Of a stretch of DNA of 38,172 bases, positions 1 to 38,172 are shown one piece after another (within the stretch, counting starts at the first letter, position 1; every line of letters begins with the position of its first letter). The notes under the pieces are model-generated. The model made no database searches and had not been told where the DNA came from. It saw nothing but the letters and a program-made list of their open reading frames with translations. This DNA is from Thermoflexus sp. (GTDB taxonomy: Bacteria; Chloroflexota; Anaerolineae; Aggregatilineales; Aggregatilineaceae). A program made the position numbers and the translations under genes. The stretch lies in NCBI GenBank assembly GCA_020724485.1, contig DYGW01000005.1:1-38172 (forward strand), given 5' to 3'.

Positions 1-67
1 CGAGCGCAGCGAGGCCAGGGGGTGAGGTCTATGCCCCGCTGTCAAGCGATTCGCTAACAACCTTTGC
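1..67 (-). repeat. Dispersed repeat, family B, copy 1 (cut by window edge)
   Basis: The reverse complement of these 67 bases matches 21122-21188 with a single difference (T against C about 12 bases in). It contains the block CCTCACCCCCTGGCCTCGCT that marks the family. The copy runs off the left edge of the window, so its true length is unknown. No gene lies within it. Confidence 0.9.
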
Positions 68-90
68 GCGCATCCATGAAGGCAAGGTGA

Positions 91-119
91 TTGACACGCC
101 CTCAAAACAGTTTTACAAT
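91..119 (+). promoter_or_regulatory. Sigma-70-type promoter of the regulator/ABC locus
   Basis: A perfect -35 box TTGACA (91-96) and a near-consensus -10 box TACAAT (114-119) are separated by exactly 17 bases. Transcription would start near 126, inside or just before the palindrome at 132-157, which leaves a 5' leader of about 115 bases before the GTG at 243. Confidence 0.75.
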
Positions 120-131
120 GTGTTTAACCGT

Positions 132-157
132 TTCAAAACATAGTATTATGTTTCGAA
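132..157. promoter_or_regulatory. Operator-like palindrome, with a half-site downstream
   Basis: Two 11-base arms (left TTCAAAACATA, right TATGTTTCGAA) flank a GTAT centre, with one mismatch between the arms. The site sits immediately downstream of the predicted -10 box, where a bound repressor would block transcription. A half-site with the same core (AAAACATAG) recurs at 208-216 in the leader. The AT-rich palindrome is of the kind bound by dimeric winged-helix proteins, so the product of the gene at 243 is the obvious candidate ligand. Autoregulation is inferred, not shown. Confidence 0.55.
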
Positions 158-242
158 CGATTTGTGAAGCCCCCTAAAAGGCACATTTGTGCCCGCCCAG
201 TCGAAGTAAAACATAGAAAGCTGTTGTTTAGGAGCGCCCACT

Positions 243-1211
243 GTGAACCCCCATAACGACGAAGCGGAATCGAATACCTTTGCCGGCCGCAAACTGGTCA
301 TCGCCATTGACGAGCCATCCACCAATGTCGAACAGTTGCTCAAGGGCCTGGCTTCCGGGCCGCGTATCGAGATTCTGCGCTATTTGGGCGGACACAATGG
401 CAGCGTGAACGAGATCGCCGAAGCGCTGAGAATGCCCGCTTCGACCGCTGCCCTGCACATCAACCAGCTTGAGAAGGCCGGCCTGATCCGCACCGAACTG
501 AAACCGGCCAGCCGGGGTCTGCAAAAAATCTGCGTGCGCCTGTTCGATCAGGTCGTGATCACCCTGCCCGCTGGGGAGCTATCCCACGAAAACAGCCTCG
601 ACATCTCCATGCCCATTGGCGCTTACGTGGACTGCGATGTTGCGCCCACCTGCGGCCTGGCCAGTGAGCATGGCATCATCGGCAATCTGGATGATCCGGC
701 CACATTCTACTACCCCGAGCGGCTGCAGGCCCAATTGCTGTGGTTCAAAGTCGGCTACATCGAATATCGTTTCCCCAAACGCCTCCCCGCCAACGCCGTG
801 CTCGATAGCCTGCAGATCAGTTTCGAAGTGTGCTCCGAAGCGCCGCTGCACAATGACGACTGGCCGTCGGACATTACCCTGTGGATCAACGGAGTCGAGA
901 TCGGCACCTGGACCAGTCCTGGAGATTTCGGCGGCGAGCGTGGTGCGTTGACGCCGGATTGGTGGGAAGAGTGGAATTCCCAGTTCGGCCTGCTCAAAGT
1001 CTGGAAGGTGACCCAGAGCGCTTCCTTCGTGGACGGCATCCAGGTCTCCGCAGTGGCTCTCCAAGACCTTGATCTGGACGATCACCCCTGGATCACTGTA
1101 CGGATCGGGATCGAAGAGGACGCGGTCAACATCGGCGGGATGAACATCTTCGGCAGCCGCTTTGGCAACTATCCCCAGGATATTGTGATGCGGATGCGGT
1201 TTCGGGCCTGA
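243..1211 (+). CDS. ArsR-type HTH transcriptional regulator with beta-rich C-terminal domain
   Basis: The protein has 322 aa. Residues about 25-90 form a winged helix of the ArsR type (GPRIEILRYL, then a recognition helix near MPASTAALHINQLEKAGLI). The C-terminal 200 residues are rich in Trp, Asp and Gly and look like a beta-sandwich that might sense a sugar, but I do not recognise the family. No metal-binding Cys pair typical of metal-sensing ArsR proteins is seen. The GTG start at 243 is supported by AGGAG at 230-234. It is the first gene before a sugar ABC transporter and two glycosidases on the same strand, so it probably controls them in response to a plant-type oligosaccharide. The role is inferred from context only. 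Confidence 0.75.
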   Translation: MNPHNDEAESNTFAGRKLVIAIDEPSTNVEQLLKGLASGPRIEILRYLGGHNGSVNEIAEALRMPASTAALHINQLEKAGLIRTELKPASRGLQKICVRLFDQVVITLPAGELSHENSLDISMPIGAYVDCDVAPTCGLASEHGIIGNLDDPATFYYPERLQAQLLWFKVGYIEYRFPKRLPANAVLDSLQISFEVCSEAPLHNDDWPSDITLWINGVEIGTWTSPGDFGGERGALTPDWWEEWNSQFGLLKVWKVTQSASFVDGIQVSAVALQDLDLDDHPWITVRIGIEEDAVNIGGMNIFGSRFGNYPQDIVMRMRFRA

Positions 1212-1348
1212 GTGGCTTAGTCAAGCCCCTGATCGGGGAAAGTTAGTGAGTTGGATAAAGGAGGTGACAAGTCGGGGAGGATTGCGAAACGCCTGGATCA
1301 CTGGATATTCGACCTGAAGAGTCTCAGAAATTTGGAGGAGGTCTAACC

Positions 1349-2746
1349 ATGCTGAAGCATCAATTTCGTTTGCTGACTCTGGTCATCGCCTGCGCGATGG
1401 TATTGGGCGCGCTGCCCACACCAAGTCGCGCGCAGGAGCCTGTCGAGCTTACCTTTGTGGGCTGGGGAGGGCCGGAAGAGCAGGAGGTCTTCCAGCACCT
1501 CGTGGATGTCTTCAATGCCAATAACCCCGACATTGTCATCAAGTACCAGCCCATCCCGACCGATTATACCACAACGCTCAAGACCATGATCGCTGGCGGC
1601 ACGCCGCCCGACATTGCCTATATCCCCGATGGCGATTTCTCGGCGTTTGCCCCGCGCGGCCAACTGGTCAACATCCAGGCGTTCGTTGACGCCAGCGAAA
1701 CCTTCGATCTGGAGGGCGTCTGGCCGTCGGCATTGGGGCGCTATCGCTATGACGCCGAGAACAAGGTCTTTGGGCAAGGCCCGCTGTTCGCTCTGCCCAA
1801 GGATATCGGCCCGACGATCCTGTACATCAACGTGGACCTTTTCAAGCAGGTGGGCGTTGACCTGCCCTCGTTTGAAGAGCCGATGACCTGGGACGAGCTG
1901 ATCGAGCTGGGCCGCAAGCTCACCGTTGACGCGAACGGCAAGCACCCCGGCGAAGAAGGCTTCGATCCCAACAACGTCCAATACTGGGGTTTGGGCGATA
2001 TCTGGTTCGAGAACGCCGTCTACAACAACGGTGGCCACATCATTAGCCCGGACGGCAAGACGTTTGTCATGGCCGAAGATCAAAACACGATTGACGCCGT
2101 GCAATTCCTCTCCGACGTGATTCACGTCTACCAGATCAGCCCCAGTTCGCAACAGACGGCCTCGATGAGCGTCGGCCAGATGTTTGAGACGGGGCGTCTG
2201 GCGATGACCACCAACGGGCGCTGGGCCACCACCTACTACCGTAACGTGCTCGACTTCGAATTCGATGTGATCCCGAACGCGGTTGGCCCTGGCGGAGTGA
2301 CCGCGTACATGGATCAGGCCGACTGCAAGTTCTCCGGCTGGTCTGGCTCGGTGGGCATCAGCATCATCGCCGGTTCGAAGGGCGAGGAATACGCTGACAG
2401 AGCCTACCGCTTCCTTGAGTTTATCGCAGGGGCCGAGGGCCAGATCGAGCAGGCGGCGCTGGGTTTCCAGATTCCCAACCAGATTGAGGTCGCCCACACC
2501 GAAGCTTTCCTGCAGCGCGACCAGTATCCGGCCCATGCCGAGGTCTTAATCGAGGCTGCCCGCTGCGAGAGCCCCGGCCCCTGGACCATGACGCCTAACT
2601 ACGGCGAATGGTTCAACGATCCGTTCTGGGGCGGTGTATGGCCTGCGGTGGTTGTTGACGCCACCGAGCTAGCAGAAGATGCGCTCTACGATGCTGCCCC
2701 AACCTTCCAGGAAGGCCTGGACGCTGCCTGGGCGAGCCTGGAGTAG
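1349..2746 (+). CDS. ABC transporter sugar-binding protein (SBP family 1)
   Basis: This 465-aa extracellular solute-binding protein captures a sugar or oligosaccharide for the two permeases downstream. An N-terminal signal (residues 1-28: basic start, hydrophobic core, SRA-QE cleavage site) precedes the family start VELTFVGWGGPEEQEV. The motifs GTPPDIAYI (near residue 88) and GRLAMTTNGRWA (near 290) are typical of the MalE/UgpB class. A Cys at 16 lies inside the hydrophobic core and is a poor lipobox, so release or anchoring is unclear. GGAGGAGG lies just upstream of the ATG. The substrate cannot be read from sequence, but the linked GH51 and GH5-like enzymes suggest arabinose-containing glycans. 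Confidence 0.9.
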   Translation: MLKHQFRLLTLVIACAMVLGALPTPSRAQEPVELTFVGWGGPEEQEVFQHLVDVFNANNPDIVIKYQPIPTDYTTTLKTMIAGGTPPDIAYIPDGDFSAFAPRGQLVNIQAFVDASETFDLEGVWPSALGRYRYDAENKVFGQGPLFALPKDIGPTILYINVDLFKQVGVDLPSFEEPMTWDELIELGRKLTVDANGKHPGEEGFDPNNVQYWGLGDIWFENAVYNNGGHIISPDGKTFVMAEDQNTIDAVQFLSDVIHVYQISPSSQQTASMSVGQMFETGRLAMTTNGRWATTYYRNVLDFEFDVIPNAVGPGGVTAYMDQADCKFSGWSGSVGISIIAGSKGEEYADRAYRFLEFIAGAEGQIEQAALGFQIPNQIEVAHTEAFLQRDQYPAHAEVLIEAARCESPGPWTMTPNYGEWFNDPFWGGVWPAVVVDATELAEDALYDAAPTFQEGLDAAWASLE

Positions 2747-2767
2747 ACTCGCCTGATGTCGCGTGTT

Positions 2768-2797
2768 CGTAGGGGCGTATGGCCATACGCCCCTACG
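2768..2797. repeat. Family A palindrome, copy 1 (perfect 30-base inverted repeat)
   Basis: Two 15-base arms pair perfectly, built around GGGGCGTATGG and its complement. It lies in the 153-base gap between the binding-protein gene and the first permease. In RNA it would form a long GC-rich hairpin without a T-tract, so it is better placed to stabilise or attenuate the upstream message than to stop transcription completely. Related copies lie at 17847 and 29032. Confidence 0.9.
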
Positions 2798-2899
2798 GAG
2801 TCTCGCTACGCGACAGAGTGTCTGGCTTGCTGGCTGTTTTCCGGCGCAGCGCCAGGGATAAGACACCGGTCATCGTTCGTAGTGTGTTTGGAGGGTTCC

Positions 2900-4069
2900 A
2901 TGGCTCGCTACCGCATAGGGCCGGAACGCGGCTTGACCCTGAGGCAGCGCGAGGCGATCTGGGGCTATCTGTTCGTGGCGCTGCCCATGTTCGGCTTTGT
3001 GGTCTTCGCCGCCGGCCCGCTCATCGCCTCGATCATCCTGAGCTTCGCGCAGTGGGACTTGCTGCGCGATCCCCAATGGGTTGGCTTTGATAACTGGAAT
3101 AGTCTGCTGACGCTCACCGTCCAACACTTACCACAAGAGATTGACGAAACCACTGGTGAGCCACTGTTTCTTTGTGCTCGTGAAAAAGTGCCCCAATCCA
3201 GAGCGCGCGAGATGGAGGGGCAGATCGATCCCCGTACCGGAGGGGTGATTGATTGCGCGCCGCGCTACGTGCGCGAGCGCGATATGTTGCCCCAGGGCTA
3301 CCGGACCGCCCTGGAATTCAGTCTGCTCAACAGGCGCTATGTCATCGGCTCGCGCGATCCGGTGTTTTGGGAAGGGCTATACAACACCAGCTATATGCTG
3401 CTTGGCATCCCGATTTCGCTGGCCATCGCCCTGCTGTTAGCGATCGCGCTGAACCAGAAGATTCGCGGCAAGGCTATCTACCGGATGCTGTACTATCTGC
3501 CGGTGATCCTGCCCGTCGCCGCCACGTCGCTGATCTGGATGTGGATTTACAACCCAGAGTTCGGCATTTTGAACTACGCCCTTAACGAGCTGGGTATCCC
3601 GGTGACCAGCAAATGGCTGCAAGACCGCCACGCGGTCAAGCCGGCGTTGATGATCATGGGCATCTGGGGCGGGCTGGGCTACCAGATGTTGATTTTCCTG
3701 GCGGGCTTGCAGGGCGTCCCGACTCATCTGTATGAAGCGGCCAAGATCGATGGCGCGGGCGTGTGGGCGCGCTTCCGGTTTGTGACCTGGCCGGGGCTGA
3801 CGCCAACAACCTTCTTCCTGCTCGTCACAGGGATGATCGGCGGGTTTCAGGTCTTCGCCCAGCCCTACATCATGACCGCTGGCGGGCCGTATACATCCTC
3901 AACCACCGTCGTCATGGTGATCTGGCGCAATGCCTTCCGCGACCTGCAGATGGGCTACGCCTCGGCCCAAGCCTGGGTGCTGGGCGCAGTGATCATGCTC
4001 ATCACGCTGGTCAATTTCCTGCTGGCGAAGCGTTGGGTGTATCTAGAAACTGAGGGGGCGCGAGCATGA
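2900..4069 (+). CDS. Sugar ABC transporter permease, MalF-type, with enlarged first loop
   Basis: This 389-aa inner-membrane permease forms the channel together with the next gene. TM1 is at about residues 22-49; the remaining helices start near 160. The EAA loop that contacts the ATPase is at 279-298 (EAAKIDGAGVWARFRFVTWP). Between WNSLL (66-70) and the usual continuation DPVFWEGLYNT (153-163) there is an extra segment of about 80 residues containing two Cys (92, 119), predicted to face outward. The open frame reaches back to 2756, but those codons read through the palindrome. The ATG at 2900 has GGAGGG at 2890-2895 and matches family starts. It ends in an ATGA overlap with the next gene. 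Confidence 0.92.
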   Translation: MARYRIGPERGLTLRQREAIWGYLFVALPMFGFVVFAAGPLIASIILSFAQWDLLRDPQWVGFDNWNSLLTLTVQHLPQEIDETTGEPLFLCAREKVPQSRAREMEGQIDPRTGGVIDCAPRYVRERDMLPQGYRTALEFSLLNRRYVIGSRDPVFWEGLYNTSYMLLGIPISLAIALLLAIALNQKIRGKAIYRMLYYLPVILPVAATSLIWMWIYNPEFGILNYALNELGIPVTSKWLQDRHAVKPALMIMGIWGGLGYQMLIFLAGLQGVPTHLYEAAKIDGAGVWARFRFVTWPGLTPTTFFLLVTGMIGGFQVFAQPYIMTAGGPYTSSTTVVMVIWRNAFRDLQMGYASAQAWVLGAVIMLITLVNFLLAKRWVYLETEGARA

Positions 4070-4947
4070 GCACGCTCAAATCATTTCCGACCGCATCGCG
4101 ATCCCTGACACTGGGCAACCGCGAGCGCGAGCTGCTGATCAAGCTGGTGTCGTACCTCGTGCTCTCCATAGGCGCTTTCACCATGCTGGTGCCGTTCTTC
4201 TGGATGCTGTCCACGTCGTTCAAAGAACCGCAAGGCATCTTCAGAATGCCACCCCAATGGATACCCGACCCACTCACGACGGAGAACTACGTCAAAATCT
4301 GGGAAAAGACCAATCTGGCTCGCGGCTTCGTCAATTCGATGGTCATCGCGGTGGTCTCCACCACGGGCGAAATCTTCACGAGCACGCTGGCGGGCTATGC
4401 GTTCGCTCGCATTCGTTTCAGAGGGCGCAACGTGATATTCGCCCTGCTGCTGAGCACCATGATGATCCCTGGCGTGGTGACGATGATACCGGGCTTCATT
4501 CTGTTCAAGAATCTCGGTTGGATTGACACCTGGTATCCCCTGATCGTGCCGCTGCTATTTGGCTCGTCGTTCGCCATCTTCCTGTGTCGTCAATACTTCG
4601 CCACCCTGCCCGAAGAACTAGCCGATGCGGGCAAGGTGGACGGCGCGAACCAGTTCCAGATCTACTGGAGCATCTTCCTGCCCCAGGCCAAGCCGATCAT
4701 CGCCACGCTGGCCGTGCTGGGCTTCATCGCGCGCTGGAACGACTATCTCGGCCCACTCATCTATGTGCGGTCCACCGATAAGTTCCCGATCGCGCTCATG
4801 CTCACGAGTCTCAATACAATGTACGAGCGGCAATGGACTTTGCTCATGGCCGGGGCGATGGTGGCGCTCCTGCCCATCATCATCCTGTTTGTGGCGCTAC
4901 AGCGTTACTTCATCGAAAGCATCGCGCTGACCGGGATCAAGGGGTGA
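4066..4947 (+). CDS. Sugar ABC transporter permease, MalG-type
   Basis: This 293-aa protein has six membrane segments and is the partner of the preceding permease. The EAA motif (EELADAGKVDGANQFQIYW) lies near residues 185-203, followed by the conserved LPQAKP. The C-terminal end (FIESIALTGIKG) is the classic end of MalG-like proteins. The start overlaps the stop of the upstream gene by four bases (ATGA), which indicates translational coupling. No ATP-binding subunit follows, so a shared MsmX/UgpC-type ATPase encoded elsewhere is presumably used. Confidence 0.95.
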   Translation: MSTLKSFPTASRSLTLGNRERELLIKLVSYLVLSIGAFTMLVPFFWMLSTSFKEPQGIFRMPPQWIPDPLTTENYVKIWEKTNLARGFVNSMVIAVVSTTGEIFTSTLAGYAFARIRFRGRNVIFALLLSTMMIPGVVTMIPGFILFKNLGWIDTWYPLIVPLLFGSSFAIFLCRQYFATLPEELADAGKVDGANQFQIYWSIFLPQAKPIIATLAVLGFIARWNDYLGPLIYVRSTDKFPIALMLTSLNTMYERQWTLLMAGAMVALLPIIILFVALQRYFIESIALTGIKG

Positions 4948-4953
4948 GTAGCC

Positions 4954-6444
4954 ATGCTGCTGGCACGAAGACAAGTATGGAGGGTTGGAACGCTCATCGT
5001 CATGCTGCTGAGCGGCCTGTTGCCTCAGTCATTGGAGAAGACTGTGATTGCGCAAAGCGAGATTCGTCTGCCTCCCTATCAGGGTTACATTTCAGTCGCT
5101 CCTAAGGGGCATTACTTTGTGGACGAGGCCGGTCAGGGGTTCATCGTGATCGGCCAGAATGATGGCGTTCCCTGGGACGGGTTGGTCACGCTGCTCAACA
5201 ACGTCGCTCCTCAGGCCACCGAGCATTACATCCAGGACCTGCGCGCTCACGGAATCACCGTCAGCCGCATCATGATCGAATATTCGCAAGAGCCACATAC
5301 CTACCTGGAAAATCCAGTGGGCACGTTCTCACCGTCCATGGTCGCGTTCTGGGACAGCTTCATCGCCCTGGCCGAAAAGCACGGTCTCTATTTATTGCTG
5401 ACGCCCTACGACACCTTCTGGCAGGCCAAGAACTGGGGCCGCTACCCCTATAATGCCCAACTCGGCGGCCCGTGCGAGTCCATGCGATCCTGGCTGCGCG
5501 ACGAAGCGTGCATCGAGGCACACAGGGCGCGCTGGCGCTTCATCATCGATCGCTGGGGCGGCTCCCCGAATATCTTCGCCTGGGACTTGATGAACGAGAT
5601 TGACATCTGGTGGGGCGCGACCCCCCAGGAAATCGAAGCCTATGTGGACAGCATGGCCGCCTTCGTGCGCCAGTACGAGCTGGAACGATGGGGCCGCGCC
5701 CATCTGATCACCGTCTCCTCGGCAGCGCCCGTGCCTGAGGGCCGGCTGGGGCGCATCATCTACCAGCACCCCGCGCTGGATTTCGCCAACACTCACCTCT
5801 ACCTGGGAAACGCGATCAAAAATCCCCAAGACCCCATTGGCGCTGGCCCGACTATGGCCGGGGGCGTTGCGCTGTCCTTGGAGAAGATCACCGACAACCG
5901 CCCCTACTTCGATAGCGAGAGCGGCCCCATTGACCACTGGATTGTGGATGTTCAGTTTGACCAGGAATACCACCACAATATGAGTTGGGCGCACCTGGCC
6001 GCTGGCGGAGCCGGGTCGGGGATGCGCTGGCCCTACACGGCCCCGCATTGGATTCTGCCCGAACTGCGCGACAACCTGCTGGGCCTGGCGCGCTTCGCCT
6101 CCACCATTGACTGGGCGCACTTCGCCAGCCGCAACGTCTCCCGCCAGATCAAGCCCGATGTGCGCTGGATCATCCCGGTGGGGTGCTCCGACGGCGCAAC
6201 CGCGATCGTGTGGCTGCTGCTCGACACGCGCCAGCAGCAGGCCGGGTCGCTGGCCGGAACCGGGCTTGTCCTGGAAGATGTGCTGCGAGATGGCCGTTAT
6301 ACCCTCGAATTCTGGGAGACCTACGGTGGCAATATCCTTAGCAGCACCGCTGTCATCGTCGAGGGGGGCCGCTTGCAACTGACGATCCCCGACCTGGTCG
6401 GATCGGCCAAAGATGTTGCCCTGATCCTGCGGGCTGAACCGTAA
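4954..6444 (+). CDS. Secreted glycoside hydrolase, clan GH-A (GH5-like)
   Basis: The protein has 496 aa. Residues 1-34 form a signal peptide or anchor (ARRQVWR, a hydrophobic run, then VIA-QS). The (beta/alpha)8 barrel carries the two expected glutamates: acid/base E215 in WDLMNEIDIW, and nucleophile E322 in YFDSESGP; H281 in ANTHLY is also typical. About 120 C-terminal residues after the barrel look beta-rich and may be an accessory domain. It follows the permease by six bases. It probably cuts a beta-linked glycan outside the cell so that fragments can enter through the ABC transporter. Activity (mannanase, glucanase or other) cannot be assigned. Confidence 0.85.
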   Translation: MLLARRQVWRVGTLIVMLLSGLLPQSLEKTVIAQSEIRLPPYQGYISVAPKGHYFVDEAGQGFIVIGQNDGVPWDGLVTLLNNVAPQATEHYIQDLRAHGITVSRIMIEYSQEPHTYLENPVGTFSPSMVAFWDSFIALAEKHGLYLLLTPYDTFWQAKNWGRYPYNAQLGGPCESMRSWLRDEACIEAHRARWRFIIDRWGGSPNIFAWDLMNEIDIWWGATPQEIEAYVDSMAAFVRQYELERWGRAHLITVSSAAPVPEGRLGRIIYQHPALDFANTHLYLGNAIKNPQDPIGAGPTMAGGVALSLEKITDNRPYFDSESGPIDHWIVDVQFDQEYHHNMSWAHLAAGGAGSGMRWPYTAPHWILPELRDNLLGLARFASTIDWAHFASRNVSRQIKPDVRWIIPVGCSDGATAIVWLLLDTRQQQAGSLAGTGLVLEDVLRDGRYTLEFWETYGGNILSSTAVIVEGGRLQLTIPDLVGSAKDVALILRAEP

Positions 6445-6493
6445 CTTCCGCACCTGCTATGGCCTTCGCGCCTGCCACAAGGAGCCGATCCGC

Positions 6494-7957
6494 ATGAATC
6501 GCATCTCTATCGATCTGCAGCGCACCCTGGGCACTCTCGACCGCAATGTGTTTGGGGGCTTTGCCGAGCACCTGGAACGCTGTATCTATGGCGGCATTTA
6601 TGATCCGGAGTCGCCCCACGCCGACGAGCGCGGGCTGCGCACCGACGTGATCGCGGCGCTGCGCCGCCTGCACATGCCGGTCATCCGCTATCCGGGGGGC
6701 AACTTTGTGTCGGGCTATCGCTGGGAAGACGGTGTCGGTCCGCGCGAAAAACGTCCGGCCCGGCTCGACTTGGCCTGGCACACCGTCGAAAGCAATCAGT
6801 TCGGCACCAACGAGTTCATCGAATTCTGCCGTCTATTGGGCACTGAGCCATACCTGGTGGTGAACTGTGGCGACGGTTCCATGCGCGAAGCGCGCGACTG
6901 GGTCGAGTACTGCAACGGCACACAGGATACCGCCCTGGTAAGGCTGCGGCGGCAACACGGTTACGAAGCGCCGCACAAGGTCAGATATTGGGGCATTGGC
7001 AACGAGGTAGATGGTCCCTGGCAGATCGGCTTCAAGACGCCCCAGGAATATGCGCGCGCCGTGACCGAGTTCGGCAAGGTGATGAAGTGGGTTGATCCGG
7101 ACATCAAGCTGATCGCCAACGGCGTCTCCCACTGGGACGCGGCGGATTTTGTCGAGCGCGGGCAGCTTCTGCTGGAACAGGCAGCCCATCTCATTGATTA
7201 TCTGGCGATCCACTGGTATGTGGACAACGACGTGAACGATTTCAGCGCCTATATGGCCTTATCCGAGCTATTCGAGGAACGCCTGAGCGCCTATGAAGGT
7301 CTCATCCGTGCCTTGAGGCTGGAGCGGAAGATCGAGCGCCCGATCTATATTGCCGTTGATGAGTGGAATGTCTGGCATCGCGCACAAATGGGTGTGGGTG
7401 GGCATGATGCGGTGGTATACACGTTGGAAGACGCGCTGGTCGTCGCCATGCAGTTGAACGCCTTCTTGCGCCACGCGCGGATAGTCAAGATGGCCAACAT
7501 CGCGCAAATCGTGAATGTCCTTGCCCCCATCGTCACACGCCGCGAGGGGCTTTTCTTGCAGACGATCTTCTATGCCTTCGAGGCGTATAGCGCCCTGGCC
7601 GGGCCGGCGGTGCTCGATGTCCATTGGGATGGCGAGACGTTCAGCGCGGGCGACCGCCAGGGGTTACGCATTCTGGACGTGACGGCGACCCTGGACGCGA
7701 ACAAGCGGGAATTGGTCGTTTTTGTCGTGAACCGCTCCGAGCGCGAGGCGGACACCGTCTTGAAGCTGGCCGAGGGGCAATTCGCCGGGCCGGTGCGCAT
7801 TCACACGGTGAACGGCGCGCATGTGAAAGCGTACAACTCGTTTGATGACCCAGGACAGGCTACCACGAAAATCACCACGGCGGAGGCCACCGGATCAAGC
7901 CTGCCCATCACGTTGCAACCACACTCGCTAACCGCACTCGTCTGCCCTGTCAGGTAG
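6494..7957 (+). CDS. abfA: Alpha-L-arabinofuranosidase, GH51
   Basis: This 487-aa enzyme removes terminal arabinofuranosyl groups from arabinan or arabinoxylan oligosaccharides. It is a full-length GH51 protein: the N-terminal motif FGGFAEHLERCIYGGIYDP (20-38), VIRYPGGNFVSGYRWEDG (63-80), acid/base E171 in YWGIGNEVDGPW, nucleophile E290 in VDEWNVW, and a C-terminal beta-sandwich. There is no signal peptide, so it acts inside the cell on imported oligosaccharides. AAGGAG lies upstream of the ATG. It is the last gene of the putative operon, followed by a hairpin terminator. Confidence 0.95.
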   Translation: MNRISIDLQRTLGTLDRNVFGGFAEHLERCIYGGIYDPESPHADERGLRTDVIAALRRLHMPVIRYPGGNFVSGYRWEDGVGPREKRPARLDLAWHTVESNQFGTNEFIEFCRLLGTEPYLVVNCGDGSMREARDWVEYCNGTQDTALVRLRRQHGYEAPHKVRYWGIGNEVDGPWQIGFKTPQEYARAVTEFGKVMKWVDPDIKLIANGVSHWDAADFVERGQLLLEQAAHLIDYLAIHWYVDNDVNDFSAYMALSELFEERLSAYEGLIRALRLERKIERPIYIAVDEWNVWHRAQMGVGGHDAVVYTLEDALVVAMQLNAFLRHARIVKMANIAQIVNVLAPIVTRREGLFLQTIFYAFEAYSALAGPAVLDVHWDGETFSAGDRQGLRILDVTATLDANKRELVVFVVNRSEREADTVLKLAEGQFAGPVRIHTVNGAHVKAYNSFDDPGQATTKITTAEATGSSLPITLQPHSLTALVCPVR

Positions 7958-8074
7958 CGGTGCAGGGTGCGGCTCTGGCTGCTCGGCCAGCGCTGAAGGC
8001 TCGCGGAATCGGCGCTCTGGGCGTGAATATACGACCCAGTAGTTGTCCGAGTCGTCCGCTTTGATGTAAAGTTG

Positions 8075-8110
8075 CCAGGGTGAGCTATGATGCTCTCCCT
8101 GGTTTGTTAT
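8075..8110 (+). terminator. Rho-independent terminator after the arabinofuranosidase gene
   Basis: Arms 8075-8085 and 8092-8102 pair over 11 bases with one mismatch around a six-base loop and are followed by TTTGTTAT. This fits the end of the transcript starting near 126. Confidence 0.6.
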
Positions 8111-8147
8111 CCGGCACCGTCTGCACAGGGTGCCAGTGGAGGCAGCG

Positions 8148-8744
8148 ATGCGACGCCTGCGCCGACGCGCACCACACCAGCAGCCCGACGACACGCTCGC
8201 CGCGCAGATGGCGGACGCTTTCGACGGCGACAGCGCCACTCGCGGCGATGAGGATGTGCCCATCGAGCCGTTCGTGCCGGTCTCCGGCGCGAACGCTTAC
8301 GCCAGGCGCGCCTACGCTTCTCCATCTGCTGAGGTGCCAGCCGCTGAGGAGGAGTCCGCCCCTCGTCGCCGCCGGGTGCGCCCCCCGCGCCTGTCGTTGG
8401 GCGTGCGGACTCGCTTCTGGGTGCTGCTGCTGGCCCTAGCCCTGATCACCGGCGGAATCTTCGGCACGCTGCTGTGGCAGGATCGCCTGCGCGAAGAGGT
8501 CACCGTCTGGTGGCCGGTGGTCCCGCTGGTCGTCGCCGCGCTGTGGATGCTGATCGCGCTGGTACGGCGGCAGGTGACCTCCTTCCTGGGCGGGGCGGCG
8601 CTGGCGGGCGTCGGGCTGAGCGCGCTGCTGGACGCGCAGGACATCGCCGCGCTGCGCGAGACGCTGCTGGGCACCGTGTTGGTGACGGTGGGACTGGGCG
8701 TCGTCGTGCGCGGGTTCCTGCTGCGCGGGCGTCCGGCGCGCTGA
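8148..8744 (+). CDS. Membrane protein of unknown family
   Basis: This 198-aa protein has a charged, Pro/Ala-rich N-terminal half (residues 1-85, ending in ESAPRRRRVRPPR), followed by three or four hydrophobic segments at about 93-112, 122-140, 145-160 and 172-190. I do not recognise a family. The ATG at 8148 is preferred over the GTG at 8130 because GGAGG lies at 8138-8142, five bases ahead. The N-terminal half is probably cytoplasmic by the positive-inside rule. It precedes the CcdA-TlpA gene by 113 bases, with a separate promoter candidate between. Confidence 0.65.
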   Translation: MRRLRRRAPHQQPDDTLAAQMADAFDGDSATRGDEDVPIEPFVPVSGANAYARRAYASPSAEVPAAEEESAPRRRRVRPPRLSLGVRTRFWVLLLALALITGGIFGTLLWQDRLREEVTVWWPVVPLVVAALWMLIALVRRQVTSFLGGAALAGVGLSALLDAQDIAALRETLLGTVLVTVGLGVVVRGFLLRGRPAR

Positions 8745-8790
8745 CTGAGCGCGCGGCACCTCCTCACACTTTGCGACCCTGAGCACAGAT

Positions 8791-8820
8791 TTGGCATCCT
8801 ATGCCGTAGATTGAGATACT
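8791..8820 (+). promoter_or_regulatory. Promoter candidate for the CcdA-TlpA gene
   Basis: TTGGCA (8791-8796) and GATACT (8815-8820) are separated by 18 bases. A start point near 8827 would leave a leader of about 30 bases before the SD at 8846. Confidence 0.4.
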
Positions 8821-8857
8821 CTACTCGCAGCAGCGTGTTGACGCTGGAGGAGCGATC

Positions 8858-10561
<1,704 letters not shown>

Positions 10562-10641
10562 TGCTGCTGCCAGTGACAGTGCGCGTGCCGCTCTTGCTGA
10601 CCGCTGACGGCTGATCGCTTCTTCGCGGAGGACATCGCTGC

Positions 10642-11415
10642 ATGACATCCGAGCAAGCTCTCGACGAGCGCGACCTGCGCCGCATTATCCGCACCAACCG
10701 CTTGGTGCTGCGCCTGGCCCGGCACTGGCTGGTCATTGTCCTCGGCTTCCTGCTGCTCTACACCGGCCTGTCGCTGACGCCGCCCCTGTTCATGAAAGCG
10801 GGCTGGCCGGGCGCTGCTGACGTGCTGTACAAGGTCTACGCGCCGCTGTGCCACCAGTTTGCCTTCCGCTCGTGGTTCCTGTTCGGCGACCAGCTTGTTT
10901 ACCCGCGCCAGGCGGCGGGGTCTAGCCTGGGGTCGTTCGAATCCTACGCCGCGCAAGACCCGCACTTCGCCGGGATTGACCTGGCGGTGTGGTCGGCGGA
11001 CTTGCAGCTTAAGGCGCGTTCGTTCAAGGGCAACGAGCAGATGGGCTACAAGACGGCGCTGTGCGAGCGCGATGTCGCCATCTACGGCATGATGTTCCTG
11101 GCCGGGCTGCTCTTTTTGCGTGTGCGGCGCTGGCTGCGCCCGGCTCCGATCGGGCTGTACATTGTGCTGGGGCTGGCCCCGCTCGGCCTGGACGGGTTCA
11201 GTCAGATGTTCAGCTACGCGCCGTTCGATCTTTGGCCCATCCGCGAATCGCTGCCCCACTACCGCGTGATCACCGGGGCGCTGTTCGGGTTGATGAATGT
11301 CTGGCTGGCCTTCCCCTACCTGGAACTGTCCATGAACGAGACGCGGGCAGCGGTGGGCAACAAGCTGCGCCTCGCCGAGCAGCGATTGGCCACTTTGCAG
11401 GCGGCGCAACGCTGA
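10642..11415 (+). CDS. DUF2085 family membrane protein
   Basis: This 257-aa protein has four or five membrane segments. It carries the two conserved DUF2085 elements: [15 protein letters not shown] (about 73-87) and a later [20 protein letters not shown] (about 139-158), each with a Cys that may contribute to a metal or redox site. About 45 residues between them are more than the family usually has. The function of the family is unknown. The downstream position after the CcdA-TlpA gene (80 bases) hints at an envelope redox role, but this is speculative. GGAGG precedes the ATG by about ten bases. Confidence 0.75.
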
Positions 11416-11450
11416 GCCGTCCCCCTGCCGCCCGATCATCCGCGCAAAGA

Positions 11451-11485
11451 AAGCCCCAGAGCAAACGCCCTGGGGCTTGTCTTGT
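11451..11485. terminator. Bidirectional terminator between convergent genes
   Basis: A perfect nine-base stem (AAGCCCCAG at 11451-11459 with its complement at 11470-11478) closes a ten-base loop. The plus strand continues GTCTTGTT; the minus strand continues TTTCTTTG. It lies between the stop of the DUF2085 gene and the stop of the minus-strand tad operon and can serve both. Confidence 0.8.
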
Positions 11486-11506
11486 TCCGGCCTGGCAGCG
11501 CCCGGC

Positions 11507-13678
11507 CTATTCGAAGCCGCCCGTATCAAGCGTGGGCGTGTGGGTCGGCGTCCTCACCGGCGTGTTGGTATACGTCGGCGTGCGCGACGGCGTGAAAGTC
11601 CACGTCACCGGGCCGGGCGTGTTTGTGCGCGTCGGCGTGTTTGTCCTGCTCGGCGTGAAGGTGATGGTGGGCGTCAGCGTCTTGGAAGGCGTCAGCGTGA
11701 TGGTAGGCGTGCGTGTGACGCTCGGCGTGAAGGTTGGCGCCGGCGTCGGCACGTTAATACCCTCGCCGTAGCAGACGAAGTTGACCACGAAGGTCGTATC
11801 GTTGAAGTCGTAGTCGCGGTAGCCGATCTGATCCAGCCGCTCCGACGTGCCGTCAAAGTCGAACCAGATATCCAGCGTCCTGCCCGGCTCGATCACGGGG
11901 TCAACCAGCCAGCCCGGCCCGCCCGAGACGCCGACCGCCGGGCGCGTCGCTACCTGGTCGGGGGGGTCCCATATCTTGACGGCGGCGGGATCGAACGCAC
12001 CCGGCCCGCCCACTGAGACGAAGTCCAGCGTGATCGGGTCCAGGGGCCGGTTGTACGTGTTCCAATTGATGCTGAAGCCGGTGATATAGGCCACGGCAAT
12101 GTCCGTGTTGCGCAGGGTGAAGTGGACAACGCCGTTGGTCTCAAAGCCGACGAAGTTCACCTCATAGTTGGTGCAGACCGGCGTAGGCGTGAAGGTCGCC
12201 GTGTGCGTCAGCTCAAAGCCGGTTGGCGACGCGGTGGGCGTGTAGGTCGGCGTGGGCGTGGGGTAGCCGGTCAGCTCAACCAGACAGTCGTTGACCGGGT
12301 CGAAGCCGATCCCGCCCCAGGTCGTGCCAAAGTACAGGCGCGTGCCGTCGAAGACGCCCGGCACAAAGTAGTCGGCGAGGCGCGATGGCCCGTTGGAGAA
12401 CTTGATGCGCAGCGGGGTGATGGTGTTGGCGTCGAAGCGGCGTATGAAGTAAGTGGGCGCGTCGTCGTCCCAGCCGGGATCGGTGTTGTCCACCATGGTG
12501 GGCGGCTCGTAGTCCGGCCCGTGCCAGAAGCGCGTGCGGGTGGAGACGCGCATATCGTCGGCGTACATGCCGGGGAAGAAGGGATGCTTGGCCCACTGCA
12601 CCTCCACGCGCGAGATGAAGACCGGCCCGTACTGGTTGGCATTGTTGATGCGCACTTCCAGCGAGTTATCCACCAGGCGCACGCTGTCCAGGGTGATCAG
12701 GGCGCAGTCGGGCGACGGCGTGGGGGTCACGGTCGCCGTTGTCGTCGCGGTTGGCGAAGGCGTCGGCGTGTTGGTGATCGTCGGCGAGCTGGTCGGCGTC
12801 GGCGTGTCGCTGGGCTGCGGCGTGTTGGAGGGGGTGAAGGTGGGCAGCGCCAGCGCAGGCGGGATATTGATCACGCGCGTCGAGCGGAACGCTTCGTTGA
12901 TCATCACGCGCCGCGCCTGAAGCTGGATATAGTCCACCAGGCCAAGCGGCGTGATCAGCGGGTGGTTGAAGAAGACGACGATCTCCACCGCGTCGCCGGG
13001 GCCGCCCGGATCGTACTGGTTGACGCCCTCCATGCCCGGTTCCTGCACCTGGCACAGGCGGTTGCTGCGGTTCTCGCTGGGCTTGTAGCGGGCGGCAGTG
13101 TCACTATAGACGCCGGGGCGCGAGCTACAGATCCACACGTGGAACCAGCCGCGCTCGCTGTCGGTGACCGTCCCCGTGTGGATGTCATCCTCGTCGGGGT
13201 ACTGCAGCCCCACGTAGTGATCGCCGTCCTTGAGGGCCAGCCCCGACGCCCCAATACGCGCCCGGTCCACAATGGAAGGGATACGGGCCACATCGGCGCG
13301 CAGCCATTGGTCTTCCACCGAGCCTGGCTGGCAGTCATAGCCCCAATGCTGCAAGAAGGCCGCGTCTTCGCCCTCGGTGCAGGGCATCAGCGTGTCCAGC
13401 ACGGCCTGGCGGCGCTCTGCTACGGACAGCCCTTCGGGGAAAGTGTAGCCCATTGCCTCGGCCAGGATGTTCTCGTCCCACTGGCCGGTGACGGCATAGC
13501 GAGCCGCCGCACGCGCCGCGTTCTGCAGCGTGATCCACGCCTGGAAGATGCGCGCGAACTCGATCACGCCAAACATCAGCATCAGCAGAATGGGCAGCGT
13601 CAGCGCGAACTCCACCAACGTCTGCCCGCGCCTGCCGCGTTGCTGAACTGCTTGAGACTCGGTTGCTGGACTCATCAT
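11507..13678 (-). CDS. TadE-like pseudopilin domain with long Thr/Pro-rich surface stalk
   Basis: The protein has 723 aa. Residues 16-55 are a TadE-type segment ([21 protein letters not shown]23 being the conserved Glu five residues into the processed protein). The rest is extracellular: a Cys-containing region, a first Thr/Pro tract (about 276-322), a beta-rich domain, a second tract (about 471-501), another beta-rich domain, and a terminal tract (642-723) dominated by TPT and TPS units. The stretched stalks suggest a wall-spanning or adhesive surface protein. GAGGGG lies just before the ATG. It is the third gene of the operon, 30 bases after tadG. Ordinary TadE proteins are below 200 aa. 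Confidence 0.85.
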
Positions 13679-13708
13679 GCTATCCCCTCAGACTCGCGAC
13701 GCTTGCGC

Positions 13709-15808
13709 CTAGCGCGACAGGCGTGTGAACAGACGGCTTGCGATCTCCTCGAAAACGTCGTTCAGCTCGGCCAGGCTGGCTTCAGGGTTACTGGGATTGT
13801 AAAACACATAGTAGTACTGCCCGCACTGCTCGGTAGGATGCAAGTCCCCTTCGCAAACGTCAGGCATGCCGTAATAGTCCGGGTACGGGCCGCCAATGGG
13901 GTAGGTGGGCACCGGGTTACGGTCTTCGCGCAGGTCTTGCTGCAGGTTGTTGTCAATGAAGCCGTTGTCGCCCGCGTCGGCAATGTAGCGCAGCAGCGGC
14001 GCAGCGGTCGGCTCGTCAAGCACTTCCTGGCCGAAGCCAATCGAGAACATGGCGATGAAGTTGCCCTGTTTGCCGTCTGGCACCACTTCGATCAGCCCGG
14101 CGAAGTCGGCCATGTCGCGCGCGTAGTCATCGGCGTCGTAGTGACCGGCGACGGTGCATTCCACATTGCCGGTTTCCGGCTCGCCCGTCTCCCAGTCAAT
14201 GCAGAAATGGCGCGTGTCTGGGTCGTTGTCGTTGCAGACGGGCTTCTCCATCTCGCTCTGGCTGGGGTTGTTCTCGGTGCATTCCGGCCAGACCAGGTCG
14301 CCGTCAAGCTGGCAGAACGTCCACCAGGGGCAGTAGCCATAAAGACCATAGTCGCGGACGTTAACCGCGTCGGGGATGCGGTCGGTCACATTGGCGGCGC
14401 CGTCGCTCAGCACGATCATGACCCACACCGCCTCGCGGCGGATGTCGTCGGGGTCGGTCAGGGCGTTGCTGGCCGCCAGGATGCCCCCGCCGACGTTGGT
14501 GTTGCCGCACGGCGCGATCGATTCATAGGCGAAGGGACGGCGCGCCGGCTCTTCTTCTAGCTCGCCGTTGACCCACTGCGTCCACAAGAGCTGGGAGGTG
14601 ATGTACTCCTCGCAGCGGTTGTGGATGCCGGTCGGGTTGATCAGGACGCCAACCTTCTGGTTGAGTGTGTCAATGGCCGCCTGCTCGCTGCGCAGCAAGG
14701 GGCGGAAGGTTGCGTCGTCGCCGTCGGGGTCATAGGCGACGCCCGCCCGGTCGAAGGTCACCAGCACCACGCGGTCGCCGCGCACGAAGTCCAACTGCTT
14801 GATGAACTGCCGCGCTGCGTCCTTCACCGTTTTGAAGGGCCGGCAGATCAGCGTGGTGAAGTTGAAGCCGTCGGGATCGGTCAGGCTGTTGCTCTGGGCG
14901 GCGCTGCTGGCCAGCCCGTCTTCGCCAGGGTCCCACACGCCGTTGAAGTTGGCGTCGTGCCAAATCCAGCCGTTGGGCAAGAATCCGCCGGTGGATTTGC
15001 GGATCGTGCCATCGCTGACCTGTCCTGTGCCGGGGTCGTTGCAGCAGCCCGCCCACCGTTCGCGTGAATAGACTCCCAGGCCGGCGGCCAGGTCTTCGGG
15101 CGTGGTATTGCACTCGCCGCGAATGGTCAGGCTCCCTCCCGCACCATAAGACAGGTTGACGCGCGTGTAGTCGGTGGAGTTGGTCTCCTGCGACATGGAC
15201 TCCGACGTGTCAATGACCAGGGCCACGTCGAGCACTGCCGTCTCCGAGACCGCTGTCGCTTCCAGGGTGATCGAGGGGATGCCGATCAGGGCCAGGAAGG
15301 TTGTCGGCGACTCGATCTGCGCGCTGACGCGCACGAGCTTGCGCGGGTCGTCCCAGTCGCATAGCTCGGTTTCGGGCATGAGATCGGGCACATTGCATTT
15401 TTCGGTGCCGTCCCCACAAGTCCAGGGGTCGGCGGACTCGGGGTGCGGGTCGCCTTCCCAGGGACCCAGTCCCAGCCGCCACTGGTAGATGTCTGTCTCG
15501 CAGGTCTCGACCAGCGTGGATCGCGAGTCGAGGTTGTGCAGCTCGATGTACTGCTCGGCGGCAATAGCCACCGTCGCGTAGTCCGTCCCCTCGCGGACCT
15601 GGCCAGCGGCGGCGATGGCTGCTGCGTCCACCGCGCGGCGCAGCGCCGCATAGCGCGTGAACAGCAGCGCCACATCGGTCACCAGCCCCACGAACGCAAT
15701 CAGGGCGATGAAGGCGAAAGCCAGCAGCAAGATGGACTGCCCGCGCTGGCTGCGTCGCAGGTGCCGGGAGAAGGGAGTAGGGATCGGCAAGTGTCTCATC
15801 AGCATCAC
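13709..15808 (-). CDS. TadG-like pilus-assembly protein with von Willebrand A domain
   Basis: This 699-aa protein is anchored by one N-terminal helix (RGQSILLLAFAFIALIAFVG, residues 22-41) of the TadG type, followed by the Ala-rich segment RAVDAAAIAAAGQ. A vWA domain starts near residue 193 with the metal-binding DTSES motif (D200, S202, S204) and contains ARQFIKQLDF and VMIVLSDGAANV further on. The vWA part is interrupted by many Cys/Asp-rich inserts. It probably acts at the surface in pilus assembly or adhesion. The first codon is GTG (15808) with ATG alternatives at 15805 and 15799; none has a clear SD, so the start is uncertain by a few residues. Confidence 0.85.
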   Translation of the reverse strand: MMLMRHLPIPTPFSRHLRRSQRGQSILLLAFAFIALIAFVGLVTDVALLFTRYAALRRAVDAAAIAAAGQVREGTDYATVAIAAEQYIELHNLDSRSTLVETCETDIYQWRLGLGPWEGDPHPESADPWTCGDGTEKCNVPDLMPETELCDWDDPRKLVRVSAQIESPTTFLALIGIPSITLEATAVSETAVLDVALVIDTSESMSQETNSTDYTRVNLSYGAGGSLTIRGECNTTPEDLAAGLGVYSRERWAGCCNDPGTGQVSDGTIRKSTGGFLPNGWIWHDANFNGVWDPGEDGLASSAAQSNSLTDPDGFNFTTLICRPFKTVKDAARQFIKQLDFVRGDRVVLVTFDRAGVAYDPDGDDATFRPLLRSEQAAIDTLNQKVGVLINPTGIHNRCEEYITSQLLWTQWVNGELEEEPARRPFAYESIAPCGNTNVGGGILAASNALTDPDDIRREAVWVMIVLSDGAANVTDRIPDAVNVRDYGLYGYCPWWTFCQLDGDLVWPECTENNPSQSEMEKPVCNDNDPDTRHFCIDWETGEPETGNVECTVAGHYDADDYARDMADFAGLIEVVPDGKQGNFIAMFSIGFGQEVLDEPTAAPLLRYIADAGDNGFIDNNLQQDLREDRNPVPTYPIGGPYPDYYGMPDVCEGDLHPTEQCGQYYYVFYNPSNPEASLAELNDVFEEIASRLFTRLSR

Positions 15809-15820
15809 ACCGGGGGGCGG

Positions 15821-16765
15821 CTAATAGTCCAGGTCAGGCTCGGCGGCAGAGACAGGGAAAAATGCCCAGACATGGATCATCTGGCCATCGGCGAGCGGCC
15901 CCAGGTTGAACCAGGGCAGCGCGAGCAGTTGGCGGTGCCGCCAGAAGACCTCGACCAGCACCAGCCCAAAGTTGGCTACCTCGTCAATCTTGCGCGCGCG
16001 GTCTGGGTGGCCGTTGAAGTCCAGCATTTCCTCGACATCGGCTGTGGAGAAAGCAGACCCCAGGCAGTCCATCGGCGCGCCGAAGTTCATCTGGTGGTTG
16101 CCGCGAAAAACATAACCGCGCACGTTGTCCCACGACGAATCAAAACGGGCGGTGTCCTCATCTATGCCGCTGCCGTTACCGTCGCGATTCCAGTCGAAGG
16201 GGTCGTATTCGTCGTCGTTCTCGCACTCGTTGGCGCGGGCGGGCAGCCGGCCCACGATGCGCACCTCGGCGCTGGGCAGGCTGCGATTGAGCACCACGAA
16301 CTGGAAGACCGACACCACAATGTCGTCGGTGTCGTCGTTGAAGTCCAGCGGCTGCATGTTGCCGATCACCGAGCAGGCCACGCCGTCATAGAAGCCGATG
16401 GGACGCTCATCATCGCCCGGCTGGTACCCCCAGGCGCTCAGGTCTGGGCCGGGCCAGGTCAGTTGCTCTTCAAAGGGGCGCTTGTCGAAGTTGGTGATCA
16501 GGTCTTCGCAGTCCATGCGGTGATACTTCAGTTCTTCACCGTCAGGCCATGCCAGCGGGTCCAGCGTGGCCCCAAAGCGCCCGGCCTCGCGCACGACATC
16601 GAGCAGCGTCAGGTAGTTGTTGGCGTACCAGCCGATCTCGGTCAGGCCCATCAGCATGACCAGCAGGATCGGCAGGGTCAGGGTCAGTTCCACCAGGCTT
16701 TGGCCGCGCGTGCCCGTCGGGGTGCCGTCCAGCACAGCCAGTAATCTACGGAGTCTGCCCCGCAT
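15821..16765 (-). CDS. TadE-like pseudopilin protein
   Basis: This 314-aa protein is the first gene of the three-gene tad operon. A short basic leader (MRGRLRRLLAVL) is followed by TRGQSLVELTLTLPILLVML (19-38), the TadE prepilin-like segment with the conserved Glu. The remaining 260 residues are exported and rich in Asp, Asn and Trp. GAGGTGA sits just before the ATG at 16765. The prepilin peptidase, ATPase and secretin of a complete Tad system are not in this window, so assembly would depend on genes elsewhere. Confidence 0.85.
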   Translation of the reverse strand: MRGRLRRLLAVLDGTPTGTRGQSLVELTLTLPILLVMLMGLTEIGWYANNYLTLLDVVREAGRFGATLDPLAWPDGEELKYHRMDCEDLITNFDKRPFEEQLTWPGPDLSAWGYQPGDDERPIGFYDGVACSVIGNMQPLDFNDDTDDIVVSVFQFVVLNRSLPSAEVRIVGRLPARANECENDDEYDPFDWNRDGNGSGIDEDTARFDSSWDNVRGYVFRGNHQMNFGAPMDCLGSAFSTADVEEMLDFNGHPDRARKIDEVANFGLVLVEVFWRHRQLLALPWFNLGPLADGQMIHVWAFFPVSAAEPDLDY

Positions 16766-16867
16766 GGTTCACCTCAAAATGCCTGTGGGCCGCCAGCCAG
16801 TAAGCAAGACAGTGACCCGCGCGCGCCAGTTCCGGCGGCGAGCGATGCTGCCCCTATTGGCAATGAT

Positions 16868-16895
16868 ACCATAGAAGGTCTGGCGGCCCTGTCAG
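16868..16895 (-). promoter_or_regulatory. Promoter candidate for the tad operon
   Basis: On the minus strand CTGACA (16895-16890) and TATGGT (16873-16868) are spaced 16 bases apart, about 100 bases before the tadE start. The match is moderate. Confidence 0.3.
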
Positions 16896-16910
16896 GCTAT
16901 TGTGAGGAGT

Positions 16911-17678
16911 TTATAAGGATTTGTCAGCGTCACGGGAGTGAATCGCGGGCGATGGGTCGGCGCGCGCGCCCTCGACGATGGCGTTGATCATGTAGCCCCG
17001 CCCATGCAGCGACACGAGGAGGCGTGGATGCTGCGGGTCGCTCTCGATCTTGCGCCGCAGGTTGCGGATATGGTTGCGCACCAGGGCGGTGTCGCCGCTG
17101 TGGGGTGGGTAGCCCCACAATGCCTCCAGCAGATCGTGCGCGCTGTGGTGGCGCAGCGGAAGCTGGCACAGGTGCTCCAACAACTGGTATTCGGTGGCGG
17201 TGAGTTGGGCGCAGCGGTCGTCGATCTGCACGCAGCGCGTGCTGGCGTCCAGCCGCAAGACCGGTTGGGCCGTCTGCTTGCCCTTGCGCTCTGCCCGGCG
17301 CAACAGCGCCCGCACGCGCGCCTTCAACTCGCGCGACGTGAAGGGGCGGCGCAGGTAGTCATCGCCGCCAGAATCGAGCGCCTGGGCGACGTAGTGCGCG
17401 CCGAGCCGGTCGCTGACGAACAGGATCGGCGTGTGGGTGACGTAGGGCAGAGTGCGCAGGTAGGCGCACAGCTCCAGGCCGTTCATGTCGGGCAGCGCCG
17501 CGTCGAGAATGATGATGTCGGGCCGGTGCGCGCGCGCCAGCCTGACCGCTGTCTGCCCGTCGGCGGCCTCGATGATGGCGTGCCCTTCGCGGGCCAGGGC
17601 GCGACCGATCACCTTGCGGGCTGCGGAGTCGCCGTGCACAGTGAGTATCGTGTTGGGTCCGGGGTTGCGTGCGAGCAT
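16911..17678 (-). CDS. OmpR-type response regulator with degenerate receiver site
   Basis: The protein has 255 aa, with a receiver domain (about 10-125) joined to a winged-helix DNA-binding domain (about 150-235, ending GRGYMINAI). The phosphoacceptor Asp is present (D59 in IIILDAALPDMNG), but the acidic pair expected at residues 15-16 is His-Gly (ILTVHGDS), and the usual Lys before Pro-Phe is Arg (R111 in YLRRPF). Phosphorylation by a kinase is therefore doubtful, and the protein may work by another signal. No kinase gene is adjacent. The gene lies 145 bases upstream of, and on the same strand as, the tad operon, which it may regulate. Confidence 0.9.
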   Translation of the reverse strand: MLARNPGPNTILTVHGDSAARKVIGRALAREGHAIIEAADGQTAVRLARAHRPDIIILDAALPDMNGLELCAYLRTLPYVTHTPILFVSDRLGAHYVAQALDSGGDDYLRRPFTSRELKARVRALLRRAERKGKQTAQPVLRLDASTRCVQIDDRCAQLTATEYQLLEHLCQLPLRHHSAHDLLEALWGYPPHSGDTALVRNHIRNLRRKIESDPQHPRLLVSLHGRGYMINAIVEGARADPSPAIHSRDADKSL

Positions 17679-17717
17679 AGATGGCCTTTCGACGCATGTA
17701 GTCCGTCGTCTGGCCTA

Positions 17718-17745
17718 AGTATAGGCGACAAAGGGGGCTTGTGAA
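17718..17745 (-). promoter_or_regulatory. Promoter candidate for the response-regulator gene
   Basis: On the minus strand TTCACA (17745-17740) and TATACT (17723-17718) are spaced 16 bases apart, giving a start point near 17711 and a leader of about 33 bases. Confidence 0.5.
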
Positions 17746-17846
17746 CGGCCTGGGCGTGAAAGATATATGAAAAATCCCGCGAATCCGCCGCTGAGGGGGG
17801 GGGCGGCGGCCCGCGCAGCCGGCAGGTGTTATCGGCGTATGGGGCT

Positions 17847-17870
17847 AGGGGCGTATCGCCATACGCCCCT
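17847..17870. repeat. Family A palindrome, copy 2
   Basis: Ten-base arms AGGGGCGTAT and ATACGCCCCT flank CGCC. This is the same core as the element at 2768. It lies in the 644-base spacer 17679-18322, which otherwise holds family B repeats and no credible gene. Confidence 0.85.
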
Positions 17871-17941
17871 CCCCCTGGCTCCCTCCGGCAGAGCCAGTTC
17901 AGGAGCGGACAGCAGCGTAGGAAGCATGAAGATGGTGTCTG

Positions 17942-18037
17942 GTTGACCTCACCCCCAGCCTCGCTGCGCTCGGCTTGCCCCCTCTCCACGCGTGGAGAGG
18001 GGGCGGCGAGGCGCGCCAGCGCCGAGCGGGGGTGAGG
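17942..18037. repeat. Family B foldback repeat, copy 3
   Basis: The element opens with GTTGACCTCACCCCCAGCC, continues with CTGCGCTCGGC, holds a perfect 26-base palindrome at 17978-18003, and closes with GCCGAGCGGGGGTGAGGT, the complement of its opening. The ends therefore pair, and the whole unit can fold into one long hairpin. It resembles a miniature non-autonomous element or REP-like unit. No transposase is visible. Confidence 0.8.
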
Positions 18038-18125
18038 TAAAGTGAAGAGCCGCCCGGACTACAGGCCAACCTTAATGCCTGTCCGCCCCTTCCCCGGCAG
18101 AGCCAGGGAGAGGGAAAGCACCGCG

Positions 18126-18172
18126 TCCGGCGATCAAAGTCCCCCTCTCTAGCTCGGCTGGAGAGAGGGATT
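18126..18172 (+). repeat. Dispersed repeat shared with 28967-29014
   Basis: About 44 of 48 bases match the copy at 28967, centred on TCCGGCGATCAAAGTCCCCC followed by a CTCTC...GAGAG foldback. Both copies lie in spacers next to family A and B elements, so they may be modules of one composite repeat. Confidence 0.75.
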
Positions 18173-18322
18173 TGGTGCATGACGGAGACTGAGGGTTGGC
18201 ATGTTCTTCGGTAGGGACGCTGCTTTGCTGCACTCCCTGGACAACAAAGAATTCAAACTGTGTGTTCCGTTCTAGCATTAGGGGGTGAGGCGTGTGGTGG
18301 GGCGTACGATACTATCCGCCCG

Positions 18323-19495
18323 TCAGTCGGCGGGGGCGACCGCCCGGCGCGGGCTGCGCGCCTGCACCGCCACCATCACCAGCACCATCGCCAGCGCCTC
18401 GGCAACGAAGAGCAGGGCCATCGCCAGCGCGCTCACGCGGTCGAGCAGGACGCCCTGCATCCAGGGCAGCGTCGCCGCGCCCAGGCTGGCCATGGCCACG
18501 ACGACGCTCGTCGCTTTGCCCGGCCCGTTGGGAAACGTCGCCGTCGTGATGGCGACAATCGTCGGGTAGGGCGGGCCAGACCACAGGCCGAGCACGAGCA
18601 CGGCCAGCACTGTCAGCGCGGCGCTGCCGTGTCCCACTGCCAGCAGTGCGCTGCCGCCCAACATGCCGGCCAGGCACGCCCACAGCACCGTCTGCGGCGT
18701 GAAGCGCACGCTGTAGAGCGCCCCCAGCACGCGCCCGACCGTCAGCGCCAGCCAGTAACCGGACGTGATCAGGGCGCCCACTTCCTTGCCGAGCGTGGTT
18801 GTGCGATCCACGTAGGCGGTCGTCCAGGCACCCATCCCCGCTTCCAGCCCCACAAACAGCAACAGCAGGAAACCGAGCGCCCAGAGCAGCGGCACCCGGT
18901 AGCTGAAGCCGTCCCCGCGCGCGGCGCTGACCTGCTGAGTCGGCAGGGGGACGTTGTCCAGCCGCCAGACCAACGGCAGCGGAATCAGCACGGCCACGAA
19001 GCCGAGTCCGAACGCGGGGAGCGCCGAATCCCACAGGGCCAGCGTCAACCCGGCCACCGCCGGGCTGACCACCGAGCCGACGCCGTAGAAGGTGTGCAAC
19101 AGGTTGAGCATGGGCACGCTGCGCTGCGCGAAGCGGTGCGCGATCAGCAGATTGGTGCTGATGTCCACCGCGCCAAAGCCGAACCCGTACATGAAGCCGA
19201 TGATCAGCGTCGCGGCCAGGCTGCGGCTGAACAGGATGCCCAGCGTGCCCAGCCCCAACAAAGCCGCCCCGACGAGGATCACCGGGCGCTGCCCCAGGCG
19301 GTCGTTGAGCGGCCCGGCGACGATCTGCGCGGTCATCGTGCCGATGAACGCCGCCGTGACCAGCCCGCCGAGCGCCGCCAGGTCGCCCCCGGTTTGGTCG
19401 GCCAGGTCGGGCAGCGCCGGGCCGAGCGCCCCGCCCAGCCAGCCAATAGCCACGAACAGGGCAAACGCCATCACCATGAGTCTTCGGGGGGACAT
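18323..19495 (-). CDS. MFS transporter
   Basis: This 390-aa protein has about 12 hydrophobic helices. The loop between TM2 and TM3 reads GPLNDRLGQRPVIL (family motif A), and GFGFGAVDISTNLL and GYWLALTVGRVLG resemble fucose-permease/Bcr-like transporters. The substrate is unknown. The frame is open to 19558, but the ATG at 19495 has AGGAG nine bases upstream and begins with the typical basic SPRRLMV before TM1. It has its own strong promoter at 19546-19574. Confidence 0.88.
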   Translation of the reverse strand: MSPRRLMVMAFALFVAIGWLGGALGPALPDLADQTGGDLAALGGLVTAAFIGTMTAQIVAGPLNDRLGQRPVILVGAALLGLGTLGILFSRSLAATLIIGFMYGFGFGAVDISTNLLIAHRFAQRSVPMLNLLHTFYGVGSVVSPAVAGLTLALWDSALPAFGLGFVAVLIPLPLVWRLDNVPLPTQQVSAARGDGFSYRVPLLWALGFLLLLFVGLEAGMGAWTTAYVDRTTTLGKEVGALITSGYWLALTVGRVLGALYSVRFTPQTVLWACLAGMLGGSALLAVGHGSAALTVLAVLVLGLWSGPPYPTIVAITTATFPNGPGKATSVVVAMASLGAATLPWMQGVLLDRVSALAMALLFVAEALAMVLVMVAVQARSPRRAVAPAD

Positions 19496-19545
19496 CAGAG
19501 CCTGCTCCTGGGGGAGGGACGCCACGCGTCCACACGCAGGCTGTG

Positions 19546-19574
19546 GTATTACCGCCAAAGCGGGCGGGTGTCAA
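19546..19574 (-). promoter_or_regulatory. Strong sigma-70 promoter of the MFS gene
   Basis: On the minus strand TTGACA (19574-19569) and TAATAC (19551-19546) are exactly 17 bases apart. The leader to the ATG at 19495 is about 44 bases. Confidence 0.75.
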
Positions 19575-19682
19575 GCTGCGGGCACTTGCATGGCTGTCTA
19601 AGCGTGAAGGACGGAGTGTGGTACACTTGGCCCATGAACGGGAAAACGAACCGCTAACCGAGAGAGCGGCGAGAAGGCCGGC

Positions 19683-19701
19683 GGCTGGGAGTGAGGTCAA
19701 C
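19683..19701 (-). repeat. Short remnant of family B
   Basis: The reverse complement of these 19 bases matches 17942-17960 with one mismatch (CTCACTCCC against CTCACCCCC). Similarity fades on both sides, so this is a decayed or partial copy. Confidence 0.5.
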
Positions 19702-19792
19702 AGGACGCCGTTTTCATTTCCTCTACTGCTGTTCGCTCCTAACCGCTGTGACGCTGTAGTCCGGCGCAAACGCCGCCCAGGAGGGGAACGAG

Positions 19793-20527
19793 ATGGCCCC
19801 CAGGACGAACCTCAAAGTGCTCGTGCTCGATACCGATTTCTACGCGCGCCAGGCGATCAACAGCTACCTGGCCTGGGACCGCCGCACGCGCGTCGTGCAC
19901 CTGGCCGACACGCTGGAGTCTGTGCGGGAATACGTGCGCGCGGTGGACGAATCCGAGTGGCCGGACGTGGTCCTGCTCGACGCGCAGGCGGCCAGCACGC
20001 CCGCTGAGCTGGCCTGGCTGATCGGCGAGATCGAGCAGACAATCCCGCACGCGATGACGCTCGTGCTCGACCGCAAGCTCAGCCTGGAAACGCTGCGCGC
20101 CTGCGAGCAGGCCTACGTGAACGGCTACCTGCTGCGCAACGAGCTGCGCATCCGCCTCGCCTCGGCCATCATCTGGGCGCAGGATCACGATTTCGTCGTC
20201 ACGCAGGGCGTCAAAGACGCGCTCAAGGGCGAGTTTGAGGGGCGGCTCTTCCGGGCGGCTGTCGTGCCGGAGCGCCGCGAGTATCCCGCGCTGACGCAGC
20301 GCGTTCGCCAGGCGTTGCACCTGTGCGTCGTCGAGGGGATGTCCGCCGAGCTTGCCGCCGACGAGATGGGCATCAGCCCGCACACGGTGCGCAGCTACGT
20401 CAAGGAGGGCTATCGCATCCTGGAGACTTACGACGACACGATCTACCCGCCCGACATGAGTCCCCAGGAAAAGGCGTTCATGCGCTTCACGGCGCTGGCC
20501 GAAGACATCTCCGGCGCGGAGACTTAG
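19793..20527 (+). CDS. Response-regulator-like protein with LuxR-type HTH
   Basis: The protein has 244 aa. Residues 7-125 look like a receiver (VLVLDTDFYARQAINSYL, possible phosphoacceptor D63 in PDVVLLDAQ), but the conserved Lys region reads NGYLLRNEL without a Lys. The DNA-binding helix-turn-helix is at about 172-208 (LCVVEGMSAELAADEMGI, then SPHTVRSYVKEGYRIL). The C-terminal tail of 35 residues (YPPDMSPQEKAFMRF) is not part of the standard fold. AGGAGGGG precedes the ATG. The gene converges on the small Fe-S operon and overlaps its last stop codon by four bases. Target genes are unknown. Confidence 0.8.
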   Translation: MAPRTNLKVLVLDTDFYARQAINSYLAWDRRTRVVHLADTLESVREYVRAVDESEWPDVVLLDAQAASTPAELAWLIGEIEQTIPHAMTLVLDRKLSLETLRACEQAYVNGYLLRNELRIRLASAIIWAQDHDFVVTQGVKDALKGEFEGRLFRAAVVPERREYPALTQRVRQALHLCVVEGMSAELAADEMGISPHTVRSYVKEGYRILETYDDTIYPPDMSPQEKAFMRFTALAEDISGAET

Positions 20528-20739
20528 CGCCCGGCCTCGGGCGGCGTGTGGTCGCCCGCAAGCGGACGGCGCAGCGCGGCGATGGCCTCTTCGATCTCCT
20601 CAATGCGCATGAGCAGCGCCGGAGGGAGCGAGTGGGCGGGCAGGCTGGCCAGCAACTCGGCACGCTCGCGTTCCAGGGCGGCGAGGCGGGCCGCGCGATC
20701 AGCGGGGGAGCGGTCAGGGAAGGACGTGGGGCGATTCAT
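20524..20739 (-). CDS. Small hypothetical protein coupled to the Fe-S protein
   Basis: This 71-aa protein starts at the ATG at 20739, which overlaps the stop of the upstream ferredoxin-like gene (ATGA). The sequence is charged and helical (DRAARLAALERERAELLASL and MRIEEIEEAIAAL), consistent with a short coiled coil. I do not recognise it. The tight overlap suggests that it acts with the Fe-S protein. Its stop codon overlaps that of the convergent regulator gene. Confidence 0.55.
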   Translation of the reverse strand: MNRPTSFPDRSPADRAARLAALERERAELLASLPAHSLPPALLMRIEEIEEAIAALRRPLAGDHTPPEAGR

Positions 20740-20960
20740 GTGCGGCGATCCTGGCGGACGATGGCCCCGCCAGGGCAGGCGACCACGCAGGTCATGCACC
20801 CCCAGCAGCGGCTCAAGTCCAGGAAGGGGACTTCGCCCCGGTCAATGATGCGGATGGCGCTGCCCCGGCATTGGCGGCGCGCCAGGCACTCATCGCAGAC
20901 CAGGCACAGTTCCTCGTCAATGCGCAGCACCAAACCGTTGCGAGCAGTCCCAACGCTCAT
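20736..20960 (-). CDS. Small ferredoxin-like 2[4Fe-4S] protein
   Basis: This 74-aa protein has eight cysteines in two groups: C19, C22, C25, C31 (CLVCDECLARRQC) and C52, C55, C58, C62 (CWGCMTCVVACPGGAI). The second is a classical cluster site. In the first, the last Cys is two residues further away than usual and has no following Pro, so that cluster may be modified. It probably transfers electrons or serves as a subunit for an unlinked oxidoreductase. Its ATG at 20960 is followed by a typical ferredoxin beta strand. The following gene is coupled by an ATGA overlap. Confidence 0.8.
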   Translation of the reverse strand: MSVGTARNGLVLRIDEELCLVCDECLARRQCRGSAIRIIDRGEVPFLDLSRCWGCMTCVVACPGGAIVRQDRRT

Positions 20961-21121
20961 AGGGAGCCTTTCTCCATCTGCGGGGTTAGATGCGCGTGTG
21001 CCGCACGAGGATGCACCGGGGAGTAGAGGTTGTTGGTTGTTGGTGATTGGTTCTTGGGAAAGGCGGCCTCACCTTGCGCCCGCTCTACCAATGACCGAGC
21101 ACCCGGTCATCGGGGGTGTGT
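20961..21121. other. Spacer without recognised gene
   Basis: This is the first part of the 494-base gap before the KAS III gene. It contains a T/G-rich run (GTTGTTGGTTGTTGGTGATTGG near 21027 is locally repetitive) and the short inverted repeat ACCGAGCACCCGGT near 21094. I see no credible coding region or promoter. Confidence 0.4.
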
Positions 21122-21233
21122 GCAAAGGTTGTCAGCGAATCGCTTGACAGCGGGGCATAGACCTCACCCCCTGGCCTCGCTGCGCTCGGCCTTTCCTCCT
21201 CTCCGCAGCGCCGAGCGGAGGTGAGGTAAACAA
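21122..21233. repeat. Dispersed repeat, family B, copy 2
   Basis: The first 67 bases are nearly identical (66 of 67) to the reverse complement of the window's first 67 bases. The second half (CTGCGCTCGGC ... GCCGAGCGGAGGTGAGGT) complements the ACCTCAC and CTCGGC stretch at 21171-21190, so the 3' half folds back on itself. It is a better-preserved version of the unit at 17942. No open frame is credible here. Confidence 0.9.
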
Positions 21234-21377
21234 GACACGGCCCAACGGCCTGACAGGTTTTGCATGCAGGGTCATCGTGCGCAATTTCTATGGGGCGTCC
21301 ACAGGCTGGCTGAGCGTTTGCCCTGCTGGCGCAGGTTGCCTGCTGAACACTGATCGCCGACACCCGATCACCCTCCC

Positions 21378-21397
21378 CGTAACTGGCGCGTAACTGG
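21378..21397 (+). promoter_or_regulatory. Direct repeat upstream of the KAS III gene
   Basis: CGTAACTGG occurs twice with a period of 11 bases, one helical turn, about 60 bases before the ATG at 21455. This spacing is common for regulator binding sites, but no cognate regulator is identified. Confidence 0.35.
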
Positions 21398-21454
21398 TCT
21401 GCGCTAGGCTGCAAGCAGCTAGAGTGCCGTCTTTCTGCTTCTCTGGACAGCTAC

Positions 21455-22471
21455 ATGACCTATCTGGAACTGCTCCCTATCGGCATTGCCGGGACGGGGG
21501 TGTATATCCCGCCCCAAATCATCACCGGTGAGGAGATCGCCGCGCGCACGGGCCTGCCCGACTTCGTGGTGCTGGACAAGATGGGCATCCGCGAGATTCA
21601 CATCGCCGGGCCAGAGGACACCATCACAACGATGGCCGCCAAAGCCGCCCGCCGCGCCCTCGACGCCGCCGGACTCGATCCTCTGCAACTGGACGCCATC
21701 CTCTATCACGGCAGCGAATACAAGGATCACATCGTCTGGTCGGCGGCGTCCAAGATACAGCAGTTGCTCGGCGCGCACAATGCCTTTGCCTTCGAGACGT
21801 ATGCCCTGTGCGCGGGCGCGCCCATCGCCTACAAAGTCGCTCGCGACATGATGCGCCTGGACGACCGCCTGCAACACGTGCTGCTCGTCTCCGCCAGCCG
21901 CGAAAACGACCTGATAGACTTCGGCAACCTGCGCACGCGCTTCATGTTCAACTTCGGGGCGGGCGCGGCCATCTTCCAGCGCGGGCTGGCGCGCAACCTG
22001 GTGCTGGAATCGGCGGCGCGCACCGACGCCTCGCTGGCCGACACGGTCGTGCTCACCCCCGCCGAAGAGGGGCTGCGCCTGATGCCGCCGGAGATGGGCA
22101 CGCTGTACGGTCGGCTGGACGTGCAGGACGCCGACACCATGGCCGAGCGGCTGGAGCAGGTCTCGCTGGCGAATTTCGTCGCCGTGGTCACGGAGGCGGT
22201 CGAGCGCAGCGGCTATGCGCTGGGCGACCTGCGCTTCCTGGGTATCACGTACATGAAGGCGTCGTTCTTCCACGAGATTCTGGCCGCCGTCGGCCTGACG
22301 CCGGAGCAGGCGGTCTACCTGGATCATTACGGGCATATCCAGAGCGTGGATCAGGTGCTGGCGCTGGAACTGGGCCTGACGCAGGGCAAAATCAAAGAGG
22401 GCAATCTGATCGTCCTGGCGGGCGCGGGCACCGGCCATAGCTGGAGCGCGACAGCCGTGCGCTGGGGATGA
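21455..22471 (+). CDS. 3-oxoacyl-ACP synthase III-like protein (thiolase fold)
   Basis: This 338-aa protein has the FabH/KAS III fold: IGIAGTGVYIPP (9-20), the active Cys C119 in FETYALCAGAP, and a probable catalytic His at 273 (KASFFHEI). The Asn of the usual third catalytic position is not evident; HYGHIQSVDQ (291-300) aligns there with a His. It would condense an acyl-CoA with a malonyl group or transfer an acyl unit, but the altered triad means the reaction may differ from FabH. Its frame is intact and ends 84 bases before the disrupted acyl-CoA ligase, with which it probably once worked. Confidence 0.8.
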   Translation: MTYLELLPIGIAGTGVYIPPQIITGEEIAARTGLPDFVVLDKMGIREIHIAGPEDTITTMAAKAARRALDAAGLDPLQLDAILYHGSEYKDHIVWSAASKIQQLLGAHNAFAFETYALCAGAPIAYKVARDMMRLDDRLQHVLLVSASRENDLIDFGNLRTRFMFNFGAGAAIFQRGLARNLVLESAARTDASLADTVVLTPAEEGLRLMPPEMGTLYGRLDVQDADTMAERLEQVSLANFVAVVTEAVERSGYALGDLRFLGITYMKASFFHEILAAVGLTPEQAVYLDHYGHIQSVDQVLALELGLTQGKIKEGNLIVLAGAGTGHSWSATAVRWG

Positions 22472-22555
22472 GACAGCAACCAGCGCCTGGCCGGAACATG
22501 CCGGATGATTGGAGTACAATGGAGAAAAATCGCTCTATTTTTATACAGGCTGATC

Positions 22556-23659
22556 ATGCGCCAAAAATCGCTTTACATCACCGATTTTCTGGAACGCCGC
22601 GCCCAACTGACGCCAGAGCGCCTGGCCATCCGCGATACGATCACGGGCGCAGACATCACCTACGCCGCCTGGAACGCCCAGGCCAACCGCACGGCGAACT
22701 TTCTGCGGGCGCTGGGCGTGGGAGTGGGCGACCGCGTGGCAGTTTACGCCACCAACTGTATAGCCTACCTCGACCTGTGGATGGCCTGCGGCAAAACCGG
22801 CGCGATCTTGCAGACGCTCAACTGGCGGCTGACCCCTGCCGAGTTACGGGGGTTGATCCTCGACGCCGCGCCGGTGGCCCTGGCCTATTCGGGTGCCTTC
22901 GCCGAGAACGTCAACCGGTTGCGCCCGCAGGTGCCCGGCGTGCGCCATTTCATTGCGCTGGACACGCCCGCTGACTCCAGCGACCGCCCCTTCGCTGAGC
23001 GCGACGCTTTCCCCGACACGCCGCAAGCGCCCCGCCCCGACCTGCACTGGGACTCGCCCTGGGTGATCTGCTATACCGGCGGGACGACAGGCTCGCCCAA
23101 AGGGGCAATCCTCTCGCACGGCAACATGACCTGGAACAGCGTCAACACAGTGGTGAGTTGGGGGCTGGATCAAGACGACGTGGCCATCCTCAACGCGCCG
23201 CTCTTTCACACCGGCGGCTTGACGTGCGCGTCGTGCGCCCAGACGGGAACGAATGCGCGCCGGACGAGCCGGGCGAACTGATCATTCGTGGGCCGCACGT
23301 CACGCCCGGCTATTGGAACAATCCACAGGCGACCGCCGAGGCCATCCGCGACGGCTGGCTGCATACCGGCGACCTGGCCGTGCGCGATGCCGAGGGCTAC
23401 TACACTATTGTCGGGCGGCTGAAGGACATGATCATCTCCGGCGGGGAGAACGTCTACCCCGCCGAAGTGGAGAGCGTGATGTACCGTCACCCGGCCATCA
23501 AAGAGGCGGCGCTGATCGGCGTGCCAGACGCCAAGTGGGGCGAGGTCGGGCGAGCGATCGTGGTGGTCGAGCCGGGCGCGACGCTGACTGCCGAAGACCT
23601 GATCGCCTTTCTGCGCGAGCACCTGGCGAGCTACAAGATACCCAGGTCGGTGGTGTTTG
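22556..23659 (+). pseudogene. Acyl-CoA synthetase (AMP-binding), internal deletion, frameshift and lost C-terminus
   Basis: The first frame gives a normal start (MRQKSLYITDFLERRAQLTPERLAIRD in part) and the P-loop YTGGTTGSPKGAI, and stops making sense after PLFHTGG near 23217. From 23221, in a different frame, the family resumes at the late part: VRVVRPDG, GELIIRGPHVTPGYWNNP, DGWLHTGDL, RLKDMIISGGENVYPAEVE. About 150 residues that normally lie between (including the adenylate-binding YGLTE region) are missing. Around 23659 the sequence jumps straight into livG, losing the last part with the catalytic Lys loop (PRTPTGK-type). The enzyme cannot be active. The missing-length estimate comes from general family knowledge. 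Confidence 0.88.
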
Positions 23660-24319
23660 ACGACCCTGTTCAATCTGCTGAGCGGCAATCTGCGCCCCAC
23701 CGGCGGCACGGTCTGGTTCAAGGGGCGCGACATCACCGCCGAGCCGCTGCACCGCCGCGTGCACCTGGGCATCGGGCGCTCGTTCCAGATCACCAACATC
23801 TTCCCCAACCTGACCGTGCTGGAGAACGTGCGTCTGGCGGCCCAGGCGCTCGGCAAGGACAGCTTCAAGTTCTGGTGACACTTCCGCCGCTTCACGCAGT
23901 ACACCGAGACGGCATTGACGGCCATCGCCCAGGTGGGTCTGGGCGACAAGCTGGGCGTCCCCGCCGCCGTGCTGCCGCATGGCGACCAGCGCAAGCTGGA
24001 GCTAGCCATCCTGCTCGCCTCCGACGCCGAACTGCTGCTGCTCGACGAGCCGACCGCTGGCATGGCTACCGAGCAAGTCCCGCCGCTGATGGAGACGATC
24101 CGCACCATCCAGCGCAGCACGGGCAAGACGATCATGCTCGTCGAGCACAACATGAACGTGGTCATGACCAGCTCCGACCGGATCACGGTCGTGCACCTGG
24201 GTGAAGTGCTGGCCGAAGGCACGCCCGCCGAGATCACCCGGAAGAAGACGGTGCAGCAGGCGTATCTGGGCGAGCTATATGGTGACTTCGCCGGCATCAT
24301 CGGGGGAGGGAGCACATGA
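23660..24319 (+). pseudogene. livG: livG, ABC ATPase, N-terminus deleted and in-frame TGA
   Basis: Homology starts abruptly at TTLFNLLSGNLRPTGG, so the first 40 or so residues including the Walker A loop (GxxGAGK) are absent and are replaced by acyl-CoA ligase sequence. A TGA at 23876-23878 interrupts the frame between KDSFKFW and HFRRFTQY; a single C-to-T change from CGA would produce it. The rest is well preserved in the same frame: LPHGDQRKLELAILLASDAE, Walker B LLLLDEPTAGMA, the His switch in VEHNMN, and ends with an ATGA overlap into livF. The intact protein would energise branched-chain amino-acid or related import. Confidence 0.9.
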
Positions 24320-24908
24320 GCGCCGCCCCGGACAACATCCTGGAAGTCCACAATATCCACACCTTCATCGGCGAGTTTCACATCCTGGAAGGCGTGTCGG
24401 TGACGGTGCCGCGCGGCAGCATCACCGTGCTGCTGGGGCGCAACGGCGCGGGCAAGACGACCACGCTGCGCAGCATTATCGGCCTGACACCCCCGCGCAG
24501 CGGCGAGATTCGCTTCAAGGGCCAGTCGCTGCAGGGCAAGCGCCCCCACCCCATCGCCCAGATGGGCATCGGCTACGTGCCGGAGAAGCGTATCATCTTC
24601 CGCGACCTGACCGTCGCCCAGAACCTGCAGATCGCCGAACGCAAGAAGGGCGACCTGGCGGGCAAGGCCGACTTCATCTTCAGCCTGTTCCCCGATCTCA
24701 AGCGGCTCTATCACCTGCCGGGCGGGCACCTTTCCGGCGGGCAGCAGCAAATGTTGGCCGTGGCCCGCGACCAGGGCGCGGACAACGACCTGCTGCTCAT
24801 TGACGAGCCGAGCGAAGGGCTGGCCCCGGTGATCATCGAGCAGATGATGGAGGCCATCCGCCAGCTTTCAGCGCGGACAACCGTGCTGCTCGTCGAGCAG
24901 AACTTCTC
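24316..24908 (+). pseudogene. livF: livF, ABC ATPase, C-terminus replaced by livH remnant
   Basis: The ATG at 24316 overlaps the livG stop. Walker A (GRNGAGKTT), the Q loop, signature LSGGQQQMLAVA and Walker B (LLLIDEPSEGLAP) are all present up to VLLVEQNF near 24906. The normal last 40 or so residues are missing. Translation continues in a frame that is wrong for the following livH remnant, adding a Ser/Arg-rich tail that ends at 24996. The core could still fold, but without livG and the permeases it has no partner. Confidence 0.88.
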
Positions 24909-25175
24909 GGACGTTACTATGGGGCGGACCCCAAGCAGCCGCTCGACCCGCCGTCCGTCCTCAACGAGACGTTCTCCCTCTTCGGTCAGAGCCTGAGCTA
25001 CTACCAGCTGTTCATCATCGTGCTGGGCATTGTGATGATGATCGGCGTGTTTCTGCTGCTCAACCGCACGCGCATCGGCATCATCATCCGCGCTGGCGTG
25101 CAAGACCCGGAGATGGTCCAGGCGCTGGGCATCAACGTGCGGCGGGTGTTCACGCTGGTCTTCGTGCTGGGCGCT
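24909..25175 (+). pseudogene. livH: livH, permease remnant (C-terminal third only)
   Basis: From 24909 a clean permease frame reads GRYYGADPKQPLDPPSVLNE, then SYYQLFIIVLGIVMMIGVFL, then the LivH hallmark RTRIGIIIRAGVQDPEMVQA and ALGINVRRVFTLVFVLGAG. The N-terminal part (roughly the first 130 residues by family size) and the last helices are missing. The 3' junction near 25171-25178 enters livM in another frame. There is no start codon in a sensible place. Confidence 0.88.
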
Positions 25176-26274
25176 GGTCGTGGTGACGCTGATCGGTGTG
25201 CTGCTGGTCTTGCTGCTGCTGCCCAGCGAGGGGACTGTCTCCTTCTGGCAGGCGGCGGCGGTCGCCTTGCTGCTGAGCATCGCCGTCAGCCTGACCTCCG
25301 GCGTGGTGACGCTGCGCGTGCGCGGCATCTACTTCGCCATGTTCACCCTGGCCCTGGCTGAGGTGTTCTGGGTGCTGGCCAAGAGCGGCACCTTCCGCAG
25401 CTACACCGGGGCCGAGGACGGGCTGGCCTTCCGCAGTCTGTTACCGTCGGCGCTCAACGTCACGCCGACCGCCGACGGCAGCCGCCTGACCATGTACCGC
25501 TGGACGGTCATCTTCTTCGCCGTGATCTTCCTGGCCATCCGCCGCTACATGAGTTCCCCAGTGGGGCGGGTGATGTTGGCCATCCGCGAGAACGAAGAGC
25601 GCGCGCAGACCATCGGCTACCACACTCTGTTCTACAAGGTGCTGACGATGGTCTTCGCTGGGGCGATCGCCACGCTGAGCGGGCTGCTGTTCGTGATCTG
25701 GGCGACGGACAAGGTCGTGCACCCCGACACGCTCAGCCTGACCTACACCGTAGACCCGCTGCTCAACACGCTGATCGGCGGGGTGGGCACGCTGACCGGC
25801 CCGGTGATCGCCACGCTGGGCCTGCACCTGGGCGAGACGTACCTGCGCAACGAGACGTTCACACTCGGCACGCGCGTGCTCGGCCTGCTGGCGGTGTGGC
25901 AGGTCATCGCCCTGGCCGCCGCCGCTGCGCTCCTGTGGGTGTTCCGGCGCTCGCTGACGGCGCTGGGCCAGCGCCTGGTCAACGCCGAGCCGCGCACCGC
26001 GCGCTACGGGCGACTGATGCTCGCCTACCGCGCCGGCGTGTTCGCCGTGCTGGCCGCCGTCCTGCTGCTGATCGGGAGCTAACTGCGCGGCGAGTCGGAC
26101 GCGGTCTACAACGTCGCCGACCTGTGGGACCTGTTCCTGGGCGCGCTGTTCGTGGTAGTGGTGATGGTCTTGCCGCACGGCATCGTCGGCACGTGGAACC
26201 GGCTGTGGGCGGCGCGCCGCCTGCGCCGGCTGGAGCGGCAGATGCGCAGGCAGCGCGAGTCCGTGCGCCAGTGA
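25171..26274 (+). pseudogene. livM: livM, permease, truncated start and in-frame TAA
   Basis: The frame begins at the livH junction with LVVVTLIGVLLVLLLLPSEG and carries the LivM features TLRVRGIYFAMFTLALAEVF, MLAIRENEERAQTIGY and GGVGTLTGPVIATLG. A TAA at 26080-26082 stops it after LLLIGS. The same frame then continues for 63 codons with clear LivM C-terminal sequence (VADLWDLFLGALFVVVVMVLP, then HGIVGTW) to a natural TGA at 26272. The N-terminal helix region is missing. No substrate-binding protein gene follows. Confidence 0.9.
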
Positions 26275-26334
26275 GTCGCGCGGGGGGCCGCTGCTAAGCA
26301 AGCGCGCAGCCAATTGCAGCGTATGGCAGCGCGA

Positions 26335-26355
26335 GGCCGGGCGTATGAACCGGCC
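26335..26355. terminator. Weak hairpin between livM remnant and the DMT transporter gene
   Basis: GGCCGG and CCGGCC flank a nine-base loop and are followed by CCGTTCGTTG on the plus strand. The stem is short and the T-tract poor, so this is only a possible terminator. Confidence 0.25.
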
Positions 26356-26388
26356 CCGTTCGTTGTGGCACAATAAAACGCGCTGCCC

Positions 26389-27315
26389 CTACAGGACTTC
26401 CGAAGTCTCGCAGACTTCGGAAGTCTGAGCCGGAGTGCCGCGCCGATCGGTGCTTGGCTCCGGCGCGTGACCGTCCCCTAGCTCGGCGACGACCATCCCG
26501 GCCAGGATCAGCCCGCAGCCGAGCAGTTCCTTCGCGCCGAGCACTTCGTTGGCCCACCACCAGCCGAAAAAGGCAGCGAAGACCGGCTCCAGGCTGAAAA
26601 GCAAGGCGGTGTGCGTCGGCGTGGTGAAACGCTGGGCGTAGACCTGCAGGCTGAAGACCAGCGCCGTCGCCACCAGGCCGGTGAAGGCAATCGCCCCCCA
26701 GGTTGGGGTGGGCAGGTCAACGCGCGGCGTCTCGAAGGCGAACGCGGCCCCACCGGCCAGCAGGGCGACCGTGGCGATCTGCACCGTCGTCAGGCGGATG
26801 GTGTCGTGGTGGGGCGCGAAGTGGGCCACGCTGACGATGTGCAGGGCGAACATCAGCGCGCAGGCCAGCACCCACAGGTCGCCGGTCGCCATGCTCAGGT
26901 CGCGTTCGAGCGAGAGGAAGCCCAGCCCCACCGTCGCCACCAGGATGCCCAGGGCGGGGCCGCGCCCCGGCGGGCGGCGCAGCAGCACAGTCGCCAGCAG
27001 GGGCACGATGACCACGCTCAGCCCGGTGATGAACCCGGCTTTGGCTGTAGTCGTCGTCTGCAAGCCGATCGTCTGGAAGACGTAGCCGCCCGCCAGCCAC
27101 CCCCCTATCAGCGCGCCAGCGCGCAGCTCAGCCCGCGTCACCCCCCGCACGCGGCGGCGGAACAGCGACGCCAGCAGGATCGCAGCCAGGGCGAAGCGCC
27201 AGGCGACGAAGGTCATCGGCGTTACGTCGTCCAGCGCGTTCTGGACGATGACGAAGGTCGAGCCCCAGATCAGCGCGACGAAGCCCAGGGTGAGGTCGGC
27301 CTGCCAACGCTTCAT
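26389..27315 (-). CDS. DMT/EamA-family transporter
   Basis: The protein has 308 aa and ten hydrophobic segments arranged as two EamA halves. The first half opens with ALIWGSTFVIVQNAL (14-28) and contains WRFALAAILL and GFITGLSVVIVPLLA; the second ends with LEPVFAAFFGWWWANEVLG, a typical EamA motif. It exports or imports an unknown small molecule. The last 12 residues (QTSEVCETSEVL) are encoded by the palindrome at 26395-26425 and are probably not native. The gene starts six bases after the FeADH stop, in one operon. Confidence 0.88.
   Translation of the reverse strand: MKRWQADLTLGFVALIWGSTFVIVQNALDDVTPMTFVAWRFALAAILLASLFRRRVRGVTRAELRAGALIGGWLAGGYVFQTIGLQTTTTAKAGFITGLSVVIVPLLATVLLRRPPGRGPALGILVATVGLGFLSLERDLSMATGDLWVLACALMFALHIVSVAHFAPHHDTIRLTTVQIATVALLAGGAAFAFETPRVDLPTPTWGAIAFTGLVATALVFSLQVYAQRFTTPTHTALLFSLEPVFAAFFGWWWANEVLGAKELLGCGLILAGMVVAELGDGHAPEPSTDRRGTPAQTSEVCETSEVL
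26395..26425. repeat. Family C palindrome, copy 1, overlapping a gene end
   Basis: Perfect 14-base arms (GACTTCCGAAGTCT and its complement) surround CGC. The element covers the last codons of the DMT transporter gene, whose stop lies only a few bases beyond. As RNA it forms a strong hairpin at the 3' end of the transcript. Confidence 0.9.
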
Positions 27316-27321
27316 GCGCGC

Positions 27322-28476
27322 CTACATCGCCCGCGCCAGAATAGCGCGAAGCTCACCGTCGCTCAGCGCGACCGGGTTGCCCTTCATCGAGCTGGAACGC
27401 TGCGCCGCCGCGATCAGCGCGGCGAAGGCCGCTTCGTCCAGCCCGTAGGTCACCAGGCCCGGCACACCCAGGTCCGCCACCAGGTCGCGCACCCAGGCCA
27501 CGCCATCGTCGGCGGAGGCGCGCGCGTCGCCGGTCAGCAGGCGGGCGATCTCCGCGTAGCGGCGCAGCGACGGATGCTCCGGCGTGCGGTCGCGCAGCGC
27601 GGCGACGTTGGCGGCCATGACGTGCGGCAGCAGCGCCGCGCAGACCGCCCCGTGCGGCGCGTCGAACATGCCGCCGAACGGCCCGGCGAAGCCGTGCACC
27701 GCGCCCAGCCGGGCGTTAGCCAGGGCCAGCCCGCCACACAGCGAGGCGAAGGCCATGTCGGCGCGGGCTTCGGCGTCGTCGCCGCGCGCGACGGCACGGC
27801 GCAGCGCGCGCCCCGCCCGCCGGATCCCCTCGCGACAGATGGCGTCGGTCAGCGGGTTCGCGGCGGGGGTGACGAACGGCTCGATGACCTGGGTCAGCGC
27901 GTCCAGGCCGGTGTAGGCGGTGATCGCCGGGGGCAGGTCGTAGGTCAATTCCGGGTCTACCAGGGCGACGGCGGGCAGCATCAGCGAGGAGCGCAGGCTG
28001 ACCTTGACGCGGTGCTCCGGCGAGGCGAGCACGGCGTTGCGCGTGACCTCGCTGCCCGTCCCGGCGGTGGTGGGGATGGCGATGACCGGCGCGGCAGGGT
28101 GCAGCAATGGCTTGCCACGCCCGATCACCTCCAGGTAGTCGAACGGATCGCCGGGGTTGGTCAGCAGGGCGGCGATGGCTTTGCCCGCGTCCATGACGCT
28201 GCCACCGCCGCAGGCGATCACCTGGTCGCAGCCCAGATCGCGCGCGCTCTGCGTGCCCTCCAGGGCCAGATCAACGGTCGGCTCGTGGGCGACGGCGAAG
28301 GTCTCGCAGGCGACGCCCGCCCCGGCCAGGCGGGCCAGCAGCGGCGCGGCCCGCTCCGGTGTGCGCCCGGTCACGACCAGGGCGCGGCGTCCCAGGCCGG
28401 CGGCCAGCGTCCCCACCTCGGCCAGCGTTCCCTCGCCGAAGATAATGCGCGCGGCAGTAGCGAACTCGAAGCGCAT
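27322..28476 (-). CDS. Iron-containing (group III) alcohol dehydrogenase
   Basis: This 384-aa NAD(P)-dependent enzyme of the FeADH/maleylacetate reductase type has the NAD motif GGGSVMDAGKA (90-100) and IPTTAGTGSEVT (134-145). Metal ligands D192, H261 (VHGFAGPFGG) and H275 (APHG) are present, but the fourth position in TGLDALTQVIEP is Gln196 instead of the usual His. The metal (Fe or Zn) or reaction may therefore differ from FucO-type enzymes. The ATG at 28476 is chosen rather than the GTG at 28491 because it fits the family start. It lies five bases after the monooxygenase gene. The substrate is unknown. Confidence 0.9.
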   Translation of the reverse strand: MRFEFATAARIIFGEGTLAEVGTLAAGLGRRALVVTGRTPERAAPLLARLAGAGVACETFAVAHEPTVDLALEGTQSARDLGCDQVIACGGGSVMDAGKAIAALLTNPGDPFDYLEVIGRGKPLLHPAAPVIAIPTTAGTGSEVTRNAVLASPEHRVKVSLRSSLMLPAVALVDPELTYDLPPAITAYTGLDALTQVIEPFVTPAANPLTDAICREGIRRAGRALRRAVARGDDAEARADMAFASLCGGLALANARLGAVHGFAGPFGGMFDAPHGAVCAALLPHVMAANVAALRDRTPEHPSLRRYAEIARLLTGDARASADDGVAWVRDLVADLGVPGLVTYGLDEAAFAALIAAAQRSSSMKGNPVALSDGELRAILARAM

Positions 28477-28481
28477 GGGGC

Positions 28482-28790
<309 letters not shown>

Positions 28791-28821
28791 GGGTGCCCTC
28801 CTCTGCTTGGCAGCGCCCTCG

Positions 28822-28849
28822 ATTATAGCGGCGCGTGGCAAAGTCTCAA
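28822..28849 (-). promoter_or_regulatory. Promoter of the ABM-FeADH-DMT operon
   Basis: On the minus strand TTGAGA (28849-28844) and a perfect TATAAT (28827-28822) are 16 bases apart, with a start point near 28815, 25 bases before the ABM ATG. Confidence 0.8.
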
Positions 28850-28876
28850 GCGGGGGGAATGCGAGTGAGGCAAGTC

Positions 28877-28891
28877 AGACTTCCGAAGTCT
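28877..28891. repeat. Family C half-copy
   Basis: The 15 bases AGACTTCCGAAGTCT match one arm of the elements at 26395 and 35727. The second arm is missing. It lies just upstream of the promoter at 28822-28849. Confidence 0.75.
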
Positions 28892-28904
28892 CTTGCGGTA
28901 CAAC

Positions 28905-29051
28905 GCCCCTCTCCCTGGCCCCTTCCCCGGCAAAGTGTATAGACCGGGGAAGGGGAAAACGCCTCATCCGGCGATCATAGTCCCCCTCTCTAGCCCGGCT
29001 GGAGAGGGGGGATTCAGGGGGTGAGGCCTGTGGGCGTATAGCGATACGCCC
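28905..29051. repeat. Composite repeat block (families A and B plus the 18126-type module)
   Basis: The 240-base spacer between the ABM promoter and the YwiC-like gene is almost entirely repeat. It holds a foldback with CCCCTTCCCCGG and its partner CCGGGGAAGGGG, the 28967-29014 module matching 18126-18172, a GGGGGTGAGGC fragment, and a family A palindrome (GGGCGTAT at 29032-29039, ATACGCCC at 29044-29051). No gene is present. Confidence 0.8.
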
Positions 29052-29082
29052 CTGCGACGCCGGAAACAACTCCCTACACCCC

Positions 29083-29895
29083 TCACACCCCCAGCGCGTA
29101 CCCGGCGACGGTCAGCAGCACGGTCAGCGCCCCATAGCCCAGTTCCAGGAAGCCGAGGGTCTGCACGCGCACCTGCCGCCGCCGGGAGGAAAGCCCGTGC
29201 AGGGCGCGCACCAGCAGAATCGCCAGCGCGATCACCGCCAGGGCCGGGGCCAGCCCTGCGACGGCCAGCGCGCCCACCCCCCCCACTGCCAGCCCATTGG
29301 CAGCGGCGACGGGGGCCAGAGCGAACGGTTTGCCCTTCTCCAGGCGCAGCCGGGCGCGGACATAGAGAATGGATGGGATGCTGCGCCCCAACATAATCGC
29401 CCACAGCGCCAGCGCCGTACCGGTCGCCGCGCCACCGGCCAGCGCGACGGCGGTCGCCGTGCCAGCCAGCGCGCCCACCCCGGCGATCTGCGGCCACAGG
29501 TCGCGCCCGCGATTCCGCGCGTAACTGATCAGCAGCAGGATCGCCAGCGGCGCGGCCAGCGGCACCGGCAGCAGCACCTCCGGCCCGGCCAGGAGCAGCC
29601 CGCCGAGCAACCCCACAGCGGCGAGGACTGCGTAAACCAGGGCGACGCGCTCGGCCAGGGCCGTGCGCGCGTAGTGTTTACCGCGCCCGCGATCCTGGGT
29701 GATGATCTTCAGGGGGTGGCGCAGCAAGAAGCCGCCCAGCACGCCGAGGCCCAGCAGCAGCCCGGCCCACGACGAGGCGACGCCCAGCCCGGCGACGATC
29801 GGTTCCAGCAGAAAGCCCCACGCGCCGTGCTCCGGCGGCAGGGCGACAGCTTTCAGACGGACGCTTGAAGATTGCGCGGACGTGACCGAGGACAT
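29083..29895 (-). CDS. YwiC-like integral membrane protein
   Basis: This 270-aa protein has eight to nine hydrophobic segments. It begins with the family motif LPPEHGAWGFLLEPIVAGL (19-37) and has the later RARLRLEKGKPF (about 180-191). YwiC-like proteins resemble the UbiA prenyltransferase fold in topology, but their activity is not established. The ATG at 29895 has AGGTAG upstream. The gene is downstream of the YihY gene on the same strand, 105 bases away. Confidence 0.82.
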   Translation of the reverse strand: MSSVTSAQSSSVRLKAVALPPEHGAWGFLLEPIVAGLGVASSWAGLLLGLGVLGGFLLRHPLKIITQDRGRGKHYARTALAERVALVYAVLAAVGLLGGLLLAGPEVLLPVPLAAPLAILLLISYARNRGRDLWPQIAGVGALAGTATAVALAGGAATGTALALWAIMLGRSIPSILYVRARLRLEKGKPFALAPVAAANGLAVGGVGALAVAGLAPALAVIALAILLVRALHGLSSRRRQVRVQTLGFLELGYGALTVLLTVAGYALGV

Positions 29896-29917
29896 CTATG
29901 TGCTACCTGCCTGTTGT

Positions 29918-29929
29918 GAATCGCGATTC
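29918..29929. promoter_or_regulatory. Twelve-base perfect palindrome ahead of the YwiC-like gene
   Basis: GAATCGCGATTC is self-complementary and lies 23-34 bases before the start codon at 29895, where an operator could sit. No -10/-35 pair of good quality was found around it. Confidence 0.3.
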
Positions 29930-30000
29930 TGCACCAAAGGGAACGGACCAGGTGTGCGGGCGCGCTGGTGTTCTTGCCCGGTACGGTGCGGCTCCCGCCG

Positions 30001-30942
30001 CTAATCTCCGCCCCGGTCGGCGTAGACCAGCTCCCGGTCATGCACCGAGCGCTTGCTCATCCAGTCATCAATCGCCACGCAGATTTCCCCGCCGAGCAGG
30101 ATGATGATGCCGGTCAGGTAAACCCACAGCATGAGCACAATCATGGTGGCGACCGAACCGTAGACGAGGCTGTAGGAGGCCAGGTTGTCCAGGTACCAGG
30201 TGAACAGGCGCTTGGCCGTCTCCCACGCCCCGCCGCCCAAGAAGGCAGCGACCCAGATGGCGTCCCAGCGCACGCGCCGGCGCGGGATGAAGCGGTAGAG
30301 GAAGGCGAAAATGGCCACGCTCAGGCTGAACGGCACCACCAGGGCGGTGGTCGTCAGCCACGACATGGTGCCGAAGATGATCAGGTCAATCAGGTTGAAG
30401 GCGAGCGTCGTGGCCAGCGACGCGGCCAGCAGCACGCCGAGCGCGACCATCATGCCCAGGCCCATCAGCCGCGAGCTCCAGGTATTGTAGCCTTTCTCGT
30501 CGCGGAAGGTGCGGCTGAGCGCCGAAGACAGGCTGGAGAAGAAGCCCAGCGACGACCACAGCAGGGTGATGCCCGCCACCAGGCCGAACGACCCGCGCTG
30601 GTCAAGCGTCTCGGCGATGCTGTCTTGCAGGAAGTTCGCCGTCGAGGCGGGCAGGAACACGCGCAGCACCCCGTCAATCTGGTTGCGCGCGGCGGCAGGC
30701 CCCAGCCACGAGCCGATGACAATGATCAGCAGGATGAGCAGCGGGAACAGCGAGAAGATGGCGTAATACGACAGGGCCGCCGATTCGCGCGTGCCATGCT
30801 TGGAGAAGCGATCAATAGCCCACCATAGGTGTTGGAGCAGACCGTCGGTCATCGTATTGGCCAGAACCCACCACCGCTCGTAGAAGCGCAGTCCGCGCGT
30901 GCGATGGGCCGGGCGAGGGGTGTCGGCAGTTCGTGTCGTCAC
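30001..30942 (-). CDS. yihY: YihY/BrkB family membrane protein
   Basis: The protein has 313 aa and six membrane helices. Family hallmarks are the AALSYYAIFSLFPLLILLI segment (about 55-73), WSSLGFFSSLSSALSRTF (about 129-146) and YLDNLASYSLVYGSVATM (about 246-263). It was once described as RNase BN, but members are now regarded as membrane proteins of uncertain function. The start is GTG at 30942 with a weak upstream AGGA. It is divergent from the HAD gene. Confidence 0.9.
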   Translation of the reverse strand: MTTRTADTPRPAHRTRGLRFYERWWVLANTMTDGLLQHLWWAIDRFSKHGTRESAALSYYAIFSLFPLLILLIIVIGSWLGPAAARNQIDGVLRVFLPASTANFLQDSIAETLDQRGSFGLVAGITLLWSSLGFFSSLSSALSRTFRDEKGYNTWSSRLMGLGMMVALGVLLAASLATTLAFNLIDLIIFGTMSWLTTTALVVPFSLSVAIFAFLYRFIPRRRVRWDAIWVAAFLGGGAWETAKRLFTWYLDNLASYSLVYGSVATMIVLMLWVYLTGIIILLGGEICVAIDDWMSKRSVHDRELVYADRGGD

Positions 30943-30989
30943 TGGTAATTCGCGTCCTGGTTCGCTATGCTTGTGGCGATCGAGGTTTG

Positions 30990-31646
30990 ATGCCCGGTTG
31001 CCAACCGTTCATGGAGATTCTAACACATAACGCCGTGATTAAAGCGCTCATCTTCGACTTCGAGGGCGTGATCGTCCGCACCGAGGACTATGGCCCCCGC
31101 CATGCCTGGGATGAGCGGCTGGGCTTACCCACCGGTAGCGTCGAGCGCGCCGTCCACCACAGCGACCTGTGGATTCAGGCGCAGTTGGGGCGCATCACCG
31201 ACGCGGCCTATTGGCGCGGGGTGGCCGAACTACTGTACATGCGCGGCGATGACATCAACGAACTGCGCCGCGACTACTTCCGCGGTGACCGGCTCAACTA
31301 CCGGCTGGTGGATTACATCCGCGAATTGCGTGGGGCGGGCTATGCCGTCGCCTTGCTGTGCAACGAGTCGCTGCGCTTTGAAGACCGGCTGTGTGGCCTG
31401 GGCATCCGCGCTCTGTTCGAGCCGGTGATCGTCTCGGCCATGATCGGCGTGATGAAGCCCGACCCGACCGCCTATCGCGTCGTCCTGCAAGACCTGCGCG
31501 TGGCCCCGCACGAAGCGGTCTTCGTGGACGATTCGCTGACCCACGTGCGCGGCGCGCAGGCGGCGGGCCTGCACGCGATCCTGTTCCGCCCGGAGACGAA
31601 TCTGCGCGACGACCTCAAGCCCTACCTGGATGGCTCGATTGAGTAA
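30990..31646 (+). CDS. HAD-superfamily hydrolase
   Basis: The protein is about 218 aa. Motif I reads IFDFEGVIV: the nucleophilic Asp is present, while the second Asp of the usual DxD is Glu, a conservative change. Motif II is around LLCNES, motif III is Lys in GVMKPDPTAY, and motif IV is FVDDSLTHV. It probably dephosphorylates a small metabolite. The frame is open from 30933. The ATG at 30990 is favoured by GAGG four bases before it; ATG 31011 and GTG 31035 are alternatives, the domain itself starting near 31038. It leads an operon with the next two genes. Confidence 0.88.
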   Translation: MPGCQPFMEILTHNAVIKALIFDFEGVIVRTEDYGPRHAWDERLGLPTGSVERAVHHSDLWIQAQLGRITDAAYWRGVAELLYMRGDDINELRRDYFRGDRLNYRLVDYIRELRGAGYAVALLCNESLRFEDRLCGLGIRALFEPVIVSAMIGVMKPDPTAYRVVLQDLRVAPHEAVFVDDSLTHVRGAQAAGLHAILFRPETNLRDDLKPYLDGSIE

Positions 31647-31670
31647 GGGCGCGCCCAGCGAGGAAAGCCC

Positions 31671-32423
31671 ATGCCCATCCTGAACGTGAACGGCGCGACG
31701 CTTGACTACGGCGACACGGGCGGCGACAAGCCCGTTGTCGTGCTGATTCACGGCTGGCTCGGCGCGTGGGATCACACCTTCGGCCCGGAGATCGCCTGGC
31801 TGCGTCCCCATTACCGCGTGCTGGCCCCCAGCCGGCGCGGGTACGGGCGCTCTGGCCCCAAGCCGCGCACCTACCCCCGCGACTTCTACCGCCGCGACGC
31901 CGAAGACATCGCCGCCTGGCTGGACGCGCTGGGCGTGCGCGCCGCTCATATCGTCGGCTTCAGCGACGGCGGCGAGGTAGCGCTGCTGCTGCCCATCCTG
32001 CGCCCCGACCTGGCCCGCTCGGTGGCGGTGTGGGGGGCGGTGGGCTTCTTCCCGCCGGAGCTGCGCCCGCTCGTCCAGCAGAAGTGGCCGCCCACCTGGG
32101 TGGATGACGAGCTGCGCGCCTTGCACGGCGCAGAGCACATCGAGCGCATGGTGCTGGGCTGGGTCACGGCCATGAAGCAGATCATTGACAGCGGCGGCAA
32201 CATCAGCCTGAGCCGGGCGGACGTCATCACCTGTCCGCTGCTGCTCATGTTGGGCCGCCAGGACGCGCTCAACCCGGAGCACGTCGCCCGCCAGTTCGTC
32301 GCGCGGACGCCGCGCGGGCGGCTAGTCATGTTCGACGGCGGCCATCCCATCCACCGCGAGCAGCCAGACGCCTTCCGCCAAACGCTGTGGGATCACTTGC
32401 AAGCCGCCAGCACCGCGCCATGA
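31671..32423 (+). CDS. Alpha/beta hydrolase
   Basis: This 250-aa protein has the oxyanion-hole motif IHGWLGAW (26-33), the nucleophile elbow GFSDGGE with S98, the acid D198 in LGRQDALNP and H225 in DGGHPIHREQP, which together form a full catalytic triad. It is likely a cytoplasmic esterase or related hydrolase; no signal peptide is seen. GAGGAAAG precedes the ATG. It overlaps the next gene by four bases (ATGA), so both are co-translated. Confidence 0.92.
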   Translation: MPILNVNGATLDYGDTGGDKPVVVLIHGWLGAWDHTFGPEIAWLRPHYRVLAPSRRGYGRSGPKPRTYPRDFYRRDAEDIAAWLDALGVRAAHIVGFSDGGEVALLLPILRPDLARSVAVWGAVGFFPPELRPLVQQKWPPTWVDDELRALHGAEHIERMVLGWVTAMKQIIDSGGNISLSRADVITCPLLLMLGRQDALNPEHVARQFVARTPRGRLVMFDGGHPIHREQPDAFRQTLWDHLQAASTAP

Positions 32424-33223
32424 GCGCCCCACGCCCCGCCGTCATCGAGACCTTTGCGGGCGATGCGCTCGCCCCACGCTGGCATCCCTGGACGGCGGGC
32501 AGCGGCTCGCTGGCCGTGGAAGGCGGCGTCCTGCGCTGCACGCTCGACCTGGCGGACATACGCCAGTACAGCGACGCGCAGATCAGCGACTACGCCGGGC
32601 TGCCCCGCCGCGCCTTCCCCTGGTGGCCCCCGCTGCGCCTGACTGTCCGCGCCTGGGCCTCGCACGGCGCGGACGCGCTGCGCGGCACTGCCGGATTCGG
32701 CCTGTGGAACGAGCCGTTCGTCCCCGGCAGGCGGGGACTGCCGCGCCTGCCGCGCGCGGCGTGGTTCTTCTTCGCCTCCCCGCCGAGCAACATGGCGCTG
32801 GCCCGCGATGTGCCCGGCTGGGGCTGGAAGGTGGCCACCATTGACGCGGCGCGCCCCTCGTTCATGGCGCTGGCACCGCTGGCACCGCCCGGCTTTCTGG
32901 CGATGCGCGTCCCGGCGCTCTACCGCGCGCTGTGGCCGGTCGTGCAGCGGGTGATCGGCGTCTCGGAAGCGCCCCTGCCCGCCGATCTCGCCGCGCCGCA
33001 CACCTACACGCTGGAATGGCGCGCGGACTCCCTCCGCTTCGCCGTTGACGGGCAGACCGTGCACGTCGCACCGTATACGCCGCGCGGCCCGCTGGGTTTC
33101 ATCGCCTGGCTGGATAATCAGTACGCCGTCGTCACCCCAACCGGGCGCTTCCGCTTCGGCCTGGTCGCCACGACGGAGCGCCAATGGCTGGCGCTCGACT
33201 GCATCATGTTGGAGCCGCTGTGA
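32420..33223 (+). CDS. Concanavalin A-like fold protein, unknown function
   Basis: This 267-aa protein starts within an ATGA overlap with the hydrolase gene. The pattern is that of a jelly-roll (LamG/GH16-like): FAGDALAPRWHPWTAG at the start, GTAGFGLWNEPFVPG, then YTLEWRADSLRFAVDGQTV and GPLGFIAWLDNQYAVVTPTG near the end. The GH16 catalytic ExDxxE motif is not present, so enzymatic activity is doubtful. No signal peptide is apparent. It probably binds a carbohydrate or lipid, but I cannot name a ligand. Confidence 0.65.
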   Translation: MSAPRPAVIETFAGDALAPRWHPWTAGSGSLAVEGGVLRCTLDLADIRQYSDAQISDYAGLPRRAFPWWPPLRLTVRAWASHGADALRGTAGFGLWNEPFVPGRRGLPRLPRAAWFFFASPPSNMALARDVPGWGWKVATIDAARPSFMALAPLAPPGFLAMRVPALYRALWPVVQRVIGVSEAPLPADLAAPHTYTLEWRADSLRFAVDGQTVHVAPYTPRGPLGFIAWLDNQYAVVTPTGRFRFGLVATTERQWLALDCIMLEPL

Positions 33224-33257
33224 GTGCCCCGGTGAGACCCCCTATGAGAATCATCGT

Positions 33258-33292
33258 GAAAGTCGTTGTGAGAGTCGTTGTAAGAGTCGTGT
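33258..33292 (+). repeat. Short tandem repeat before fabL
   Basis: Two and a near-complete third unit of a 12-base repeat (GARAGTCGTTGT, R being A or G) fill the gap between the ConA-like gene and fabL. The run ends at GAGAGGAC, which supplies the SD for fabL. A further weaker unit precedes at 33246. Confidence 0.75.
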
Positions 33293-33307
33293 GAGAGGAC
33301 AGTTACC

Positions 33308-34087
33308 ATGCAGCAGCCCACACGCTTTGCGGGCAAGATCGCGCTGATCACTGGCAGCGGGCGCGGCATCGGCAAGACCATCGCGCTGCGCCTGGCCGCC
33401 GAGGGCGCGGACATCGCCCTCAACTACTTCCGCAACCGCGCCCCCGCCGAAGAGGCCGCCGAGGCGATTCGCGCCCTGGGCCGCCGCGTTCACGTAGTGC
33501 GCGCCGATGTCGGCCAGCCGGACGACATCGCCCGGCTGGTGGACGAGGCGGCAGAGGCGTTGGGCGGGCTGGATATTCTCGTCCACAACGCGGCGTCGGG
33601 CTACAACCGCCCCGTCATGGAGCAGCGCATCAAGGGCTGGGACTGGACGCTGAACATCAACGCGCGGGCGGCGCTGTTTCTGGCCCAGCGCGCCGCCCCG
33701 ATCCTGGCCGGACGCGGCGGCGGGGCCATCGTCAACGTGTCGAGCATTGGGGCGCAGCGCGTGTTGCCGGAGTACGTTGTGGTCGGCGCGTCGAAGGCGG
33801 CGCTGGAAGCCCTGACGCGCTACCTGGCGGTGGAGCTGGCTCCGCTGCGCATCGTGGTTAACGCGGTGTCGGCGGGCATGGTGCGCACCGACGCGCTGCA
33901 GCACTTCCCTGGGATGCGCGAGCATTTTGAGGAACGCTTCGCCTATGCCCTGGCGCGCACGCCCGCTGGGCAGGTCCTGGAGCCGGACGACGTGGCCGGA
34001 GTGGTCGCGTTTCTGTGCTCGCCGGACGCCTTCATGATCCGGGGCCAGACGATTCTGATTGACGGGGGGGCGTCGCTCGGCTTCTGA
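33308..34087 (+). CDS. fabL: FabL-type enoyl-[acyl-carrier-protein] reductase (SDR family)
   Basis: This 259-aa NADPH-dependent SDR resembles Bacillus FabL, which reduces the enoyl-ACP double bond in fatty-acid elongation. It has the nucleotide motif TGSGRGIG (15-22), NAAS at 94-97, N118, S146 and the catalytic pair Y156 and K163 in YVVVGASKAALEALTRYLAV. The C-terminal FPGMREHFEERF and MIRGQTILIDGG are typical of FabL rather than FabG or FabI. The start follows GAGAGGAC. Assignment as FabL is by motif resemblance; another SDR reductase role is possible. Confidence 0.82.
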   Translation: MQQPTRFAGKIALITGSGRGIGKTIALRLAAEGADIALNYFRNRAPAEEAAEAIRALGRRVHVVRADVGQPDDIARLVDEAAEALGGLDILVHNAASGYNRPVMEQRIKGWDWTLNINARAALFLAQRAAPILAGRGGGAIVNVSSIGAQRVLPEYVVVGASKAALEALTRYLAVELAPLRIVVNAVSAGMVRTDALQHFPGMREHFEERFAYALARTPAGQVLEPDDVAGVVAFLCSPDAFMIRGQTILIDGGASLGF

Positions 34088-34103
34088 AGCAAGCCTTCTG
34101 CCG

Positions 34104-35231
34104 TCATTCGGGCGGGGCGAGCGGCAGGCGGATCGTCACCTGCGTGCCTGCGCCGGGGGTGCTGACCAGGTCAATGGTGCCGCCGTGCGCCTCGACGATC
34201 CCTTTGACCAGGGGCAGGCCCAGGCCAACGCCTTGATAGTCCCCGGCGGGGCGCTCAAGCTGGATCAGCAAATCCCAGATCATCGCCTGCTGCTGCTCGT
34301 CAATACCTGTTCCCTGATCGGTCACGGTCAGGGCGGCCTGCGTCTCTGTGCGGTCGAGCAGAATGGTGATGGTGCTACCCGCCGGGGAGTGTTGCACGGC
34401 GTTGCGGACGACTTCGCTGATCGCAGTGACCAGCAGATCGCGCAACCCGGCCACACAAATGGCCTCGCCGCCGGACGGCGCGTGCTGCACGGTGATCGCG
34501 TGCTCGTGGGTAATGCCGTTGAGCAGCGACAGCGCGTCGTGCACCAGGAAAGCCAGGTTCAGGCGGGCCGGCGCAGACCGCACCTGGCTGGCGACTTGCC
34601 CGCTGGCGATCTGAGCGTAGAGGGCCGTTTGCTCGGCCAGCCGGTTGAGGCGCTGTGTGCCGCCCCGGATCAGCTCCAGGCTGACGCGGATATCCTCGGT
34701 GAGCAGGCCAGGCTGCTGCCGCTCCAATTCCTCGGCCAGCAGCGCGAACCCCCCGGCGACGTAGGTCAAGGGGGTGCGCAGCTCGTGGGCCAGAAGCTGG
34801 ACGAGCGTCCGGCGGGCATGGCTCAGGGTTTCGTCAGCTAGCTCGCGCATCTCAGCAGCGCGGCGCAGCTTATTTTTCACAGCGACCAGCAGCTCAGCCG
34901 AATCGAAGGGCTTGACCAGGTAATCGTCGGCGCCGAGCAGCTTGCCAGCGGCAATGTCCCGCCGTGATCCGCGCGCCGTCAGGAAGACGAACGGCACCGC
35001 GCGCAGATGGGGGTGCTGGCGGCGCACCGCCTCAAAGAACTGGTAGCCATCCATGCGCGGCATCATGATGTCGCTGATGATCAGATCGGGTCTGAAGCCC
35101 GTCTCGACCAGATCGAGCGCCAGGCGACCATCGCGCGCGCCAGCGACTGTGTACCCCTCCATCTCCAGGATGAGCGCCGCATTCTCGCGCAGGTCGTCAT
35201 TATCCTCGACAATCAGAATATCCGCCCCCAT
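34104..35231 (-). CDS. Receiver-histidine kinase hybrid (REC-HisKA-HATPase)
   Basis: The protein has 375 aa. The receiver comes first (acid pair E9 D10, phosphoacceptor D54 in IISDIMMPRMDG, K107 in YLVKPF), followed by the dimerisation helix with H149 in LLAHELRTPLTYV, then the ATPase domain with N277 (EVVRNAVQH), D305 in VTDQGTGI and the GVGLGL loop at 334-339. All catalytic residues are present. There are no membrane segments, so this is a soluble kinase that probably receives phosphoryl groups through its N-terminal receiver and relays them to another regulator. No partner gene is adjacent. Confidence 0.93.
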   Translation of the reverse strand: MGADILIVEDNDDLRENAALILEMEGYTVAGARDGRLALDLVETGFRPDLIISDIMMPRMDGYQFFEAVRRQHPHLRAVPFVFLTARGSRRDIAAGKLLGADDYLVKPFDSAELLVAVKNKLRRAAEMRELADETLSHARRTLVQLLAHELRTPLTYVAGGFALLAEELERQQPGLLTEDIRVSLELIRGGTQRLNRLAEQTALYAQIASGQVASQVRSAPARLNLAFLVHDALSLLNGITHEHAITVQHAPSGGEAICVAGLRDLLVTAISEVVRNAVQHSPAGSTITILLDRTETQAALTVTDQGTGIDEQQQAMIWDLLIQLERPAGDYQGVGLGLPLVKGIVEAHGGTIDLVSTPGAGTQVTIRLPLAPPE

Positions 35232-35330
35232 CCTGTTCTGCCTCTGCTATGCGCGACGTGTCAGGGCGCACATCCTGGTTGCTCTCCGGTTCGTTGGCTG
35301 GATGCCAGGCCGATGATGCAGCTTAAGGGT

Positions 35331-35359
35331 ATTATACATCAAACTTGTGACTCAGTGTG
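35331..35359 (-). promoter_or_regulatory. Promoter candidate for the hybrid kinase gene
   Basis: A perfect -10 box TATAAT lies at 35336-35331 on the minus strand, preceded by GATG. The -35 region (CACACT with a 17-base gap) is poor. The leader would be about 95 bases. The 268-base region 35232-35499 shows nothing else. Confidence 0.4.
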
Positions 35360-35499
35360 CCAGTTCCTCCATGCCTCCTGATATGTGCAGGACCTGCCGG
35401 GCAGCAGGGGACCATGCCGCCGCGCAGTTGCGCCCTGCCCCGCAACTCCCCAGGCACCCGGCGCGTACTTACCCATAGATGAGTCGAGGAGGAGATTCC

Positions 35500-35697
35500 A
35501 TGAACGCGCACGTCATCACCGACCAAGACCGCGAGATGGCGCAGAAGTGCGTCGAGTGCGCCATATGCTCGCGCGCCCGCCGCAAAGAGCGCGGCCTGGC
35601 TTTCTGGTTCGTCAAGTATGTCGAGGGCGGCCTGTGCCCCTACTGCCAGGCCTATGAGCGCGTCTACGGGCGCAAAGCCCACGAGCCAGTCCGCTAG
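35500..35697 (+). CDS. Small five-cysteine zinc-ribbon-like protein
   Basis: This 65-aa protein has cysteines at 17, 20, 23 (KCVECAIC) and 46, 49 (GLCPYCQAYE), two CxxC pairs separated by a basic stretch RARRKERG and the aromatic-rich FWFVKYVEG. This spacing fits a zinc ribbon, possibly a regulator or metal-handling protein. The open frame begins at 35479, but the ATG at 35500 has GGAGGAG ideally placed. Codon use is like its neighbours. I do not know a named family. Its 3' end overlaps the extended reading frame of the minus-strand hydrolase. Confidence 0.75.
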   Translation: MNAHVITDQDREMAQKCVECAICSRARRKERGLAFWFVKYVEGGLCPYCQAYERVYGRKAHEPVR

Positions 35698-36712
35698 CGT
35701 TGCTCTGCCAATACCGGCTTGAATCCAGACTTCCGAAGTTTTGGAAACTTCGGAAGTCTTGTATTTTTGTCCCATCCCCCTGACTCCCGCCAGAGGCCCC
35801 GCCTGATGCGGTTAGGTAGCTCCACGCACCGTCAGCCAGATGCCGCGCGAACCACGCTACCACCCGGCGACTGTATTCGTCCGGGTGGTATTTGTTCGCC
35901 TCGCGGTGCCCGCAACCGGCCAGTGACCACACCTCCGCTGGCCCCGCCACGCGCGCCGCCAGCGCCCGCACCTCGTCCGTGCGGACGAATGGATCGCGCT
36001 CGCCGTGAATGAACAGCGTCGGCGCGCTGATGCGCCCAGCCATCACGATCGGGTTGGCGCGGTAGATCTCGTGCTGCGCCCGCAGCGCCGCGATCCCCAG
36101 CACGACTCGCGCGAACCCGCCCGCCAGCGGCCCCGGCACGCCCCGCAGGCGCAGATAGCCTTGCAGAAGGCCCGCCAGCCGGGGGAACGCCCCGTCCACG
36201 ACCAGGGCGGCCACGCGCGCATCCTGCGCGGCGACGAGCAGCGCCACGCCCGCGCCCATGCTGAAGCCAAGCACTCCCGCCCGCTGCACGCCGCGCTGCC
36301 CTTCCAGGTAATCGAGCGCGCCGAAGAGGTCGGCCTGCTCCAGCGCGCCGAGCGTCACCAGCTCGCCCTGCGAGCGCCCGTGCGCGCGGAAGTCGAACAA
36401 CAGCACGTTGAAGCCCACCCGCTGCAACGGCACAGCCTGGGGGATGTCTTTGTCCAGGCTGCCGTTCTGACCGGGGCACATCACCACCGTGCCGCGCGCA
36501 TCGCCGGCAGCAGGAATCCACCAACCGCCGAGCAGCAGCCCATCGCGGCTGGGGAACTGCACTTCCTCGCCGACCAGGTCGTGGTTGGCAGGCGAGTCGG
36601 GCGGGTCTGGCTCGCGGCGGCGCATGAGGGGCACCGTCGCGGCATAGGCCAGCGCCAGGACAGCGAGCGCGAGCGCCCCGGCGATCCACAGCGCGGCAAG
36701 GATGGCGATCAT
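35612..36712 (-). CDS. Membrane-anchored alpha/beta hydrolase with readthrough C-terminal extension
   Basis: The protein has 366 aa. One N-terminal helix (3-29) is followed by an S33-type hydrolase: the strand before CPGQNGSLD (79-87), RAHGRSQGE, nucleophile S151 in LGFSMGAG, D240 in IHGERDPFVR, H269 in GCGHREANKYH. The domain ends near residue 300. The last 50 or so residues (from about 317) are encoded by the palindrome at 35727-35759 and by the opposite strand of the five-cysteine gene and look non-native. The true end may once have been near 35770. GAGAGG lies five bases before the ATG. It follows the pfk gene by 54 bases. Confidence 0.85.
   Translation of the reverse strand: MIAILAALWIAGALALAVLALAYAATVPLMRRREPDPPDSPANHDLVGEEVQFPSRDGLLLGGWWIPAAGDARGTVVMCPGQNGSLDKDIPQAVPLQRVGFNVLLFDFRAHGRSQGELVTLGALEQADLFGALDYLEGQRGVQRAGVLGFSMGAGVALLVAAQDARVAALVVDGAFPRLAGLLQGYLRLRGVPGPLAGGFARVVLGIAALRAQHEIYRANPIVMAGRISAPTLFIHGERDPFVRTDEVRALAARVAGPAEVWSLAGCGHREANKYHPDEYSRRVVAWFARHLADGAWSYLTASGGASGGSQGDGTKIQDFRSFQNFGSLDSSRYWQSNASGLARGLCARRRAHRPGSRGTGRPRHT
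35727..35771 (+). terminator. Family C palindrome, copy 2, acting as terminator
   Basis: Perfect 15-base arms (35727-35741 and 35745-35759) around a three-base centre are followed by TGTATTTTTGT on the plus strand. This is a textbook intrinsic terminator for the five-cysteine gene. It lies inside the extended frame of the minus-strand hydrolase. The arms share the core ACTTCCGAAGT with 26395 and 28877. Confidence 0.8.
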
Positions 36713-36766
36713 GGCATCCTCTCACCAACAAGAACAGCCATCAGGGGAAGGCGCGCGCCCATGAGA

Positions 36767-37897
36767 CTAATCGCCCAGGCAGGTGCCGATGCGCCGCGCG
36801 CTCTCGATCCAGGGGTGATCGAGCGGGACGGTCTTGCGCCGCCCGGCGACTTCGGCCAGCGGCACCGGCTCGACGCCGTCACCGCGCGCGGCGACCAGCA
36901 CCCCGCTGACACCCTGGGCGATCAGGTCGGCGCAGGCCGTACCGAGCCGCGTCGCCAGCAGCCGGTCGGCGGCGGAGGGCGTGCCGCCGCGCTGCAAGTG
37001 CCCCAGGATGGTCACGCGCGATTCCAGGCGGGTGAGCTGCTCGAGCTGCTGGGTGAGCCGCACGGTGTTGCCCACTCGCCCGGCCTCCAACTCGGCCAGA
37101 CGAGTCTCGGCTTTGGCCAGCTTGTCCGAGTCGCCTTTCTTCTGCGCTTTGGCGACCGCTTTGTTGGCCTCGTCCAGCGCGGCGGCGGTCTCCTGCGACA
37201 TGGCCCCCTCCGACACAGCCACGATCGAGAACGCCTTGCCGCCCCGGTAGCGTTCCAGGATGGCTTCGGCCACCTTCTCCACGTCGTAGGGAATCTCCGG
37301 GATCAGGATCACGTCAGCGCCGCCGGCGACCCCCGCGCCGAGCGCCAGCCAGCCGGTGTTGTGGCCCATGACCTCGACGACAATGATGCGGTGATGGCTG
37401 TGCGCCGTGCTGTGCAGGCGGTCAATGGCCTCAGTGGCGATGCCCAGCGCCGTGTCATAGCCGAAGGTGACATCGGTTCGGGCCACGTCGTTGTCAATCG
37501 TCTTGGGCAGCGTGATCACGTTGAGGCCGTGCTGCATCAGGCGGTAGGCGTTCTTCTGCGTACCGCCCCCGCCAACGCACACCAGCACGTCCAGGTTGTG
37601 CTTGTGATAGTTGGCGACGATGACATCGGTCATGTCCATTTCCTGGTCGCCCATCGGCATACGGTGCGGCTTGTCGCGGCTGGTGCCCAGGATGGTGCCG
37701 CCAATGGTCAGAATGCCGGACAGCGCCGCGCGATCCAGGCGCATGGTGCGGTTCTCCATCAACCCGCGAAAGCCATCGCGGAAGCCGATGACGTTCATGC
37801 CATAAGCGCCCAACGCGGCCTTGCCCACGCCGCGCAGGGCCGCGTTGAGGCCGGGGCCGTCGCCGCCCGCCGTCAGAATGCCGATGTGCTTGGCCAT
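36767..37897 (-). CDS. pfkA: 6-phosphofructokinase, unusual donor-site signature
   Basis: This 376-aa glycolytic enzyme phosphorylates fructose 6-phosphate. It begins with [17 protein letters not shown] (7-23), has catalytic D135 in PKTIDND (131-137), [10 protein letters not shown], and the sugar site [13 protein letters not shown] (300-312). The donor loop reads GGGGTQKNA (109-117): Gly replaces the Asp of GGDGS, while K132 before TIDND is typical of PPi-using enzymes and G112 of ATP-using ones. Donor specificity is therefore open. An inserted helix of about 40 charged residues (233-275) is not found in the E. coli enzyme. GAGGA precedes the ATG. Confidence 0.9.
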
Positions 37898-38172
37898 AGT
37901 GTTCGTCCTCGCGTCGAAAGTAGGGAGTAGGGAGTCGTCAGTTATGAGATGATCTCCATGCTACCCACGAAAGGCTTGCCCGCGCAACCGGAGGAATGAG
38001 TCGGGTGCATCCGGATGTGGGGGCGAGATTCTCTGAACCGCAGAGCTGCTCATGTTGCTGGCGCAGCACACCAAAGGGACGAAAAAGAGGCCAGAAACCT
38101 GCTTTTGATGGTTAGTGACTCACGTTACGCAGCGGACGGATGAGTTAAACTGTGTGTATGGACAATAAAGAG
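37898..38172. other. Spacer at the right edge
   Basis: This region contains a short direct repeat TAGGGAG-TAGGGAG near 37921 and no supported gene. An ATG at 38158 (MDNKE) is cut by the window edge and has no recognisable SD, so it is not called. Confidence 0.4.

Follow-up and report, generated by a model that had tools for sequence, protein, structure and literature searches.

Palindromic repeats that enter coding sequences are known from several bacterial systems, and those closest to the case considered here are the REP sequences associated with RAYT/TnpAREP transposases. For TnpAREP subclass 2.4, REPs are described in frame inside the transposase gene itself, between the HuH and Y motifs, which was reported as a unique arrangement (PMC6006769). 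GTAG REPs often supply the TAG stop codon to flanking ORFs, and slightly more than 10% of intragenic REP copies are located at ORF ends (PMC3733652). The passages of the latter source that cite Rickettsia palindromic elements (RPEs) describe them as in-frame insertions into protein genes likely to be still functional, and as CGTC-tagged elements for which a dedicated transposase is not known (cited in PMC3733652). Intragenic REPs and REP-supplied stops are known already, and the mechanism considered below is known in kind. Here, we describe a palindrome of Thermoflexus sp. that behaves as a REP doublet (REPIN) and has become the C-terminus of three proteins.

Results

The window, i.e., the whole stretch of 38,172 nucleotides that was analysed, contains a transporter gene running at its 3′ end into the 33-bp inverted repeat GGACTTCCGAAGTCTCGCAGACTTCGGAAGTCT (26394-26426). 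The features are as follows.

26389..27315, minus strand: EamA/DMT-type transporter gene, 308 aa, PF00892
26392..26427, minus strand: element-encoded C-terminal tail QTSEVCETSEVL of the transporter, TSEV frame
26389..26391, minus strand: stop TAG just past the element, its (T/C)TGTAG context kept in 5/5 genus members
26394..26426, no strand assigned: REP-doublet palindrome, copy 1, made up of two 15-bp units AGACTTCSGAAGTCT, nearly identical and each self-palindromic, joined by a 3-nt linker
35727..35759, no strand assigned: REP-doublet palindrome, copy 2, sequence AGACTTCCGAAGTTTTGGAAACTTCGGAAGTCT
28877..28891, no strand assigned: single 15-bp unit (half copy, AGACTTCCGAAGTCT), intergenic

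The proposal of an earlier note that the transporter takes its C-terminus from the palindrome, with the stop just beyond, is confirmed by direct reading of positions 26427-26389 on the minus strand: the codons CAG ACT TCC GAA GTC TGC GAG ACT TCG GAA GTC CTG (26427-26392) give QTSEVCETSEVL, and TAG follows. Copy 1 has its outermost left base mutated to G, and copy 2 is followed on the plus strand by TGTATTTTTG, being terminator-like after a small plus-strand ORF (35500-35697). Both copies fold into significant hairpins (z about -4.1 for the first and -5.1 to -5.7 for the second), the single unit at 28877-28891 alone gave no significant hairpin, and no Rfam family was matched within the window. 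At the locus of copy 2, three species (orthologues L292 and L291) have identical arms with loops TTTGGAA/TTCCAAA, CTGCCAG, and TTTGGTG, which may reflect compensatory change or conversion among copies. Other dispersed intergenic repeats also occur in the window (1-89 and 21100-21188; 18103-18169 and 28944-29010; 17926-17960 and 19683-19717), and the CoA-ligase and ABC-transporter genes at 22505-24319 are apparently split over overlapping frames, which suggests frameshifts, either real or due to assembly errors.

Beyond the window, the pair of arms has at least 135 exact matches in the 3.82 Mb of the same genome and none for the reversed control, a lower limit given that the pattern searched had the C-G order of units and the G-C order, as found beside the RAYT gene, is undercounted. 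The palindrome is not a chance product, because 135 copies stand against zero in the control and the hairpin z-scores are significant. Reading of about 130 copies with their flanks defined the element as the 15-bp unit AGACTTCSGAAGTCT, usually doubled over a linker of 3-4 nt, with C in the centre of the first unit and G in that of the second. The loop-closing bases covary, the first pair being complementary in 124 of 129 copies and the second in 119 of 129 (C-G 71, T-A 53); since they vary as complements, the stem is kept. In unselected stretches of a congener (G403), doublets (5 CG and 2 GC) outnumber singles (4). Copies of the home genome are often flanked by repeats such as GCTGCTCTGCTGCGCCCGG and the palindrome GGGGCGTAT..ATACGCCCC.

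Gene context, obtained from a simple trained gene caller, was readable for 116 copies away from contig edges. As many as 112 of them are intergenic, compared with about 11% expected, and lie between tandem (59), convergent (30), or divergent (23) genes, while the four copies overlapping genes do so, every one, at the gene 3′ end. Between tandem genes, 48 of 59 copies are closer to the 3′ end of the upstream gene (p 6e-7). This crowding near 3′ ends, together with the stable hairpin, is also what would be expected of an intrinsic or bidirectional terminator kept by selection at gene ends and overlapping coding sequence as a by-product; the T-rich tail on the plus strand of copy 2 fits such a role, and T is slightly enriched past the hairpin (2.56 per 10 nt versus 1.95 in intergenic DNA). 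However, only 9 of 59 sense-side copies are followed by at least five T within 10 nt, copy 1 has no T-tract and is not terminator-like on either strand, 23 copies separate divergent genes, the copy at hisC lies just ahead of a downstream operon gene, and copy number ranges from 185 to 1 inside one genus, all of which makes the terminator explanation improbable. Of the two window copies, only copy 2 combines the hairpin with a U-tract, and the suggestion that such repeats are a general route to new terminators is not supported by these counts.

A short, high-copy, mostly extragenic palindrome organized in doublets of inverted hairpin-forming units corresponds to REPs and REPINs in the broad sense. 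The classical GT[AG]G tag 5′ of the hairpin is present on 5 of 258 strands, with a background of 19 of 512, so that the repeat does not belong to REPs of the GTAG type, and a literature search with the element core retrieved no bacterial repeat among the matches listed. Comparison of eight orthologous sites with stretches of two congeners (G403 and G402) showed copies present or changed at some sites and absent at others; none of the eight yielded a clean junction or a target duplication.

A search for Y1_Tnp across the genus revealed one RAYT gene in the home genome (L355 on contig G000:C59; L355:1411-2118), coding for 214 aa. Its product scores above the cut-off for Pfam PF01797 (Y1_Tnp) and just under that for the RAYT profile NCBIfam NF047646 (5e-20, 71.9 bits, cut-off 80), so it is a Y1 HUH protein with a RAYT profile, and both the sequence profile and the fold give as best PDB match 4er8, a RAYT bound to a REP hairpin, the structure model being of low confidence (pLDDT 53, pTM 0.57) and used for the fold match only. 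Element doublets are located 42-61 nt upstream and 35-54 nt downstream, and one more copy of the palindrome lies in frame inside the gene. Flanking by the same palindrome is found for L355/L356, for L386 of the sister genome G400, and for close RAYTs elsewhere, and the internal copy, encoding TSEVxxTSEV between the HuH and Tyr motifs, recurs in L355, L386, L120, L122, L039, and L021. Close RAYTs on other Anaerolineae and Chloroflexi contigs have both flanking and internal copies, the latter encoding TSEVxxTSEV or something close to it and lying between the HYH motif and the SYTKA helix. More distant RAYTs are mostly devoid of both, and those adjoining the palindrome, Cyclobacteriaceae and Cloacimonadales contigs included, have flanking copies only; the element is present at RAYT genes of other orders and phyla as well.

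Within the genus, copy number of the element declines as the transposase is lost: a full RAYT is accompanied by 185 and 135 copies, a RAYT fragment by 13, and no RAYT by 67 and 1. Both the element and close RAYTs are missing from other genera of the family. Across 400 genomes sampled from the phylum, element and RAYT co-occur (11/10/11/367, Fisher p 2e-10). Against the link stand G403, where 67 copies were found and no RAYT, and ten sampled genomes in which the element occurs but no close RAYT does; these cases could be due to loss or sampling. Judging from sequence, the RAYT of the home genome is the probable agent moving the element. Long ORFs with a weak Y1_Tnp match (frames of 1098-1256 aa in 5/5 genus members) were set aside, not being flanked by the element on both sides. 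As a separate observation, element positions on contig G401:C87 (2179-2208 and 6161-6190) coincide with those in L094 from Anaerolineales bacterium UBA2029, which the genus probably includes.

Orthologues of the transporter have element-derived C-termini in all five genus members, namely AQTSEVCETSEVL in the home genome, AQTPEVGETSEVL in G400, APASEVSQTPELL in G401, AQACEVHETSEAL in G402, and AQASEAL in G403, where one unit was lost; in 12 of 12 family members outside the genus the transporter has no element tail. The gene hisC (HisC, PF00155) presents a parallel case, ending in TSEVSKTSEVSETSEV in the home genome and in TSEVLETSEV, SSEVSETSEL, TTEVSETSAV, or a half tail (G401) in the other four members, with no tail in other genera; where the palindrome is intact, its edge provides the stop as GTC TAA or GTC TGA. 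At the junction of hisC (L178) with the downstream his gene, and in its G403 and G402 orthologues, the palindrome displaces the hisC stop, and in the home species a further insertion of about 230 nt separates this junction from the next gene. A third tail, KTSEVSETSEV*, ends a methyltransferase and within the genus is confined to the home species. For all three proteins the orthologues support the view that both the new C-terminus and the stop came from a repeat inserted at the 3′ end of the gene, and the tails of the transporter and HisC were acquired before the genus diversified. As a simple route to new C-termini, as first supposed, such insertion is real, but rare: three genuine tails among 116 copies.

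According to the earlier note, the same tail in a repeat-free genome would speak against insertion, and on its face G402 is such a genome, having one exact copy of the element and yet the tail AQACEVHETSEAL. This tail is also what can be said for the opposite order of events, with the tail as ordinary ancestral coding sequence and palindromes elsewhere as its copies. The DNA of the G402 tail is, however, a decayed element copy, and with as many as 6 mismatches allowed, about 5 decayed copies were found in 0.4 Mb, the shuffled control giving none; since the copies are decayed both in the tail and between genes, insertion is older than the loss of the repeat there. The G402 tail is therefore an old insertion and does not count against this origin. 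Ancestral coding is further opposed by the tailless ends of all 12 family members outside the genus, by the same sequence in unrelated genes (HisC, methyltransferase), and by the occurrence of the element both beside and inside RAYT genes of other orders and phyla, and we regard it as scarcely credible.

Another gene of the window had been proposed as a second example, on the assumption that the core at 35727 lengthens a hydrolase.

35612..36712, minus strand: alpha/beta-hydrolase ORF, extended past about residue 296 through loss of the ancestral stop
35822..35824, minus strand: TGG codon, corresponding to the TAG stop of the hydrolase in the sister genome G400 (GCG TGG vs GCG TAG)

This ORF does read through copy 2, where a different frame yields DFRSFQNFGSL. 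The loss of its ancestral stop, however, lies 65 nt upstream of the copy, and the palindrome is located past the hydrolase stop by 68 nt in G400 and by 31 nt in G403. The protein is longer because its own stop changed from TAG to TGG, not because of the repeat, which was already downstream; the hydrolase is accordingly ruled out as a tail example.

The doublet is open in every frame, some loops excepted, and the TSEV frame is the one used in all three tails of the home genome and in internal copies of close RAYTs. The same frame was found for 6 of 6 insertions inside Pfam domains of other genomes (secretion tail, Type ISP, SMC hinge, GcvP, GAF, and homocysteine S-methyltransferase; p = 0.0014 vs one in three). 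In the remaining frames the peptide is either basic (RLPKS) or more hydrophobic (DFRSL), and the prevalence of TSEV therefore suggests a filter of tolerance, which appears to be its simplest reason. In-frame palindromes of other genomes are exemplified by loci L076:2421, L051, L065, L041, L035, L049, and L104, with type IX secretion tail, SMC hinge, glycine dehydrogenase, GAF, and methionine synthase domains among the hosts, and in an ABC-F ATPase of another genome the palindrome lies in frame between domains.

Presence of the transporter tail in 5/5 genus members and of the HisC tail, whole or half, even where the DNA palindrome decayed, and use of TSEV as the frame inside RAYTs as well, may be taken as signs of domestication, i.e., of functional peptides under selection such as disordered acidic tails or interaction motifs. 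Yet evolution is faster in the tails than in the protein bodies (pN/pS 1.12 vs 0.31 for the transporter and 0.39 vs 0.14 for HisC, values that are indicative only, being estimated from 11-12 codons and from three to six pairs of species), half of the tail was lost in G403 (transporter) and G401 (HisC), and intergenic remnants persist in G402 too, so that selection for function is doubtful. The tails look tolerated rather than strongly selected, and are presumably without function.

Discussion

Taken as a whole, the explanation that we consider highly probable is a REP doublet of REPIN-like type, spread by a RAYT and rarely adopted as tolerated protein tails; it brings together the observed copy number, location, RAYT association, ancestry of the tails, their frame, and the supply of stops. 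A RAYT-type HUH/Tyr transposase, coded elsewhere in the genome, would spread the doublet, whose copies lie mostly between genes, shortly beyond a 3′ end. A copy meeting a 3′ end in the frame ACT TCC GAA GTC adds the hydrophilic peptide TSEVxxTSEV, with the stop following at once from the element edge (GTC TGA or GTC TAA) or from the flank (TTG TAG), and in this way the host gene acquires a different C-terminus. Because units of the 7-loop form repeat every 18 bp, the frame is kept when one unit is gained or lost, and the tails of the transporter and HisC persist even where the repeat family decayed, presumably more as tolerated passengers than as selected features. A bolder version, to which we give the same low credence as to domestication, is that the mobile palindrome is protein-compatible, repeatedly donates peptides to host proteins, its own transposase included, and that the transporter and HisC tails became functional; if true, there would be a RAYT-linked palindrome with all frames open, one frame mildly hydrophilic, and a unit period that keeps the frame.

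Among known systems, REPs and REPINs of RAYT/TnpAREP, with subclass 2.4 equivalent to RAYT group 4 (PMC6006769, PMC3116915, PMC2817692), are alike in being high-copy short doublet palindromes of mostly extragenic location, and the likeness extends to the REPtron, one RAYT gene flanked by its own palindrome here and in known REP systems (PMC6006769, PMC3116915, PMC2817692). In contrast to these systems, the hairpin is not accompanied by a GT[AG]G tag, each unit forms a 15-bp palindrome on its own, and the host belongs to Anaerolineae; in alignment the RAYT motifs are THYH and YIHANP, which do not match NH[IFV]H and YIxNNP of subclass 2.4. Intragenic REPs tagged by GTAG or CGTC (PMC3733652) are likewise found mainly downstream of genes, but differ in sequence and by the tag that is missing here, while the present tails are dated by orthologues and use one reading frame. 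RPEs share the property of palindromic repeats in frame within protein-coding genes, whereas the element described here is tied to a RAYT and, in its own genome, lies mostly outside genes. To these systems the present case adds dated, orthologue-checked examples of a mobile repeat turned into protein C-termini and stop codons, and a repeat tied to one RAYT clade in Anaerolineae that exists with, without, and in decayed states inside one genus, natural states through which the usefulness of REP-encoded peptides becomes a testable question.
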